A stretch of 64,000 bases of DNA from the NCBI RefSeq assembly GCF_900155525.1, contig NZ_LT706951.1, forward strand, positions 472,508-536,507. Reading direction: 5' to 3'. This document shows positions 1 through 64,000 of this stretch, piece after piece. The notes beneath the pieces were generated by a model. It saw only the letters and a list, made by a program, of their open reading frames with translations, was not told the DNA's origin and made no database searches. Position 1 is the stretch's first letter, and each line of letters starts with the position of its first letter. A program made the translations under genes and the position numbers. The stretch comes from Mailhella massiliensis. GTDB lineage: Bacteria; Desulfobacterota; Desulfovibrionia; Desulfovibrionales; Desulfovibrionaceae.

Positions 1-2334
1 GAATTCCTTTCTTTCAAAGGCGATGCAGGGGTAGAAGATACGGTGCACGTCCTTCTGGAGAAGGTCCATGATGTGGCCGTGGCTGAGCTTGGCAGGATAG
101 CACACCGTCTGCGAAGGTATGGTGGCCATGCCCTTGGCGAACATCTTCTTGGAGGAGGGGGCGGAAAGCACCACGCGGAAGCCCAGCTTCGTGAACAGCG
201 TGAACCACATGGGGTAGTCCTCGTACATGTTCAGCACGCGGGGAATGCCTATGGTGCCGCGCGGAGCCTTGTCGGGAGCAAGCGGGGTATAGTGGGCGAA
301 CAGCCTCTTGTACTTGTAGTCGAAGAGGTTGGGCAGGCTTTCATCCGAGGCGCTTCTGCCCGCGCCGCGTTCGCAGCGGTTGCCGGACACGAAGCGCGAA
401 CCGTCGGAGAATCTGTTCACGGTAAGCAGGCAGTGGTTGGAACAGCCCTTGCACCGGGTTACGTTGCGCTCGGCCTGGAAGGAGGCGAGCTCCTCGCGGG
501 AAAGCAGGGTGGAACCCTCGGGAGATTCGTTCTCTCTGGCAATGAGGGCCGCGCCGAAGGCGCCCATGAGACCGGCGATGTCCAGCCGCAGCACCTCGCG
601 GCCGAGACTGAGTTCCAGGGCGCGCAGCAGCGCGTCGTTCTTGAAGGAACCGCCCTGGGCGATGACATGTTCGCCGAGTTCCTCGGGGCTGGATATCTTG
701 ATGACCTTGTAAAGGGCGTTCTTCACCACGGAATAGGAAAGCCCGGCGGCGATGTCGCCTACGGAACGGCCTTCCTTCTGCGCCTGCTTGACGCGGGAGT
801 TCATGAATACGGTACAGCGCGTACCGAGATCCACGGGCTTTGCGGCGTGCAGCGCCTCATCCACGAAGGAGGGCAGATCCATGCCGAGGGATTTGGCGAA
901 GGTTTCGATGAAGGAGCCGCAGCCCGCCGAACAGGCCTCGTTGAGCTGGATGCGGTCCACCATGCCGTCCTTCACATGGAGGCACTTGATGTCCTGTCCG
1001 CCGATGTCGAGCACGAAGGAGACTTCCGGCAAAAAGAACTGCGCGGCCTTGCAGTGCGCCAGCGTTTCCACTTCGTCCACGTCGGCGTGAAGCCCCGCGC
1101 GGATGAGTCCGCCGCCGTAGCCGGTGACGCCCGCTGCGGCGATGCGCGCATGGGCGGGCAGCATGGCGTAGACGTCCTTGAGAATCTGCACCGCGGCTTC
1201 GAGCGGGCGGCCCTGGCTCGGCGCATAGGTGTGGTAGAGAATGCGGCCCTTCTCGTCGGTCAGCACGGATTTGATGGTGGTGGAACCGGCGTCGATGCCG
1301 AGGTACACCCGCGCGGGGTGTTCCGCGCTTCCTTCAAGCTCGGAAAGCGAGGCGCGTTCGGCGATATGCCTGTCGTGTCTTTCGCGGAAGGCGCGCAGTT
1401 CTTCATCATTGCGGAAAAGCGGCGGCAGGGAAACTTCATCGGAGACGTGGGCGCCCGTCGTCAGTTTTTCAGCAAGAGCCGACAGCTCTTCGGCTGTCCA
1501 TACACGCTCTCCAACCTGCTGCTCGTCGCCGGGAAGCTCGTGCTGAAAAACGGAATGCATGGCCGTCCCCATGGCCACGAAGTATTCCGCATAAGGCGGG
1601 AAGACGGCATTTTCTTCCGAAAGGGCCAGAGTTTCCACAAAGCGCTGCCGCAGACTGCCGAGGAAGGCCAGGGGGCCGCCAAGGAAGGCCACCTTGCCTT
1701 CTATGGCGCGGCCGCAGGCAAGGCCGCTCACGGCCTGCTCCACCACGGCCTGGAAAATGGAGGCGGCGATATCCTCCCGCGCGCATCCTTCATTAAGGAG
1801 GGGGAGAATGTCCGTTTTGGCGAACACCCCGCAGCGCGAAGCGATGGGATAAATGGTGCGGCTTCGCGCGGCGAGTTCGTTGAGCCCCGCGGCGTCGGTG
1901 TTGAGGAAAGCCGCCATCTGATCGATGAAGGCGCCCGTGCCCCCGGCGCAGGTTTCGTTCATGCGCTGTTCCACGCCGCCGGTGAAGAAGGTGATTTTCG
2001 CGTCTTCCCCGCCGAGTTCGATGGTCACATCCACATCGGGAATACGGCGGCGTATGCTTTCCGCCGAAGCGATGACTTCCTGGACAAAGGGAATGCCCAG
2101 TTCCTCGGTAAGGGAAATGGCGCCGGAACCGGTGGCGGCAAGCGTGAAGGTATGACCGGAGAGTCCTCCGTCGGCAAGAGCCTCACGGAAGAGCTGGGCC
2201 ACAGTGGAACGCACATCGGAAAGATGGCGCTGGTAACGCGCGTAGAGCACGCGGGTAGACGGGTCGAGAACAACAAGCTTCACCGTGGTGGAGCCGATAT
2301 CAAGACCAATAGCCAAGGTCGACCTTGTATCCAT
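1..2334 (-). CDS. Acyl-CoA dehydratase activase, two ASKHA domains plus DUF2229 (3' end outside window)
   Basis: The frame is open from an ATG at 2334 to the window edge (778 codons), so the C-terminus is missing. Residues 1-300 form an ASKHA ATPase starting [11 protein letters not shown], with a cysteine loop [13 protein letters not shown] second ASKHA domain starts near residue 340 ([10 protein letters not shown]) and carries LDIGGQDIK and [10 protein letters not shown], the [4Fe-4S] and nucleotide motifs of BadF/BcrA-type activators. A cysteine cluster CKGCSNHC follows near residue 610. The start of a DUF2229-like domain (YPCIAFE) reaches the edge. Large fused proteins of this kind (~1400 aa) occur in anaerobes and are related to 2-hydroxyacyl-CoA dehydratase activators, which use ATP to drive low-potential electron transfer. 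The actual partner enzyme is unknown. It lies just downstream of rnc but beyond a strong terminator, so it is probably a separate transcript. The ribosome binding site is weak. Confidence 0.88.
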
Positions 2335-2395
2335 ACAAAGACACCCTGAGGGAATCGAACCTTCCCACTATAGGGGAAAGGCCGGAAAAAGGCAA

Positions 2396-2426
2396 GCGCC
2401 TCTTCCCTTGTCCGGGGAAGAGGCGC
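2396..2426 (-). terminator. Rho-independent terminator of rnc
   Basis: A perfect 12-bp inverted repeat (GCGCCTCTTCCC and its complement) has a 7-nt loop. On the minus strand it is followed by TTGCCTTTTTCC. It lies 77 nt past the rnc stop codon and before the activase start. Confidence 0.85.
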
Positions 2427-2503
2427 AGAAGAAACGAAGGGCGGAAGCCTTCGGTACATGCCCCGGAAGCGTTCCGTTGCACGGCCGCGCGGTTCGGGCG
2501 CGG

Positions 2504-3220
2504 TTATTCCTTCATGCCGAGGGCGATGAGCGCAAGGTGCGCGGCTTCCTGCTCGGCGCGCTTGAGACTGCCGCCTTCGGCGACGAAGCATCTGCCGTCG
2601 GAAAGTTCAAGCTGCACGCGGAAGGTCTTGGCGTGTTCCGGGCCCGTGCTGGAAAGGGGCATGTACACGGGCAGGGAATGAAGCTGGGCCTGCGTGGCTT
2701 CCTGCAGGCGCGTCTTGTAGTCCTTGCTTTTTCTGTCGCTTTCAGGATCGGGCCATTTTCCGGCATAGAGCCGGTGGATGAGGGCGGAGGCTTCCTCGTG
2801 TCCGCCGTCGAGATATACCGCGCCGAGCACGGCTTCCATGGCGTCGGCAATGAGGGCGGGGCGTTCTCTTCCCCCCTGGGCTTCCTCGCCGCGCCCCATG
2901 AAGAGCATTTCTCCCAGCCCGAGCCCGCGGGCAAGTTCCGCAAGCTTGCCCTCGCTCACCAGGCGGGAACGCAGGCGCGTCATGCCGCCTTCCCTTTCCT
3001 TGGGAAAACGCTTGTAGATTTCATGGGAAACATTGACTTCCAGCACGGCGTCGCCAAGAAACTCCAGCCGTTCGTTGTGAACGGTGTTGTGTTCGTTGGC
3101 CCAGGAACTGTGGGTGAGCGCCGTGGCCAGGAGGGAAATATCGCGGAAGCGGTACCTGAGGCGCGCTTCGAGTTCCGAAAGGCGTTTCAACGTGTCGGGG
3201 GAAAAGGCAGACCTTTGCAT
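2504..3220 (-). CDS. rnc: Ribonuclease III
   Basis: This 238-aa protein has the usual RNase III length. The signature NERLEFLGDAVL with its catalytic acidic residues is near residue 43, and a C-terminal double-stranded RNA-binding domain covers roughly residues 160-235 (DYKTRLQE through AEQEAAHLALIALG). The enzyme cuts double-stranded RNA in rRNA maturation and mRNA turnover in the cytoplasm. The start at 3220 is chosen because GAGGAG lies 8 nt upstream; an in-frame ATG at 3265 would add 15 residues without homology. It is transcribed alone and ends at the hairpin at 2396-2426. Confidence 0.95.
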   Translation of the reverse strand: MQRSAFSPDTLKRLSELEARLRYRFRDISLLATALTHSSWANEHNTVHNERLEFLGDAVLEVNVSHEIYKRFPKEREGGMTRLRSRLVSEGKLAELARGLGLGEMLFMGRGEEAQGGRERPALIADAMEAVLGAVYLDGGHEEASALIHRLYAGKWPDPESDRKSKDYKTRLQEATQAQLHSLPVYMPLSSTGPEHAKTFRVQLELSDGRCFVAEGGSLKRAEQEAAHLALIALGMKE

Positions 3221-3344
3221 GACAAAACTCCTCGTACCGGAAAGAAATAGGCCTACATGCCGCAATTGGCAATAGCCCCGTGCCGACTTGACAAGAAGGC
3301 CGGTACTTCCTACTTATCTACCACAACATTCAAGGAGTCCTGCC

Positions 3345-3671
3345 ATGGCCTATGATATTCGTCTTGTAAAAATCGTGACCGGTGAACTCATCATCGGTAA
3401 ATTCGACGCCGAAGCCAACGCTCTGACCGACGTCGCCATCATGCAGACCGTACCCACCCAGCAGGGCGTCCAGCTCATGATGCTGCCCTACGGCTATCCC
3501 TTCGATCAGGAATTCAACGGCCGCATCGAGGCCAAGCACTTCCTTTTCGAATACTCCCATACTCCTCAGGAAGTGCAGGACAAGTATCTGGAAGCCTGCT
3601 CCAAGCTGTCGCTTTCCTCCGGCGGCCTGAACCCCAATCCTCAGCAGGGCGGTTCCGGGCTCATCCTGTAG
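3345..3671 (+). CDS. Conserved small protein of unknown function (108 aa)
   Basis: The protein begins MAYDIRLVKIVTGELIIGKF. It has no signal peptide, no membrane segment and no cysteine-rich motif, and its C-terminus is rich in Gly, Asn and Gln. The N-terminal half looks like a small beta-rich fold (alternating hydrophobic strands around VTGELIIGKF and VQLMMLPYGYPF), possibly Sm-like, but this is only an impression. AAGGAG lies 7 nt before the ATG and a strong terminator follows directly, so it is a single-gene transcript. Clean codon use and these signals support a real, well-expressed gene. Confidence 0.75.
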   Translation: MAYDIRLVKIVTGELIIGKFDAEANALTDVAIMQTVPTQQGVQLMMLPYGYPFDQEFNGRIEAKHFLFEYSHTPQEVQDKYLEACSKLSLSSGGLNPNPQQGGSGLIL

Positions 3672-3690
3672 TTTCCCGCTCACAAGCATG

Positions 3691-3726
3691 AAAAAAGCTT
3701 CCGGCACCCGTCGGAAGCTTTTTTTG
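3691..3726 (+). terminator. Terminator after the 108-aa gene
   Basis: The inverted repeat AAGCTTCCG / CGGAAGCTT is flanked by an A-run on the left and TTTTTTTG on the right. It lies about 20 nt after the stop at 3671 and could also stop transcription from the minus strand. Confidence 0.85.
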
Positions 3727-3907
3727 TGTTCTTGTTCCCGGTCGTCCGTATTCTTCTTGCGCCCGACCTTCCGGGGGGCGTCATGCTTTCCGGCAGCTCC
3801 CTGCCGGAGACGGAACAGGGCTGTTTTCGGAAAGGGGAGGAAAAGATTTTCTCCCCGTGCAAAAGCCTTTTCCGGCGGGGACGGAAAAACGGCGTTCCGG
3901 GGCCTCG

Positions 3908-4492
3908 TTAAAGAGCGGTGAGCATGTATTTCCGCACCAGCGCACGGGCGGCGTCGCGGCAGGCCTCGTCCGTCTCGTTCTGCGCGGAAAGGCGGAGCAG
4001 GGGCATGGCTTCGGCCACGAAGTCCGGCCTTGCCTCCAGAAGCCGCGCAATGGCGTGATAGCAGGAAATCCGCAGGGGCGCGTGGTCGCAGAAGCCGGTG
4101 CTTTTTTCTTCAGGAGCGTCGTAAATGTAGTGGAGGAGCACGCGGCGGAAGGTATCGGCCAGGGGCGGCACCTGGGCCAGGGTTTCTCCGAAGGCTTCGG
4201 GAATGCCCCATCCTATGTTGCCGGATTCCTCGTTCATGTGCCACATGAAGCGCCGTACGATGTTCTTTGCGTCTTCCGGGGAATTCCTGTAGACTTTCGC
4301 CATGACGCCGCCCATGGCGAAGGCTGCGCGTTCCGCCATGCTGCCCCCTTCCGTGAGGCAGGCGAAAAGGGCGTTGGCCAGAGAAAGGGGGGATTCCTCC
4401 CCGCATTCTGCGGGAAGGGGCTGATCCTTGGACCAGCCTTCGCTGCGGAACCATGCACGCAGGGTATTTTTCAGAGAGCGGAAACGGGGCAT
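3908..4492 (-). CDS. DVU0298-family protein, probably HEAT-like helical
   Basis: The 194-aa protein is mainly helical (for example AMGGVMAKVYRNSPEDAKNIVRR and CYHAIARLLEARPDFVAEAM). It resembles the DVU0298 family of Desulfovibrio, whose function is not known. Its C-terminal half has the periodicity of HEAT repeats and could be a protein-protein interaction scaffold; this is inference. The start at 4492 is preceded by AAGGAG with 7-nt spacing; a longer reading to 4609 adds residues without support. A degraded copy of its 3' part appears to lie at 36110-36195. Confidence 0.7.
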   Translation of the reverse strand: MPRFRSLKNTLRAWFRSEGWSKDQPLPAECGEESPLSLANALFACLTEGGSMAERAAFAMGGVMAKVYRNSPEDAKNIVRRFMWHMNEESGNIGWGIPEAFGETLAQVPPLADTFRRVLLHYIYDAPEEKSTGFCDHAPLRISCYHAIARLLEARPDFVAEAMPLLRLSAQNETDEACRDAARALVRKYMLTAL

Positions 4493-4671
4493 GAGGGTAC
4501 TCCTTCTTTGCATGGGGAACATACTATGGATGCCCGGGCGATGTCCAGTTTTCCCGGTTTTTTGCACCCCATGCAATTGGGGCTTGACAGAAAGGCGATT
4601 ACAGGACAATTATTCGAGTTCCTGTTGCGCTAACCAGCCCCGCCCAGCGGGGAATTACTTGGAGGATTCCT

Positions 4672-4938
4672 ATGAGCAAAGTTCTTCAGAACGCCGTCAA
4701 GACCGAAGCCGGTGTTGAAGTGAACGGCATTCCTGTTCAGCCCATCGTTGAAAACTGCAGCGGCTGCGACCGCGTCTGCGAATTTGAAGGTCAGCAGTTC
4801 TGCTCCAGCTACCCCATGCCTGCCAAGAAGTGGACTTCCGGCAAGTGCAACTTCGCCACCCACATCAAGGTGGAAGTCGCCGCCAAGGCCAAGGTCAACC
4901 CTCTGAAGGCTTCCAAGCGCGCCGCCAAGGGCCGCTAA
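4672..4938 (+). CDS. PxxKW-family cysteine-rich protein
   Basis: This is an 88-aa lysine-rich protein. Cysteines are arranged as NCSGCDRVCEFEGQQFCSSYP, followed by PAKKW, the PxxKW signature that names the family. It could bind a metal through the four clustered Cys, but no function is established. GGAGG precedes the ATG, codon choice is strongly biased (AAG, GCC, CTG), and an 11-bp terminator hairpin follows, all suggesting a highly expressed single gene. The tail is basic (KASKRAAKGR). Confidence 0.85.
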   Translation: MSKVLQNAVKTEAGVEVNGIPVQPIVENCSGCDRVCEFEGQQFCSSYPMPAKKWTSGKCNFATHIKVEVAAKAKVNPLKASKRAAKGR

Positions 4939-5007
4939 GCCGACACGTTTTACAAGGCCTCCGGGCCTTGTGCTCAGGCCATCCGGCGGGGTGCTCCGGC
5001 ATCTTTG

Positions 5008-5046
5008 CGCGCCTTTCTCTGAAGAAAGGCGCGACCGTCTTTTTCT
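5008..5046 (+). terminator. Terminator after the PxxKW gene
   Basis: A perfect 11-bp stem (CGCGCCTTTCT, loop CTGA) is followed by ACCGTCTTTTTCTTT. A smaller 8-bp hairpin (ACAAGGCC-TCCG-GGCCTTGT) lies upstream near 4951-4970. Confidence 0.8.
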
Positions 5047-5109
5047 TTCCGGCCTCCTCACCGGGCATTGCGCGTCAATGCCCGGTGTTAGGCGTTTAAT
5101 GGAGTTCTT

Positions 5110-6354
5110 ATGTCTCTGGAACAAAAGAATGCGATGCTTGAGGCGCTTTCCGGCTGCGCCGGGCGTGTTTTTGAACTGCAGAGCGCGCTGACCGCCATGC
5201 GCGGACTCGGCCCCGAAAACGGAGGCGACGGGGAAAAGAACAAGGCCGACTACCTGGAAAAGTGGCTCCGTTCCTTCGGTGTCGACAGCATAGAGCATGT
5301 GGACGCCGCGGACGAACGTGTTTCTTCCGGCATACGGCCCAACCTCATTGCAAGAGTTCCCGGCCGCACGTCGCGCACCCTGTGGATACTCGGGCACATG
5401 GATGTGGTTCCCGCAGGCGAGGAAAGCCTGTGGCATACCGATCCGTGGGTGGTCACGCGCGACGAAAAGGACCCCGATCTCATCGTCGGACGCGGCGTGG
5501 AGGATAATCAGCAGGCCGTCGTCTGCGGCTGCCTCATCGCTGCGGCGCTCAGGGAAAAGAACATCGTGCCCGATCTCGGCCTTGGCCTTATCTTCGTTTC
5601 CGATGAGGAAACGGGCAACGCCTACGGCATACAGCATCTTCTGCGTGAAAAGCCCGACTTCATTTCCGAAGGCGACCTCGTCATGGTGCCCGACTCCGGC
5701 AGTCCCGACGGCTGTTTCATTGAAATCGCGGAAAAGGGCATTCTGTGGCTGCGCGTCAGCATAGAAGGGCGGCAGTGTCATGCCTCCCGGCCCGACGACG
5801 GCAACAACGCCCTCACGGCGGCTGCGGCCATGATCATGGGGGCGGCCGAGGTGGAAAAGCGTTTTTCCGCAAGAGATGCGCTTTTCTCGCCGGATCGTTC
5901 CACCTTCACGCCCACCCGGCATGAAGCCAACGTACCCAATGTGAATACCATTCCCGGCAAGGAAGTGTTCTATATCGACTGCCGTGTGCTGCCCTGCTAT
6001 TCGCTGGACGAGGTGCTTGCCGCCTTCCGCGCTCTTGGAGCGGAAATAGCGGAAAGCCGTAACGTCCGGGTGGAGGTCGAACCCTACATGCAGGAACCTG
6101 CGGCCGCGCCCACGCCGGAAGACAGCCCCGTGGTCTGCAGCCTGAAAAGGGCGGTGAAGGAAGTTCTGGGGGTGGACTGCCGCTGCGGCGGCATAGGCGG
6201 TTCCACCGTGGCCGTCAATTTCCGCGAGCGCGGTATTCCCGCGGTCGTGTGGTCGCTCATTTTTGAAAACTGTCACAGCCCCAACGAGGCGGCCCGCATC
6301 TCCTTTGCCCTCAAGGAAGCGCAGGTTTTCGCTTCCATGCTGTTTGAAGCGTAG
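5110..6354 (+). CDS. M20-family metallo-hydrolase (peptidase/deacylase type)
   Basis: The 414-aa protein has the features of a di-zinc M20 amidohydrolase: GHMDVVPAGE near residue 95 (first His/Asp), GRGVEDNQQ near 128 (bridging Asp) and SDEETGN near 163 (catalytic Glu-Glu). A central dimerisation or lid domain covers about residues 215-330. Members hydrolyse N-acyl amino acids, dipeptides or succinyl-diaminopimelate; the exact substrate cannot be told. There is no signal peptide, so it is cytoplasmic. GGAG lies 6 nt before the ATG. The glycosyltransferase gene starts 11 nt downstream and is probably co-transcribed. Confidence 0.88.
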   Translation: MSLEQKNAMLEALSGCAGRVFELQSALTAMRGLGPENGGDGEKNKADYLEKWLRSFGVDSIEHVDAADERVSSGIRPNLIARVPGRTSRTLWILGHMDVVPAGEESLWHTDPWVVTRDEKDPDLIVGRGVEDNQQAVVCGCLIAAALREKNIVPDLGLGLIFVSDEETGNAYGIQHLLREKPDFISEGDLVMVPDSGSPDGCFIEIAEKGILWLRVSIEGRQCHASRPDDGNNALTAAAAMIMGAAEVEKRFSARDALFSPDRSTFTPTRHEANVPNVNTIPGKEVFYIDCRVLPCYSLDEVLAAFRALGAEIAESRNVRVEVEPYMQEPAAAPTPEDSPVVCSLKRAVKEVLGVDCRCGGIGGSTVAVNFRERGIPAVVWSLIFENCHSPNEAARISFALKEAQVFASMLFEA

Positions 6355-6365
6355 GCGGACTTGTC

Positions 6366-7490
6366 ATGCGCTGCATACAGGTCGTCAACGTCCGCTGGTA
6401 CAACGCCACCGCATGGTACGGCGTAACGCTTGCGCAATGCCTGCAGAAGGCGGGGCATGAATCCCTCGTGGCCGGACTTGCCGGCACGCCGCCGCTTCTG
6501 AAGGCGAAGGAAATGGGGCTTCCCACCATAGAGCTGCCCTTCAACAGCCAGTCTCCCGCAACGATTGTGAAGCTGTGGCGCGGCATGGGCGATCTGGTGC
6601 GTTCCTTCAGGCCCGACGTGGTCAACTGCCACAGAGGCGAAGCGTTCGTGCTGTGGGCGCTGATGAAGAAGCGTTTCGGCTTTACGCTGGTGCGTACCCG
6701 GGGGGATCGGCGTCTGCCCCGGGGCGGAGCCGTCAACCGCTGGCTGCACTGCGAGGCCGCCGATGCCGTCATCGCCACCAACAGCCTCATGACGCGGCAT
6801 TTTGCCGAAGCGCTTCATGTTCCTTCCTCCCGCCTGTACACCATTCTCGGCGGGGTGGATACGGAACGTTTCCACCGGGATGAAGATGCCCGGCATCAGA
6901 TGCGTGAGCGTTACGGGTACGGTGACGACGATATCGTCATGGGACTTCTCGGCCGTATGGACGTTGTGAAGGGCGTCAAGGAAAGTATCGAGGCTCTGGC
7001 GCTTGCCCGCAGGCTTTCCCCGGAGGCCCGGCGACTCCGCTTTCTCGTCATCGGCTTTGATTCGGAGTTCGGCACGGCCGATGTGGCCCGCTGGACGAGG
7101 GAACTGGGGCTGGGCGAGCTTGGGGAAATCGTCACCGTCACGGGCAGGGTGGAGCGGCCGGAAGCCGTCATTTCCGCTCTGGACTTCGGCATTCTGGCTT
7201 CCCTCGGGTCGGAGGCCATCGCCAGGGCGGCTCTGGAAATCATGGCGTGCAACGTGCCCCTCATTTCTTCCACCACGGGGGTCATGCCCGACCTTTTGCC
7301 CGCGCGGTACTGCTTCGCTCCCGGCGATGTTCCGGCCATGGCGGAACGCATGGTGCAGGCGCTCGACGAGCCGTGGCGCAGGGAACTGGCCGGAATATGT
7401 CATGACCGCATTTTCCGTGGCGGCCTGAGGCTGGAGGACTTTCTTTCCTCCACATTGCAGGTGTACGAAGAGGCTTCACACCGGATCTGA
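6366..7490 (+). CDS. Glycosyltransferase, GT4/GT-B type
   Basis: This 374-aa protein has a GT-B architecture. The N-terminal domain opens MRCIQVVNVRWYNATAWYGV and the nucleotide-sugar domain begins around LGGVDTERFH and GLLGRMDVVKG (residues 160-205). The E-x7-E motif of retaining GT4 enzymes is seen in the stretch EAIARAALEIM near residue 280. It probably adds a sugar to a cell-envelope glycan such as lipopolysaccharide; the substrate is unknown. It starts 11 nt after the M20 gene and is followed by a strong terminator, so the two form a small operon although their functions do not obviously match. Confidence 0.88.
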   Translation: MRCIQVVNVRWYNATAWYGVTLAQCLQKAGHESLVAGLAGTPPLLKAKEMGLPTIELPFNSQSPATIVKLWRGMGDLVRSFRPDVVNCHRGEAFVLWALMKKRFGFTLVRTRGDRRLPRGGAVNRWLHCEAADAVIATNSLMTRHFAEALHVPSSRLYTILGGVDTERFHRDEDARHQMRERYGYGDDDIVMGLLGRMDVVKGVKESIEALALARRLSPEARRLRFLVIGFDSEFGTADVARWTRELGLGELGEIVTVTGRVERPEAVISALDFGILASLGSEAIARAALEIMACNVPLISSTTGVMPDLLPARYCFAPGDVPAMAERMVQALDEPWRRELAGICHDRIFRGGLRLEDFLSSTLQVYEEASHRI

Positions 7491-7509
7491 GCTGCCCGGA
7501 GATGATAGG

Positions 7510-7542
7510 GCCCGTCTGCTTTCCGGCAGGCGGGCTTTTTTT
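7510..7542 (+). terminator. Terminator of the M20-glycosyltransferase pair
   Basis: The 10-bp stem GCCCGTCTGC / GCAGGCGGGC (one G-U pair) has a 6-nt loop and is followed directly by seven T. It starts 20 nt past the stop at 7490. Confidence 0.9.
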
Positions 7543-7628
7543 ACGGGCGTCGATCGTCCGGGCTTTCCCTGTGCCCGGGGAATCCGTCGCCCGGCAGGGG
7601 GAGTCTGTGGCGGATTGTACGGCAGAAG

Positions 7629-8168
7629 TCATTCCTCCGGCATGGCGCAGGTCCAGAGATTGGCCCGGACGAAATGCGGATCGTAGCGGTTTTCCTCAAA
7701 GAAGTCCTGAAGCGGATAGCCGAGGAGAATGAGGCATACCGGGCGCACCATGCCCGGCAGGGCAAAGGCCTTCATGAAGGCCGCTTCCCGTTCTTCCACG
7801 GGGTGAATGCCGCACCACAGCGAGCCTATGCCCATGCCCCGTGCGGCCAGCATGACGTTTTCCGCCGCTGCGGCGCAGTCCTGCGGCCAGAAGACCGTCT
7901 GCGGAGAAGATGACGTGTCGCAGCAGACGAGCAGCGCAAGCGGGGCTTCGCGTGCGGGACCTGCCGAAGGATGAAGTGCGGGCAGCCTGTCGAGATGCTC
8001 TCTTTCGGTAACGGCTATGATGCGCCTGGTGCGGGCATTCTCCGCGGCAGGCGCGGCAAAGGCCGCTTTGAGCAATACGTTTTGTTCTGCTTTTCCTACG
8101 GGCCTTGCGGCAAACCTGCGAATGCTGCGCCTTGTGAATATGGCGGTGAGCGTGTCCGTGCTTTCCAT
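7629..8168 (-). CDS. Nitroreductase-family flavoprotein
   Basis: The 179-aa protein begins MESTDTLTAIFTRRSIRRFA, the typical FMN-binding RRSIRRF motif of nitroreductases. It continues with the family pattern AAPAAENARTRR and a C-terminal GMGIGSLWCGIHP near residue 115. Such proteins are FMN-dependent NAD(P)H oxidoreductases acting on nitro compounds, quinones or flavins; the natural substrate is unknown. The start at 8168 is chosen because AAGGAG lies 6 nt upstream, whereas the frame stays open to 8477 with no homology. It is monocistronic. Confidence 0.88.
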   Translation of the reverse strand: MESTDTLTAIFTRRSIRRFAARPVGKAEQNVLLKAAFAAPAAENARTRRIIAVTEREHLDRLPALHPSAGPAREAPLALLVCCDTSSSPQTVFWPQDCAAAAENVMLAARGMGIGSLWCGIHPVEEREAAFMKAFALPGMVRPVCLILLGYPLQDFFEENRYDPHFVRANLWTCAMPEE

Positions 8169-8226
8169 GGTTTCTCCTTTTTTTTCAGCATACGAAAAAG
8201 AAGGAGAAGAAAAAGACCGCAGAGGC

Positions 8227-8255
8227 GTGATACTCATCTCGGGCATGAGTATCAC
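8227..8255 (-). terminator. Terminator-like 11-bp perfect hairpin after the thioesterase gene
   Basis: GTGATACTCAT and its exact complement flank a 7-nt loop. It begins 8 nt past the thioesterase stop. The T-rich tract on the minus strand (CTTTTTCTTCTCCTTC) starts about 11 nt later rather than directly, so it may be a weak terminator, or protect the mRNA 3' end. It also lies in the nitroreductase promoter region. Confidence 0.6.
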
Positions 8256-8262
8256 GCGGCGT

Positions 8263-9102
8263 TCAGCAGGATTGCTGCTCCGGGTCCTTCTCCCACAGCG
8301 TGATGGCACGGCATACTTCTCCCTTGTCTGCGCTTCTCTGTATGGAATGAAGGCGCGTACAGGGCACGGGGCGGCCGAACACTTCCTGCGGGGAGCCGGC
8401 AGGGGCGAGTGCCGGAGCGCACAGGCATTCCAGCTTATCCTGCGGAAAACTCTCGGCCCTGAAGGTGATGTCCACAAGGCGGGGCGTCAGGGGTTCCTTC
8501 CAGTTGTGCAGGAGCGCCGGAGCGGGGGGAAGGTTTTCCAGAATCCAGGCAAGGTATCGCGTATTGTTCACATGCCCGTTGATGTCCAGATCATCCCTCC
8601 GTACGATGAGAGGACAGCGCGAGGCTTCTTCCGGCCTGATGCGCGGAATGACGTGGCAGGCGAAGGGTTCGCAGGGGCGCGGCGCTGCGGGGTACTTCGG
8701 CGCGAGCTGATCGGGCAGGCGGGCCATGCAGCGCCCGGCAAGCTCCATGACCGACCATGCGCTTGTTCCCGTGACGATGAGCGTTCCGTTTCCGTCGCGG
8801 ACTTCATAGCCGCGATGACCGAAGCGGTCCATGGTGGAGGGCCAGGTATGGATGACGAGTTCCTCGCCTGCACGGGGAAGCCGGACAATGCGCAGGGCAA
8901 GGCGTGTAAGCACCCAGGTAAGTCCGTGAGGAAGGAGCGCCTCTTCGCCGAATCCCAGTCTGTCGGCGTTTCTTCCCGCCGCTTCCTGAAGCCAGTTTCC
9001 CAGCGCGGCAAGCGTGGCTACGCCGTTTTCTCCGATTTCCCCATAACGAACCATGAGGTGCAGATCGGAACCGTTCTCCGGGCAGAGGTTTATTTCGGAC
9101 AT
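8263..9102 (-). CDS. Acyl-ACP thioesterase
   Basis: The 279-aa protein has two hotdog domains as in plant FatA/FatB and bacterial acyl-ACP thioesterases. The N-terminal domain holds EIGENGVATLAALGNWLQEAA. The second domain carries DLDINGHVNNTRYLAW near residue 185, with the conserved Asn and His. The enzyme releases free fatty acids from acyl-acyl carrier protein in the cytoplasm and so can set chain length for lipids. The start at 9102 follows GAGGCGG; the frame could extend to 9189. It lies 68 nt downstream of tamB on the same strand and may be read through from tamAB, linking envelope assembly with lipid supply (inference). Confidence 0.88.
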   Translation of the reverse strand: MSEINLCPENGSDLHLMVRYGEIGENGVATLAALGNWLQEAAGRNADRLGFGEEALLPHGLTWVLTRLALRIVRLPRAGEELVIHTWPSTMDRFGHRGYEVRDGNGTLIVTGTSAWSVMELAGRCMARLPDQLAPKYPAAPRPCEPFACHVIPRIRPEEASRCPLIVRRDDLDINGHVNNTRYLAWILENLPPAPALLHNWKEPLTPRLVDITFRAESFPQDKLECLCAPALAPAGSPQEVFGRPVPCTRLHSIQRSADKGEVCRAITLWEKDPEQQSC

Positions 9103-9170
9103 GGGCCGCCTCGCTTTCTCGTTGTTCCTGCCGGAATGCAGGGAACGAGTCGCCGCGCATTTCGCGCAGG

Positions 9171-12100
9171 TCAGTAGTTTTTCTTCCATTCCAGGCCTAC
9201 TTCCGTTCTGGTGGCGGAAGTCTTTGCCTGGGCTTCCAGTCCGGGGGAAAGCTCTATTTCCACCACGGCTTCGGTTTCGCTTTCCTTTCCCAGCCCCTGT
9301 TCCACGCCCACATAGACGTTGTCGCGCACATAGGTGCCCATTTCCAGAGAGGTGCGGGAGGTGTCGGTATCGGCGGTATCGTCGTTTTCGGAGTTGAACT
9401 TGAGCACATCCAGTCCGAAGACCTTGCGCCCCAGGTCCATGACGCCGCCTCCGCCGAATCCGGCGAGTTCCGCCGCGCCGGCGGCAAGCTGCAGGGCCTG
9501 TACATGGCTGAGCGAATTCGTCGACTGGCCGAACATGATGTGGGAAATGATTTCATCCTTCGGCAGCTCGGGTTCGCTGGAAAGTTCAATTTCCGGCTTT
9601 GCGGCGGTACCGCTGAGCGTGATGTCGGCCGTGATGTCGGCGGAAGCGTATTCCATGACCACATTCAGCGCGGGGCTTACGGGCCAGCCGCCGTCGAAGG
9701 TGATTTCCCCTTCGGAGAGTTTGAACCTTTTGCCGAGAATGTCCAGCGTTCCGCGTACGGCCTGAATGCCGCCGGTGACCGCCGGCCGGATGACGGGGCC
9801 GCGCAGGCGGATGTCTCCCTTCCATTCGCACTCCAGCCCGTATCCTCGGAGGAAGAACTGGTTGGGAATATGTATGCGTACGTTGAGCCTGCCCTTGAGC
9901 GGCGGCGCTTTTTCTTCCTTTTTCCGGTCCGGGTCATAAATGGGCAGGGTGACGATGTCCCCGCCGGGGAGTCTGGCAAGCTGCACCTGTCCCTTGTCCA
10001 CGGTGATGTCGGCCCGGACGGAGGGATCGAGCGCCGTGCCGCTGACGGTGAAGGCGCCGGAAAGCATGACGTTCGCATCCTGCCTGCGCAGGGGGGAGAG
10101 TTTCTCCATCCGGCCTTCCACGTCGAGTGCCAGGTCGTAAGGCGCAAGGGAGCCGGAAAGGTTCAGCGTGCCCTTGCGGCCGTCATCGGCGGAGAAGGTG
10201 AATTCCAGCCTCCTGTCCGAGTTCCGGGTCAGGGGCAGCGCTTCCGCTTCGGCCTTCAGCTTCATGTGCCTAAGTTCCACGCCCTGGGCTATGTCGGCGA
10301 AGCTTCCGTTGTCCAGCCCTGCGTCAAGGGTGAGCAGCGGAGCAGCGGGAGTGCCGGAAATATAGGCATTCAGATTCAGGCGGCCGGAAAGCTTCTGATC
10401 CACCGTGGGCGCCAGCTTCCATATCTGCGCCAGTTCTCCGGCAAGGGCAATGCTTCCCTTCAGGCGTCCCTTCATGTCCGGCAGAGGCACGGACCCGTTC
10501 GACGTGAGGGGAATGCTCAGGTCGATGAGCAGGGTGTCCAGCCCCATCGCCTTCCGGCCGGTCTCGGGCAGAACCAGTGCCAGTTCCAGCGCGCGTTTTC
10601 TGCCGGAGACCAGAGAGCCGGTCAGCTCTCCGTCCAGCGGAGGCAGGGAGGAACCGGGAATCAGCACATTCTTAAAGTTTAACATGAAGTTTCCCGAAGG
10701 GCGCTGCGTCGTTCCCGCCAGAGAAACATGACCTTCCACCATACCCTGAGGAAGTTCCGGGACAAGGCCGCGCATACGGCCGAGGTCCAGTCCCTGCAGC
10801 GCGGCTTTCACGTCGGATTTTTTCGGCGTCCAGGAACCGGCAAGGTTCAGCGTGCCGGAGGGCAGCAGGGAAAGGGACAGGGAGGAGCAGGAAACGCGTT
10901 CCTCCTGATAGCGGAGCGTTGCCGGGGCGTTCAGTCTCAGCCCGACGGATTTCGTACCCGCAAGGCCGAGAACGGAGGGGGCGGCTTCCGCGTTCAGCGT
11001 CTGCACAAAGACTTCTCCGGGCTTCCAGCGCAGCCGTATTTCGGAGCGTATGTCGCCATGACTTTCCGCATGGGCCTGAATTCCCTTTTCTCCGCCCTTT
11101 ACCACGGCGGCCACGCGGGCAAGGGAAAGCCCCGGAAGCTTGAAGGTGTGCAGGTCCGCACCGAGGTCGATATCGGGCTTTCCCCAGATATCCTTTGCCT
11201 TGAGAGATGTTTTCAGGCCGGCAAGGGAAAGACTTTCCTTCCCGGAAACGATGTTCAGCCGGTCCAGCGAAGTTTTCAGTTCCAGATTCTGCCCTTCAAG
11301 GGAGGAAAGCTTCATCTCCAAGGTGAGGGGGGAACCCGTCATCTTCATGCCGGAAAGGCGGGCAAGGGGAGTCCACTGCCGGATACCGACCTTTATGCCG
11401 CCTTCAAGCTCGGGCAGGGGGGTACCCGCAAGGGCCGCAATGGTTCCTTTTTCCGGCACGGGGGCGGAAAAAGGCATAAGCGCCCGCAAGGCTCCTTCCA
11501 CGACATTGTTTTCCAGATGCAGGGAAAGCCGGTCCAGCGCAAGCAGAAGCCCGGGCCTCTGCTTTTCCGCATGTTCCGCCACATTCCAGGCGGCGTCGAG
11601 CGTGGTTTTCTGGCCGTTGGCACGCAGGGATACGCCGAGGCTGCCTGCAAGAAGAGGCAAGGGCTCTTCCGCATTTTCGGCGTTCGCAAGCGTGTTCTTT
11701 TCTGCTTCCTTTGTTGGTGTTGCGGCTGTTTTTTCCGTCGCATCGCTTCGGGGCGCAGCCGTTTTTTCCAGTTGCGCAACAAGTTCCGGCAGTTCCTTCA
11801 ACAGCCGGGGAATATCCGCATGGGGAATATCCAGCCGGGCATCCGTCTTTTCCAGCAGCAGGCCGGGAAGGCCGAGTCTGTCGCCGGAAAGGGAAACTCC
11901 GGCGGAAAGCGCGTTCATGGGGCCGGAAATATCCGCCTTGAAAACGGTTTTTCCCGAAAGGTCAGGGGATATGTCGGCGGCATCGTCCAGAACCGCTTCC
12001 GCATGAAGCCGTGTACTTGCGTCGGCAGTCAGGGCCTTGCCCGGAAGGGCAAGTTTTCCGTCCGCCGCCATGGTCATGCGTTCGGCCTGAAACGAAAATT

Positions 12101-13331
12101 TTTCCAGCGTGACGCCGAGATTTTCGCTTCCGAGGCTGACCGTTGCGGCCGAAGAAAGGGTGCAGGCCCTGCCGAGAAGGGCGGACAGCATGGTTTCGTT
12201 CCAGGCCATGTCGGCAAGACCGAGGTCGGCTTCCGCGTGCAGGTCGAGGCTGTCCTTCTGCGTCGTCCGTATGTTGAAGGATGCCGTGAGCTTTCCGCCT
12301 TTTTGTCCGGCAATTTTCCAAAGGGCCGCATCAGGGGCCATGTCTATCTTCAGCGAGGCTTCTCCCCGGTAAAGGTCGGCGGCACGAAGGCTGAACGCCG
12401 CCTGTGCCGCAGCCGTCAGGTTCTTTTCTTCCTTCTCCGTATCCTGCATGTCGCCGGAAAAGTCCGCCGTAATACGTTCCGGGGAAAGCGCGGCTTCCAG
12501 CGAGAAACGGAGTGCTCCGTCAGACTCGGCATGTTCGGGAAGGAGGGCAAGAAGGCCGAGATCGGAGCTGTGAAGGGTCAGCCTGCCTTCCGCTTCCGGG
12601 GAAAAGTCCGCCTTCAGCACAAGGGGCGGACAGACAATATCGTTGCGACGAACTTCCAAGGAAAGTTCCGCTCCGTTTTTTCCGGCGGAAGCCTCGGCGG
12701 CAAGGCTTGCCGTCAGGCTTTTGCCGAGCAGTTCCTGCGGAAGGGAAACTCCGTTGATGCGGAAATGCTCGACGCGTACCGCGGGCAGCCAGGAAGGCCA
12801 GCGGCGGAAAAGACCGCCTGCGTCGGCAATCGCCTGCCCGGGTTCGACGGAGGAGGTTGCCTCTTCCGGTTCATCAGAGGGAACGGTTACGGGCAGCCGC
12901 AGAAGCTGCGGTTTTTCCAGAGACAGTTCCGCCACCACAAAGGCCCCGGGCAGGGCCGACCAGTCGAGGGAAATGCCCAGGCTTTCCGCTTCCAGCCAGA
13001 CGCCGTTCTTATCCTTTAAAAGAATGTGCGAAACTTCGCCCCGGGAAGGAATCGGCCCGTGGAAGGATTCCACGCTTGCGCTCAAACCTCCGGGGAGCTT
13101 TTCGAGCGCGCCGTTCAGCATTCCGGCAAGCCATGCTTCTCCGCTCTGCGTTCTGAGAAAGAAAAGGCCTCCTCCCCCGGCAGCGGCAAGAAGGATCATG
13201 ATTCCGGCAAAAAGCTGCAGAGCACGGCGAAGCAGGCGTCGTCCGCCGCGTGCCTTTTCCTGCGTTTTCTTCTCATCCGGCTGAGGAGCGGCCTTGTCTT
13301 CGGTCAGGTCGTCATGCTTATGTTCGTTCAT
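9171..13331 (-). CDS. tamB: Translocation and assembly module protein TamB
   Basis: This very large protein (1386 aa) has a short charged N-terminus, one transmembrane segment at about residues 37-58 (LQLFAGIMILLAAAGGGGLFF), and a long repetitive beta-rich body as in AsmA/TamB lipid-transfer proteins. The C-terminal DUF490 region (about residues 1050-1386) ends in a beta-strand-rich stretch including NVYVGVEQGLGKESETEAVVEIELSPG. TamB is anchored in the inner membrane, spans the periplasm and works with TamA in outer-membrane homeostasis (protein insertion and phospholipid transport). The start overlaps the tamA stop by one base (TGATG), showing translational coupling. An Ala/Thr/Glu-rich segment near residues 530-560 looks like a linker. 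Confidence 0.92.
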   Translation of the reverse strand: MNEHKHDDLTEDKAAPQPDEKKTQEKARGGRRLLRRALQLFAGIMILLAAAGGGGLFFLRTQSGEAWLAGMLNGALEKLPGGLSASVESFHGPIPSRGEVSHILLKDKNGVWLEAESLGISLDWSALPGAFVVAELSLEKPQLLRLPVTVPSDEPEEATSSVEPGQAIADAGGLFRRWPSWLPAVRVEHFRINGVSLPQELLGKSLTASLAAEASAGKNGAELSLEVRRNDIVCPPLVLKADFSPEAEGRLTLHSSDLGLLALLPEHAESDGALRFSLEAALSPERITADFSGDMQDTEKEEKNLTAAAQAAFSLRAADLYRGEASLKIDMAPDAALWKIAGQKGGKLTASFNIRTTQKDSLDLHAEADLGLADMAWNETMLSALLGRACTLSSAATVSLGSENLGVTLEKFSFQAERMTMAADGKLALPGKALTADASTRLHAEAVLDDAADISPDLSGKTVFKADISGPMNALSAGVSLSGDRLGLPGLLLEKTDARLDIPHADIPRLLKELPELVAQLEKTAAPRSDATEKTAATPTKEAEKNTLANAENAEEPLPLLAGSLGVSLRANGQKTTLDAAWNVAEHAEKQRPGLLLALDRLSLHLENNVVEGALRALMPFSAPVPEKGTIAALAGTPLPELEGGIKVGIRQWTPLARLSGMKMTGSPLTLEMKLSSLEGQNLELKTSLDRLNIVSGKESLSLAGLKTSLKAKDIWGKPDIDLGADLHTFKLPGLSLARVAAVVKGGEKGIQAHAESHGDIRSEIRLRWKPGEVFVQTLNAEAAPSVLGLAGTKSVGLRLNAPATLRYQEERVSCSSLSLSLLPSGTLNLAGSWTPKKSDVKAALQGLDLGRMRGLVPELPQGMVEGHVSLAGTTQRPSGNFMLNFKNVLIPGSSLPPLDGELTGSLVSGRKRALELALVLPETGRKAMGLDTLLIDLSIPLTSNGSVPLPDMKGRLKGSIALAGELAQIWKLAPTVDQKLSGRLNLNAYISGTPAAPLLTLDAGLDNGSFADIAQGVELRHMKLKAEAEALPLTRNSDRRLEFTFSADDGRKGTLNLSGSLAPYDLALDVEGRMEKLSPLRRQDANVMLSGAFTVSGTALDPSVRADITVDKGQVQLARLPGGDIVTLPIYDPDRKKEEKAPPLKGRLNVRIHIPNQFFLRGYGLECEWKGDIRLRGPVIRPAVTGGIQAVRGTLDILGKRFKLSEGEITFDGGWPVSPALNVVMEYASADITADITLSGTAAKPEIELSSEPELPKDEIISHIMFGQSTNSLSHVQALQLAAGAAELAGFGGGGVMDLGRKVFGLDVLKFNSENDDTADTDTSRTSLEMGTYVRDNVYVGVEQGLGKESETEAVVEIELSPGLEAQAKTSATRTEVGLEWKKNY

Positions 13332-15217
13332 CAGAAGCTCTGTCCGATACTGATGTAGATCTGATATCCTCTGTCGTCGGTCGTCTTGTCCAGAGGAACG
13401 GCGACATCGAGGCGCACGGGGCCGATGGGCGTGTAGTAGCGGAGGCCTATGCCCGCACCCCACTGAAAGTCCTGAAACAGGCGCGGAGTTTCCCGTTCAT
13501 AGACCATGCCGCCGTCAAGGAAAGGCACGATGCCCACGTTTTCGGTGACACGGAAGCGTGCTTCAAGATTGATGTCGTGGAAGGATCTGCCGCCTCTGGG
13601 TTCGCCGTCGCTGTCCTTCGGGCCTATGGCCTGATAGGCGTATCCGCGTACGGAACCGCCTCCGCCGCAGTAGAAGCGGAGCGAAGGGGGAATGTTGGCC
13701 ATGGAAACACCGAGGAAGGAACCGGCGGAAGTTCTTGCCGCGAACACCAGAAAGTCGTCGTCAAAGGGAGCATAGTAGCCGGAGGCGGTCACCTTGGCGG
13801 ATACGCCGGAAAACTCTCCGTTGTAGTAACCTGTGGTGGGCGCGACATCCCATTGCAGATAGGTGCCCCGTTCGGGATTCATGATATTGTTGCGGGTGTC
13901 TCTTCGCAGGGTGAAAATAAGGCTGGCGTAACGGTATTCATCCTGCTCCACCCGGGTTACGGAGCCTTCTTCACCGAAAATTTTCACGCTGCCCCACCAG
14001 TCGGAGGAAATTTTACGCTCCATGCCCGCATAGGCATTGAAGGCCGTGGTGTCGTAGGCGTCGGTATCTTCTCTGAGGTAGGAGGAACCGGCCAGGAATT
14101 TCTGGTCGGGCCGCCCGAAGGCCGGCTTTTCAAAGTCGGCCTGCACGCCGCGCCTGTCCTGAGCGAAAGGCGTTTTCAAGGTCAGCTTTTCCCCCGCGCC
14201 GAACAGGTTGCGGTGCTGCCATTCGCCCTGAAGCCCCACGCCCGTATCCGTGGCGTAACGCGCACCCGCGCTGACGGTGCGGAAGCTGGCCTCCCGCACG
14301 TCCACCAGTACGGGAAGGTTCAGGCAGTTCTTTGCCTCCAGAGGAGTCCCCTGATCGGCAGGAGCCGGTTTCACGTCCACAAAACGGAAAAGGCCCAGCT
14401 TCTGAAGTTCCCGGCGGTAGGCCTGGAGCCGTCTGTCGTCCCAGGGTTCTCCCTGCTGCCAGGTGACGAGCCGGGTAAGATATTCCGGTTCCACCTTTCT
14501 GGTGCCGCGGATCACGGCCTTGCCCATGACGGCGGCGGGGCCGGGATCGACTACCACGTCGGCGTTCAGTGTTTTTTCAGACTTGTTCAGCGTATATCGG
14601 GTATCGGCCACGGCCGCTTCGGGGTAGCCGGAACGGTGCAGCGCTTCGGGCACTTCGTCCACGGCGGCGAGCACGTTGTCCGCTACGGCGGGCTGATCTT
14701 CGCTCAGGCCCGAGAGCTTTTCGGGGGGAGCGGCGGGGGTTATGCCGGGAAAGGGCGGCAGCGGTGCGGGCGCGGGATGATAGGAAAGTTCCGTTCTGCC
14801 CATGTGGTAACGCGGGCCGGGCAGAAGGGTGAGGGTAACACGGGCCTGCCCGCCCGGTTTGTCCGCTTCCGCAACATGGGCGGAGGCCGTGCCGTCATAG
14901 TATCCGAGGGATTGCAGAAGCTTCACCGCGGTCTGTTCGTCCGCGCGGGCCCTGCGCATCAGGCCGAGCAGGCCGTCGGGCGCCTGAGCCTTCAGCAGCA
15001 CAAGCTGACTGTGCTTTTCCATGGAGGAACGAAGTTCCGGGATTCCGTCCCCTTCCACACGGATATCCACAACGTAGGGCATGGGGTCGCTGTCGAAAAG
15101 CGGCGCGGATTCTTCCTGCCGGTCCGACGTCTGACTGATGAGGCCGCAGCCGGAGAGCGGGCACAATAAAAAACATGCGCCCAGCAGGAACAGAGTCTGG
15201 CGGATAGTGTGGGACAT
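13331..15217 (-). CDS. tamA: Outer-membrane assembly protein TamA (BamA/Omp85 family)
   Basis: The 628-aa protein has N-terminal POTRA-like domains (about residues 45-290) and a C-terminal Omp85 beta-barrel ending VPLDKTTDDRGYQIYISIGQSF. The barrel holds the family motif VRGYAYQ near residue 545. TamA sits in the outer membrane and partners TamB, whose gene follows with a one-base overlap. The start at 15217 gives MSHTIRQTLFLLGACFLLCP, with a signal peptide ending LSGC, which looks like a lipobox and is unusual for this family. No clear ribosome binding site precedes this ATG. A longer reading to 15280 adds residues without support. Confidence 0.9.
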   Translation of the reverse strand: MSHTIRQTLFLLGACFLLCPLSGCGLISQTSDRQEESAPLFDSDPMPYVVDIRVEGDGIPELRSSMEKHSQLVLLKAQAPDGLLGLMRRARADEQTAVKLLQSLGYYDGTASAHVAEADKPGGQARVTLTLLPGPRYHMGRTELSYHPAPAPLPPFPGITPAAPPEKLSGLSEDQPAVADNVLAAVDEVPEALHRSGYPEAAVADTRYTLNKSEKTLNADVVVDPGPAAVMGKAVIRGTRKVEPEYLTRLVTWQQGEPWDDRRLQAYRRELQKLGLFRFVDVKPAPADQGTPLEAKNCLNLPVLVDVREASFRTVSAGARYATDTGVGLQGEWQHRNLFGAGEKLTLKTPFAQDRRGVQADFEKPAFGRPDQKFLAGSSYLREDTDAYDTTAFNAYAGMERKISSDWWGSVKIFGEEGSVTRVEQDEYRYASLIFTLRRDTRNNIMNPERGTYLQWDVAPTTGYYNGEFSGVSAKVTASGYYAPFDDDFLVFAARTSAGSFLGVSMANIPPSLRFYCGGGGSVRGYAYQAIGPKDSDGEPRGGRSFHDINLEARFRVTENVGIVPFLDGGMVYERETPRLFQDFQWGAGIGLRYYTPIGPVRLDVAVPLDKTTDDRGYQIYISIGQSF

Positions 15218-15516
15218 GATGCAAGCACTAGCATGGCTGTGCCGGACTTGCAAGAGAAGGAGAAAATCCCCGAGGGGCAATCATGCCGGGGAACGAAAAG
15301 AAGGCGGCGGAGGGAGGCGTTCCGCATGTTTTCAGCCGTTCGCTATGCTTCTGCCGGAAGAATACCGCGTACGGCGCGGGGCGGGAAGCTCCGGGCGCTT
15401 TCGGCGCAGCGCGGCGGGAGGGCGTTCGGCCCCGCCTCCGGGAAACCCTGTTTTGTTCGTCTTTCCTGAACAGAAAAATACGGTGCCCGCATCCCGCCGG
15501 TATGCTCAGGCGGCTT
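15218..15516. other. Intergenic region upstream of tamA, downstream of the ABC ATPase
   Basis: About 300 bases between the tamA start and the stop of the upstream minus-strand ATPase gene. I see no convincing reading frame, RNA gene or terminator in it. It must hold the tamAB promoter, but no clear -35/-10 pair stands out. Confidence 0.5.
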
Positions 15517-16260
15517 TTATGCCAGTGTCTGGAGAAACTGCCGCAGTCTCGGATGACGGGGCTGTTCAAAAAGGTCTCCGGGAGCGCCCTGTTCGAGGAT
15601 TTCTCCCTGATCCATGAAGATCACTCTGTCCGCAGCTTCCCGGGCGAAGTTCATTTCGTGGGTCACCACCAGCATGGTCATGCCTTCCCGGGCGAGCGCC
15701 CCCATAAGTTCCAGCACTTCTCCTGTCATTTCCGGGTCGAGGGCGGAGGTCGGCTCATCGAAGAGCATGAGACGCGGTTTCATGGCCAGAGCGCGGATAA
15801 TGGCGACCCGCTGTTTCTGTCCGCCGGAAAGTTCATCGGGAAAGGCGAACTTCCTGTCGGCAAGGCCGATGCGCGCAAGCAGCTCTTCCGCCACGGCCAC
15901 GGCATCGCTCCTCTTCATGCCGCGCAGACGAACCGGGGAGAGAATGAGGTTGTCCAGCACGTTCAGGTGGGGGAAGAGGTTGAACGACTGAAACACCATG
16001 CCCATATCCTGCCGCATACGGCAGATGTCGCAGTCGCGGGCATAGATGTCCCTGCCTTCCACCAGAATCTGGCCTTTCTGAATGATCTCCAGGCGGTTGA
16101 TGCAGCGCAGTACCGTGGACTTGCCGGAACCGGAAGGGCCGATGAGGAATACCTTTTCCCCTTCCATGACATCGAGGGAAACATCGCGCAGAGCGTGGAG
16201 CGCTCCGTAGCTTTTCCATACTCCGCGCAGGGAGACAAGGGGAGAAACGGAAGAATTCAT
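15517..16260 (-). CDS. Amino-acid-type ABC transporter ATP-binding protein (GlnQ-like)
   Basis: The 247-aa ATPase has Walker [10 protein letters not shown] near residue 40, [11 protein letters not shown] near 143 and Walker [14 protein letters not shown] near 163. [15 protein letters not shown] is typical of the polar amino acid (GlnQ/HisP) subfamily. It would power import of an amino acid across the inner membrane. No permease or binding protein gene is adjacent, so its partners must be elsewhere. The start at 16260 ([19 protein letters not shown]) matches the family N-terminus; the ribosome binding site is weak and the frame extends upstream to 16662. Confidence 0.88.
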
Positions 16261-16534
16261 GGCATGACGGGGGAAGAAGGACCGGGATGTCTTTTTTGTG
16301 CAACAAGGCCTTTTCCGTGTCAAGAACGGCGGATGCTCCGCAGCCGTAACGAAGGGTGGGAGAAGCGACGCCAAAATATGCAGGTTCCGCCTCTGGCAGG
16401 CTGTGGCCGGGCGTGGAAGGCCCGTCTCTGATGAATGACGGCGTGGCCATGCCCGTTTCCTTCGGCGCTCCGATTCTGCACGCTGGACAGATGATGCCGC
16501 CTGAGTATACTCCGCACAAAGAAAAGGAGAACGT

Positions 16535-17035
16535 ATGATACAGGCATTTGTCTGTCTGGGGTCCAACATGGGCGACGCGAAGGCCCATCTTGCCCGTGCT
16601 CGGGAGGAGATAGCCTCCCTGCCGGGGATTCGCATTGCGTCGGCCTCCTCGCTGTACAGCACGGAACCGCAGGGGCGGAAGGATCAGCCCTGGTTCTTCA
16701 ATCAGGTGCTGTGTGTCGCATGTGCGGAGGGCGTAACCTCCGTGCAGCTGCTGGACGCACTTCTGGAAAAGGAACGGCTTCTGGGCCGTGTGCGCGATGT
16801 TTCCGATCATTTCGGCCCCCGAGTCATTGACATGGATCTGCTTCTTTTCGGCAGGGAAGTCAGAAGCGGGGACGAGCATCTCATTCTTCCCCATCCGCGC
16901 ATGGCGGAAAGGGCCTTCGTGCTGATTCCGCTGCTGGAAATTGCGCCGGATCTTGTGATGCCGGACGGGACGGGCGTGAAAAGCCTGCTTGAAAAGCTGC
17001 ATTATCGGCTTGAAGGTTCCTCCATTTTCCAATAG
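16535..17035 (+). CDS. folK: 2-amino-4-hydroxy-6-hydroxymethyldihydropteridine pyrophosphokinase
   Basis: The 166-aa protein has the FolK fold and length: [14 protein letters not shown] at the N-terminus, [17 protein letters not shown] near residue 45, and the signature [14 protein letters not shown] near residue 92 with the metal-binding Asp pair. It transfers pyrophosphate from ATP to 6-hydroxymethyl-dihydropterin in folate synthesis. AAGGAG lies 7 nt before the ATG. It diverges from the ABC ATPase gene across a 270-base region with no other visible gene, and precedes the YHS-protein gene by 66 nt. Confidence 0.95.
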
Positions 17036-17101
17036 ATTCAAACCGACCGCGCTGATCCCGCAGCGCCATTGCCGCAACGACAACTTCGCTCAGGAGAGAG
17101 T

Positions 17102-17374
17102 ATGCTCATTAAAGTCGTCATTTTCGCTCTGGTTTGCTATGTCCTGTACCGCCTGTTCATGAACGACAACAAGAAGCGGGCCGAAAAGGAAGCCCAGCAG
17201 GAAAAGAAGCGCATGGAATCGGGCGAAATGGTGCAGGACCCCGTATGCGGCACCTATGTGGACAAGAACAGCTCCATCACCGTGCGCAACGGCGAGCAGA
17301 CGTTGCACTTCTGCAGCTACGAATGCCGTCAGAAGTATATCGACAAGTTCAACGAACAGCAGAAGCTCAACTGA
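17102..17374 (+). CDS. Small membrane-anchored YHS-domain protein
   Basis: The 90-aa protein has an N-terminal membrane segment (residues 2-20), a charged linker (KKRAEKEAQQEKKRME) and a C-terminal YHS-like motif: VQDPVCGTYVDKN near residue 43, and HFCSYECRQKYID near residue 70. YHS domains bind metals, often copper or iron, or act in metal-related proteins. The arrangement places the domain on the cytoplasmic side or in the periplasm depending on topology, which cannot be decided here. AGGAGAG precedes the ATG at 17102; upstream in-frame codons to 17069 lack support. Confidence 0.85.
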   Translation: MLIKVVIFALVCYVLYRLFMNDNKKRAEKEAQQEKKRMESGEMVQDPVCGTYVDKNSSITVRNGEQTLHFCSYECRQKYIDKFNEQQKLN

Positions 17375-17738
17375 TTTTCCGCTCCGGCATCAGGGCGTTT
17401 CCCGGAAGGCAGTTTCCGGCGGCTTTTCGTTCATGGAAGGCGCAGCCTGCGGTTATTACCGGGGTATCCGCCATGCCCGAGGCTCATCTTTCTGACCGCA
17501 ATGATAAAGGCCCGACCGTATTGGTCGGGCCTTTATCATTTTCCTGTTTTTCCGATGTCCGGGGCGGAAAAACAGCCCCGGTTTTCCGGCTGCGGAGGCA
17601 TGGGCTGCCGGTATGCTCATGCCGTCGGACGGCGTGCGGAGAAAGGGAACAGCTTCGTTTCCGGCATGGCGCCTTCGCCTGCTTCTGCACCGTTTCCGCC
17701 AGGCGGCTGCGGAAAAGCCTGACGCTGCAAAAACGGTG
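17375..17738. other. Convergent intergenic region with terminators
   Basis: This 364-base stretch lies between the YHS gene and rsmG, which point toward each other. It holds the terminator hairpin at 17501-17539 and the rsmG terminator overlapping its right end. I see no gene in it. Confidence 0.6.
17501..17545 (+). terminator. Very strong hairpin terminator
   Basis: A perfect 17-bp stem (ATGATAAAGGCCCGACC and its complement, 17501-17517 and 17523-17539) has a 5-nt loop and is followed by TTTCCTGTTTTT. It is the longest perfect hairpin noticed in the window and probably ends the folK-YHS transcript. Confidence 0.88.
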
Positions 17739-17749
17739 TTACGCCGTTT
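17726..17749 (-). terminator. Terminator overlapping the rsmG stop codon
   Basis: AAACGG (17731-17736) and CCGTTT (17744-17749) pair around a 7-nt loop that includes the TAA stop of rsmG. On the minus strand the stem runs straight into TTTTTGCAG. Confidence 0.6.
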
Positions 17750-18410
17750 CTTCCCTGCCGTTTTTTTCCCTGAAGGCGCAGAACCAGCGTTTATCCTTGC
17801 CTATGGTATAGGCGGAGGAGGCCGTTTCCTCCCAGAGCATGGAGTCTTCCGCTTTCAGCGGTTCCCTGGAAAGAAAAACGATGTTTCCGCCTTCGGTCAG
17901 GTGCCCCTGTACGAAATGGAGCAGCTCCTTCCAGGGCATGAAGGCCCTGCTGACGATGAGGTCGGCTTTTTTTCCTTCCATGAACTGTTCGGCCCTGCCT
18001 CTGAACACATGCGTATCCTTCAGCGGATGACGTGCAAGTACGGTGGAAAGGAAAATGGTGCGCTTGTCGCGCGATTCCACCATCCAGTAGCTTCCTTCCT
18101 GCCACACCATGCGGAGGGGAATGCCCGGCAGGCCCGCTCCTGACCCCAGATCCCACGAAACGGGCGAGGGAGGAAGATGGGGGAACACATGCTCCTGCAG
18201 AAAGCGGGAAAGGTGGAAGCTGTCCATGATGAGTTCGTCCAGCGCATCCCGCCAGTGCCGTGCTCCCACAAGATTCATCCTTTTGTTCCACTGCATGAGC
18301 AGGGAAAGGTATCCCGCAAGCTGCGAAGCCTGTTCCTCATTCAGGAGAAAGCCTTCTTTTTCGCACAGCGTCCGTATCAGGGAAGGGGAGCAGTTTTCAG
18401 GCTTTGCCAT
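17739..18410 (-). CDS. rsmG: 16S rRNA (guanine527-N7)-methyltransferase
   Basis: The 223-aa protein matches GidB/RsmG. MQWNKRMNLVGARHWRDALD lies near residue 40, the S-adenosylmethionine site WDLGSGAGLPGIPL near residue 89, and SRDKRTIFLSTV near residue 114. VSRAFMPWKELL near 155 contains the family SRA motif. It methylates G527 of 16S rRNA. Its start (MAKPENCSP) overlaps the end of the acyltransferase gene by 14 bases, so the two are probably translationally coupled. No strong ribosome binding site is visible. Confidence 0.92.
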   Translation of the reverse strand: MAKPENCSPSLIRTLCEKEGFLLNEEQASQLAGYLSLLMQWNKRMNLVGARHWRDALDELIMDSFHLSRFLQEHVFPHLPPSPVSWDLGSGAGLPGIPLRMVWQEGSYWMVESRDKRTIFLSTVLARHPLKDTHVFRGRAEQFMEGKKADLIVSRAFMPWKELLHFVQGHLTEGGNIVFLSREPLKAEDSMLWEETASSAYTIGKDKRWFCAFREKNGREETA

Positions 18411-19170
18411 CGGCGGCCACCCATGCGTCGAAGCTTTCCCTGATGAAGCGCACGATGGAAGCGTGCTCCTCCTTGCCCGGGCCTCTGACTTCCAGCGCTT
18501 CCCCGAAACGCACATGCACGGGAAGCTGCGGCTTGATCCACCCCATGTCCTTGATGAGCGAGCCTTCGCCCCAGGCGTCGGTCTTGAGCGCAATGGGGAT
18601 GACGGGAACATTGGCCTTGCGTGCCAGTTTCACGCCGAGAGAATTGAAATCCTCTTCCTTCACATCCTTTTTGCGGCTGCCCTGAGTGAAGATGATGACG
18701 GACCTTCCTTCTTCAAGGAGTTTCTTTCCGCCTTCAAGCACCGTGGCCAGGTCTTCCCGGGGGTTGGCACGGCCTATGGCCAGCGGGTCGCGTGCGGCAA
18801 GCACAGGTCCGAGGCAGGGGTAGCTGAGCAGGGATTTCTTCACCACGAAGGTCACATCCTTGCGGGGCTGTATGATGCAGGGCAGAAGAAAGGTTTCCAG
18901 CGTGCTCATGTGGTTGGCCTCGAAAACGCAGGGGCCTTCCCTGTCCAGGGCTTCCACTCCTTCGATGATGATGGAGGTCCCCATTTTTTCCATAAGCTCG
19001 CCTACAAGGAAGCTGTCGTACACCCAGCGTTCGGCGCTGTAGTTTCCGGTGGAGGCCACTCGCCCCGCACGGAACATGATACCCGCCAGGGAAAGATAGA
19101 AGCGAAGGGAGGGCAGGCACGGTTTCGGGCGTGCTTCCGAACGGTAATTGCGGGAAAAATGTCGTTCCAT
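18397..19170 (-). CDS. 1-acyl-glycerol-3-phosphate acyltransferase-like protein (PlsC family)
   Basis: The 257-aa protein has the lysophospholipid acyltransferase motifs: ANHMSTLE near residue 87, in place of the usual H-x4-D, so the acidic residue is Glu; IIFTQGSRKKD near 160; and VPVIPIALKTDAW near 190. A hydrophobic segment near residue 25 (FYLSLAGIMFRAG) probably anchors it at the membrane. It would acylate a lysophospholipid in phospholipid synthesis or remodelling. AAGGA lies before the ATG at 19170. It lies 26 nt downstream of rarA and overlaps rsmG, forming a minus-strand run rsmE-rarA-plsC-rsmG. Confidence 0.85.
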   Translation of the reverse strand: MERHFSRNYRSEARPKPCLPSLRFYLSLAGIMFRAGRVASTGNYSAERWVYDSFLVGELMEKMGTSIIIEGVEALDREGPCVFEANHMSTLETFLLPCIIQPRKDVTFVVKKSLLSYPCLGPVLAARDPLAIGRANPREDLATVLEGGKKLLEEGRSVIIFTQGSRKKDVKEEDFNSLGVKLARKANVPVIPIALKTDAWGEGSLIKDMGWIKPQLPVHVRFGEALEVRGPGKEEHASIVRFIRESFDAWVAADGKA

Positions 19171-19196
19171 ATATATCCTTCCGGTTAAGTTCGGGG

Positions 19197-20417
19197 TTAT
19201 TTCTTTTCCACGGGCGCGGCGCGGCGGTGACGCTTGTGCCAGGCGTTGAGCCGCGGTTCGTCGCCCTGATCCTTGCTCTGGTAGTAGCGTCTTGCCATCA
19301 CCGTTTCCGGCAGATAGTCCTGATCGACCCATGCGCCGGGAAAGTTGTGCGGGTACTGGTAGTCCTTGCCGTATCCCCACTGCTTCTGCATCTTGGTCAC
19401 GGCGTTGCGAAGGTGCAGGGGCACGGGCTGTATGCCGTTGTTTTTGATTTCCCTCGTCACGTTGTGGTAGGCGGCGTAGGTGGAATTGCTCTTGGGCGCG
19501 AGGGCAAGGTAGACGACGGTCTCGGAAAGAGGAATGTACCCTTCCGGCATACCGACGAATTCCACGGCCTGCTGGCAGGCCACGGCCATGGGCAGGGCGT
19601 GCGGGTCGGCCAGTCCCACGTCTTCCGAGGCGGAAAGAATGAGCCTGCGGCAGATGAAGCGCGGGTCTTCCCCTCCCTCCAGCAGGCAGGCGAGGTAGTA
19701 GAGCGCGGCGTCGGGATCGCTGCCGCGTATGGATTTGATCATGGCGGAGGCAAGTTCATAGTGACTGTCGCCGTCCTTATCGTGTCTGGCCACGATTTCG
19801 GGCATGACCTTCTGCACCCCCGCAAGGGTGCGCTGTTCTTCCGGCAGGGAGGAAACATACTCCACCAGATTGAGCAGACTGCGCGCATCACCGTTGGAAA
19901 GCGCGCACAGAAATTCCAGCACGTCGTCGGGAAAGGATACGCCCGTCTTTTCCGTGCCGCGTTTTGCCAGAGAAAGCAGATCGTCGCGCCCGAGAGGCTT
20001 CAGCCGCAGCACATGGAGGCGGGAAAGGAGCTGCCTTGTCACGCTGAAGGAAGGGTTCTCCGTAGTGGTGGCGATCATGGTCATTTCGCCGCTTTCCAGA
20101 ATGGGCAGGAAAAAATCCTGCTGCGCCTTGGAAAAGCGGTGCAGTTCATCCAGCACCAGCACTTCCACGCCGGAAAGCTGTCGGCGCAGTTGCTGAATGC
20201 CTGCTTCGGGAGCGGAAAGACGCAGCATTTTCCGGCCCGTGGCCCGGGCCAGAATAAGCGCGAGAGTGGATTTGCCGCATCCGGGAGGCCCGAAGAGCAG
20301 AAGGCTCGGCAGATGTGCGCCGCCGAGCAGCGCCTGTATCTGCGCGCGCAGATGGGGCTGCCCTACAAAATGTTCAAGCTCTGCGGGGCGGAGACTTTCC
20401 GGCAGCGGTCGGTTCAT
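19197..20417 (-). CDS. rarA: Replication-associated recombination protein A (RarA/MgsA AAA+ ATPase)
   Basis: The 406-aa protein has Walker A FGPPGCGKST near residue 42, Walker B VLVLDELHRF near 92, sensor TTENPSFSV near 120, and a C-terminal region with the MgsA signature (HNFPGAWVDQDYLPE near 365). RarA is a clamp-loader-related ATPase acting at stalled replication forks. The start MNRPLPESLRP at 20417 overlaps the rsmE stop by 4 bases (ATGA). The tail ends in a basic stretch HKRHRRAAPVEKK. Confidence 0.93.
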   Translation of the reverse strand: MNRPLPESLRPAELEHFVGQPHLRAQIQALLGGAHLPSLLLFGPPGCGKSTLALILARATGRKMLRLSAPEAGIQQLRRQLSGVEVLVLDELHRFSKAQQDFFLPILESGEMTMIATTTENPSFSVTRQLLSRLHVLRLKPLGRDDLLSLAKRGTEKTGVSFPDDVLEFLCALSNGDARSLLNLVEYVSSLPEEQRTLAGVQKVMPEIVARHDKDGDSHYELASAMIKSIRGSDPDAALYYLACLLEGGEDPRFICRRLILSASEDVGLADPHALPMAVACQQAVEFVGMPEGYIPLSETVVYLALAPKSNSTYAAYHNVTREIKNNGIQPVPLHLRNAVTKMQKQWGYGKDYQYPHNFPGAWVDQDYLPETVMARRYYQSKDQGDEPRLNAWHKRHRRAAPVEKK

Positions 20418-21148
20418 GATAATTCTCCGGGGTGCTGACGTTTCCACCAGTGCAGGCCCAGGGCCATCATGGCCGCCGTTTCCCAGCGCAGAACTCTTTC
20501 CCCCATGCTGAGGGCCTGAAAACCGGCTTCGATGAGTCTTCCGGCTTCCTCCGGCGTAAAGCCTCCCTCGGGGCCGATGACGCAGAGCGTCTTTCCCTTT
20601 CTGCCGAGGAATTCTTCCGACATGAAGGACTGGCCGGGAAGACCGCTTTCCAGAAGTACCTGACGATGCTCGAACTGCTTCGAGGCCTGTATGAGTTCCT
20701 CAACCCCGCCGGGAAGCGTGCGAAGTTCCGGCAGCCAGGGGTTCCGGCACTGTTTCGCACCCGCTACCAGGGAGGCGTGCCAGGATTCCTTGGCGTCTGC
20801 GGGAACGGGGAACTGGCTGCGTCTGGCCTGCCAGAACCACAGTCCGGCGGCTTCAAGCTCCACGGATTTTTCCAGAATCCAGCCGCGGCGGGCTTCCTTG
20901 CCCCAGCCTACGGCAAGAATCACGCCGGATTCCGGCCGGGGGTACCGTTTTTCCTCCACTTTAATAAGCTGGGCGGACTGCCTGCCTATGGAGGCTATGC
21001 GGCAGAGGGCCTCTCTGCCTTCTCCGTCGAGGACAAGCACCTCGTCGCCCGGATGCAGGCGAAGCACGCGGCCCATGTGATGCGCTTCCGCGCCGGAAAG
21101 TTCGAGCCGTTCGCTCCATTGTTCGGGGGGGAGGTAAAAGGTATGCAT
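20414..21148 (-). CDS. rsmE: 16S rRNA (uracil1498-N3)-methyltransferase
   Basis: The 244-aa protein has the RsmE layout: an N-terminal PUA-like domain (HHMGRVLRLHPGDEVLVLDG) and a C-terminal SPOUT methyltransferase domain with the knot motif CVIGPEGGFTPEE near residue 190 and LGERVLRWETA-like MGERVLRWETAAM near 220. It methylates U1498 of 16S rRNA. CAGGAG lies 6 nt before the ATG at 21148. It is the first gene of a minus-strand run with rarA (4-base overlap). Confidence 0.93.
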   Translation of the reverse strand: MHTFYLPPEQWSERLELSGAEAHHMGRVLRLHPGDEVLVLDGEGREALCRIASIGRQSAQLIKVEEKRYPRPESGVILAVGWGKEARRGWILEKSVELEAAGLWFWQARRSQFPVPADAKESWHASLVAGAKQCRNPWLPELRTLPGGVEELIQASKQFEHRQVLLESGLPGQSFMSEEFLGRKGKTLCVIGPEGGFTPEEAGRLIEAGFQALSMGERVLRWETAAMMALGLHWWKRQHPGELS

Positions 21149-21605
21149 GGCGGTCTCCTGAAATAACCAGTCGTCTTTTTTCATCATAGCCGCTGTGCGG
21201 CGTTTTGAAAAGTCCGGCTTCCGGCCTTTTCCCGGCAGGCGCCCTGTTCCTTTTCTTCCGCCGGAGGCCGAAGAGCGCAAGGCGTAAGTTCAAGCGGCAC
21301 TTTAAAGACAGGCTCCTCCCCCGGTGTTTTTCCATGGGCGGCGCATATTTTCTGTTCCGGCAGGGCATGGAAAAGCATCTGAGGGAACGCGGGCCGGCAG
21401 GGACACAGGCCGGGAAAGTCACGGAGGCAGGAGATGCGCCGCGCCCGGCAGACGGAGCGCCGTTTCTTTCCTGTGCTGCGTGGCGCTGTCTGCGGGGAGG
21501 GATATGCCCGGAGTGCTCCTTTCCCCAGTACGGAGGGAGGAGCGCAGCGCGCCGGAACGGAATGCCGGGCAGAACGGGTTCTTTTCAAGAAGGAATCTGC
21601 TGTGT
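21149..21605. other. Intergenic region upstream of rsmE
   Basis: This 457-base stretch separates the TSUP transporter stop from the rsmE start; both genes are on the minus strand. I see no supported gene; open frames across it lack ribosome binding sites and family motifs. Confidence 0.5.
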
Positions 21606-22400
21606 CTACAGGGCCTTGATCAGGATGGAAATTCCCACAAAAAGCCCGAACACGCCGAATGCCCGCTTGAGCATGTCGGCGGGAAGCTTCGACCAGTGGG
21701 CAAGCCTTGCGCCGACCACGGCCATGATCATGCTCGGAATCATCAGACCTATGGTTCCGGGCACATACATATATCCCAGAGAAAATTCCGGCAGGCCTTC
21801 ATGCCCCCAGCCGAGAATGATGTAGCTGATGGTGGAGGTGAGGGTAATGGGCAGGCTGAGTGCGGCGGCGGTACTCACGCAGTCGCACCACGCATATCCG
21901 GCCCAGGCCAGAAAAATGATGAGCTGAAGGGAACCGGCCACTCCGGTAAGGCTGGAAAGGATGCCTATGCCCAGACTCACGGGAATATAGAAGTTCTGTG
22001 CTCCGGTATGAGGCCGGGGCTTGAAACCCATGATCATCTGCACGGCCATGACGACGATCATGATGCCGAAAATAAGTTCCAGCGACTGTCCCTGAATTCT
22101 GTGGGCGAAGAGAGCTCCGGCCACGGAGCCGACAACGATTCCGGCGAGCATTTTTTTCCATACGTCCCAGCGCATGGACCCCATGCGGACATGGGCGAGA
22201 AAAGTGGTCAGGGAAGTGACGAGCATGGTGGAGGGGGCGGTACCCACGGCAAGGTGCTGAACCAGATTGTCCGATACGCCCATGCTGGAAAACAGCATGT
22301 TGAGCAGCGGAACGATGATGATGGCTCCTCCCACACCGAAAAGGCCGGAAAGGATTCCTACCAGAGCGCCGCCCAGAACAAGAATACAGAAAACAGACAT
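21606..22400 (-). CDS. TSUP-family (TauE/SafE) anion exporter
   Basis: The 264-aa membrane protein has about eight hydrophobic segments and the family motif GLFGVGGAIIIVPLL near residue 20, with a second half repeat SSLTGVAGSLQLIIFLAW near residue 150. TSUP proteins move sulfite, organosulfonates or other sulfur anions across the inner membrane. In sulfate-reducing bacteria some TSUP genes are repressed by TunR regulators in response to tungstate or molybdate; a TunR homologue is at 53999-55000 in this window, but I could not recognise a binding site here. GAGG lies 6 nt before the ATG. It follows the DUF554 gene by 127 bases. Confidence 0.88.
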   Translation of the reverse strand: MSVFCILVLGGALVGILSGLFGVGGAIIIVPLLNMLFSSMGVSDNLVQHLAVGTAPSTMLVTSLTTFLAHVRMGSMRWDVWKKMLAGIVVGSVAGALFAHRIQGQSLELIFGIMIVVMAVQMIMGFKPRPHTGAQNFYIPVSLGIGILSSLTGVAGSLQLIIFLAWAGYAWCDCVSTAAALSLPITLTSTISYIILGWGHEGLPEFSLGYMYVPGTIGLMIPSMIMAVVGARLAHWSKLPADMLKRAFGVFGLFVGISILIKAL

Positions 22401-22488
22401 GACGACCTCGCAGTCAGAGGTGAAGATGCTTTTTTCATGGTCCTTTTGAGAAAGGGCGTCAAGAACATGTGAGTATCCTTGCGGAAAG

Positions 22489-22520
22489 CCCGAAGGGAAT
22501 ACACGCGTATTCCCTTCTTG
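22489..22520 (-). terminator. 11-bp inverted repeat between the DUF554 and TSUP genes
   Basis: GAAGGGAATAC (22492-22502) and GTATTCCCTTC (22507-22517) are exact complements with a 4-nt loop. It lies just past the DUF554 stop and upstream of the TSUP gene. No U-tract follows on the minus strand, so it could be a weak terminator, an attenuator or an operator. Confidence 0.5.
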
Positions 22521-22527
22521 GGAGACG

Positions 22528-23238
22528 TCAGGCGAAGAAGTGCAGCCAGAGCAGGGAAAGGGGCATGGAACACAGAAAGGCGGGCAGCATACTCAGAATG
22601 GGAAACTGCATGATGCCGCAGGTGCGCAGTCCCGTGGCAAGCATGATGAAGCCGCCGCACCCCGAGAAGTTGTCCAGCAGAAAGGGCGTTGTGTACTGTC
22701 CCACAAAGCCCGCCGACAAAAGCACGAGGCACTGCACAAGGAACTGAGGCACGCAGAGAATACCGATGATGGCCCCGGTATTGGCGGCGATGAACAGGGC
22801 CGTGGGAAAGTCCAGCAGAGCCTTGATGATGAGCAGAGACGGATCGCCCGTGAGTCCTTCCTGCATGGAACCGAAGAAGCCAAGTCCGCTGGCCGCGAAT
22901 ACGACGAGAAAAATGGAGAACTGTTCCCGCATGTATTCAAGGGAACTGCGCTGTTTCTTGCCGAGGCGGCTGAACAGCGTGGAAATTTTGTGGGCAAGAA
23001 TCATGATGAGGTATTCAAGCCTCAGCATTTCCCCTATCAGCGTTCCGAGAAGCAGGGCGCAGACTACGGGGGGCAGAGCCTGCGTTTTACCGATCATGAA
23101 AACGCCCATGCCGATATTGATGCAGCCGAAAACCAGCATGAGATGCTTGCGGAAGGTCTCGCCGAGAAGTCTTCCGATGTAGCTGCCGATGATGGAACCG
23201 AAAAGAATGCATAGTGAATTGACTACGGGACCGATCAT
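22528..23238 (-). CDS. DUF554 membrane protein (YqgA-like)
   Basis: The 236-aa protein has six to seven hydrophobic segments and begins MIGPVVNSLCILFGSIIGSYIG, the glycine-rich N-terminus of DUF554. A conserved GLTGDPSLLIIKALLDFPTA segment lies near residue 125. It is a putative transporter of unknown substrate in the inner membrane. Its neighbour downstream on the same strand is the TSUP exporter, separated by an inverted repeat. A ribosome binding site (AAGGAG) precedes the ATG. Confidence 0.88.
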   Translation of the reverse strand: MIGPVVNSLCILFGSIIGSYIGRLLGETFRKHLMLVFGCINIGMGVFMIGKTQALPPVVCALLLGTLIGEMLRLEYLIMILAHKISTLFSRLGKKQRSSLEYMREQFSIFLVVFAASGLGFFGSMQEGLTGDPSLLIIKALLDFPTALFIAANTGAIIGILCVPQFLVQCLVLLSAGFVGQYTTPFLLDNFSGCGGFIMLATGLRTCGIMQFPILSMLPAFLCSMPLSLLWLHFFA

Positions 23239-24384
23239 GTTTTTCTCCTTGTTTTACTGAGAAGGGACTTATGCGGATGCACAGGTATTTGTTGATGTAT
23301 TTCTTGTCGCTTTTCCGTGCGGAGGCGGAGAAGTCGGTCACGGTTATTTCCGTGCGGAGAAAAACGGCGCCCGTTCAGGCGGAGGGAGACCGCGGGGAAT
23401 CCCGATGCGTGCGCAGCGGCATACCTGCGGCATGTTTTTTTTTCAGGGAAAGAGCCTGAGTACCCGGCCCGGGGAAAAGCCTGAGAAGGCTCTTTTCCGG
23501 CAGCGGAAGAGGAACTCTTTCACATCTCGGCGGGCGGCGATACGCGGCGGAAGGGGAGTATTTTATGAAAAAGCTTTTCTGAAACGGACGACGCCGCTTC
23601 CGGCAGGCATATATTCGGGACTGTCGCCGGGGAGGAGCGGATGTCCTGGCAGGCGTTTTCCGGCGGAAGAAGTCCCGGGAGCGCGGCGCAGAAAAGATCC
23701 TGCCGTGCGGAAAACGCACGGCAATCTGCGGACAACGGCTCCGTATATGATGTGTTTCCCCGAAGGAACACCCGGGGCGGTCACACGCTAAATCTCAGCC
23801 CCCTCCTTCGTCAAGAGCTTGTGTCTGACGGAAAAAATGATGATACTGACGGCGATTACCTTGTGAATTTATGGATATTTTCAAGGGTTGCCTATCGACA
23901 GGCATTTTGTTTTGCCTTGTGCATTCCGTTCCGCATGGCGGAACAGCATGTTTCGTAAGACTCTGCCGCCGTTGCGGAGAGTCTTGTATTCCGCATCCGG
24001 CATTGTTCATTTTTTCTTGCTTTCCCGGGAATGAAACCTCTCCAGTTTTTATGCTGAAAAATTCGACGGTATGAGCCTCGAGGCAAAGCCTGAAAAGCTC
24101 TTCCTCTCTGAAGTGGGCGTATGGACGGGAAATTCTGAAAGAGCCTGGACAAGCTGAGCGGGGAGCAGTGAGGTTTTCGAGACCTTTTTTCCCGGCGGAG
24201 CGTCCGGCGGAAAGATATAAGACGTTCACTTTAAAACAACAGTAAAAATAATATGTTGCAATAAGTTTCAGGGTGAGATGCACAGCAAACCCTTCAAGTT
24301 TCACTGGAAGGAAAAGCTTGCCCCTGCCGCGGCCGGATGCTATTATGCGCCTATCCCTCTTTTCCCGTTAACTTCGTTTACGTC
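23239..24384. other. 1.1-kb gap without a recognised gene, with several hairpins
   Basis: No frame here carries a family motif or a ribosome binding site; a 169-aa minus-strand frame (23795-24304) looks non-coding in composition. Hairpins seen are TGCCGTGCG / CGCACGGCA near 23702-23724, GTTCCGC / GCGGAAC near 23928-23944, and AAGACTCT-(G)CCGC / GCGG-AGAGTCTT near 23957-23985 (12 bp with one bulge). The right end (24215-24275) is AT-rich and probably holds the promoter of the GAF gene. A small RNA or a decayed gene cannot be excluded. Confidence 0.5.
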
Positions 24385-25353
24385 ATGATCGTCAAAAATC
24401 CCGTTGAATCCATTCTTGCGCTTGCCGCCAGTGTGTTCGAGGCCTATTCCGTCGTGTTGTTTGAAGCTCCCCGCACGGGGCAGGGCGCTCAGATCATGGC
24501 CGCCTACAGTCAGGGCGACCATATCGATCAGAACGCCGTGATTTATCCCGGCAAAGGTCTTGCGGGCTGGATACTGCGCAACAGGTCTCCCATCGTGGTC
24601 GGTTCCATCGATGAGAATCAGGCCTATCTCGGTTATTACAAGGAAGACTGGGAACCGGAAATCTGTTCCTTTCTGGGCTGCCCTTTGCCCGACGGCGGCA
24701 TTCTCTGCATCGACAGCTGCAAGCGTCATGCCTTTTCTCCAGAGAAGCAGAAGCTCATCGCCGTCTTTGCAGACATGCTTTCACAGGTACAGGGGATGGA
24801 GGGAAAGGCGGAATCCGGGGAATCCGGGAACTACCTCCATGCGCTGGAACATCTGGTGGAACTTCGCCACAACTACCCCGGCTGGAAAAGTTATCTCGGC
24901 ATGGTGTTTCCCGTGCTTCTGGAAGCCACGGGGTTTACCTATGCAGCTTTCGCCTCCCGTGTGGAGGGAAGTTCCACCTACATCATGGAGGGGGAATACC
25001 CGCCACTGCTGCTTGAAGGGCAGAAAAGCTGTGAATTTTCCATCCATAACGACATTATAGGCTGGGTTTTCCGTAATGAGGAAGCCGTGTACAGCGACGG
25101 TTTTTCCGGTCCCGCTCCGGTATTCGGCAAGCGCGAGGGGATTCCCTCCTTCGGCAGCACGGTGTGCATTCCCGTTACGGTCAATAAAAGCACCTGCGGC
25201 GTGCTCTGTCTCGCCATGGAAGAAGCAAGAAGCATTTCCGACGAGCTGAAGGCGTTTCTGCGCCTTGCGGCGGACGACCTTGCCCGGCTTCTGGAAGTGC
25301 TTTCCCTGCGTTACCGCATACGCATGGCGGAAAAGGCGTCGGGCAACAAGTAG
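24385..25353 (+). CDS. Tandem GAF-domain sensory protein
   Basis: The 322-aa cytoplasmic protein seems to consist of two GAF domains, about residues 5-140 (YPGKGLAGWILRNRSPIVVG is the typical core) and 165-305 (SIHNDIIGWVFRNEEAVYSD). No output domain, such as HTH, kinase or GGDEF, follows. It may bind a small ligand or sense redox and act through a partner. The start is uncertain: ATG at 24385 and 24337 are both in frame and neither has a good ribosome binding site. The SuhB-like gene starts 8 nt downstream, so they are co-transcribed. Confidence 0.75.
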   Translation: MIVKNPVESILALAASVFEAYSVVLFEAPRTGQGAQIMAAYSQGDHIDQNAVIYPGKGLAGWILRNRSPIVVGSIDENQAYLGYYKEDWEPEICSFLGCPLPDGGILCIDSCKRHAFSPEKQKLIAVFADMLSQVQGMEGKAESGESGNYLHALEHLVELRHNYPGWKSYLGMVFPVLLEATGFTYAAFASRVEGSSTYIMEGEYPPLLLEGQKSCEFSIHNDIIGWVFRNEEAVYSDGFSGPAPVFGKREGIPSFGSTVCIPVTVNKSTCGVLCLAMEEARSISDELKAFLRLAADDLARLLEVLSLRYRIRMAEKASGNK

Positions 25354-25361
25354 GAGAAATT

Positions 25362-26156
25362 ATGGACAGCATGGAAGTGTCGGAACGTGTTCAGGATCTG
25401 CTTTCCGTTCTGGACGGAAGCGACGAGATTTTTCTTTCCCGGTGGGATCGTCCCCGTACCATCCGGCACAAAGGCACGCGCGATCTTGTAACGGATACCG
25501 ATCTTGCGATAGAGGCCTATCTCAAGGAGCACCTGCGCGACGTTGTCCCCGGCGCAAATTTCATGGCGGAAGAAAGTGCGAAGGAAACGTTGCCTTCGGG
25601 AACCTGCTGGATTATTGATCCCGTGGACGGAACCACGAATTTCGCCCATCACTTCGGCGATACGGCCACGTCCGTGGCTTTGTGGGAGAACGGCAAAGTC
25701 GTGTTCGGGGCCGTTTCCGCTCCCGTGCGCGGGGAACGCTATGTCGCTGAACGCGGCAGGGGCGCATGGCTCAACGGCCGCCCCATCCATGTGAGCGACG
25801 TTTCTTCCTGCTCCGATGCTCTTGTGGCTACGGGATTCCCTTATTCCGTTCATGAGGATATGGACGAGGTTCTCGGAAACATGCGTATTCTGCTTGATGC
25901 CACCGTCGGCGTCAGGCGCTGCGGGTCCGCCGCGCTTGATATGTGCTTCGTGGCCTGCGGCAGCTTCGATGCCTATTTCGAAGGCTGGATCAAGCCTTGG
26001 GACATCGCGGCGGGCTGGGTGCTGGTGGAGGAAGCCGGCGGCCGGGTGTCGGGAAGAAGCGGCGCGCCGTATCAGTTCCATACTCCCATTCTGGCCAGCA
26101 ACAGAGCCGTACATGAAGATATGGTGAGGGTTCTTGCTCTGAACACAGAGCGTTGA
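25362..26156 (+). CDS. Inositol-monophosphatase-family phosphatase (SuhB-like)
   Basis: The 264-aa protein carries the metal-dependent sugar phosphatase motifs: LVTDTDLAIE near residue 42, AEESAKE near 68, IIDPVDGTTNF near 84 (the DPxDGT signature) and WIKPWDIAAGWVL near 209. It removes phosphate from inositol-1-phosphate or related compounds and needs Mg2+. GGAG overlaps the stop of the GAF gene 6-9 nt before the ATG, so the pair is coupled. Confidence 0.92.
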   Translation: MDSMEVSERVQDLLSVLDGSDEIFLSRWDRPRTIRHKGTRDLVTDTDLAIEAYLKEHLRDVVPGANFMAEESAKETLPSGTCWIIDPVDGTTNFAHHFGDTATSVALWENGKVVFGAVSAPVRGERYVAERGRGAWLNGRPIHVSDVSSCSDALVATGFPYSVHEDMDEVLGNMRILLDATVGVRRCGSAALDMCFVACGSFDAYFEGWIKPWDIAAGWVLVEEAGGRVSGRSGAPYQFHTPILASNRAVHEDMVRVLALNTER

Positions 26157-26435
26157 GCTTTCTTGGGCGGGACTTTTCCGGCGGCGTTCTTCCACAGCAT
26201 GGAAAAAGCGCCGTCAGAATGATGTCGGCAGGTGCCGGAGCCGTTCGTCTTTCTCATAAGCCCATGTTCAGAACGTATCCTGAGTGCCGCATGTTGCGTT
26301 CCCGTGCAGCGTTTGTTCCGGCAAGGCGCCTTGCCGCAACGTGTCTGAAAGGGCGGGACCTGCTTTGCTGCGCGGTGCCCCTTTATGAGGGTGAAACCTC
26401 ACTTCATAACATCATGCCTTGAATACGGGGCGGGT

Positions 26436-26933
26436 ATGGAAGAAATACGCCGACTTGCACTGGATGATATGCCGGAGGCCGCTTCGCTGGAAGCGCGCTG
26501 CTTTCCTTCTTTCTGGACGGCGGAACAGTTTGCCGATGCGTGGCGGCAGGACTGGTTTGCCGGATACGGCTTTTTTCGTGACGGCAGACTGCGCGGATAC
26601 ATCACGCTGCGCGTACTGGCGGGAGAACTTGAGGTTCTGAATATCGCTCTGAGTCCCGAAGAACGGGGCAGGGGATATTCTTTTCCTCTTATGGATTTTG
26701 CCCTGCGCGATACGCGGCAGGGCGGACACCGGCAGGCAAAAGGACTCACTCCCGAAGGATGGGAAACCGCCTTTCTGGAAGTTCGGGTGAGCAACGCTCC
26801 TGCACGGGCGCTCTATTCCCGGCTCGGATTTCAGAAGGCGGGGCTGCGCAGACGTTACTATTCCGACGGGGAAGACGCTCTTGTCATGACGCTGGAGGCG
26901 GGAGCCTTGGAGTCTTCTTCTGCCGGAGACTGA
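26436..26933 (+). CDS. GNAT-family N-acetyltransferase (RimI-like)
   Basis: The 165-aa protein has a GNAT fold: IRRLALDDMPEAASLEARCF at the N-terminus, LSPEERGRGYSFPLMDFAL near residue 70 as the acetyl-CoA loop, and FLEVRVSNAPARALYSRLGF near residue 110. It looks like the RimI group that acetylates protein N-termini. About 20 residues between motifs A and B (TRQGGHRQAKGLTPEGWE) are longer than in RimI and may be a lineage insert. The start at 26436 is chosen because it begins right at the domain; a longer frame starts at 26385. The next gene begins 2 nt after its stop. Confidence 0.82.
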   Translation: MEEIRRLALDDMPEAASLEARCFPSFWTAEQFADAWRQDWFAGYGFFRDGRLRGYITLRVLAGELEVLNIALSPEERGRGYSFPLMDFALRDTRQGGHRQAKGLTPEGWETAFLEVRVSNAPARALYSRLGFQKAGLRRRYYSDGEDALVMTLEAGALESSSAGD

Positions 26934-26935
26934 TC

Positions 26936-27427
26936 ATGCGAAGAAAAGACAGAGAAATAACGGATCATGCGCGCATCATTCAGGTCATGAAGCGTTGCGA
27001 AGTCTGCCATGTGGCTTTTTTCGACACTCCGTATCCTTATGTCGTGCCCATGACGTTCGGGCTGCTGGAATACGGAGAGCGTGTGACGCTTTATTTTCAT
27101 GGAGCCAAAAGCGGACATAAGCATGATCTTCTCAGGCGGAATCCTCATGTGGCTTTCTGCATGGAACTTACGCACGGGCAGGTCACCGGGCCGGAGGTAG
27201 GGGCGTGCGAGTGCACCATGGAGTTCGACAGCGTTTGCGGAACCGGCATTATGGAATATGCCCTGGAAGGAGAAAAGATTCCCGCGCTGCGCGCCATGCT
27301 GGAGCACTATCATATTAAGGAAGGGGAACAGTACCATTTTCATGAAGAGCTGGTGCCCGGAATGGAGATCCTCAAACTCGCCGTGCACGATATGACGGGA
27401 AAGCGCCGCGAAGTGAAACGCGGCTGA
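26936..27427 (+). CDS. Pyridoxamine 5'-phosphate oxidase-like flavoprotein (NimA type)
   Basis: The 163-aa protein begins MRRKDREITDHARIIQVMKR and contains VVPMTFGLLEYGERVTLYFHGAKSGHKHDLLRRNPHV, a split-barrel FMN-binding pattern found in NimA-type 5-nitroimidazole reductases and related proteins (here quoted only by its core, PMTFGLLEYG and FHGAKSGHK). The natural substrate is unknown. CGGAGA lies before the ATG and the stop of the GNAT gene is 2 nt upstream, so both are on one transcript. It converges with the hsp20 gene over a 132-base gap. Confidence 0.85.
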   Translation: MRRKDREITDHARIIQVMKRCEVCHVAFFDTPYPYVVPMTFGLLEYGERVTLYFHGAKSGHKHDLLRRNPHVAFCMELTHGQVTGPEVGACECTMEFDSVCGTGIMEYALEGEKIPALRAMLEHYHIKEGEQYHFHEELVPGMEILKLAVHDMTGKRREVKRG

Positions 27428-27559
27428 AATTTTTCCCGGATTCGGAAAGTGCCTTTCCTCTGAACGGGAGTAACCGCCTGCGAATGTCTGTCTCCTGTTT
27501 CCGTGTGCAGACTTTCGGAAGCTTCCACCGCAGAGCTCGCGGCAGTGTTTCAGGATACG

Positions 27560-27904
27560 TCAGAGCAGCGTGACGGGGGTGTTGTGTCCTCCCGCCTGAT
27601 GCGGCAGGAAAATGGAAAGGACCCCCTTGTCCAGCGTTGTTTCCACAGGGGCGGAAAGCGAGCCGCCCATGGCGATATCGAGCCGGAACTCCACATTGCC
27701 GAATTCCAGAACCATGACGTCCCGTTCCTCATGCGGCACGGGGCAGCGGGAACTTGCCGTAATGTGGAGCGTGTTCCCCTGAAGAGTGCAATGCAGATCT
27801 TTTTCCGTCACGCCGGGCATGTTTGCCCGGATATGAACGCCGTTTTCCGTATCTACGATATCGGTGGCTGGCCGTACCTGCGGATAGAGCGTTTTTGTCG
27901 ACAT
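27560..27904 (-). CDS. Small heat-shock protein (Hsp20), copy 1
   Basis: The 114-aa alpha-crystallin domain protein has GVHIRANMPGVTEKDLHCTL near residue 22 and the C-terminal strand LDKGVLSIFLP, the family G-V-L motif. Such proteins hold unfolding proteins as an ATP-independent chaperone. The AAGGAT site precedes the ATG, and the stop of the second hsp20 gene lies 4 nt upstream, so the two are co-expressed and may form mixed oligomers. Confidence 0.88.
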   Translation of the reverse strand: MSTKTLYPQVRPATDIVDTENGVHIRANMPGVTEKDLHCTLQGNTLHITASSRCPVPHEERDVMVLEFGNVEFRLDIAMGGSLSAPVETTLDKGVLSIFLPHQAGGHNTPVTLL

Positions 27905-27908
27905 GAAC

Positions 27909-28271
27909 TTATCCTTTTTTCTGAAGTTCTATGTGAAGAATACCGTTTTTCATGGTCAGACCAGGTTCGGTATGTACGGCGCATCCGAGCGGGATTCTGC
28001 GCCTGAAGCGGCCGCTGTAGCGCTCTTCGCGAATGTAATGCCCCGTGCCGCGGGAGAGTCTTCCTTCCAGAAGCAGATCTTGTCCGTCGACGGAAACATG
28101 GATTTCATGGGCGGCCAGGCCGGGCACAAGCGCCTGTACCAGAATGCGGTCAACGCATCTGTACACATTCACCGGAGGAAAGGGTTCCTGTTCCCTCCTG
28201 TCGTAGACCATGGCGGTGGTATAGAATATGTGTCGGAATATGGAGCCGTTGGCGAGAAAAAATTCGTTCAT
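27909..28271 (-). CDS. Small heat-shock protein (Hsp20), copy 2
   Basis: The 120-aa protein carries DRILVQALVPGLAAHEIHVS near residue 42, GRFRRRIPLG near 89 and MKNGILHIEL near the end, the pattern of an alpha-crystallin domain. It differs clearly from its neighbour copy 1, so the pair is an old duplication. A long N-terminus (about 30 residues) with MNEFFLANGSIFRHIF may drive oligomer assembly. It lies 12 nt after trm112 in the same operon. Confidence 0.87.
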   Translation of the reverse strand: MNEFFLANGSIFRHIFYTTAMVYDRREQEPFPPVNVYRCVDRILVQALVPGLAAHEIHVSVDGQDLLLEGRLSRGTGHYIREERYSGRFRRRIPLGCAVHTEPGLTMKNGILHIELQKKG

Positions 28272-28283
28272 GCGCTCACCTTG

Positions 28284-28493
28284 TTACAAATATTCCCGCG
28301 CCGTCTCTGCCTGTTCCTGCCATGGGGAAGCGGCGGGAAGAGCGGCTTCTTTGAAGAGAAAGGGGATGTCGTCGCAGACGGGATAGATCATGCCGCATAC
28401 GGGGCAGACGAGACCTTCCCGGAAATCCGGCACGGAACGCAGCGGTTTTCGGCACTCGGGGCAGAGCAGAATCTGAAGTTGCGAATCGTTCAT
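28284..28493 (-). CDS. Trm112-family small zinc-binding protein
   Basis: The 69-aa protein has two Cys pairs, LLCPECRKPL near residue 9 and LVCPVCGMIYPV near 29, followed by DDIPFLF, as in YcaR/Trm112 proteins. These bind zinc and in some organisms activate methyltransferases; in bacteria the role is mostly unknown. GAGGAG lies 5 nt before the ATG at 28493. It is the first gene of the trm112-hsp20-hsp20 operon. Confidence 0.88.
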   Translation of the reverse strand: MNDSQLQILLCPECRKPLRSVPDFREGLVCPVCGMIYPVCDDIPFLFKEAALPAASPWQEQAETAREYL

Positions 28494-28539
28494 GGGGCTC
28501 CTCACAGCATAGTCATGCTTTCAGCGTAACGTATCGGCG

Positions 28540-28592
28540 CGTTCCGTCAATGCCATGATTGACAGAAGGCCGTGTCGTGATACGCTTCAATA
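28540..28592. promoter_or_regulatory. Back-to-back promoter region of trm112/hsp20 and the PHP gene
   Basis: TTGACA at 28559-28564 lies 16 nt before TACGCT (28581-28586) on the plus strand. On the minus strand TTGACG (28548-28543) lies about 17 nt before TACGCT. If the plus-strand pair is real, transcription starts at or next to the PHP start codon, giving a leaderless or near-leaderless message. The -10 matches are poor. Confidence 0.35.
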
Positions 28593-29465
28593 ATGAGCAT
28601 GACTTTTATTGATCTTCATACCCACAGCACGGCTTCCGACGGAACGGACAGCCCTGCGGATCTTGTCCGCAAGGCCGCACAGGCGCATCTGGCGGTACTG
28701 GCGCTTACGGATCACGATACCTTGGCAGGGCTGGATGAGGCGGAAGAAGAGGCGAAACAGCGGAACATCGTCTTTGTCCGCGGCTGCGAAATCAGTACGG
28801 CCACGCCGTGGGGAGAGGCGCACTTTCTCGGTCTGTGGATACCGGAAGAGCCGGAGAAAACGGCGCGGCTTGAGGCTGCGCTGGAAAAGGTGCGCATGGG
28901 ACGAAAGGAACGAAATCTCCGCATAGCGGAGAAACTGCGGGCGCTCGGTCTGGATGTTTCCTATGAGGCGGCGGAGGCTCTGGCCGGAGGTGCCGTAGTG
29001 GGGCGTCCCCATTTTGCCGCGCTGCTTTGTTCCATGGGGGTGGTGAAGGACAGGCGGGAGGCCTTCCGGCAGTACCTCGGCAAAGACGGACTTGCCTATG
29101 AACCCCGCAGACTCATGAGTCCCGGGGAGGCCGTTTCCCTTTTGAAGAGTACGGGGGCCGTGGTTTCCATGGCGCACCCCAGACTGCTGCACGCCCCTGT
29201 TGAAGAACTGAATCACCTTGTCGCCGGACTGAAGGAACAGGGGCTGGATGCCCTTGAGGCCTATCACAGCGAACACGACGCGGGGGATGTGCGCCTTTGT
29301 GTGGAGCTTGCGGCGAGGTACGATCTTCAGTTGAGCGGCGGTTCCGACTATCACGGCCTTGCCAAGCCGAATATCGGCCTCGGGCGGGGGAAGGGCGGGC
29401 TTCGCGTGGGCCTCGGCGTGTACGATGAGCTTATGCGGTATCGCGCTCTGCAGGGGGGAGAGTAG
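28593..29465 (+). CDS. PHP-domain phosphoesterase (3',5'-nucleoside bisphosphate phosphatase type)
   Basis: The 290-aa protein begins MSMTFIDLHTHSTASDGTDS; DLHTHS plus LTDHDTLAG (near 42) and GCEIST (near 65) are PHP metal-binding motifs. ALEAYHSEHD near 227 and LSGGSDYHG near 250 complete the trinuclear metal site. Such TrpH/YciV-type enzymes hydrolyse pAp or short RNA 5' ends. There is no visible ribosome binding site; an in-frame ATG at 28599 is an alternative start. Confidence 0.88.
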   Translation: MSMTFIDLHTHSTASDGTDSPADLVRKAAQAHLAVLALTDHDTLAGLDEAEEEAKQRNIVFVRGCEISTATPWGEAHFLGLWIPEEPEKTARLEAALEKVRMGRKERNLRIAEKLRALGLDVSYEAAEALAGGAVVGRPHFAALLCSMGVVKDRREAFRQYLGKDGLAYEPRRLMSPGEAVSLLKSTGAVVSMAHPRLLHAPVEELNHLVAGLKEQGLDALEAYHSEHDAGDVRLCVELAARYDLQLSGGSDYHGLAKPNIGLGRGKGGLRVGLGVYDELMRYRALQGGE

Positions 29466-29705
29466 GCGACTTGTGTTCCGCAGGCTGAACGCTGCCCCGG
29501 GCGTCGTATATTTTTTTCTCCGCATTTTCGGAAACGAACATCAGCCGCAGGTCGCATACTTCGTGCGGCCATGACAGATGAGGAGCGGACCGCCTTCTGA
29601 GACGATCCGCTCCCCGGCAGTAAATTCCGCAGGAATGCAGAGCAGATTTTCCGGGGGAGGGAGTCCTTCAGGGCTGTTTCCTCCGTGCCGGAGCATGGGC
29701 GGGAC

Positions 29706-30482
29706 TTATTCCTCCCAGGCCCTGCCGAGGTCTTCGGCAATGACGGTGGGCTGTACGGCTTCTGCCCTGGCCTCTTCCAGCGTGGCTTCCCCGCTCAGTA
29801 CGAGAATGAAATCAATGCCCGCGTTTTCTGCAAGTTTTTTGTCGGTGCTGAGTCTGTCGCCGGCCATGACCATTTCTTCCTTGCGGTATTTTTTCAGAAG
29901 CGGCTGGAGAACGGCGGGGTCGGGCTTGCCGAAGATGTACTGCGGTTCGCGGCCCGTCGCCACCTTGTAGAGGGCCAGCATACTTCCCACGTCCGGCAGA
30001 GGCCCTTCGGGAGAGGGGCAGACCTTGTCGGGATGCGTGGCAAGGAATAGCACTTCCGGGTGATTTTCCAGAAGAACGGCGGAACGGGCGAGTTTTTCAT
30101 AGGTCAGTTCCGTATCGTAGGCCAGAATGACGGCCTGCGCGCCTTCTTCCTGCTGCCGGAGTTCGGGCATACGCTGGGCAAGGTCCCGGCAGAAGTCGCG
30201 GTTGCCCACGATATAGGCGGTATGAATGCCGTGTTCTTTAAGAAAATCCACCAGGGGCGTCGTGGGGGAGAGGATGAGGTCGAGCGTGGCGGGAATACCC
30301 ATGCCGTTGAGCTTCCTTACATAAGTATCGGGCGCCTTGGAAGTATTGTTGCTCAGGAAGTGGAAGTCGATTCTGTCCCAGTTGTTTCTGATGAATTCCA
30401 CGGCTCCCGGAATGGGAATATTGCCGAGGTACACCGTTCCATCCATATCCAGAACCACGCAGCGTTTTTCGGATATCTTCAT
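29706..30482 (-). CDS. HAD-IIA family phosphatase (NagD-like)
   Basis: The 258-aa protein has VVLDMDGTVYLG near residue 8 (nucleophile Asp), FLSNNTSK near 42 (motif II), GKPDPAVL near 177 and AGDRLSTDKKLAENAG near 200 (motifs III-IV). It has the HAD-IIA cap layout of NagD, AraL and glycerol-3-phosphate/phosphoglycolate phosphatases. It diverges from glpABC, so a role in glycerol or triose phosphate balance is possible but not shown. GAGGAAC precedes the ATG at 30482; a longer frame to 30581 is unsupported. Confidence 0.87.
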   Translation of the reverse strand: MKISEKRCVVLDMDGTVYLGNIPIPGAVEFIRNNWDRIDFHFLSNNTSKAPDTYVRKLNGMGIPATLDLILSPTTPLVDFLKEHGIHTAYIVGNRDFCRDLAQRMPELRQQEEGAQAVILAYDTELTYEKLARSAVLLENHPEVLFLATHPDKVCPSPEGPLPDVGSMLALYKVATGREPQYIFGKPDPAVLQPLLKKYRKEEMVMAGDRLSTDKKLAENAGIDFILVLSGEATLEEARAEAVQPTVIAEDLGRAWEE

Positions 30483-30606
30483 GGTTGTTCCTCTTTTAAG
30501 AAAGATTGATGCCTGACACACGATATACTTTTTCCAGACATGCCCGCAAGCGAAAAAGAACCCGTGAAAAAGGATTTTCAACCTCTTGCACTCATTGATT
30601 TTTTTA

Positions 30607-30660
30607 TGCCGCTTGACGCCGTTGGATTAAGAGGATAAATCAGAAATAATTTTCGTATTA
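30607..30660 (+). promoter_or_regulatory. Probable promoter region of glpABC
   Basis: The 246 bases upstream of glpA are AT-rich compared with the genes. TTGACG at 30613-30618 and GATAAA at about 30634-30639 form a possible -35/-10 pair with short spacing; TATTAT near 30656 is an alternative -10. No operator could be recognised. Confidence 0.3.
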
Positions 30661-30728
30661 TGGTAATTTGTCTTTGAGCTTTTTCGTAAATGAAAATTTT
30701 TCTCAGGCAAAAGGGCAAGGGAGGCTGT

Positions 30729-32339
30729 GTGAAACACACGACTGTAGTCATCATCGGCGGCGGCGCTACTGGCATAGGCATCCTGCGGGATCTCAGTATG
30801 CGCGGGGTCAAGGCTGTGCTGCTGGAACAGGGCGGTATAGCTTCTGGTGCGAGTTCCCGCTTCCACGGCCTGCTGCACAGCGGCGGCCGTTATGCGGTGA
30901 AGGACAATGAAGCGGCAAAGGAATGCATTGAAGAAAACATGATTCTTCGTCGCATCGGCCGCGAATGCGTGGAAGAGTCCGAAGGCTTTTTCGTTCTCAG
31001 CCAGCAGGACGATCCTGATTATGAAAAGCCCTGGGTGGAAGCCTGCGCCAGAGCGGGCATCAAGGCGGAGCCTGTGGACGTCAAGGAAGCGCTCCGTCTG
31101 GAACCCAACCTTGATCCGACCATCAAGGCGGTCTACCGCGTGCCGGATTCCAGCGTGGACGGCTTCCGTCTGGTCTGGCACAATGCCATGTCCGCCCGCC
31201 GCTACGGCGGTGAAATGCTGACCCATCATGAAGTCATCGGCATCGATCAGGAAGGCGGCAAGGGGAAGGGCGTCCGGGCCCGCAATCTCGTGACCGGCGA
31301 GGAAGTCCGCATTTCCTGCGATATCGTGGTCAACGCCGCAGGGTCCTGGGCGGGCAAAATCGTGGAGCTCGTGGGTCTTGAAGTGGGCGTGCAGCCCGAC
31401 CGCGGCACGCTGGTGGCCTTCAACCATCGCTTCACGTCCCGCATCATCAACCGTCTGCACATGAGTTCCGACGGCGACATTTTCGTGCCTCACGGTTCCA
31501 TTACCATCCTGGGCACGACCTCCTTCCATGCCGACCGTCCCGATGCTCACGAGGCGCCCACCGAAGACGTGCTCAAGCTGCTCGACATCGGCGAAGTGCT
31601 TATTCCCAATCTCCGCAGCTACCGTATTCTGCGTGCGTTTGCGGGCACCCGTCCTCTGTATGTGTCCAAGGGCAGCGCGGCCGGTCGTGCCGCGAGCCGC
31701 GGTTTCCACATCTCCGACCACGGCGAGGAAGGTCTGGAGGGCATGTTCTCCATTTTCGGCGGCAAGTTCACCACCTACCGCCTGATGGCGGAAAAGATGT
31801 GCGATCTTGTGTGCCAGAAGCTCGGCGTCCATGCCGAATGCCGCACGGCCATCGAACCCATCATCGAAAGTCCTTCTCCTGCCATGCTGGAAAAGGCGAC
31901 CAGATACTTCCCTGTGCACAGCGTGCCGCTCGTGGCCAATCGTTTGGGCGATGCCTTCCCCATCGTGGTGGAAAAGGCCGCAGCCATGAAGAGCAATCCG
32001 CTGCTTTGCGAATGCGAAATGGTTTCCCGCGCCGAAATCGAGTATGTGGCTTCCGAGCCTTCCAGCCAGTCCATGACGGACGTGCGCCTGCGCACCCGTC
32101 TCGGCATGGGAACCTGCCAGGGTACCTACTGTTCTCTGCGCACCATCGGGGCGCTTACCGAATGCCGGATGCCGTTCCCCCTGTCTCCTGCCGACAACCT
32201 GCGCGAATTCCTTCAGGAGCGCTGGAAGGGACTGCGTCCCGCTCTGTGGGGGCTTCAGGCTCGTGAAATGGAACTCGGCCGCGCCGTGTACGCTGCCACT
32301 CTGAACATCGACGGAGCGAAAGATGAACAGAAAATCTGA
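30729..32339 (+). CDS. glpA: Anaerobic glycerol-3-phosphate dehydrogenase, subunit A
   Basis: The 536-aa flavoprotein has the FAD motif VVIIGGGATGIGILRDL at its N-terminus and the DAO/GlpA pattern SSRFHGLLHSGGRYAV near residue 38. A C-terminal BFD-like [2Fe-2S] domain has CECEMVSRAEI near 425 and GMGTCQGTYC near 460. It oxidises glycerol-3-phosphate to dihydroxyacetone phosphate at the inner face of the cytoplasmic membrane. I choose the GTG at 30729 because AAGGGAGG lies 4 nt upstream; the ATG at 30690 would add 13 residues with no ribosome binding site. It overlaps glpB by 17 nt. Confidence 0.92.
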   Translation: MKHTTVVIIGGGATGIGILRDLSMRGVKAVLLEQGGIASGASSRFHGLLHSGGRYAVKDNEAAKECIEENMILRRIGRECVEESEGFFVLSQQDDPDYEKPWVEACARAGIKAEPVDVKEALRLEPNLDPTIKAVYRVPDSSVDGFRLVWHNAMSARRYGGEMLTHHEVIGIDQEGGKGKGVRARNLVTGEEVRISCDIVVNAAGSWAGKIVELVGLEVGVQPDRGTLVAFNHRFTSRIINRLHMSSDGDIFVPHGSITILGTTSFHADRPDAHEAPTEDVLKLLDIGEVLIPNLRSYRILRAFAGTRPLYVSKGSAAGRAASRGFHISDHGEEGLEGMFSIFGGKFTTYRLMAEKMCDLVCQKLGVHAECRTAIEPIIESPSPAMLEKATRYFPVHSVPLVANRLGDAFPIVVEKAAAMKSNPLLCECEMVSRAEIEYVASEPSSQSMTDVRLRTRLGMGTCQGTYCSLRTIGALTECRMPFPLSPADNLREFLQERWKGLRPALWGLQAREMELGRAVYAATLNIDGAKDEQKI

Positions 32340-33582
32340 CATTGTTGTGGTCGGTTCCGGCCTTGCCGGCATGAGCGCTGCGCTGACCGCGGCTCAGAGC
32401 GGCAAGAGCGTGACGCTGCTCACCCATGGCGCGGGCACTCTTTCCATCAGCAGCGGATGCATTGATGTCCTCGGTTATATTAATGGCAAGGCCGTGTCCG
32501 ATCCTTTTGAAGCCATGGAAGGCCTTCCTGCAGAACATCCCTACAGCCTCATCGGCGGAGGGGAAACGGTGAGCGAAGCCGTTTCCTGGCTGAAGAGCGT
32601 CTGCAAGAAGGGCGGGCTGGACATGGCCCCGGCCTCGAAGCAGGGAAATCACAGGCTCATCACCGTCATGGGCACGCTGAAGCCGAGCTATCTCTGCCCC
32701 GACAGCTTCAATCCCGACTGTCTGAACGACGTGCACCGCGCCGCAGTGGTCACTGTGGAAGAGATGAAGGATGTGCACCCCGGCCTGATCATCGACCAGT
32801 TGCACCGCTATGCGGAGTTTGCGGACAAGGAATTCATGGAAGCAGTGCTTCCCTGTCCCATCGAACATGCTCACCGCAATATCACGCCTCTGGATATCGC
32901 CCGCCATGTGGAAACGCCCGAAGGGCTGAAATGGCTGGAAGAAAGCCTCGCCCCGTATGCAAGGCTGTATCCTGTGCTTCTTCTGCCCCCCATCTGCGGC
33001 ATGAAGCACAGCCAGCAGATATGGAATCATCTCTGCTCCGTGCTGAAGGTCAAGATTGTGGAAATGGTTTCCATTCCTCCCGGTGTTGCCGGTCTCCGCA
33101 TGAGGGAAGCCTTTAAAAAGGCGCTCAATCTTGCGGGCGTGTACACTGTGGAAAGCGCCGAAGTGGTACGGGCCGACGTGGAAGAGGGCGTATGCAAGGC
33201 GCTGTATTCCGCAACCGCCCACGGCGAATGCGGCTGGGAAGCGGATGAGTTCGTCATTGCCACGGGCGGTCTTCTGAGCGGCGGCATTTCCACTGCGCCG
33301 GGCAAGGCGTGGGAAAGTATTTTCCGTCTGCCGCTGGAAGCTCCGGAAAATACGGAGGACTGGTCGTCTCCCGATATCTTCGGCTCGAGCTTTTTCGCCC
33401 GCATGGGTATGCGCGTGAACGGCGAGCTGAAACCCCTGGATGCGGAGGGCAACGAAGTGCTTGCGAACGTACGTTTTGCAGGCCGCATTCTGGGCGGTTA
33501 CGATTTCGCAGCCGAAAAGAGCGGCCATGGCGTGGCCCTTGCCACGGGCCGGTATGCTGGTATGCTGGCCGGAAAGGAGTAG
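32323..33582 (+). CDS. glpB: Anaerobic glycerol-3-phosphate dehydrogenase, subunit B
   Basis: The 419-aa protein begins with a dinucleotide-binding motif DIVVVGSGLAGMSAALTAA and matches GlpB in length and layout, with FVIATGGLLSGG near residue 310. In the GlpABC complex it helps pass electrons from GlpA to the membrane subunit. It overlaps glpA by 17 bases and is followed after 3 bases by glpC. Confidence 0.92.
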   Translation: MNRKSDIVVVGSGLAGMSAALTAAQSGKSVTLLTHGAGTLSISSGCIDVLGYINGKAVSDPFEAMEGLPAEHPYSLIGGGETVSEAVSWLKSVCKKGGLDMAPASKQGNHRLITVMGTLKPSYLCPDSFNPDCLNDVHRAAVVTVEEMKDVHPGLIIDQLHRYAEFADKEFMEAVLPCPIEHAHRNITPLDIARHVETPEGLKWLEESLAPYARLYPVLLLPPICGMKHSQQIWNHLCSVLKVKIVEMVSIPPGVAGLRMREAFKKALNLAGVYTVESAEVVRADVEEGVCKALYSATAHGECGWEADEFVIATGGLLSGGISTAPGKAWESIFRLPLEAPENTEDWSSPDIFGSSFFARMGMRVNGELKPLDAEGNEVLANVRFAGRILGGYDFAAEKSGHGVALATGRYAGMLAGKE

Positions 33583-33585
33583 GAC

Positions 33586-34791
33586 ATGAATCGCCGTACT
33601 AATCCCGATAAATGCGTTGCCTGCTCCACCTGTGTGGTGCAGTGCCCTGTTGCGGAAGTCACCTCGAAGTTCCTCGGCCCCCGTATGCTGGGGCCCGCTT
33701 CGGAACGCTTCCGTATGCTCAACAGCGGCGAAGACAATTCTCTGAGCTATTGCGCCAACTGCAAGAACTGCGACATTTCCTGCCCTCAGGGCGTGGAAGT
33801 TTCCAATATCAACATGCTGGCCCGTGCGGAATACTGCAGGGAGAACCGTCCTTCCTTCCGCGACTGGATTCTGGCTCATGGTGAACTGGAAGCGAAGCTG
33901 GTGAGCTATTTCCCTTCCTTCCTCGTGAACTTCGGCATGTCGAATCCCATCAGCAAGCTGGTGCTCGACATGGTGGGCGTCAGCAAAAAGGCCGATCTGC
34001 CCAAGTTCGCCGCCAAGCAGTTCCCGGCCATGTTCAAAGCGTACAAGCAGCCGGAAAATCTTACGAAAACCGTAGTGTTCTATCCGGGCTGCTTCATTAA
34101 GGCCTATGCGCCGCAAACAGGCATCGACCTTGTGTGGCTGCTCAACAAAGCCGGTTATAAGGTGGAATCGCCGGAAGTCTTCTGCTGCTGCGGTACTCCT
34201 CTTTATACCAACGGCTTTGAAGCGGACGCCAGAAAGAACGCGGTCAAGAACCTTGAAGAAGTGGCCAGGTGGCGCAAGGAAGGTATTCCGGTCCTTTCGC
34301 TGTGCCCGAGCTGTCAGCTCATGTTCAAGTCGGAAATTCCCGCCTTCTTCCCTGATCTGGCCGAAGGCATGGAAAGCACCGCTCTGGATGACGCCATGGA
34401 ATTCATCCTTGGCTGCATCGATCGCGGCGAGCTTGATATTTCCGAAGCGGACACCACGCCGCTGGACATCATCTATCATGCTCCCTGTCATCTGCGGGCC
34501 CAGGGTATCGGTTTCCCCGGTCTGGATATTCTGCGCAGACTTCCCGGCGTCCGTGCCGTCAATGCCGACGCGGGCTGCTGCGGCATTTCCGGCAGCTACG
34601 GCTTCAAGAAGGAAAAGTATGATATCGGCATGGCCATCGGTTCCAAGCTGTTCGACACCATTAAAGACAGCGGTATCCGGCAGGTGGCCACGGAATGCGG
34701 TACCTGCAAGGTGCAGATCATCCATGGTACGGGCAATCCCTGCGACCATCCGCTGAGCATTCTGCGCCGCCGACTGGAAAAGAGCGCTTAA
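33586..34791 (+). CDS. glpC: Anaerobic glycerol-3-phosphate dehydrogenase, subunit C
   Basis: The 401-aa protein has two [4Fe-4S] motifs, DKCVACSTCVVQCPV near residue 6 and YCANCKNCDISCPQG near 56. Two CCG domains follow: FYPGCFIKAYAP near 165 with FCCCGTPLY near 200, and YHAPCHLRAQG near 300 with DAGCCGISGSYG near 327. GlpC anchors GlpAB and passes electrons to the quinone pool. With glpA and glpB it lets the cell grow on glycerol-3-phosphate by anaerobic respiration. A strong terminator follows. Confidence 0.93.
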   Translation: MNRRTNPDKCVACSTCVVQCPVAEVTSKFLGPRMLGPASERFRMLNSGEDNSLSYCANCKNCDISCPQGVEVSNINMLARAEYCRENRPSFRDWILAHGELEAKLVSYFPSFLVNFGMSNPISKLVLDMVGVSKKADLPKFAAKQFPAMFKAYKQPENLTKTVVFYPGCFIKAYAPQTGIDLVWLLNKAGYKVESPEVFCCCGTPLYTNGFEADARKNAVKNLEEVARWRKEGIPVLSLCPSCQLMFKSEIPAFFPDLAEGMESTALDDAMEFILGCIDRGELDISEADTTPLDIIYHAPCHLRAQGIGFPGLDILRRLPGVRAVNADAGCCGISGSYGFKKEKYDIGMAIGSKLFDTIKDSGIRQVATECGTCKVQIIHGTGNPCDHPLSILRRRLEKSA

Positions 34792-34811
34792 AAACAGCTT
34801 CTGAAACACAT

Positions 34812-34856
34812 GAAAAATCCGCCTTCCGCGATGTGGGAGGCGGATTTTTCATTTTC
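34812..34856 (+). terminator. Terminator of glpABC
   Basis: A perfect 13-bp outer stem (GAAAAATCCGCCT, 34812-34824 and 34838-34850), extended by three more pairs, starts 20 nt past the glpC stop. It is followed by ATTTTC. Confidence 0.9.
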
Positions 34857-34858
34857 GG

Positions 34859-34887
34859 GCCGCAAATCGCCTCCTGCGGCGTTTTTT
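34859..34887. repeat. Terminator-like repeat, copy 1
   Basis: GCCGCA (34859-34864) and TGCGGC (34875-34880) pair around AATCGCCTCC and are followed by seven T. The same 22-base core with two changes recurs at 36286-36314. Confidence 0.6.
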
Positions 34888-36109
34888 TATTTTTGACCTG
34901 AAAAACAGGGGATGATGCCAGAAAAACAGGAGGGTAAGAGGGCTTTTCCGCTTCTGCAGCCGAAAATCAGGGAAAACATGCCGTGAGAAGGCCGCTTTTG
35001 AAAAGCACGCCGCGGCAATCTGTGCCGGGATGTTTTTACGACGGATGATTCCGAGGCGTTTATCTTTCTTCGGTTTAATGGTTCGATATTGTCCGCAGCG
35101 CCATTTCATAAAACGTCGTTTGCCACCTGGCAGGAAAACCGGGCAGCATAGAAAAATCGCACCCTCGTAGCGCAGACTTTCTTCAAGCAGAATATTCAGG
35201 AGCTGATCCGTTGCAGGTCTGCCCGTATTGCCCATTCGGGAAGGGGACTTTTCGTGACAAAAATTTTTTGACATGGCGTTTTATATCTGTCGGAGCATCA
35301 CCAGCAGAAGAGCAGGGCAGAGGATACCCTTTCACAGCGCTGCCTGCATTGTATCTCTCGCATGGCGATTTCAGGTGTTTTTGCATTTTTTTGCAAAAGC
35401 AGAGAGTTTTTATATTTTTTGATGGTGTCTGGTTTTTGCTGTCTCGAACTTTCGCGTCGACGTTCCGGCATAGGGGGATCGAGTGGCAGCATCGAAGACT
35501 CGGAAAAAGCGACGGATCAGGCGCCGTCATGCAGGGGAGTCCCTGTCTCTTTGGGGAAACCGAGAGCCAGTTCTTACTGTACAGGCAGAGAAAGCTCTGG
35601 AAACTCCACGAAAAGCCGGAAGAGAAGGGGAGTGGATTCCCGCAATACAGAGACGGAAGTCTCTTGTTCTGGGGTATATATTTTCATGTCTTTGGGGGCC
35701 GTGATGGGGACTTGAAAAAACGCCGGGCGGCAACATGCGGAAGTTTTTCGGCGACGTGGTGCCGTTCTCAGGCGATCCCGAAAAATACATTTATTTCTGC
35801 ATGGCCGGAAAAAGTCTGTAATTCTGAAAAAATGAAGCATAAAAAAGATAAAAGGAACACAACAGGTAAGGTATATTTATATCTTGCATGTTTTTTTATA
35901 ATGAAAAAAATAAAATAATATGAATCATAGAGACTCCGCTTCAGCTATCTCTGCGACGCAGGACTATGAGTAAAATTTTCTTCTAAACGTTCATGCCAGG
36001 AAGATACGCCTTCGATATAGCAGAAAGTGTGCTGTTTTGAGGAGGAGAGAGCTTTTTGTCGGTCCAGAAGTCGGTTTTCATTTCAAAATGTAGTTTCCGG
36101 TCCCCATTC

Positions 36110-36195
36110 CCCGCCTTTCCGCGCAGAACGAGGCGGAGAATGGGCATGACTTCGACCACGAACAAAGTCCGGCCTTGCTCCACATCTGCCGCTCC
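36110..36195 (-). pseudogene. Relic of a DVU0298-type gene
   Basis: On the plus strand, 36133-36178 aligns with 3990-4033 inside the DVU0298-type gene: both share GGCATG-CTTCG-CCACGAA and AGTCCGGCCTTGC, with a 3-base insertion in the relic. Read on the minus strand the relic gives xRxxFVxExMPxLRL, matching ARPDFVAEAMPLLRL of the intact protein. Only this fragment remains, and the flanks no longer align. It suggests a second gene copy that has decayed. Confidence 0.45.
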
Positions 36196-36285
36196 TGCGC
36201 TCAGGGCAGAATAGTACAGCGTATTTCAAGAAAGAAAAAATTACCTTCTCTGATATCTCCCTTGGGGGGGATTTATGATGTTCGT

Positions 36286-36314
36286 GCCGCAAATCGCCCC
36301 CTGCGGAGTTTTTT
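36286..36314. repeat. Terminator-like repeat, copy 2
   Basis: CCGCA and TGCGG pair around AATCGCCCCC and are followed by AGTTTTTTC. It matches copy 1 at 34859-34887 in nearly all positions of the hairpin. Confidence 0.55.
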
Positions 36315-39183
36315 CTTTCCGGTCTTAAAAAAGAAACACGTTATGCTTCGACGTCGCAGCCATTCGTTCCCAGGAACAGGGAGAATATGTTTTCGAGAGG
36401 AGTCTGCTTTTGTAAATACGAGGAAGAGCTCGGCAAAAATTTCGATATGTGGCGACCCTTTAGGTAGTGGAGGAGGTTGAAGTTCGTATTGCGTTGAGAT
36501 TATTGTTTTTTGTGTTTTCAAAGTTTACATAATTTACATTATGGGACAAAAATAAAAAATAAACATATTTGCCGTTGCCGCCGTTTTTCAGCTTTCCATG
36601 GCATGACCCCTTAGGCTGCTGGAACGGAACGCTCTCAGAAATGCGAACCCGTCAACCATCTGGAGTTTTCCCCAAAAACAGACCTTCCGATGTCAGCGCT
36701 GTGAAGTTTCAGATGCCGCAGTACAAAGCGTTTCTATTAATCAAACTTTCGCGGTGATGTTACTTCGACCAATACCTCGTTATTCTTGCGCGGCGTACTT
36801 TTTTGAAGGTCGTCGAAAAAAAGTCCTCACAGAAGGCGTTTTAAGGCTCAAAAATAAAAAATCCGACTCCGGCATCACGAATGCAAAAAAAAACGGCCTC
36901 TTAAAAATCCGTTTTTTCATGAATCTCCGGTAATCGAAAATATTCACACACTCTCTGCATAGGTGCGATGACAGGCCATCAAATTTTCAAACTCAGAGCT
37001 ACTCGTTATTGCCCCTGTCTCCTTTGGAGCAAGATTCTTTAATTCCCCTTTCTCAGAAAATCGCCCTCCCCTCCCCGACTTTTCCGAGATGTATTTTTAT
37101 TTCATCCGGTATTTCAGAAACGGAACCTGGCGGCAGCTCGTCTTTCCTTTTCCCCCGCAGCCTCCGGTCTCTCTATGACGCAGAGGGTGAACCTTATGAC
37201 GCTGCGAAGCAGAACTTTTACGGCAGAACCTTCACCTGTCCGCTGTCCTGATGTGGCCCCGGCTTTCTGGTCATTTGTTCGACCGGCAAAAGTATTACGC
37301 CACGCATATTTTATTTTTGAAACAGCTCTTCTTGCTCCGCACAGCACACAGGAAAATCGGTTCTCATATCTAGCCCGCCACAGGCAATGTTTCCCCAAAC
37401 ATCCCTCTGTGGCGTAGAATAAAACCGACCGTACTCCCTGCAATGTGTTGCAGGAGACATGACGGGTTCCCTTCTCCCCGATACGCCCCGAATTTCCATT
37501 TTTCACAGGGGGCATCCCGCATTCCGGCATCTTCTGGTCGGCCAGTGGATTTCCATATATGCCTGTATGACGCTTTATTTTTGCCCGGGCCTTCCCTGGA
37601 AGGACAGATGCTTCTGCCTTCCGATGCCACCGGCACCAGCGCTGATTATTCTTGTCTTCAACCAGAAGAGAGAGGAAAAGCACGCATCCGGGACCGGAAA
37701 GATACTCCGTGAACGCTGTTTCCAATATGAACCGTGACTTTTCCCGCTCCGGGTCTGCTCGAAAAGAAAAGACGTCATGATACCCCATAACCGACCTTTT
37801 CTTCCAAAAAAATCCGCCTCGATATGCTGCGAAAAGCGCCTTTCCGCCTCTGTGTGCCAGAATTTTCTTTCCTGTCTGCGGGGGGGGGCAGCGGCAGGAA
37901 AACTTCAGAAGTCGGGCCACAAAAAGGGTATGGAATGTACTTCTGTGTTCTCTTCCCCTGTGGAGCTTCTCCCGCCGTTTCCGAAGGTTCAGAATACCGT
38001 ACCGTTCCGGGCTGTCTGCCTTCTGGCTTCTTCCGGGAAGAAACAGGTGGCAACTAATAACATATCTTTATTTTTCGCTTTATTGGAGAAATTTTTTCAA
38101 GTATTCCTTGAAGTATCGGCATATGTCCTTTCAGAACGTGCGCATCGACTCTCGCAGTCTCCCCACTTACGAAGCAGACTTGCCGCTCAAATTTTTCTTC
38201 CCGCAACATAAAAAATACCGCCGGAGGCATTGTAAAACGGTAAGAGCCATCCGTACATTAATGCGGCTTTGCATCTTCTCTCCGGGACTCAAAACTCACC
38301 TACTCCATGCTATAAACACATGCCCGCAGCCCGCCTGTACTCTCCCCTGCTCCATGGTTCTTTACTTTGCCCCTTTTCCGACCTGTCCTCCCCTTGTCAT
38401 GACCATACCCTATGGTCAACATTATGCCTTTCTTCTGCACCGCAGCATCTTGTCTGCATGGGGGAAATACGATTTTTCGGCTCCATTTCTTGCAGAAAAC
38501 AAGACTCGTTATCTCCTCAATATGCCCGCAGATATCGCTTTTCATGTGTCACCAGGGAATACCGGACAGCGCTGAAGCAAATTTTAATTCCGTTCATGCA
38601 GCGAAGATGGAAACATCTTCGCTGCTCTGATCCAAGATGCGCCCCCCCCTTCTCCATGCCGAGGCATAAAAAAACTGACCGGCTGCGCCTGGACAGGCGC
38701 GTGTACGATTTGCTCTCTGCTTTCCTGTTACCGGCGGCTCATAAGCGGGCTTCCGACGAAGCGAAGAGTCAATGCCCTCCGATTTTATCCTCGTCCCTGC
38801 GCTGACCGATACCCAAAACAATCTTTGCCTTGTTTTGCCTGTCGTATCGACATCGTGACCGCGGTGCCGGAATCCTCGATTCCGAATTTTCCAGACTGCT
38901 CATCTCTCATCAGACTGTCTTCCCTTTCTCATACCCGACGAACGACGATACGCCCATCTCCGACGGATTTTCCGACAATATATGGTTAGCAGTCCGCTTT
39001 GCCGTGCCTGCTCCTTTCCTTTCACAGCGTCTTCATCCTGTTTCTTCTATGGCGCATTTCTTTCTCCATGGAAAATCTGTCTGCGATATTCTGGTAAAAT
39101 CCTGTGTGATGTTTGCCTTTCGTATGCGCTGTAGGCATCATTATATTTTTGGAGGCCCCCAGCCAGGCCGGGGGGCGTTAAAC

Positions 39184-39215
39184 GAAAAAGCCCCGTGAAA
39201 ACACGGGGCTTTTTT
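39184..39215 (-). terminator. Terminator of hydAB
   Basis: A perfect 14-bp stem GAAAAAGCCCCGTG / CACGGGGCTTTTTC has an AAAA loop and lies 18 nt past the hydB stop on the minus strand. A second GC hairpin (GCCCCC / GGGGGC) lies just beyond at about 39155-39176. Confidence 0.9.
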
Positions 39216-39233
39216 CGGAGACGGAACGAAGAA

Positions 39234-39611
39234 CTACGCTTCGTAAGGATACTTCTTGTAGCGGAATTCACCGCCGCGAGGTCCGGGATACTGACCGGCC
39301 TCATGCAGCTTCTTCACAGCCGCAGACTTGTCATACCACTTGGTATGCAGCAGGTGATGCGACTTTTCGCTCAGCGGCTTATCCAGGAACTTCTGATACA
39401 GGGCCTTCACCTGTTCGTTGTCCTGCGAAGCGCGATGCGCGAAAGACTTGTCTTCGCGGTACACGCTGGCAATACGTTCCTGCATGTAATCCTTGATGCT
39501 GCGCACGCCGGCCACGGCGCGACCGGTCCAGTGAATGCCCATGGCCAGGCCGCCTGTGAGAATGCAGCAGCCGCGCAGGAAACCACGGCGGGTAATGCTC
39601 TTGATGGACAT
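39234..39611 (-). CDS. hydB: Periplasmic [FeFe] hydrogenase small subunit
   Basis: The 125-aa protein begins MSIKSITRRGFLRGCCILTG, a twin-arginine signal. Behind it lies the small-subunit domain with IKDYMQERIASVYREDK near residue 40 and KSHHLLHTKWYDKS near 85. It belongs to the short separate small subunit known from Desulfovibrio, which wraps around HydA; the Tat signal exports the folded HydA-HydB complex. It starts 9 nt after hydA and is followed by a terminator. Confidence 0.92.
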   Translation of the reverse strand: MSIKSITRRGFLRGCCILTGGLAMGIHWTGRAVAGVRSIKDYMQERIASVYREDKSFAHRASQDNEQVKALYQKFLDKPLSEKSHHLLHTKWYDKSAAVKKLHEAGQYPGPRGGEFRYKKYPYEA

Positions 39612-39620
39612 GGTATCTCC

Positions 39621-40871
39621 TTACGCCTGGTTTTCTTCAAGGCGCTGTCTGTAGCTGGCGAAAAGCTGGCCGGCCTTATGTTCAAACACATCCCACACGG
39701 TGGGCATGATGGGCTGACCGCCGCCGCAGACGCAACCGCCGGGGCAGGCCATGAATTCAATGAAGTGGTAGGGGCATTCACCGGCGCGCACCTTGTTGAG
39801 CACGGCGGGGAAGTTCTTCGCGCCGTGCACCACGGCGACCTTGATTTCCGTACCCGCAATGTTCACGGTAGCTTCACGGAAGCCCTTCATGCCGCGCACG
39901 GGATGGAAATCCATCTTGCCGGGCTTTTCGCCGGTAACGGCTTCATAGGCATAGCGGAGAGCCGCTTCCATCACACCGCCGGTAACGCCGAAGATGGTAG
40001 CGCCGCCGGTGGATTCGCCCATCAGACTGTCCACGCCGCTTTCAGGAAGATGCGCAAGGTCGATGCCCGCCTTCTTGATCATATAGGCGAGTTCGCGGGT
40101 ATTGATGGTGGCGTCGATGTCGCGCGTACCGCTGGAATGGAGTTCAGGGCGCAGGCCTTCATACTTCTTGGCCACACAGGGCATGATGGAAACCGTGTAG
40201 ATGCTTTCCTTGGCATAGCCCTTCTGCTCGGCGCCGTAGGTCTTGGACAGCGCGCCGTTCATGCCCACAGGAGACTTGCAGGAGGAGAAATGCGGCAGCA
40301 GATCGGGATAGTAGGTTTCACAATACTTCTGCCAGCCGGGGCAGCAGGAAGTGAACTGGGGCAGATCCTTCTTTTCGGTAAGGCGCTGCACGAACTCGGA
40401 GGCTTCTTCCCAGATGGTGACGTCGGCCGTGAATTCCGTATCCCAGCAGTGGGCGAAGCCCAGCATCTTCAGGGCGGTAAGCATACGGCCGGTGGTCACG
40501 GAACCTACGGGCATACCGAAGGCTTCGCCGAGGGCATAGCGCACGGCGGGTGCGGGCATGGCGATGCACTTCACGCTCTTGTCGGCAAGCTTCTTTTCCA
40601 GTTCAGGAACCCAGGTCTGCTCTTCATAAATAGCGCCCTGGGGGCAGTGCACAAGGCACTGGCCGCAGTTGATGCAGGCTTCGGGGTGAGGAATACTGTG
40701 CACCTTGCCGGATGCGCCATAAATGGCATCCACGGGGCAGTAGCGCTGGCAGGAATCGCAGCCGATGCACTTTTGAGGATCGATCTGCACGAAAGAAAGC
40801 TGGTCCGGGTTGCTCCCAACCGCGGGGACATGCGCTTCATACTGCACATGCTCCATAGTAATACGAGCCAT
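39621..40871 (-). CDS. hydA: Periplasmic [FeFe] hydrogenase large subunit
   Basis: The 416-aa protein has two [4Fe-4S] ferredoxin motifs ([16 protein letters not shown] near residue 35 and [16 protein letters not shown] near 66). The H-cluster motifs follow: [12 protein letters not shown] near 172, [10 protein letters not shown] near 228 and [15 protein letters not shown] near 370. It oxidises or makes H2. It has no own signal peptide and is exported by the Tat signal of HydB. Activity needs the HydEFG maturases, which are not in this window. The length matches the Desulfovibrio periplasmic enzyme. Confidence 0.96.
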
Positions 40872-41390
40872 TCAACTCTCCACAGGTAAGATGTTCGGCC
40901 ATGAATCCCCCGCGTGAAAAGCGGACAGGTCGGGATACATTGCGTTGTAGTACCCTAGCCTATTAAACGCCCCTTGTAAATAATCCGGCGGATTTTTCTC
41001 TCACGGTGAAGGCGGCGGACAGAACGTGGCGCTTCCGGGGAAAAAGCACTTCACCTCTTCCCGTAATTTGCTTTTTTTCTTTGAAAAAACAAGAAGTTCC
41101 CGCGTCGTACAGAACCCGTCTTTCTCCACATGCGGCAGAATGTGTTCTCCGGTTCTTCCTTTCCTCATTGAAAGAGCGCACAGAATCTTCTGCAAAGGCA
41201 GAGACCGCCGATAACAAACACTTCCCGGAACAGCCTGTATTTCAGAAAAATACGGCTTTTTCCTTACCGGTCCTTCCGTCGGGCCTCCTTTCCGAAAAGC
41301 TTCTTTTCACGGACGGCCCGGGGACTTCCCGCTCCGGGCGCCGCCTCCCCGACCGTCCGCACCGCCCTTCTCCCCAAGGCTCCGGGCATA
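40872..41390. other. Region upstream of hydA and downstream of metQ
   Basis: About 520 bases without a supported gene. On the minus strand TTACAA (40979-40974) and TAGGGT (40957-40952), 16 nt apart, are a possible hydA promoter. The rest shows no motif I can name. Confidence 0.4.
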
Positions 41391-41415
41391 AAAAAACGCC
41401 GTGTTTCCACGGCGC
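41391..41415 (-). terminator. Terminator of metNIQ
   Basis: CGCCGTG (41397-41403) and CACGGCG (41408-41414) pair around a 4-nt loop. On the minus strand the stem is followed by TTTTTTTATG. It lies about 25 nt past the metQ stop. Confidence 0.85.
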
Positions 41416-41439
41416 TTTTCCCATATCGGCGGGGGCTTC

Positions 41440-42240
41440 CTACTTGGCGGGAACCACGGCGCCTTCGTACTTGTCGTTGATGAACTTTCTGATTTCGTCG
41501 CCCTTCAGGACTTCAACAAGAGCTTGAAGTTCGGGGCGCTGTTCATCGCCTTCACGCACGGCAAGCACATTGGCGTAGGTGGTGGCGGCCACGGATTCCG
41601 CGGTTTCGGCAGCGAGGGCATCCTTCACCTTGAGGCCGCCGAGAATGGCGTAATTGCCGTTGATGGTGGCCAGATCCACATCCGGCAGGGAACGGACAAG
41701 CTGCGCGGCTTCCAGTTCTTCAATCTTCAGCTTGAGCGGATTTTCCACGATATCACGGCGGGTAGCGCTGAGGCCGGCGCCTTCGCGGAGCTTGAGCAGT
41801 CCGTTTTCCTGGAGCAGCAGCAGTGCACGGGCTTCATTGGTGGTATCGTTGGGCACGGCCACCACGGCGCCCTTTTCGAGAGCCTTCAGATCCTTGGTCT
41901 TGCCCGCATAAATACCGAAAGGCTCATAGTGCACGGAAGCGATGGAAACAAGCTTCGTACCCTTTTCCTTGTTGAAGTCGGTCAGATAGGGCTGATGCTG
42001 AAAATAGTTGGCATCCAGATCACCGGCGTCCAGGGCCATGTTGGGCTGAACGTAGTCGGCGTATTCGATGATCTTGAGCTCATGCCCTTTGGCCTTCATC
42101 AGCGGAATGGCGGCCTGAAGAATTTCGGCATGAGGGGTGGGGGAAGCGCCTACCTTGACCTCGGCGGCTCCGGCCTGGGAAAACGCGCCCGCAAAGCCGA
42201 GGGCAAGAAGAGCCGAAAGAAAAACGGGGCAGAGTTTCAT
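41440..42240 (-). CDS. metQ: D-methionine-type ABC transporter, substrate-binding protein
   Basis: The 266-aa protein belongs to the NlpA/MetQ family: VKVGASPTPHAEIL near residue 29, DANYFQHQPYL near 77, and VAVPNDTTNEARALLLLQ near 128. The signal peptide ends AGAAE and lacks the lipobox Cys usual for this family, so it is probably a soluble periplasmic protein or is held in another way. It binds methionine or a related compound for MetNI. It is the last gene of the metN-metI-metQ operon, 35 nt after metI. Confidence 0.92.
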   Translation of the reverse strand: MKLCPVFLSALLALGFAGAFSQAGAAEVKVGASPTPHAEILQAAIPLMKAKGHELKIIEYADYVQPNMALDAGDLDANYFQHQPYLTDFNKEKGTKLVSIASVHYEPFGIYAGKTKDLKALEKGAVVAVPNDTTNEARALLLLQENGLLKLREGAGLSATRRDIVENPLKLKIEELEAAQLVRSLPDVDLATINGNYAILGGLKVKDALAAETAESVAATTYANVLAVREGDEQRPELQALVEVLKGDEIRKFINDKYEGAVVPAK

Positions 42241-42275
42241 AAAAACCTCTCTGTGTTGCCGGTGCGGGGCACCGT

Positions 42276-42938
42276 TTAGAACATGCGCTTGTCACAGCGC
42301 TTCGTCGCCCAGTTGCCCAGCATCTGGAACAGCTGCACGATAACGATCAGCAGAATGATGGTGGCGAACATGATATCCGTCTGATAGCGGTTGTAGCCGT
42401 ACATGATGGCAAGCTTGCCGAGACCGCCGCCGCCCACGGCGCCCGACATGGCGGAGTAGCCGAGGATGGTGATGGCCGCCACGGCGCTTCCGTTCAGCAG
42501 GGAAGGCAGCGCTTCCGGCAGCAGCACCTTGGTGATGATCTGCCATGTGGAAGCGCCCATGGACTGCGCGGCTTCCACCACGCCGCCGTCCACTTCAAGA
42601 AGCGAGGCTTCGATGAGCCTTGCGACGAAGGGCGCGGCCGCAATGACCAGCGGCACCACGGTGGCGTTGTTGCCGATGGTCGTTCCCACCAGAAAACGGG
42701 TGAAGGGAATGACCGCGATCATCAGAATGAGGAAGGGGAAGGAGCGCGTCAGGTTCACCACCACGTCGAGCACGGCATAGAACACCGGACGCGGCGCGAT
42801 GCCGTCCTTGCGGCAGATAACGAGCAGCACGCCCATGATCATGCCGAAAACATAGGAAAGCACGGTGGAAACCACCGTCATGTACAGCGTGTCGAGCACG
42901 CCCTCCCACAGCATTTCCATAAGGTGGGCGTCAAACAT
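42276..42938 (-). CDS. metI: Methionine ABC transporter permease
   Basis: The 220-aa inner-membrane protein has five to six hydrophobic segments and the EAA loop AAQSMGASTWQIITKVLLPEALP near residue 128 (family coupling motif). It begins MFDAHLMEMLWEGVLDTLYM. It forms the channel with MetN. Its start overlaps the metN stop by 8 bases. Confidence 0.93.
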   Translation of the reverse strand: MFDAHLMEMLWEGVLDTLYMTVVSTVLSYVFGMIMGVLLVICRKDGIAPRPVFYAVLDVVVNLTRSFPFLILMIAVIPFTRFLVGTTIGNNATVVPLVIAAAPFVARLIEASLLEVDGGVVEAAQSMGASTWQIITKVLLPEALPSLLNGSAVAAITILGYSAMSGAVGGGGLGKLAIMYGYNRYQTDIMFATIILLIVIVQLFQMLGNWATKRCDKRMF

Positions 42939-43938
42939 GGTTCATATCCTCCAGTTCCAGGCCGCGGGAAGCGGCAAAGGCATGAATGCGTTTACAGGCT
43001 TCCGCGTCGTCGGGAAGCTGCATGACCATCTGCCCGCAGACGACGCCGTCTATCTCACGCAGATCGGAATACAGAATGCTGAGGGGCTTGCCGCAGTCGA
43101 GAATCATGTTGCCGATGATGGGTTCCAGGCTGCTCGCGCCGTTGAACACGATGCGCACGACGCGCTCGGAGGGAAGCCTTTCCGGCTTGAGTGCGTCGGG
43201 AATGACCATGGTGCGCGCCGCTTCCGTGCGGGGGTGATAGAACACTTCCTCAACAGGTCCGGTTTCCGCAATCTTGCCGCCTGCAATGATGGCGACATGG
43301 CTGCATATCTTTTCGATCACGCTCATCTCATGGGTGATGATCACGGCCGTAATGCCGAGACGGCGGTTGATGTCCTTGATGAGGGAGAGGATGGATTCCG
43401 TGGTGCTCGGGTCGAGGGCGGAGGTGGCTTCATCGCACAACAGGACCTTGGGGTCGGAAGCCAGGGCGCGGGCTATGGCCACACGCTGCTTCTGTCCGCC
43501 GGAAAGCTGGGAGGGGTAGGAATTCGCCCTGTCGGAGAGGCCCACCAGTTCCAGAAGTTCGGCGGCTCTCTTTCTGGCCTCTGCCTTCGGAGTGCCCACA
43601 AGTTCCAGCGGGAAGCACACGTTTTCCATGGCCGTGCGCTGCATGAGCAGATTGAACTGCTGGAAGATCATGCCCATGGACCGCCGGGCATGGCGCAGTT
43701 CCCTGTCGGAGAGAACGCACAGATCCTTTCCTTCGAAAAGAACCTGACCGCCCGTAGGACGCTCCAGCATGTTGATGCAGCGCACCAGCGTGGACTTGCC
43801 CGCGCCGCTGCGGCCGATAATGCCGAAAATATCACCGCGATTGATATCGAGATTGATGCCCCGCAGGGCATAGACTTCAGAATTTTTGCTCTGGTATTTC
43901 TTTTCCAGGTTGCAGATTCTGATGATTGGCTCAGCCAT
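42931..43938 (-). CDS. metN: Methionine ABC transporter ATP-binding protein
   Basis: The 335-aa protein has Walker A GRSGAGKST near residue 42, [12 protein letters not shown] near 143, Walker B VLLCDEATSALDP near 164, and a C-terminal NIL domain (about residues 255-335) which binds methionine and shuts transport in known MetN proteins. It begins MAEPIIRICNLEKKYQSKNS. It is the first gene of metNIQ. The 190-base region shared with divergent ybaK has a 7-bp hairpin (GTCCTTC / GAAGGAC), but no SAM riboswitch is visible. Confidence 0.94.
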   Translation of the reverse strand: MAEPIIRICNLEKKYQSKNSEVYALRGINLDINRGDIFGIIGRSGAGKSTLVRCINMLERPTGGQVLFEGKDLCVLSDRELRHARRSMGMIFQQFNLLMQRTAMENVCFPLELVGTPKAEARKRAAELLELVGLSDRANSYPSQLSGGQKQRVAIARALASDPKVLLCDEATSALDPSTTESILSLIKDINRRLGITAVIITHEMSVIEKICSHVAIIAGGKIAETGPVEEVFYHPRTEAARTMVIPDALKPERLPSERVVRIVFNGASSLEPIIGNMILDCGKPLSILYSDLREIDGVVCGQMVMQLPDDAEACKRIHAFAASRGLELEDMNHV

Positions 43939-44127
43939 AGTTCACTCCACCCGTCTTGCGGGAAAAAATATGTCCTTCACAGAAGGACGCGTCAGCTTAG
44001 CTTGTTTTTCTTTTTTTGTGAATAGAAATCTTTCCCCCGGCAGAACCGGCTCTGTACTTTCCCCTTATTCAAGGTTAAAAGAGGCCTGCCTTCTGGTTCC
44101 GCACATCGGATACAATATGGAGTTCTT

Positions 44128-44610
44128 ATGGCATCCCTCAAGAAAACAAATGCAGCCCGGGTTCTGGACAAGCTGGGCATTCCCTACGCGCTTAACAGTT
44201 ATCCTGTGGATATTGATGATCTTTCTGCAACGCATGTTGCGGAAAGCATGGGTGTGGATCCTTCCTGCGTATTTAAAACACTCGTTACCCGGGGGCATCC
44301 CAACGGCATCGCCATGGCGGTGGTTCCCGGCAATGCCGAACTCAGCCTGAAAAAACTCGCCGCCGTTTTTCACGACAAAAACGTGGAAATGGTACCTCTT
44401 AAGGAAGTGCTTCCCCTCACGGGATACATCCGTGGCGGCTGTTCTCCCGTAGGTACCAAAAAGCCCTACCCCGTCTGCATCGACGAATCCGCCAGAAATT
44501 TTGAAAAGATCTACGTTTCCGCAGGGCAGCGCGGTCTTCAGTTCCTCATTGCGCCGGAAGATCTGGCCCGGGCGGTCAACGCCGTGTTTGCCGACATCGT
44601 CATGCGCTGA
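44128..44610 (+). CDS. ybaK: Cys-tRNA(Pro)/Cys-tRNA(Cys) deacylase YbaK/EbsC
   Basis: The 160-aa protein has the YbaK fold: VLDKLGIPYALNSYPVD near residue 12, VFKTLVTRGHPNGIAMAVVP near 48 and GYIRGGCSPVGTKKPYP near 96, the signature of the editing-domain family. It hydrolyses mischarged Cys-tRNA(Pro) in the cytoplasm. The ATG at 44128 is preceded by GGAG. Confidence 0.92.
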   Translation: MASLKKTNAARVLDKLGIPYALNSYPVDIDDLSATHVAESMGVDPSCVFKTLVTRGHPNGIAMAVVPGNAELSLKKLAAVFHDKNVEMVPLKEVLPLTGYIRGGCSPVGTKKPYPVCIDESARNFEKIYVSAGQRGLQFLIAPEDLARAVNAVFADIVMR

Positions 44611-44748
44611 AGCTCCGCCCGGAAAACGCCTCTCCGAGTCTGGAGGAGAAGAAAACGCCGGCATCGCCCTGCGGCACGGCGCAAAAAACTTCTGCTCACG
44701 GCAGCCGCGCAGAGGCCCCCCTCTTCAACACCAACAGCACCGGACGCC

Positions 44749-46272
44749 ATGTATCTTGTTCTGCTTACCGAAATAGCCGACGCGCTGGAACGCTCTCTGC
44801 CTCCGCGCGAAGCGCTTCAGCTCACGCTTCAGATCATGTCCCGGCATCTGGGGGTGAAGCGGGCTTCCGTTGCGCTGACCGATCCCGACGGGAAGGAGGT
44901 GCGTATCTACGCCTCCCTCGGACTTTCCTCCACGGAAGAAGCACGGGGGCACTATGCCCTGGGCGAAGGCATCACGGGCCGGGTCATTGCCGGGGGAAGA
45001 CCGGAAATCGTTCCCGACGTGGCGGGCGATACGCGCTTTCTCAACAGAACAAGAGCCCGAAACCTGCGTAAGGAACATACCGCCTTCATCTGCGTCCCCA
45101 TCCGTCTGGACGATCAGGTCGTAGGCGCACTCGCCGTCGACCGCAGGGCCGGGGCCCGTGAATCGCTGGACGATCAGAGCCGCCTGCTTACCGTCATTGC
45201 CTCCCTCATGGCCCATACGGCAGGGCGGTGCCGGGCCGGACTTTCCCCGACGCCGAAAAAGAAGGCGCAGCCTCAGCCCGGGCGTATTCCGGGCTTCATC
45301 GGGCAGTCGGAGGTCATGAACCTCGTGTTCACCCGCATCCGTCAGGCAGCGCCCTCCTCGGCTACGGTACTGCTTCGCGGCGAAAGCGGTACGGGCAAGG
45401 AGCTGGCAGCCCATGCCATACACGAAGCAAGCGGCCGCAGAGACAAGCCCTTCATTTCCCTGAACTGTGCCGCCCTGCCCGACAGTCTGGTGGAAAGCGA
45501 ACTTTTCGGTCACGAACGCGGAGCCTTCACCGGTGCAACCACCGTAAGGAAAGGCCGCTTCGAACTGGCCGACGGCGGAACCCTTTTTCTGGACGAGGTG
45601 GGAGAACTCAGTCTGCCCATGCAGGCAAAACTTCTGCGCGTCATTCAGGAACGCAGTTTCGAACGTCTGGGCGGCATGGAAAGCATACAGGTGGACGTAA
45701 GACTCATAGCGGCCACCAACCGCGATCTGGAGCAGATGGTAAAGGAAGGCGCCTTCCGCAAGGACCTCTATTACCGCCTCAACGTCTTTCCCATCGTGCT
45801 TCCCCCGCTGCGCGACAGGCCGGAGGATATCCTTTCCCTTGCGGCGCACTTCATCCAGCGCTACAGCGCGGCCAACGGCAAAACAGGCGTGCGCCTTTCC
45901 CTTTCCGCCATGGAAATGCTTCAGCGCTACCGCTGGCCGGGCAACATACGCGAACTGGAAAACGTCATGGAACGGGCGGTGCTTCTCGTCAGCGGGGAAG
46001 GTCTTATTCTGCCCCTGCACCTGCCGCCCAACCTGCACAGCGCGGGCTGCCCCTACGGGGAGGAAGGAGGCTTCGGAGAACATCCCCTCATGGGTTCCCT
46101 GCAACAGCGGCTGGATGAAATGGAACGCGCCTACATCATCGAAGCCCTTTCCCATTTTCAGGGGCATCTCGGCCGGGCCGCCGCAGCGCTGGGCCTGACG
46201 GAACGCATGATGGCCCTGCGCATGAAAAAATACGGCATTACCTACAAGGCGTTCCGGCATCCCACCGCCTGA
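44749..46272 (+). CDS. Sigma-54-dependent transcriptional activator, GAF-AAA+-HTH (NifA-like)
   Basis: The 507-aa regulator has an N-terminal GAF domain (about residues 1-160, with GEGITGRVIAGGRPEIVPDV), a AAA+ domain with Walker A GESGTGKE near 210, ELFGHERGAFTGA near 250 and Walker B GGTLFLDEVGEL near 279, and a C-terminal Fis-type HTH (GHLGRAAAALGLTERMMALR near 470). It opens promoters with sigma-54 RNA polymerase in response to a GAF ligand. NifA has this layout, but no nitrogen-fixation genes are near, so its targets are unknown. The ribosome binding site is weak. Confidence 0.9.
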   Translation: MYLVLLTEIADALERSLPPREALQLTLQIMSRHLGVKRASVALTDPDGKEVRIYASLGLSSTEEARGHYALGEGITGRVIAGGRPEIVPDVAGDTRFLNRTRARNLRKEHTAFICVPIRLDDQVVGALAVDRRAGARESLDDQSRLLTVIASLMAHTAGRCRAGLSPTPKKKAQPQPGRIPGFIGQSEVMNLVFTRIRQAAPSSATVLLRGESGTGKELAAHAIHEASGRRDKPFISLNCAALPDSLVESELFGHERGAFTGATTVRKGRFELADGGTLFLDEVGELSLPMQAKLLRVIQERSFERLGGMESIQVDVRLIAATNRDLEQMVKEGAFRKDLYYRLNVFPIVLPPLRDRPEDILSLAAHFIQRYSAANGKTGVRLSLSAMEMLQRYRWPGNIRELENVMERAVLLVSGEGLILPLHLPPNLHSAGCPYGEEGGFGEHPLMGSLQQRLDEMERAYIIEALSHFQGHLGRAAAALGLTERMMALRMKKYGITYKAFRHPTA

Positions 46273-46636
46273 ACGACGCGCCGGGAAAGGCAGTGTCTTC
46301 CCCCTTCCCGGAACACGCCGGAAACATTCACAAGTCAGTTTTGCCGCCTGACGCGGCGCTTTGAACCGCGCCGGTTCCCGACGTCCCGGCGAGCCTGTCT
46401 GAAAATGAGGCAAAAGCACCTTCCTGCCGGAAAAATTTCTCTTCTGTACTCCCGGCCCAGAACGGCAGGAACATCATATGGTTCTTTCCTGCCGGACGGC
46501 ATTTTGACACGCCCCGCCGGGAGGCCTATCGTGTTTTCCACACGAACCGAGCTGCGCCCATGAACGCGGCGCTCTCCCTGTCCCCAATCACGGGTATTTT
46601 TCTCTCCTGTATCATCGCCCCAGAAGGAGCCTCGTC
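46273..46636. other. Intergenic region
   Basis: This 364-base stretch between the regulator and the acetyltransferase gene contains no supported gene. AGAAGGAG near 46620 is the ribosome binding site of the next gene. Confidence 0.5.
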
Positions 46637-47227
46637 ATGATTCTTGAAACTTCGCGCGTCCGTCTGCGTCCGTGGGAGGAAAGCGACCTTGCGCCCTTCC
46701 GCACCCTGAATGCCGATCCTGCAATCATGCGTTTCTTTCCCGCTCCGCTGACGCATGAAGAAAGCGACGCTCTGGCCGCATCTCTGCAGGAACGCATGCA
46801 GCGGAACGGATTCGGCCTGTGGGCGCTGGAACTTCCGGGGATTGCGCCCTTTGCAGGCTTCATCGGGCTGAACGTGCCCGCCTTCAACCCCTCCCTTGTG
46901 GAAATAGGCTGGAGAATGCACAAAAACTTCTGGGGCAGAGGTTTTGCCACGGAAGGCGCAGCTCTGGCCATGGAAGCGGGCTTTTCCCTCTTTTCTCTTA
47001 AGGATATCTGCAGCTTTACGGCCACGCTCAACACGCCTTCCCGGCGCGTGATGCAAAGGCTCGGCATGGAACATCACCCGGAAGACGACTTCAACCACCC
47101 CGCCCTGCCTCTTGAACATCGCCTTTCGCGGCATGTGCTCTACCGCATGTCGAAAGAACGCTGGACCGTGCAGAAAGAACGCTTTCCCTTCCTTCGGCAT
47201 ATGCGCGTGACGGAAAAAACGCGTTAA
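46637..47227 (+). CDS. GNAT-family N-acetyltransferase (RimJ/RimL-like)
   Basis: The 196-aa protein begins MILETSRVRLRPWEESDLAP, typical of acetyltransferase_3 proteins. It carries VEIGWRMHKNFWGRGFATEG near residue 90 as the acetyl-CoA binding loop and TLNTPSRRVMQRLGM near residue 133. The substrate may be a ribosomal protein N-terminus or a small molecule. It is monocistronic, with AGAAGGAG about 8 nt before the ATG. Confidence 0.88.
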   Translation: MILETSRVRLRPWEESDLAPFRTLNADPAIMRFFPAPLTHEESDALAASLQERMQRNGFGLWALELPGIAPFAGFIGLNVPAFNPSLVEIGWRMHKNFWGRGFATEGAALAMEAGFSLFSLKDICSFTATLNTPSRRVMQRLGMEHHPEDDFNHPALPLEHRLSRHVLYRMSKERWTVQKERFPFLRHMRVTEKTR

Positions 47228-47914
47228 ACAAAGCCGGGGCAGGCACGGCAAACTCCCCTGCAGCAGGGTCAACTGTGTTCTCTCCCGGCGGATAGGCAGA
47301 GGCCCTTGCCGTCTTTGGGGCACTTTCTTCCCGCCTCCGCCGGAAAACCGGCGTTCTTTGCTGCCGGGCGGAAGCCGCAGTGAAAGCCCCGTGCCCCTCT
47401 GCCTGCAGAACATACGGCTTTTTCATGAACCATGCCGGGGGTTTCCCGGAGGAATTTCCGCCTGTTCCCACTTCAAGGAGCGTTTCCCCTTTCCGTCTGC
47501 CTGCTTTTTTCTGTCCTGCATGTGCGGAAACTTCCGGCATTCTTCTTTCCGTCCTCCGCCTGGCCATGTTGCAGGCACGCCTTTTTCCGGCAGATGACGC
47601 CCGGCACTACGGGCTGAACACCGGCCGCATCTTTCTCTCCGTGCAGGGCGGAATAAGAAAAGCAGCGCCCTCTCCCTCTCTTTTGCTCCTCTGGGCGCGG
47701 CGTGCTCTCAGCATTGCGCGTCCGTCGTACTTTACCCCTGCAATCCTGATCCGCATGGGCGATATCCCCGCTTCTTCATTCTTCAAGAAAAGGTTTAAAG
47801 TATGACCAGGTTTTTGGGGATGAATGTTCTGCAACTGCCCGGAATCCCCTCTTTACCTTTTTTCCGCTTTGATTTCGGGCCTCGGGCTGGGGCTTTTCCC
47901 CCCCCAAAAAAAAA
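47228..47914. other. Convergent intergenic region without recognised gene
   Basis: About 690 bases between the acetyltransferase gene and the molybdoenzyme operon, which face each other. A 141-aa plus-strand frame (47380-47805) lacks a ribosome binding site and family features; I do not call it. The right end holds the operon terminator. Confidence 0.5.
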
Positions 47915-47937
47915 CGGAGTCTCGCCCGGAGACTCCG
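47906..47937 (-). terminator. Terminator of the molybdoenzyme operon
   Basis: CGGAGTCTC (47915-47923) and GAGACTCCG (47929-47937) form a perfect 9-bp stem with a 5-nt loop. On the minus strand it is followed by a run of nine T. Confidence 0.9.
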
Positions 47938-47962
47938 CTTTTTTGAACTGTTTCGTTCCGGC

Positions 47963-48673
47963 CTAGAGGCGGCCTTCCTTCTTCAGTGCCTCATACCAGA
48001 GCGGGTTGTGATGCTCGATGTGGCGTTCAGGCACAAACCCCGTGAACATGGAACGCAGCGCGGGGCCTTCGCCCGGAGCCAGCGCCGCCATGTAGATATG
48101 GACGGGCAGGAGTATGGCCATGATGCCCGCGCAGCAGAAATGAAGGAAGATGCACCACTGCAGCACGGTTTCCGAAAGGGCATATTCCACATTGCCGGAG
48201 AAGAACCCCATGATGATGCCCGTCACGGCAAGCCCGATGCTCGCCATCACGGCCATCACGGCCACCATGCGCTGACCGGCGTTGTAGAAGCCCTGCGGGG
48301 GAAGTGCCGGATCTATGCCGAGCTTCATGGTCTTCTTCGGGCCGAGCACCAGCCACAGCCCCTTCTTCATGCACCATTCCACATCGCTCTTGATATGGAA
48401 GGTGGTGACTTCACGCAGGAAGGGCAACACCTCTTTGCGGCAGAAGACCACGATATACAGCGCGTAGACGACGACCCACAGGGTACCGACGGCAAGATGC
48501 GCCACAAGAAGGCCTCTGTCGCCGAACATGCCCTGCCAGAGATTGATCCACCATTCGCCTACGGGCTGCATTTCCCCGGCAAGCAGAGCAAAACCGGAAA
48601 ACAGCAGAAACAGCCAGCACAGCGCATTGAACCAGTGCATGAATATCGCGGAACGGGAATGTCGACGGATCAT
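47963..48673 (-). CDS. Cytochrome b subunit of membrane-bound molybdoenzyme
   Basis: The 236-aa membrane protein has four main hydrophobic helices and histidines suited to bind two b hemes: AIFMHWFNALCW near residue 10, VAHLAVGTLWVV near 58, IFLHFCCAGIM near 178 and LLPVHIYMAAL near 190. It resembles the FdnI/FDH-gamma type subunit that connects a periplasmic enzyme to the quinone pool. Its start overlaps the FeS subunit by 4 bases (ATGA). Without a substrate-specific catalytic subunit the direction of electron flow cannot be decided. Confidence 0.85.
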   Translation of the reverse strand: MIRRHSRSAIFMHWFNALCWLFLLFSGFALLAGEMQPVGEWWINLWQGMFGDRGLLVAHLAVGTLWVVVYALYIVVFCRKEVLPFLREVTTFHIKSDVEWCMKKGLWLVLGPKKTMKLGIDPALPPQGFYNAGQRMVAVMAVMASIGLAVTGIIMGFFSGNVEYALSETVLQWCIFLHFCCAGIMAILLPVHIYMAALAPGEGPALRSMFTGFVPERHIEHHNPLWYEALKKEGRL

Positions 48674-49431
48674 GCGTTATCCTCCTTTTCGCGCTTCTCT
48701 TGAGCAGCGCCCTTCTTTTCCGCCGCGATTTCCTCGTCTTCCTTTTCGGAAGACTTGATGAGCTGACGGACGAAGGTGCCGGTGAGCGCGGCCAGCACAA
48801 GGCCGCCCACCCAGGTGACGCCCTTGGCCAGGGGCCGCATGGTATCGACGGGGTAGCTGACGGTGCTGCCTTCGGGCAGCGCGTCGGGCGTGGTGGTATC
48901 AAGATAGGTGAGCGTGGGCTTCGCTCCGCTGTTTAAAGGAACGACGTGCACGGCCTTGCGCGAGGCGAGAACCTTCGCCACTTCGGAGGAAGGATCGTCC
49001 GCATCGCCGAAAATACGGCAATGCACGGGGCATACGGCCACACATGCAGGCTCCTGCCCGGGCGTGCTCGCACGGCAGTAATCGCACTTGTCGGCGGTTC
49101 CGGTTTCGGGGTGACGGAACCGGGCATGATAGGGGCAGGCGGAAATGCAGCTTCCGCAGCCGATGCAGCGGGAACGGTCTATTTCCACGGCGCCGTCACT
49201 GCCCTTCCATGTAGCGCCCGTGGGGCAGGCCCGCACACAGGAAGGATCGTCGCAATGCATGCATGCGCCGGGCTGGAACTTGAAGCCGCAGGGAGAGCTT
49301 GTGCTGTCCGTTTCATGCACCCAGTTGCGGGAAAGGCCGTAGGGAACATGATTGCGCTGCTGGCATGCAATGATGCACGCCTTGCAGTTCATGCACTTTT
49401 CAGAATCAATGACCATGACATATCGAGCCAT
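48670..49431 (-). CDS. Four-cluster ferredoxin subunit of molybdoenzyme (NrfC/PhsB-like)
   Basis: The 253-aa protein has four Cys groups for [4Fe-4S] clusters: CMNCKACIIACQQRN near residue 14, CMHCDDPSCVRACPTGA near 57, CIGCGSCISACPYHAR near 88, and CDYCRAS with CVAVCPVHC near 115. A C-terminal membrane segment (VTWVGGLVLAALTGTFV near 210) anchors it, followed by a charged tail rich in Lys and Glu. It passes electrons between the catalytic and cytochrome b subunits. It starts 12 nt after the catalytic gene and overlaps the cytochrome b gene. Confidence 0.9.
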   Translation of the reverse strand: MARYVMVIDSEKCMNCKACIIACQQRNHVPYGLSRNWVHETDSTSSPCGFKFQPGACMHCDDPSCVRACPTGATWKGSDGAVEIDRSRCIGCGSCISACPYHARFRHPETGTADKCDYCRASTPGQEPACVAVCPVHCRIFGDADDPSSEVAKVLASRKAVHVVPLNSGAKPTLTYLDTTTPDALPEGSTVSYPVDTMRPLAKGVTWVGGLVLAALTGTFVRQLIKSSEKEDEEIAAEKKGAAQEKREKEDNA

Positions 49432-49443
49432 GACGACCTCTCA

Positions 49444-51600
49444 TCATATTTTTCTCAGGCGGCACCCTGTGCAGTTGTGCTGCGCAGAAATGCGGTCCCA
49501 GTAATTCGGCAGGATATCGCAGATGGATTCGCTCTGGTTTTCCTTGAGCGGCGTGGTCCGGCAGCAGTTGGCTGGGGTGAACACCGCGCCGGGGAGCACG
49601 TTCTCCGTAATATCCACCCAGGCTTCGATGCCGCCCATGGTGGTTTCCAGCATCACGCGGTCGCGCTGCCTGAGGCCGAGTTCCTGTGCGGTCTTCGGGT
49701 TGACCTGCACGAAACGGCCGTTCGAGAACTGTGCCATGGAACGGGCAAAGTTGGTCAGCGTCTGCTGCCAGTGCCAGAGCTGCTTGCCCTGAGTAAGAAC
49801 AAGCGGAAAATCCTTCTTGCCGTCCTTGCTCTTCGGGTGACCCTTGGGATAATCCCAGCGATCGATGCCGCCGAACACCCTGTCCATCACCGTCATCTTG
49901 CCCGTGGGGGTGAGGAGCCTGCCTTCCGTGAACACGGTCCCCCTGCGCTCCTCATCGCCTTCTTCAAACAGCGGCCAGGTCACGGTGGGGGAAGTACGCA
50001 TACGCTCCATGGTAATGCCCTTCCAGGAGGGAACCTCCTTCTGCATCATGCGGCAGATTTCTTCCGGGTCCTTGAAGTCGGGATAATGTTCGGGGTCCAT
50101 CTTGCGGCCGATATCGCGGTAGAACTGCCACGCAGGCACGCATGAACCGGGAGCTTCCACAATTTTTTCTCTCCAGGCTACCTGATTTTCATTGCCGTAA
50201 CCGCAGCCCTGACTTTCCGGGCCGAAGGTGGCGGGAATGAACAGCGTGGAAACTTCGGACTCCTCGTCAAGGAAGAAGCCCATGTGTACCACGAAGGGCA
50301 CTTTCTGGATGGCCTTGCGCACGCCCAGCGCGTCGGGATTGCGGCGATAGCTGGAATTCAGGAAAAGAATGTCGAGTCTCTTCTTTTCCATGGCCATGCG
50401 CAGACGGCGGAAGTTCATTTTCGGAGTCTTGTTCTCGCCGAAGTAATGGTCCACCAGTTCCTCACCGCCGCCGGGCTTGCCGCTCTGGAAGGTGAGCATG
50501 CCCCTGCCCTCGCCGATGAGGTTGTCGCGCAGGGCCTGCATGAGAATGATGGCACGGTCGGTGGTGATGCCGTTGGTCTGACGGGAAAGGGAACCGCCGA
50601 TCCAGACTATGGTCTTTCTGCTCGCGGCCACGGTATCGTAGAAGGCGACGATTTCCTCGCGGGAAAGGCCGGTGACGGACTGCACGTATTCCAGCGTGAA
50701 CTTTTCCGTCTGCGGAGCGAGATTTTCGAAGTCCTCAATCTGGAAGCGGGCCCGCTCCTCGTCGTAGGAGCCCTGCTCCAGAATATAGCGGATGGCGCCG
50801 AGAGCCAGCACGCCGTCGGTACCGGGCTGCGGACGCAGCTGGCTGTCGCACCAGATGCTGGTACGCGTTCTGCGCGGATCGATATAGATGATTTTCGTGC
50901 CCGCCTCACGCGCGGCCTTGAGCCAGCGGGTATAGGGCGGATACAGGTCGTTGACGTTGGCGCCCCAGAGAATGACGGTCTCTGCCCTGGGCAGCTCGTC
51001 CACCTGGGTGGAACCGCTGTTCACGCCGAGCATGAGGCCCAGCATGTTGGAAGCCGTGGATACGCAGGTTTCCCCCGGGGGCATGGCCTGCACGCAGCCC
51101 ACGGTACGCAGCGCCATGAGCGCGGCCACTTCGGATTCGAAGCAGTCCCACAAGGGCATGGTCAGCGCAACGCGGTTGCCTCCCTTGTCGCCGTACTTGT
51201 CGCGCACGGCCTTCATGCGCTCGACAACCATGTCCACCGCTTCCTGGTAGCTTATCCTGCGCCAGCTTCCGTCCGGTTCATGGTACATGGGTTCGGTAAT
51301 GCGGAAGGGGCTGTCCATGAGTTCAAGAATGGACATGCCCTTGGGGCACATGGCGCCGCCGGTCCAGTAGTTGTTCCTGTCCCCGGTAATGCTGAGTATC
51401 TTGCCGTCCTGCACACGGGCGATATAGGTGCAGCGCACCTGACAGAAGGGGCAGTACCCCTTGACTTCCGTCACGGGGCCGCCTTTGGGAGGAACGTAGC
51501 CGATGGCGCGTGCTCTGGACGGATTGGCGATGGCCGCTCCGCCCGCGACCAGGGCTGCGCTCAACTTAAGAAAATTTCTTCGTGAGTAAGCGTCGGGCAT
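49444..51600 (-). CDS. Tat-exported molybdopterin oxidoreductase, catalytic subunit
   Basis: The 718-aa protein begins MPDAYSRRNFLKLSAALVAG, a twin-arginine signal. A [4Fe-4S] motif YCPFCQVRCTY with MCPKG follows (residues 48-88), then the molybdopterin bis-MGD body. The residue likely to bind Mo or W is the Cys in GETCVSTASN near 177. It belongs to the DMSO reductase superfamily (PhsA/PsrA/TtrA/FdhA range). Thiosulfate, polysulfide, tetrathionate or formate are all possible substrates; motifs visible here do not decide. With the FeS and cytochrome b genes it forms a three-subunit respiratory enzyme facing the periplasm. The tail CTGCRLRKI is Cys-rich. Confidence 0.88.
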   Translation of the reverse strand: MPDAYSRRNFLKLSAALVAGGAAIANPSRARAIGYVPPKGGPVTEVKGYCPFCQVRCTYIARVQDGKILSITGDRNNYWTGGAMCPKGMSILELMDSPFRITEPMYHEPDGSWRRISYQEAVDMVVERMKAVRDKYGDKGGNRVALTMPLWDCFESEVAALMALRTVGCVQAMPPGETCVSTASNMLGLMLGVNSGSTQVDELPRAETVILWGANVNDLYPPYTRWLKAAREAGTKIIYIDPRRTRTSIWCDSQLRPQPGTDGVLALGAIRYILEQGSYDEERARFQIEDFENLAPQTEKFTLEYVQSVTGLSREEIVAFYDTVAASRKTIVWIGGSLSRQTNGITTDRAIILMQALRDNLIGEGRGMLTFQSGKPGGGEELVDHYFGENKTPKMNFRRLRMAMEKKRLDILFLNSSYRRNPDALGVRKAIQKVPFVVHMGFFLDEESEVSTLFIPATFGPESQGCGYGNENQVAWREKIVEAPGSCVPAWQFYRDIGRKMDPEHYPDFKDPEEICRMMQKEVPSWKGITMERMRTSPTVTWPLFEEGDEERRGTVFTEGRLLTPTGKMTVMDRVFGGIDRWDYPKGHPKSKDGKKDFPLVLTQGKQLWHWQQTLTNFARSMAQFSNGRFVQVNPKTAQELGLRQRDRVMLETTMGGIEAWVDITENVLPGAVFTPANCCRTTPLKENQSESICDILPNYWDRISAQHNCTGCRLRKI

Positions 51601-51823
51601 GATGAACCTGCCTGTTGAAACTTGTTGCGCAGAAGATGCTGCCTGTATGCCGCGCAGAGCCGCAACGCCGCACGGGACCGGCCCTTCAAAAGACCATATG
51701 CGGCGACGGGAACCTCAAAGTCCGGGAAGGCTCCGTCAAGCCGGCTGCGCGAGGGAAAGAAAAGCCAGACAAAGCGCCTGGCCCTTCTGTTGAAGCAGGC
51801 ATCGAGCTGCCTGCCTCAACCGA

Positions 51824-51859
51824 TGAAAAGGGCACGGGAACCGCAGAATCCCCGTGCCC
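51824..51859 (-). terminator. Terminator just past the secreted selenoprotein candidate
   Basis: GGGCACGGG (51830-51838) and CCCGTGCCC (51851-51859) pair perfectly around a 12-nt loop. On the minus strand the stem is followed by CTTTTC. It begins 8 nt after the stop at 51868, so the terminator fits a message that includes the C-terminal frame. Confidence 0.75.
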
Positions 51860-51867
51860 GACCGATG

Positions 51868-53352
51868 CTATTTGAACACGTCCATGCCCTTCAGATGTTC
51901 ATCATACATCTTGCCGTACCAGCGGCTGATGAAGTGAACGGTGGAACGGCACGCCTTGCCGACGACAAGGTCAATGTTCTTGCCCTGGGCGCGAGTCGCG
52001 AGGTTGTCAGTCTTGGCCTTAGCGGTTTCGACATGCCAAGCCTTCACGGTCTTGCCGTCAAATTCATCGATAACGATCTTGAACTGATTGTTGGGACCAA
52101 CAAACACGTTGTTGGCTCCGCCGTCGAGTATGATCGGTTCCTTGTTGGCGATCATGACTTCGTGCGGATAGGTGCAGGTCGCTCAGGTCTCGGGACGTGT
52201 CAGGAACCGCGGGTCAGCAGGCCAGTCGGAACCATTCTGCACGTCGATGACATCAGAGTACGCAACCAGTTCAACCTTACCGTCCTTGAACGGATTGCCG
52301 GGGCGGATGTTCAGATGGACAAGAGTCTTGCCATCCTTGGAAACCACGTAGCACTTGTCGCGCTCAACCATGGACTGCATGAGCCACTTGGCGTTCTTGG
52401 AGTCGATGTAGAGCTTCTTGGTGGTGACGGTACCGGCCTTGTCGGTGATGGAAACTTCCACACTGTCCTTGCCGATGTTCTTCACCGCCACGCTGGCGTC
52501 GCCGACCTTGAAGGTGGCGTTGTTGCCGTAGGTTCCCACCACGGGCTTGGCAGGCGACATATAAATGTCGGTGCAGCTGTCGGTGGCAAGTTCGCGGACG
52601 TGAACATTGTTGTTCTCGTCGATCTTGTCCACGACGACCCAGGTGCGGCCCACGCTGGACACGTTGTGTCCGTAGTCGAAGCGGGAAAGGTTGTTCGTTT
52701 CGTCAGGCACGGTATGGCCCACGGGCTGATTGGAGCCCTTCACCAGGCCGCCGTCGGCGGCGTCATTGGTGATGCTGGTGCCTACCTTCACAGGGAAAGA
52801 GGAACCATAATAGTTGCCGGTGGTCTTCACGACCTTGAACACGGCTTCCTTGCCGTCGGCCAGGCCGTAGGTCGTCCAGCCTTCCACGGAAGACAGTTCC
52901 CATCCGCGGGACTTGTCTGCATTGCTGGTAATGACATCGCCCTTCTTCATGACGACGTCGCGCACCACGTCGCGGACATAACGGTCCACGATGACGCGGT
53001 AGGTGTCACCGGCCATGGTGATGGGTTCGTTGTCGAAGGGATACCAGTTGCTGGAACGGGCGGTGGTGTACAGGCCTTCGGAAGGAATGATGATCTTTCC
53101 GTCTTTGATGTAGCTCTGACGAATGACAATACCGTCGTTGATGGTGCGTTCGAGGCCGAGCATGGTCTTTTCGTGACGGTTGTTCACGAGACCGATCAGC
53201 TTGGCCACCACGGCGGCATTGCTCGCAGGAGACTTCATGGCAGCGCTGCCGTCGGCAGGCGCCACTCCAGCCAGAGCTACTCCGTTCAGGCTTGCGGCAA
53301 GCAGCAGAGCAAGAGACAGCTTGCCGAGGCCCTTGAGAGCACTCATGTTCAT
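51868..53352 (-). CDS. Secreted protein with in-frame TGA, candidate selenoprotein (U-x-x-C), family unknown
   Basis: I read one gene of 494 residues across a TGA at 52185-52183 (residue 390). It starts at 53352 with AAGGAG 6 nt upstream. An N-terminal signal peptide (residues 3-30, ending GVALA) is followed by a mature domain rich in Lys, Val and Asp with a beta-rich look. After the TGA the same frame stays open for 104 residues, reading A-T-C, so the TGA opens a U-x-x-C motif like a redox CxxC. The C-terminal part has no own ribosome binding site. selD in this window also has a TGA codon and the strain has yedE/yedF. A 6-bp hairpin lies 28 nt after the TGA. Codon bias suggests strong expression. 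Function unknown; a nonsense mutation is the main alternative. Confidence 0.7.
52131..52154 (-). promoter_or_regulatory. Possible SECIS hairpin after the TGA of the secreted protein
   Basis: On the minus strand TGATCG and CGATCA pair perfectly, with an inner CC/GG extension, 28 nt downstream of the TGA. The apical loop (AACAA) lacks the G or U usual for bacterial SECIS elements, so this is only a candidate. A weaker 3+3-bp structure nearer the TGA is an alternative. Confidence 0.3.
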
Positions 53353-53485
53353 ATAGAACTCCTTGGGATGATACATTCCGGCCCGCGGGCGTCACACGAA
53401 GGGGCGTTCTGCGCCACCCCGTCGGCACGCCGGACGGGAACCAACGATTTCCCATGAAATCCCGGAATGTTGAAAACAAATCAGA

Positions 53486-53504
53486 CCCTCCGCACAGCGG
53501 AGGG
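53486..53504 (-). terminator. Terminator of the ComEA-like gene
   Basis: CCCTCCGC and GCGGAGGG form a perfect 8-bp stem with an ACA loop, 7 nt past the stop at 53512. On the minus strand it is followed by TCTGATTTGTTTTC, an imperfect U-tract. It separates this gene from the secreted protein gene. Confidence 0.65.
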
Positions 53505-53511
53505 GAAAGCG

Positions 53512-53805
53512 TCAGCAGTTGCAGTCGAAGCTGGCCACGCCTTCGATTTCGAAGTGTTCGTTGATCTGCTTGATCTTGGTGTCGGTGATGCCTTCCACTT
53601 CCTTCAGTTCTTCATAGCTCGCAAAGTCACCGACGTTTTCGCGGTACTCCACGATCTTTCTGGCGAGATCGGCGCCGATGTTGGGATCAGCGGCGAGCTC
53701 TTCTTCGGTGGCGCTGTTCAGATTGGCTTTTTCAGCGGCGAAGGCGGTGCCGGTAAGGCAAAGGGCGGCAACGGCGAAGCAGGCAAGAATGCGCTTGATA
53801 TCCAT
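53512..53805 (-). CDS. Secreted helix-hairpin-helix (ComEA-like) protein
   Basis: The 97-aa protein has a signal peptide (MDIKRILACFAVAALCLTG, cleavage near AFA-AEK) and a ComEA-type HhH domain, KANLNSATEEELAADPNIG near residue 26 and VEGITDTKIKQINEHF near 70. The domain binds DNA in competence proteins. The protein is short and lacks a membrane anchor, so a periplasmic DNA-binding role is possible. It ends with a Cys-x-Cys (FDCNC). AGGAG lies before the ATG. It is flanked by terminators. Confidence 0.85.
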   Translation of the reverse strand: MDIKRILACFAVAALCLTGTAFAAEKANLNSATEEELAADPNIGADLARKIVEYRENVGDFASYEELKEVEGITDTKIKQINEHFEIEGVASFDCNC

Positions 53806-53998
53806 GACACGTTCTCCTGAAAATAAAGGTGGAATTTTTGCTCGACTCTCATAGCTCGCTTGTTACTGTTCTGTCAAGCTCGCACCGACCATTCTTTTTT
53901 CCGAACGAGGGAACCCATCAGGCGCCTGTCTCTCCCTGCAGATGCAGGGACCGGGATAAGACTACGTTATCATTTTTCTTCGCTGTTGTGAAGCATTT

Positions 53999-55000
53999 TC
54001 AGGACGGAAGCGACGAGGCATTGCCGAAGGTGAAATCTTCCGGGCGTATCAATACCCAGACGCTTTTCCCCCGCTCCGCCCGGAGCTCCTCAAGGTTCAT
54101 GCGGGAGAGCACGGCGCAGAACTCCTGCCCTCCCTGATCGAGCCGTACCATGACGCGGGCTTCCTCCCCGCATTCCAGAATATCGACGATGCGCCCGCTG
54201 AAGCAGTTCTGTTCCCGGACTCTGCGCAGCGGAAGACGCACCTGAAGGGAGCGCACGAAGACGCTGACTTCCTTCTGCTCCAGAATATCCAGCCGGGAAA
54301 GCGCGCGCGTGGAGCAGCGCACCGCGAAAGCAGGACCCGACGGAGGGGTGATGTGAATGAGGCAGGAAAGTTCTCCTTTCCAGACAAGTTCGGGCTTTCC
54401 GCTGACGATATTGTGCCTGCCCGCCTGGCGCGAGCCTTCCCAGAGCCGGAAGGCCTCCCTTATCCGGGCCGTTTCCCGCTCTCCGGCCTTTCTGCCGTTT
54501 CCTCTGCCGAGAAAAAGCTCCACCGCAGGCAGTGATACCCCCTGCCGCAAAAGTTCCTGTTCCCGGAAGTCGCGTATGTCCGTGGGATTCACGCCGTCGA
54601 GCCCGGCCTCCTTCGCCCGCTGGGAGAAGATACGCCGCACATAGCCCTGATCGAGGCGGCACAGCCTTCCCTTCTCCCGTACGTTGCAGGGGGCGTCGCG
54701 AAGTTCCAGAATCTTCTTCAGCGCGGTGCGCGGCAGGGGCACGTCTCTTTCCCATTTGCCCCGCACATGAAGCAGCTCCTGCGCCTCGTCGATATCGTCC
54801 GTATCGTTCACGGCCAGCGCCTCGCCGAGGCGCAGCCCCGCAAAGCGGACAAGCAGACAGATCAGCAGCACCCTTGCGCGCGAGCACTGCTGCATGGGGC
54901 CCCGTGCCTCCTCGTACCAGCGGTAAAAAGCCTGAAGGAAGGCCCTGAGCTCCTTCTCCTCCAGCACTCCCCCGAAAAACGATTCTTTTCTGTCCTGCAT
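53999..55000 (-). CDS. tunR: TunR-type tungstate/molybdate-responsive regulator (XerC/D-like domain + TOBE domains)
   Basis: Residues 1-185 look like a tyrosine-recombinase catalytic fold: FAGLRLGEALAVND near 53 and TDIRDFREQELLRQGVSLP near 138, but the active-site residues (R-H-x-x-R-H-Y) are not preserved. Residues 205-333 form two TOBE-like molybdate-binding domains, the last ending RGKSVWVLIRPEDFTF. This two-part layout is the TunR family described from sulfate-reducing bacteria, which controls mod/tup transporters or TSUP genes by tungstate and molybdate. It lies divergent from the FmdE-MoeA gene. GGGAGA precedes the ATG. Confidence 0.85.
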   Translation of the reverse strand: MQDRKESFFGGVLEEKELRAFLQAFYRWYEEARGPMQQCSRARVLLICLLVRFAGLRLGEALAVNDTDDIDEAQELLHVRGKWERDVPLPRTALKKILELRDAPCNVREKGRLCRLDQGYVRRIFSQRAKEAGLDGVNPTDIRDFREQELLRQGVSLPAVELFLGRGNGRKAGERETARIREAFRLWEGSRQAGRHNIVSGKPELVWKGELSCLIHITPPSGPAFAVRCSTRALSRLDILEQKEVSVFVRSLQVRLPLRRVREQNCFSGRIVDILECGEEARVMVRLDQGGQEFCAVLSRMNLEELRAERGKSVWVLIRPEDFTFGNASSLPS

Positions 55001-55286
55001 GGCATTCTCCCGGCCGCGAGGCTATCAGAAGCAATCACGATTTTCCAGAAAAAAGGACTCTGTTGGGAGCGCGGCCGCAACATGGTAATCTTTTTCGTCC
55101 TTCGTTATTCCTGCAGGGAAGAAGGCCTGCTCCCTTCTTCCCGCCATGATAATGATGCCGACTCTCAAAAGGGCCGCCGGAACCGCTGCTTTGTTTTCCC
55201 AAGGCCCGCTTTTCCGGCCCGCGCCCTTCCGGCGCCCCATCAACCCGCCGCGCCGAAGCGGAGCGGCAATGCGAAACGGATGCATC

Positions 55287-56939
55287 ATGAACATCGGCAA
55301 CCATACCTTTGAAGAATTCAAATCTCTGGCGGAACGCTTTCACGGCTATGCCGCGCCCGGCCTGCTGCTCGGCGGCTACATGGTGGCTCTGGCAAAGAGG
55401 CATCTGCCGGAGGGCACGCTTTTCGAGGCCATTTCCGAAACGCGCAAATGCCTGCCCGACGCGGTGCAGCTTCTTTCCCTGTGCAGCATGGGCAACAACT
55501 GGGTCAAGGTGCGCAACCTGGGGCGCTATGCCGTCACCTTGTATGACAAGTACACAGGCAAGGGCGTACGCGTAAGCGTGGATCTTGAAAAGCTGAAGGC
55601 CTGGCCGGAATACTACGCCTGGCTCATGAAGAAAAAGCCCAAGCAGGCACAAGATGAAAAAAGGCTCCTGAGAGAAATAGAAGATGCGGGCGACACCATC
55701 TGCCGCGTGGAAGAAGTGGCCGTGCACACCGGCCTTCTGGGACATGCCCATACCGGTTCCGTATCGGTGTGCCCCGTCTGCGGGGAAGGCTACCCCACGG
55801 CGGACGGGCCCATCTGCCGCGCCTGCCAGGGCGAAACCTACTACGATTCCCGGGCGGCGCAGGCTCCTCAGGCGGCATCCTCCACGGGCGTACGCATCGT
55901 TCCCGCGGAAGAAGCCGTGGGCAAGGTGCTCGCCCACGACATGACGCGCATCGTTCCCGGCGAATTCAAGGGCAGCGCCTTCAGCGCTGGGCAGACCGTA
56001 AGCCCCGGCGACCTGTGCCGCCTTCAGCAGATAGGCCGTTTCGACGTGGCCGTGGTGGACGAGAACGCCGCCCCCTCGCCCAAGGGCGCACCGGCCCATG
56101 AAAACGAAGCCGCGGAAGCCTTCGCCCGCCGCATGGCCGGGCCCGGCGTACGCTACAGCCTTCCTCCCCGCGAAGGCAAAATCGATTTCGTGGCCGAATG
56201 TTCCGGCCTGCTTTCCGTAGACGTGAAGAAGCTGGAACGCTTCAATCTGGTCCCCGAGGTGATGTGCGCCTCCCGGCAGGACGCCACGCTGGTGCAGGAA
56301 GGCAAGAAAATCGCGGGAACCCGCGCCATTCCCCTGTTCCTCAGCCGCGAACACATGGGGCAGGCGCTTTCCGTTCTCGGAGAGGAACCTCTCTTCACGG
56401 TCACGCCTCTGCGCCGCGCCCGCATGGGCATACTGGTCACGGGTACGGAAGTATTCAACGGACTCATCGAGGACAAGTTCATCCCGGTCATGAGCGAAAA
56501 GGCCCGGCAGTACGGCTGCGACGTGCTGCGTACCGTCATCGTTCCCGACGACAGGGCGAAAATCGCCTCTGAAGTGAAGAACATGGTGGAAGCGGGCGTG
56601 GATCTGCTCGTGACCACGGGCGGCATGTCCGTGGACCCCGGCGACGTCACCCGTCCCGCCCTTCTGGATGCGGGACTTACGGACATGCTTTACGGTATGC
56701 CCGTACTGCCCGGAGCCATGGCCATGGTGGGGCGCATCTGCGCTCCCTCCGGCGACGTGCAGGTCATGGGCGTGCCCGCCTGCGCCCTGTTCTTCAAGAA
56801 CACCGTGTTCGACCTGCTGCTGCCCCGTCTTCTGGCAGGCCGCCGCATCACCCGCGGCGAACTGGCCCGCATGGGGGAAGGGGGCTACTGCCTCACCTGT
56901 TCCGTATGCACCTACCCCAAGTGCGGTTTCGGCAAATAG
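55287..56939 (+). CDS. FmdE-domain / MoeA-MogA-like molybdopterin-binding fusion protein
   Basis: The 550-aa protein joins an FmdE-type domain (residues 1-150: FHGYAAPGLLLGGYM and KCLPDAVQLLSLCSMGNNW) to a zinc-finger-like link (CPVCGEGYPTADGPICRAC near 165) and a MoCF-biosynthesis domain (residues 380-520: GILVTGTEVFNGLIEDKF and LLVTTGGMSVDPGDVTRP). It ends CLTCSVCTYPKCGFGK, with four Cys. FmdE binds or delivers molybdenum or tungsten in some anaerobes, while MoCF domains bind molybdopterin, so it may help insert the cofactor into a client enzyme. A start at 55269 with better spacing to GGAGC is an alternative. mobA follows. Confidence 0.85.
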   Translation: MNIGNHTFEEFKSLAERFHGYAAPGLLLGGYMVALAKRHLPEGTLFEAISETRKCLPDAVQLLSLCSMGNNWVKVRNLGRYAVTLYDKYTGKGVRVSVDLEKLKAWPEYYAWLMKKKPKQAQDEKRLLREIEDAGDTICRVEEVAVHTGLLGHAHTGSVSVCPVCGEGYPTADGPICRACQGETYYDSRAAQAPQAASSTGVRIVPAEEAVGKVLAHDMTRIVPGEFKGSAFSAGQTVSPGDLCRLQQIGRFDVAVVDENAAPSPKGAPAHENEAAEAFARRMAGPGVRYSLPPREGKIDFVAECSGLLSVDVKKLERFNLVPEVMCASRQDATLVQEGKKIAGTRAIPLFLSREHMGQALSVLGEEPLFTVTPLRRARMGILVTGTEVFNGLIEDKFIPVMSEKARQYGCDVLRTVIVPDDRAKIASEVKNMVEAGVDLLVTTGGMSVDPGDVTRPALLDAGLTDMLYGMPVLPGAMAMVGRICAPSGDVQVMGVPACALFFKNTVFDLLLPRLLAGRRITRGELARMGEGGYCLTCSVCTYPKCGFGK

Positions 56940-57075
56940 CAAAACGTCATGAATCCGCGCCTGCGGCCTCCCTGTGCGGCCGCAGGCCGAACGTCCCGGG
57001 CGCGCCGCAGTTTTCAGGCGCGCCTTTTCCACAACAGCCCCGATGTCAACGTCAACGCCCTGCGGAGTTTCCGGC

Positions 57076-57699
57076 ATGATCGGTCTTGTGCTGGCGGGAG
57101 GCCGCTCCTCCCGCTTCGGAAGCGACAAATCCCGCGCCGTGCTCCATCCCGGCGCAGGGAACATGACGGAATGGAGCTGCCGCCTGCTCGCCTCTCTTCC
57201 CGGCGTGGAATACGCGGCGGTTTCCTGCCGTCCGGCACAGGCAGGAGTGCTGCGGCAGGCGGGCCTGCTTCCCATTCCCGACGAGGCGGACGGCCCCCCC
57301 ACCCCGCTGCGCGGTCTTGTGGCCGCACTCAAAGCAGCCTCCACAGCCGTGCTGGTCATGCCCTGCGACCTTCCGCTCATGACGGCAGGCACGCTTTCCC
57401 TGCTTCTCGACGCCAGAAGAAAACGACGGGAGGAACATGCCTCCGCCCTTCTTCGTACCTGCTTTGTTCATGCCGACGGCCGCACGGAACCGCTGGTGGC
57501 CGTATATGAGTTTTCCAGTCTTCCCTGGCTGGAAGCCGCCCTGCACGAAGGCCGCTTCGGCATCCATTCCGCCCTGCCCTCATGGGGCAACAGCCTTGTG
57601 CCCTGCCCTGAGGAAACGGCCTTTTTGAATATGAATACTCCCGAAGAGCGCGAACGCGCCCTGCTGCTCATCAACGGTAAAGAAAACCTTCGTCCGTGA
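57076..57699 (+). CDS. mobA: Molybdenum cofactor guanylyltransferase
   Basis: The 207-aa protein begins MIGLVLAGGRSSRFGSDKS, the GTP-binding motif of MobA. DLPLMTAGTLSLLL near 100 and a HADGRTEPLVAVYE stretch near 140 fit the family. It adds GMP to molybdopterin to make the bis-MGD form used by DMSO-reductase-type enzymes, such as the oxidoreductase at 49444. TGCGGAG precedes the ATG. It lies 136 bases after the FmdE-MoeA gene; the frame upstream to 56974 is not supported by homology. Confidence 0.92.
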   Translation: MIGLVLAGGRSSRFGSDKSRAVLHPGAGNMTEWSCRLLASLPGVEYAAVSCRPAQAGVLRQAGLLPIPDEADGPPTPLRGLVAALKAASTAVLVMPCDLPLMTAGTLSLLLDARRKRREEHASALLRTCFVHADGRTEPLVAVYEFSSLPWLEAALHEGRFGIHSALPSWGNSLVPCPEETAFLNMNTPEERERALLLINGKENLRP

Positions 57700-57958
57700 T
57701 TTCCGGGAGCCGGAAGACGGCGCGGGTTCCGGGCCCTGGCCGCGCTCTTCGCCTTTTCATGCCCGCAAGGCTCCGCCTTTTGCCCTCCTCCTGAACAAGG
57801 CAGATTGTTTTCTCCCTTCCTCCCACAGAAAAAATCCGGGAAGCGGCCGGAACGCGCCGCTCCGCCTGCCGCCCCATCTTCCACAAGAAGCCCGGGGCGG
57901 CCTTTTCTTTGTCGACGGCTTTTTCTCCCGCGCCCCATGCCTGCCCGGAAAACAGGCA
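57700..57958. other. Convergent intergenic region between mobA and selD
   Basis: I see no supported gene. A perfect 8-bp hairpin (CATGCCTG / CAGGCATG) lies near 57937-57960. It lacks a U-tract on either strand suited to mobA. Confidence 0.5.
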
Positions 57959-57988
57959 TGAAAAAAGGCCCCTGAAAAGCAGGAAGCC
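57959..57988 (-). terminator. Terminator of the selenium operon
   Basis: On the minus strand GGC-TTCCTG pairs with CAGGGG-CC around CTTTT (two G-U pairs and a bulge) and is followed by TTTTTT. It lies about 22 nt past the selD stop. Confidence 0.55.
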
Positions 57989-58010
57989 GTTTTTTTTCAG
58001 CCGCACGCCG

Positions 58011-59078
58011 CTAAAGCAGAATCAGTCTCGACTTTCCTTCCCGCTGGGGAGTTGCACGGCCCACGAAGAACGCCGGTTCCCCCAGGGCTGCAAGCCTTTC
58101 GCAGGCTTCCTGCCGCCGCGCTTCGGGCACGGCCAGAAGAAGCCCGCCGGAGGTCTGCGCGTCGAAGACCAGCGTGGAACGCAGCTCATCCGCACTTTCG
58201 GTCACGATGGTGCGGCAGGCGCAGTAATCGCGGTTGCGGTAGGTGCCCGCGGGAATAAGCCCGCAGGAGGCGAATTCCTCCACCTGCGGCATGAAGGGCA
58301 GAAGGCCGGTTTCCAGTTCCACGCATACATGGGAACCTCTCGCCATTTCCAGCACATGTCCTCCCAGACCGAAACCGGTGATGTCCGTGGCGGCCTTCAG
58401 CTGCATGGCGCGTATCACCTCCGCGCCGCGGGAGTTCAGCCTTGTGGTCCAGCGGTACATTTCCTGTTCCGCCTCATCGCCCCCCGGCCACTTCGCCTTG
58501 ATGGCCGTGGCAAGCACGCCTGTCCCCAGAGGCTTGGTAAGAATAAGGGCATCCCCCGGCTGCAGGGCGTCGTTCTTCGCCGCGTGCGCCGGGTCGATCA
58601 CGCCCGTGACCGAAAGGCCGAACTTGATCCAATCGTCATCCAGCGTGTGCCCTCCCGCGAGCACGGCCCCGGATTCCGCCACCTTTTCCATGGCCCCGGA
58701 AAGAATATCCGCCAGAACGGACATGGGCGTATCCGATTCCGCCGAAGGCGAGGGAAAAGACGCGATGTTCATGACCGACCAGGGCGTTCCGCCCATGGCA
58801 TACACGTCGGAAAGGGCGTTGGCCGCAGCCGTCTGCCCGAAAAGACGCGCATCGTTGCCTATGGGGCCGAGTATGTCCACCGTCTGTACCAGCGCCATGC
58901 CCGCAGGCGGGGCCTTGATGAGCACGGCATCCTCGTTGTTGGAAAAGCCGTGCAGAATGCGGCCTTCCCTGTCGGGCGGCGGGGTGATGTCGGCAAGTAT
59001 CTGCTCCAGCAACGCCGGAGAAGCCTTGGCCGCTCAGCCGGCCCCTTTCGTCTTGTCCATAAGGCAGTATGTCGCCAT
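58011..59078 (-). CDS. selD: Selenide, water dikinase, selenocysteine-containing
   Basis: The gene reads through a TGA at 59036-59034. From the ATG at 59078 (AAGGAG 6 nt upstream) it gives MATYCLMDKTKGAG-U-AAK, so codon 15 is the catalytic Sec/Cys site of SelD (usual pattern GxG-C/U-x-x-K). The body of 355 residues has NNEDAVLIKA near 46, TVDILGPIGND near 63, AGGHTLDDDW near 120 and TDITGFGLGGHVLEMA near 220. SelD makes selenophosphate from selenide and ATP for selenocysteine and selenouridine. A perfect 7-bp hairpin with loop GUU follows the TGA, matching a bacterial SECIS. It is last in the yedE operon. Gene calling without recoding starts it at 59012, without its catalytic site. Confidence 0.93.
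59004..59020 (-). promoter_or_regulatory. SECIS hairpin of selD
   Basis: CTCCGGC and GCTGGAG pair over 7 bp (one G-U) with the loop GTT, starting 13 nt after the TGA (59036-59034). Distance and a G at the top of the loop agree with bacterial SECIS elements bound by SelB. Confidence 0.75.
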
Positions 59079-59116
59079 AGCCTCTCCTTTGAGTCTGCCG
59101 TGCCCGGCATCCGTCC

Positions 59117-60046
59117 TTAAATCCGCCCGCCCGGCAACGATGTCAGCCGTTCCCGGCACATGATCGCCGCTCTGCCCACAAAGGGCATGAAGGCGGCAAT
59201 GCCCGTTGCAGGCGTGGGCTTCGTCAATTCCCCCGTGAACCTCGCCCCCTGTGCGGCCAGAAGGCAGGCCTCCTTCAGCGGAATATCCGCCGCCGCCAAA
59301 GCGGTAAGCAGCCCGGCGACGAGATCGCCCGTACCGCCCACAGGCTCCATGAAGGGAATGCAGGGGCTGTCCACCCTGCCGCATACCCGACCTTCCTCCA
59401 CCACCATGTCCACCGCTCCCTTGACCAGCAGAAGGCGCGCGCTGTCGCCGTGCTCCCAGGCAAGGCCGGCCAGTTCCGGGGTTTCTCTGCCTTCGGCAAG
59501 CAGAAAGCCCCGGGTATAGAACGGATGCGGCGCCTTTTCATCCGCAAGAAAGGCCAGCTCCCCGGCATCGGGCGTGAACACGTCGTAACGCGAGGCGTAA
59601 CCGCTCATCTTCGCGGCGTACATGAACCCCGCATCCGCAATAAGAACGGGCATGGGCCTCTTGCGTTCCTCCAGCGCCATGAGTATGCGGTTGTGTCCGT
59701 CCACACTGGGGAAAAGATAGTGGAAGGTCAAGCCTCCCAGCGTTTCCGCATCCGGCGTGCCCAGCCAGGAGGCGAGATGGGCATACAGTCTTGTGCTCCC
59801 CTGCGAGGAACCGCAGTCCCCGGCAAGCAGAAGAAGCGGAGCTTCGCCGCCCAGAGCCTCCAGCGCCAGTATCGCCGCTGCGGCAAGGGCGGGAGTCCCT
59901 CTCTCCACCGGTACGGCGGGAGGAAGTTCGCCCTCCCCGCACACCTTCACATCGGCGGGAACAAGCCGTCCGTCTTCCACCTTCCATGTGCCCATGCACA
60001 GCGGAAAGGCATCGTCCGGCACGGTGCCGCATATCAGAGTGCGCAT
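59117..60046 (-). CDS. Ribokinase/NAD(P)H-hydrate dehydratase-like kinase in selenium operon
   Basis: The 309-aa protein has the ribokinase-fold signature VGGTGDLVAGLLTALAAA near residue 250 and the loop LLLLAGDCGSSQGSTRLYAH near 70, in which the ATP pocket and a catalytic Asp are expected. The substrate is unknown. It is placed between a DUF3343-like gene and selD and starts 13 nt inside the previous gene (overlap), so it is translationally coupled. AAGGAGG lies 7 nt before the ATG at 60046. A role in selenium handling is an inference from its place only. Confidence 0.75.
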   Translation of the reverse strand: MRTLICGTVPDDAFPLCMGTWKVEDGRLVPADVKVCGEGELPPAVPVERGTPALAAAAILALEALGGEAPLLLLAGDCGSSQGSTRLYAHLASWLGTPDAETLGGLTFHYLFPSVDGHNRILMALEERKRPMPVLIADAGFMYAAKMSGYASRYDVFTPDAGELAFLADEKAPHPFYTRGFLLAEGRETPELAGLAWEHGDSARLLLVKGAVDMVVEEGRVCGRVDSPCIPFMEPVGGTGDLVAGLLTALAAADIPLKEACLLAAQGARFTGELTKPTPATGIAAFMPFVGRAAIMCRERLTSLPGGRI

Positions 60047-60612
60047 GTACCGCCTCCTTCCCGCCACAGGCGGCGGGCTTCCAGAAAAGCCTTCTGCAGC
60101 GCATAGGAACAGAGGGTATGGCCCCGCACCCGCGGCTCTTCCGCGCCGCGTATGTCCTGCCCCACCAGCAGGGAGGCAAGGTAGGGTACGTCCGGGCAGC
60201 CGCCGCCGGAAACATTGACGATGCGCCCGGATGCCTTTTCCACGGTGATCTTCACATTGGCGGCCTGCACCATGAACCATTCCCCGTAATCCTTCACGCG
60301 GAAAAGGGAAACCGGCTCCAGCATGGGACCGCTTACGGGAACGACGGCCATGGGGCTGAGTCTTTCCTCCTCAAGAACGCGCCTTACGGCCGACTCCATG
60401 AGCAGGGGAAAGGTCACCACCATGTCGCACCCGGTACGCAGTTCCGGCGGAGGTCCCTTGACCTCCACCGGAAAACCGGCCGCCTGAAGACGGCGCTCCG
60501 CCTGAATGACCTCTCCGGTATGCTGAAAGACCAGAAAGCCCTTCTCCACACCGTGGCCTTCCGAAGCGCCGCTTCCGCGTTTCTTCCACCAGCCGGTCAA
60601 GCGTCCGAACAT
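60034..60612 (-). CDS. DUF3343-like protein with extra C-terminal domain, selenium operon
   Basis: The 192-aa protein has an N-terminal part (FLVFQHTGEVIQAERRLQAAG near residue 26 and PPPELRTGCDMVVTFPL near 54) like the DUF3343 family, whose members are often linked with yedE/yedF selenium genes. The C-terminal half (WFMVQAANVKITVEKASGR near 110, VSGGGCPDVPYLASLL near 134) is not recognised. Cys-61 and Cys-139 may be of interest as selenium or sulfur carriers. It starts at the yedF stop (TAATG) and overlaps the kinase gene. Confidence 0.7.
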   Translation of the reverse strand: MFGRLTGWWKKRGSGASEGHGVEKGFLVFQHTGEVIQAERRLQAAGFPVEVKGPPPELRTGCDMVVTFPLLMESAVRRVLEEERLSPMAVVPVSGPMLEPVSLFRVKDYGEWFMVQAANVKITVEKASGRIVNVSGGGCPDVPYLASLLVGQDIRGAEEPRVRGHTLCSYALQKAFLEARRLWREGGGTCAL

Positions 60613-60815
60613 TACCTGCGAAGCTCCAGACGGACGATGCCGTCGCCTTCTTCCTTCGCCTCCACCTTCCAGCCGTTCTTGGCCGCGGCGCGACTCACGT
60701 TCTCCTGGCTTGTGGTATTGTCCACCAGTACGTCGACAGGTTCCTCACCGGAAAGATGAGGATACACCATAAGTACGGGCTGAGGGCAGGAAAGCCCGCG
60801 CGTATCAATAAGCAT
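60612..60815 (-). CDS. yedF: Short YedF/TusA-like sulfurtransferase-fold protein
   Basis: The 67-aa protein has DTRGLSCPQPVLM at its N-terminus, with Cys in the CPxP motif of TusA/SirA/YedF proteins, and IVRLELRR at the end. It lacks the DsrE-like second domain found in many YedF. YedF is a candidate selenium carrier or redox partner in selenium metabolism. Its start lies 21 nt after yedE, and its stop overlaps the next start by one base. Confidence 0.88.
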   Translation of the reverse strand: MLIDTRGLSCPQPVLMVYPHLSGEEPVDVLVDNTTSQENVSRAAAKNGWKVEAKEEGDGIVRLELRR

Positions 60816-60836
60816 AGCAGTCTCCTTCAGTCAATG

Positions 60837-61925
60837 TCAGGCCTTTTTCGAAAAGGCGAATCCGATGAACAGGCAGAGGGCAAGACCGATGATGGTGGCA
60901 TGAGCGCCGTACACGCCGATGCCGGCGGCGGAGCTGGCCGTACCGAGGTTGTGCGCCATGGCCGCGCCCGCCAGCATACCGAGGGCGAAGATGGCCGCGT
61001 CGCTGTCGCCTTCACCGGCCATGAAGAGCTGCCTGCCGGGGCAGCCGCCGGCAAGAGCGAAGGCAAGTCCCGCCGTCACCATGCCGAGGAAGTTCCAGAG
61101 TCCGTCGGTATGAGCCACGGGCTGATTTTCAAAACCGGCATGGAAGCCGCCGGTGAGCAGGTTGGCGACAATGGCCGCCGCAAACATGGCCGCCACACCG
61201 AAAAAGAGGTGCCCGTAACGGAAAAGAATGAGGTCGCGGAACGCTCCCATGGTGCAGAAGCGGCTGCGCTGCGCCAGAGCGCCGATAACGAGGGCCACTC
61301 CGAAGGAAAGCAGGAAGGGAGCATGAGCCGCGCCGGGGCCGCTGACGGAATAGAAGAGCGGGCCGCTCTGCGCCTGACCGGAAACCTGCGGGAAGGCAAC
61401 ATACAGGCCCAGCAGTCCCGCCATGAGCAGGGGGAACAGCCAGCCCGCGGCCGCGTTCTGCTTCGTGCTGCTGCCCAGCGAATACCCGCGCCTGAAGAAG
61501 AAGGTACCCCCCGCAATGCCGCAGATCAGCCCGGCAAGGCCGAACAGCGCGTTGCCGTCGCCGCCTGCAAGGCGGAGAATCGTACGCCACGGACAGCCGA
61601 GAAAGACCAGCGCGCCCATGGCCGCAATCATGCCGAGAACGAAGCGCACCAGCGGCGAGGAACCGCCGCGGGGGCGGAATTCGCCTGCGGCCAGAGCCAT
61701 GCCCAGGGAACCGAGCACGAAACCGATGATTTCAGGGCGGATATACTGCACGATGGCGGCGCGGTGCAGGCCGAGCCCGCCCGCAATGTCGCGCTCAAAG
61801 CAGGCTACGCAAATGCCCATGTTGGCGGGATTGCCGAATTTCTGCAGCAGAATGGCCGCAGCTCCGATGACGGCGCCGACAATAATGATGCCGGCCGTGC
61901 TGGCAAAGGGGTTCTTGCCGTTCAT
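60837..61925 (-). CDS. yedE: YedE-type selenium (selenite/selenide) transporter
   Basis: The 362-aa membrane protein has about nine hydrophobic segments, with the YeeE/YedE motifs FLGCPWRTILRLAGGD near residue 107, AQRSRFCTMGAFRD near 218 and LAGGCPGRQLFMAGEG near 293. Their conserved Cys are typical of the sulfur/selenium transport family. Selenium-linked YedE proteins are candidate selenium transporters. It begins the five-gene operon yedE-yedF-DUF3343-like-kinase-selD. GGAGGAG lies 7 nt before the ATG. Genes for SelA/SelB/tRNA(Sec) are not in this window. Confidence 0.9.
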   Translation of the reverse strand: MNGKNPFASTAGIIIVGAVIGAAAILLQKFGNPANMGICVACFERDIAGGLGLHRAAIVQYIRPEIIGFVLGSLGMALAAGEFRPRGGSSPLVRFVLGMIAAMGALVFLGCPWRTILRLAGGDGNALFGLAGLICGIAGGTFFFRRGYSLGSSTKQNAAAGWLFPLLMAGLLGLYVAFPQVSGQAQSGPLFYSVSGPGAAHAPFLLSFGVALVIGALAQRSRFCTMGAFRDLILFRYGHLFFGVAAMFAAAIVANLLTGGFHAGFENQPVAHTDGLWNFLGMVTAGLAFALAGGCPGRQLFMAGEGDSDAAIFALGMLAGAAMAHNLGTASSAAGIGVYGAHATIIGLALCLFIGFAFSKKA

Positions 61926-62334
61926 GAAAAGGCTCCTCCATGAGAATGTGTCACATTGCCGTGCCGCAACGCAGTATAGAGCGAAACGGAATCCGTGTAC
62001 CCGGCACGGAAAAGGCGGAAGGAAGAGCCTTGAAATTCAGGCGGAAAAAATCATGCGCGCCCGAAAAGAGTCCAGGGAACTTCCAGTTCCGCCGAACCCG
62101 GGCGTCAGGTAGCGCCGCGGAAGATCACTTCCGCGGAAAAAGCGGATATGCTCCGCCCTGTATCCCTGATTGCGAACATGGTTTCCCCTGACATGATTTT
62201 TCTCTTCTATATCCCGGGGCATGGGCCTTTGCAAGAAAAATATGGCCGAAACGCATCCACCACAACGTTTTTACGCCCCCCCTTGCGGGGCTGCTCTACG
62301 GGTGCTACATAACAAAACCTGCTCTGGAGGTTTT
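61926..62334. other. Divergent promoter region of yedE and azlC
   Basis: This 409-base stretch contains no supported gene. CCCC-TTG-CGGGG near 62279-62290 may form a hairpin in the azlC leader. No regulator site was recognised. Confidence 0.4.
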
Positions 62335-63063
62335 ATGGCGTTCTCCCCTCTGCGCCCGGATAAAGGCACGGCTGCCGCGGCCCTGGCAGCCTTCCGCGTC
62401 ACGCTGCCCATACTCGTGGGCTTCGGCTTCTGCGGATTCTCCTACGGTCTGTACATGCACTCCCTGGGCTTTGCTCCCATCGTGCCCGTCATCATGGCCA
62501 CCACCATTCTCGCGGGTTCTCTGGAATTCATCATGGCCAGTATGCTCATCGGTCCCTTCGCCCCGCTCACGGCCTTCACCGTGGGCCTCGTGGTCAACGC
62601 AAGGCACCTTTTCTACGGCATCGCCATGCTGGATGCCTACCGCGGCGCCGGAATGCGGAAGGGATACCTCGTCTGCGGCCTCATCGACGAAACCTTTTCC
62701 ATACTCCAGTCCGAACCCGTGCCCGAAGGGCTGAACAGGCATCAGTACGCGTTCTTCGTCACGCTGTTCAATCACAGCTACTGGGTGTTCTCCACCGCGG
62801 CGGGCGCATACTTCGGCAGCGCCCTGCCCTTCAGCACCCGGGGGCTGGAATTCGTGCTTCCCGCGCTGTTTCTCGCCATCTTCACGGCAAGCTGGCAGAA
62901 GGAAGGCAGTCACGCTTCCTCCCTCATCGGGCTTTCCGTCACCTTTCTCTGCCTGCTTGTTTTCGGGCCGGAATACTTTCTTCTGCCTTCCATGGCCATC
63001 ATCATCGTGCTTCTGCTTCTCTTCCGCAAAAAACTCTCTTCCTCCGCAGGAGAACGGTCATGA
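62335..63063 (+). CDS. azlC: AzlC-family branched-chain amino acid exporter subunit
   Basis: The 242-aa inner-membrane protein has seven or so hydrophobic helices and the AzlC pattern GFGFCGFSYGLYMHSLGF near residue 29 and NARHLFYGIAML near residue 86. With AzlD it exports branched-chain amino acids or their analogues. CTGGAGG lies 5 nt before the ATG. The azlD start overlaps its stop by 4 bases (ATGA). Confidence 0.92.
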   Translation: MAFSPLRPDKGTAAAALAAFRVTLPILVGFGFCGFSYGLYMHSLGFAPIVPVIMATTILAGSLEFIMASMLIGPFAPLTAFTVGLVVNARHLFYGIAMLDAYRGAGMRKGYLVCGLIDETFSILQSEPVPEGLNRHQYAFFVTLFNHSYWVFSTAAGAYFGSALPFSTRGLEFVLPALFLAIFTASWQKEGSHASSLIGLSVTFLCLLVFGPEYFLLPSMAIIIVLLLLFRKKLSSSAGERS

Positions 63064-63380
63064 CCACCCTTCAGACAGCCGTCATGATAGGCCTTGCCGC
63101 CCTGTCCACGCAGATCACGCGCTGGGCGCCCTTTCTGCTTTTCCGCAAAAAAACGCCGGACCTCGTGGCCTACCTCGGCACGGTGCTTCCCTCGGCCATC
63201 TGGGGGATGCTCGTGGTGTACTGTTTCAAAAGCGGCACGCTCGTCGAAGGCAGTTCCGGCCTTGCGGAAGCGCTGGCCGCCGCCTTCACCATCGCCCTTC
63301 AGATGTGGAAAAAGAACATGGCCCTGACCATAGCGGGCGGCACCTTCTGCTACATGGCGCTCGTGCGTCTGGCCGCCTGA
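63060..63380 (+). CDS. azlD: AzlD-family branched-chain amino acid exporter subunit
   Basis: The 106-aa protein has four hydrophobic segments and ITRWAPFLLFRKK near residue 20, typical of AzlD. It is the small partner of AzlC and is translated from an ATGA overlap. Confidence 0.9.
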   Translation: MTTLQTAVMIGLAALSTQITRWAPFLLFRKKTPDLVAYLGTVLPSAIWGMLVVYCFKSGTLVEGSSGLAEALAAAFTIALQMWKKNMALTIAGGTFCYMALVRLAA

Positions 63381-63848
63381 TGCGCAGAGGCACGCCTTCC
63401 GGCCCCCTGTACGGAAGTCCCGTCCGGCCTCCGGCCCGGAGTCTCCGCCGTAGCCATCCGGGCACAGGGAAGACTTTTCCCCAAAAAGCAAGCCGCAGTT
63501 CTCCCCTCCCCGCGGGCAGAGCAGCGGCTTCTGCGGAATACGTATCCGTCAGTCTGTTCCGCTTTTGAAGCGGCCCTTCTGACTGCCTTTCCCCGGAAGA
63601 ACGGATATCCGTGCAGGATACGATTCGGGGCCGATGGGACCTGCGCCCTTTCCCGCCGTACCGGCCGCATGTCCCATCGATCCCATCGCGGCACACGGTT
63701 TTCGTGGATTTCCCGCAGCACGCCCCTTCCTTCTTCCGCCGCGTCGACTTTCCCCGGCTTCCGGCGTAACATGAACCGCGTCCGCCGCATGAGGAATGCG
63801 GATTTTCTCTGAATGCCTGCCGGGGCCGACGGCCCGAGGAGTCTTTCC
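63381..63848. other. Intergenic region after azlD
   Basis: About 470 bases with no supported gene on either strand. CCGCAT / ATGCGG (63785-63801) followed by ATTTTCTC is a possible weak terminator, but it lies 400 bases past azlD. Confidence 0.45.
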
Positions 63849-64000
63849 ATGACGGTAAAACGCCTGCTCTGTTTCGGCGATTCCAACACCTACGGCTGGA
63901 AGTGCAACCTGCACGGCCCCGCGTTGCGCCATCCCTCCGAAATACGCTGGACGGGCCGTCTCGCCCGCCTTCTCGGCCCCGGCTGGGAAGTCGTGGAGGA
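63849..64000 (+). CDS. SGNH/GDSL hydrolase, arylesterase-like (5' part only)
   Basis: The first 50 codons are in the window. The protein begins MTVKRLLCFGDSNTYGWKCN, with the block I motif GDSN containing the nucleophile Ser, typical of SGNH-type arylesterases. The rest (blocks III and V) lies beyond the window edge, so the substrate cannot be judged. Confidence 0.8.
   Translation, partial: MTVKRLLCFGDSNTYGWKCNLHGPALRHPSEIRWTGRLARLLGPGWEVVE

Follow-up and report, generated by a model that had tools for sequence, protein, structure and literature searches.

The window analysed here, a stretch of 64,000 nucleotides from Mailhella massiliensis contig NZ_LT706951.1, carries on its minus strand an operon of five genes, encoding a small ComEA-like protein, a candidate selenoprotein, a molybdoenzyme, an iron-sulfur protein and a cytochrome b (Table 1). 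The second gene contains an in-frame TGA: its frame opens at the ATG at 53352, runs for 389 codons to the TGA and continues for 104 codons to a TAG. The original prediction had described this arrangement, together with a terminator directly after the final stop, a U-A-T-C motif at the TGA and a first ATG of the downstream part at 52155, and each of these is confirmed, a terminator-like stem following the TAG on the same strand. It had also placed a Sec-type selD in the window, which is real, with its own TGA in the context GAG-U-AAK, and had noted that the codons after the two TGAs are alike, which they are, GCG being followed by ACC in the candidate and by GCC in selD. An ORF search starting after the TGA of selD gives only a truncated 333-residue ORF at 59012.

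The N-terminus of the candidate looks by eye like a signal peptide, and the protein is thus predicted to be secreted. Its gene has an ENC of 35.4, the second lowest among 12 window genes, a codon bias that does not show expression. A scan of the full protein, with Sec written as Cys, against Pfam and NCBIfam release 20 matched 0 families at an E of 0.1, and distant members of the family give only matches below cut-off in these collections.

Table 1. Features of the locus and of the window referred to in the text
Feature	Position	Strand	Basis
Probable selenoprotein gene, 494 codons/residues with Sec at 390	53352-51868	minus	translation, family alignment, dN/dS
TAG stop of this gene	51870-51868	minus	translation
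Ribosome binding site AAGGAG	53364-53359	minus	by eye
Signal-peptide-like N-terminus, residues 1-28	53352-53269	minus	by eye from translation
In-frame TGA, candidate selenocysteine 390	52185-52183	minus	TGA/TGC/TGT codon counts in homologues
U-A-T-C motif, Sec390 and Cys393	52185-52174	minus	invariant alignment columns
Stem I of proposed SECIS, spanning bases from UGA to hairpin II	52168-52117	minus	folding, pair counts
Hairpin II of proposed SECIS, GCCAACAA-CGUGU-UUGUUGGU, -8.0 kcal/mol	52116-52096	minus	folding, pattern search
Terminator-like stem past TAG	51859-51830	minus	sequence
Small ComEA-like helix-hairpin-helix protein, upstream	53805-53512	minus	HHH_3 62.3 bits, cut-off 27
C-terminal Cys-Asn-Cys of ComEA-like protein	53523-53515	minus	translation
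Molybdopterin oxidoreductase, Tat-like N-terminus, next gene downstream	51600-49444	minus	Pfam; linkage
4Fe-4S subunit, same operon as molybdoenzyme	49431-48670	minus	Pfam; linkage
Cytochrome b subunit, same operon as molybdoenzyme	48673-47963	minus	Pfam; linkage
selD with own in-frame TGA (59036-59034); Sec machinery and SECIS control	59078-58011	minus	profile match, translation

Codon usage at the TGA position and selection beyond it

Cys in place of the TGA codon in other species had been set beforehand as the test of a selenoprotein. The column is covered by 63 distinct homologues, of which 23 have TGA, 33 TGC and 7 TGT, and no other codon occurs; Cys is thus encoded in 40 of the 63, with TGA in the rest. 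None of the outcomes named in advance as refuting is present among them: there is no Trp codon, no TAA or TAG, and no homologue that ends at the column. Admitting TAA, TAG or an absent +3 Cys in the homologue screen gained no further members. The counts come from a motif filter, which misses L128 (TGA, TWH) and the divergent L111, the latter being added by hand for the hairpin II count below; uncounted are L007, whose contig stops six codons past the TGA, and L008, L012, L052, L081 and L112, in which the site is uncovered. TGA is also found in L111, as U-P-Q-C, and in the copies L127 and L128, so that the 27 TGA members considered below comprise 24 with hairpin II together with L127, L128 and L111. 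As for Cys, the short-form copies L041 (= L029) and L042 (= L017) read R-P-E-I-C-A-E-C at the site, and a long form of ~1000 residues with a repeated layout reads D-V-C-G-H-C.

Homologues were matched in 15 of 59 related genomes, a scan of the named genomes gave 48 loci, and the family was found in 36 of 348 genomes in a search of the class and in 10 of 395 in a search of the phylum. It ranges over Desulfovibrionaceae, Desulfomicrobium-like genomes and the Desulfocarbo family, and extends to assemblies assigned by binning to Bacillota and Anaerolineales. TGA copies with a named source come from Mailhella, Bilophila and Desulfovibrio assemblies and from Desulfocarbo indianensis, with further TGA copies in the Bacillota- and Anaerolineales-binned assemblies (taxonomy being the binning as given); the closest named copies of the window's gene are in Mailhella assemblies. 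A sequencing error at the TGA was considered and is very unlikely, since the same TGA recurs in many separate assemblies. Three assemblies with the TGA consist of a single contig (G018, G062 and G619), and the one in G062 belongs to a member of the family.

The codons past the TGA are under purifying selection. Pairwise comparison of six close copies (15 pairs) gives dN/dS values of 0.12-0.20 upstream of the TGA and 0.06-0.27 downstream, and since all 63 homologues scored have either TGA or Cys at the column as well, the conserved coding of this frame beyond the TGA is more than chance. An alignment of 29 sequences has 21 invariant columns, 18 of them from residue 390 onwards, and both the Sec column (TGA written as C) and the +3 Cys are among the 21. 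In a maximum-likelihood tree of the 29 rows, two Cys short forms are nested within the TGA clade and given the starred branches the TGA label must change at least twice, the program warning of long branches that meet.

These data bear directly on the reading in which the TGA is an ordinary stop and the 104 codons beyond it form an independent small gene or a fragment in decay. The post-TGA frame does contain an ATG of its own, at 52155. First of all, however, dN/dS past the TGA is low throughout the range given above. Second, the Cys homologues cross the site in one frame. Third, the ATG is not conserved, other codons standing in its place in L044 and L048-L051. Finally, the invariant +3 Cys precedes this ATG. 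A separate downstream gene was thus rejected on dN/dS, the pre-ATG Cys and the unconserved ATG, and we regard an ordinary stop as extremely improbable.

The genome itself encodes SelA (593.2 bits), SelB (346.8 bits), tRNA-Sec (78.1 bits), the Sec-type SelD of the window and a formate dehydrogenase, FdhA, with one in-frame TGA. tRNA-Sec is above cut-off in 12 of 12 genomes picked for holding TGA copies. Among the 59 relatives, SelB is matched in all 59 and is above cut-off in 54, and tRNA-Sec is above cut-off in 55; with machinery this widespread, its presence is required but is not specific evidence. The window gene shares with known bacterial selenoproteins, as described in PMC13188914 (2026), the in-frame TGA, the Sec/Cys exchange, the U-x-x-C motif and the machinery. 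Table 1 of that paper gives 119 bacterial selenoprotein families and subfamilies, and by name none of these entries matches the window family.

Comparison of the sequences indicates that the two parts of the frame almost certainly make up one secreted protein of 494 residues, with the TGA read as Sec and U-x-x-C taking the place of C-x-x-C in relatives, and the gene is very probably a selenoprotein of a new family. Sec would be inserted at the TGA at 52185-52183 by the ordinary system of SelA, SelB, SelD and tRNA-Sec. A selenoprotein family without a recognised domain would thus be added to those described, and its genes probably appear in annotations as a shortened protein with a separate fragment. 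Searches of open-licence PMC papers found nothing joining selenocysteine with Mailhella, no work combining three of selenoprotein, helix-hairpin-helix, molybdopterin and Bilophila, no mention of selenoprotein in those on Desulfarculales or Desulfocarbo, and no account of the window operon. A deep-learning screen reports 6 known and 0 new selenoprotein genes for Desulfomicrobium orale (PMC12013277).

RNA structure downstream of the UGA

The original prediction had called for a SECIS search from 52185 to about 52110. No good standard SECIS emerged: a bSECIS-style rule applied to the first 60-70 nt after the window TGA gave little, and an Rfam search downstream of the TGA returned no SECIS. What exists is a SECIS-like element of a different layout further downstream, the suggested stretch ending inside the conserved hairpin II (52116-52096). 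Consensus folding of the 60-70 nt yields three pairs, without two-sided change, and folds of 60 nt reach -11.4 kcal/mol in the candidate versus -21.2 in FdhA and -20.7 in SelD. A 7-bp helix at +31/+50 was discarded, as it is hardly above its shuffles. At 90 nt, 17 of 17 TGA copies fold more stably than their dinucleotide-shuffled versions (z -1.5 to -5.3); since the two control SECIS genes have unremarkable values (z 0.2 and -0.7), this stability is a lead and not a specific test. Synonymous-site conservation in 16-codon windows is suggestive only.

Alignment and folding of the 100-120 nt after the TGA revealed two stems. Hairpin II has the pattern CCA[AG]CAA-CGUG[UC]-UUG[CU]UGG. Of the 27 TGA members 24 carry it, and of the 40 Cys members 0; one Cys member (L055) shows a different 7-bp hairpin within the stretch scanned. 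Hairpin II draws on codons that these genes otherwise rarely use (TTT 0.21, GTT 0.18 and GCT 0.12 of their synonymous sets): TTT occurs in 23 of 24 members, with CTT in the remaining one, and GTT or GCT in all 24. One pair is A-U in 17 members and G-C in 7 and is never mixed, thus coupling Asn/Val to Ser/Ala; in our reading of the tree, the switch is made at separate places (L038, L044 and L048-L050). Hairpin II alone shows 5 two-sided cells, where shuffles give 1.6 and none of 500 reaches 5; its covariation score is matched by 35 of 500 shuffles, and 6 of its 8 pairs never vary. The exact pattern, which was drawn from these members, was found at 19 places in the 348 class genomes, all inside the family (the one in G008 being in a member whose contig starts just after the TGA), while a sample of 360 phylum genomes added 4 more places, making 23 of 23 inside the family. 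A reversed control pattern occurs 0 times among the matches listed for the same genome searches.

Stem I occupies the interval before hairpin II and was counted in 26 TGA members (without L111) and 40 Cys members. Its expected bridging pairs number 6.8-12.6 in the 24 members with hairpin II and 0.0-0.1 in L127 and L128; Cys members have a mean of 1.83, and 8 of the 40 reach at least 3. Taking both stems together, 92.5% of 240 cells pair, compared with 22-56% when slid. Against shuffles that do not preserve relatedness, 18 cells with two-sided change are seen versus 6.5 (sd 2.6; 0 of 500 as high), and the covariation score of 0.231 is reached by 0 of 500. Two of the five measures, on the other hand, stay within the shuffles, namely pairs with two-sided change (3 versus 2.5, equalled or exceeded in 251 of 500) and further pair types (9 versus 10.6, equalled or exceeded in 498 of 500). 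Column counts cover stem I only in part because its register differs between lineages. Relative to protein-preserving synonymous shuffles of +3..+93, the 25 TGA members used have a mean z of -2.12 and the 40 Cys members one of -0.17 (p 1.4e-08, taking no account of relatedness). The Desulfocarbo-family copies L106, L107 and L108 have z of -0.2, -0.6 and 0.0, which argues against a universal effect.

The bacterial SECIS model of PMC13188914 allows a loop of 3-9 nt, an upper stem of 4-16 bp, a G at either of the first two loop positions, an energy of <= -7.5 kcal/mol and 16-37 nt from UGA to loop. Hairpin II resembles the SECIS elements so described, having a 5-nt loop and 7-8 bp (8 in the window), a loop CGUGU or CGUGC with G at position two followed by U, and an energy of -8.0 kcal/mol on its own. 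The window element is unlike them in its linear distance from UGA to loop, which at 71-74 nt lies outside the range of that model, and in the bridging stem placed between. With stem I left out, the distance becomes 20-27 nt, and 22 nt in 15 of 24 members. The effective ~22 nt of the window compares with 23 nt in FdhA and 20 nt in SelD, Sec genes of the same genome and for the same SelB, which differ in using a single compact stem-loop directly after the UGA.

The TGA members that lack hairpin II carry ordinary-looking hairpins, as counted on folds: GCACG-AGGU-CGUGC at 22 nt in L127 and L128, and GAUGGCC-GGUCU-GGCCAUC at 21 nt in L111. It is mainly because the layouts exchange in this manner, with no hairpin II where an ordinary hairpin is present, that we infer hairpin II to be a SECIS. 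Stem I would fold out the intervening bases and abut hairpin II, whose CGUGU loop would then be ~22 nt away from the UGA on the path that is left, and we think it rather likely that this two-part RNA element directs Sec insertion.

Two further readings turn on the same features. The TGA might be read through as some other residue, by a near-cognate tRNA or a suppressor, with the RNA stems stimulating readthrough; the place of hairpin II outside the published SECIS spacing, as given in PMC13188914, is in keeping with this. The residue that substitutes in homologues is, however, Cys in 40 of 40, tRNA-Sec is present in all 12 TGA genomes tested, and three TGA members have hairpins of canonical loop and spacing, all of which makes such readthrough highly improbable. 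Alternatively, the gene encodes a selenoprotein, with SelB reading a weak hairpin at ~+22, CGA-AGUCAUGA-UCG, and the two stems serving, for example, pausing or mRNA stability. The three pairs of this hairpin are kept in 98% of cells, and its place is taken in L127 and L128 by a better hairpin, with the loop AGGU. The window stretch at +22, on the other hand, folds to just -0.7 kcal/mol and the pairs are not above shuffles; furthermore, hairpin II is missing from L127, L128 and L111, just those TGA members with an ordinary hairpin, and stem I is missing from L127 and L128, both of which have one. We therefore consider a SelB-read +22 hairpin somewhat unlikely.

The bridged two-part element, if true, would mean that searches built on the 16-37 nt rule overlook such genes, and it bears on how SelB measures distance to the UGA. 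Open-licence PMC literature yielded no two-stem or unusual-spacing SECIS and, for atypical SECIS, the deep-Sep paper alone. As far as Pfam, NCBIfam release 20, PMC13188914 and these literature searches go, neither the selenoprotein family nor its two-part SECIS layout seems to have been described before.

Gene neighbourhood and possible function

The molybdoenzyme subfamily (E up to 1e-100) is present in 22 of the 348 class genomes, 19 of which hold the selenoprotein family against 2.3 expected, the enzyme standing without the family in G115, G194 and G210. This linkage has p 1.2e-18 by genome, a value that ignores relatedness, and 8.3e-05 by genus. Of 19 genomes with the short form, 17 have the molybdoenzyme, the two genes lying 144-1933 bases apart in 13 of 17 and on different contigs in G006, G016, G017 and G173. 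The window's own enzyme, of the Tat-type subfamily, scores far below every NCBIfam cut-off among the matches listed.

The small partner encoded upstream shares the HHH_3 domain with ComEA-like proteins. It is unlike comE in scoring 52 bits where the NCBIfam comE cut-off is 152.35, and in its Cys-x-Cys tail. Small secreted HHH proteins beside the family end in Cys-x-Cys in 24 of 25 cluster members listed, which are those with an N-x-N-type signature, and the tail recurs on the small HHH protein in L127-L129. All three HHH_3 matches of the window's genome lie within ~4.5 kb of members of the selenoprotein family. In the Desulfocarbo family (L123-L126), a different small secreted-looking protein, ending DEGC, is directly upstream in 4 of 4 loci, and no molybdoenzyme of the subfamily was found adjacent there. 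A Bacillota-binned assembly has a lipoprotein-like protein ending CDC downstream of the selenoprotein gene.

A U-x-x-C protein encoded next to small Cys-tailed proteins and a molybdoenzyme complex points to a thiol relay or a sulfur carrier. The periplasmic selenol/thiol pair would exchange with the small Cys-x-Cys-tailed carrier either electrons or a thiol-bound sulfur group, and the exchange would couple to the Tat-exported molybdoenzyme with its iron-sulfur and cytochrome b subunits. On the strength of the gene neighbourhood, such a periplasmic thiol-relay or sulfur-carrier step with carrier and molybdoenzyme can be put forward tentatively. Searching solved structures with sequence profiles turned up no thioredoxin-like chain and nothing usable. 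The motif domain could also be NosL-like and metal-binding, Sec and Cys holding a metal with no electron shuttling. NosL (PF05573) is weakly matched by 3 of 30 C-terminal segments, the best at E 0.0028, and by a single full-length member with an E of 0.029 (15.2 bits versus a cut-off of 24); 27 of the 30 segments, the window's own included, have no match, and we judge this reading distinctly unlikely.

Returning to the bridged two-part SECIS, we lean towards a combined picture in which a hairpin of ~45-52 nt, starting ~12-17 nt after the UGA, abuts hairpin II, whose GU loop would be read by SelB. The spacing rule would thus be kept in space and not in sequence, the layouts would be interchangeable within the family, and the family, with its Cys-tailed carriers and the molybdoenzyme subfamily, may be an undescribed periplasmic sulfur/redox system.

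Among known systems, SoxYZ/SoxCD and DsrC involve carriers with Cys near the C-terminal tail, Sox having a molybdoenzyme partner, and DsbL/DsbI is a dedicated thiol oxidoreductase system beside an arylsulfotransferase. The window family may be likened to these in layout only. A YeiH-like transporter cluster accompanies the Cys long forms in 28 of 28 loci, and an arylsulfotransferase cluster does so in 17; the clusters were identified by Pfam from one member each, the transporter being below the NCBIfam cut-off. A protein of ~175-180 residues adjoins the long form in 8 loci (L060, L067, L053 and others), with no Pfam match for the one member scanned. A Cys long form locus is also present as L134 (G000 contig C28, ~661.7-665 kb). 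Finally, the Cys long form often has a response regulator nearby as well, and in 8 loci a c554-type cytochrome is encoded beside it.
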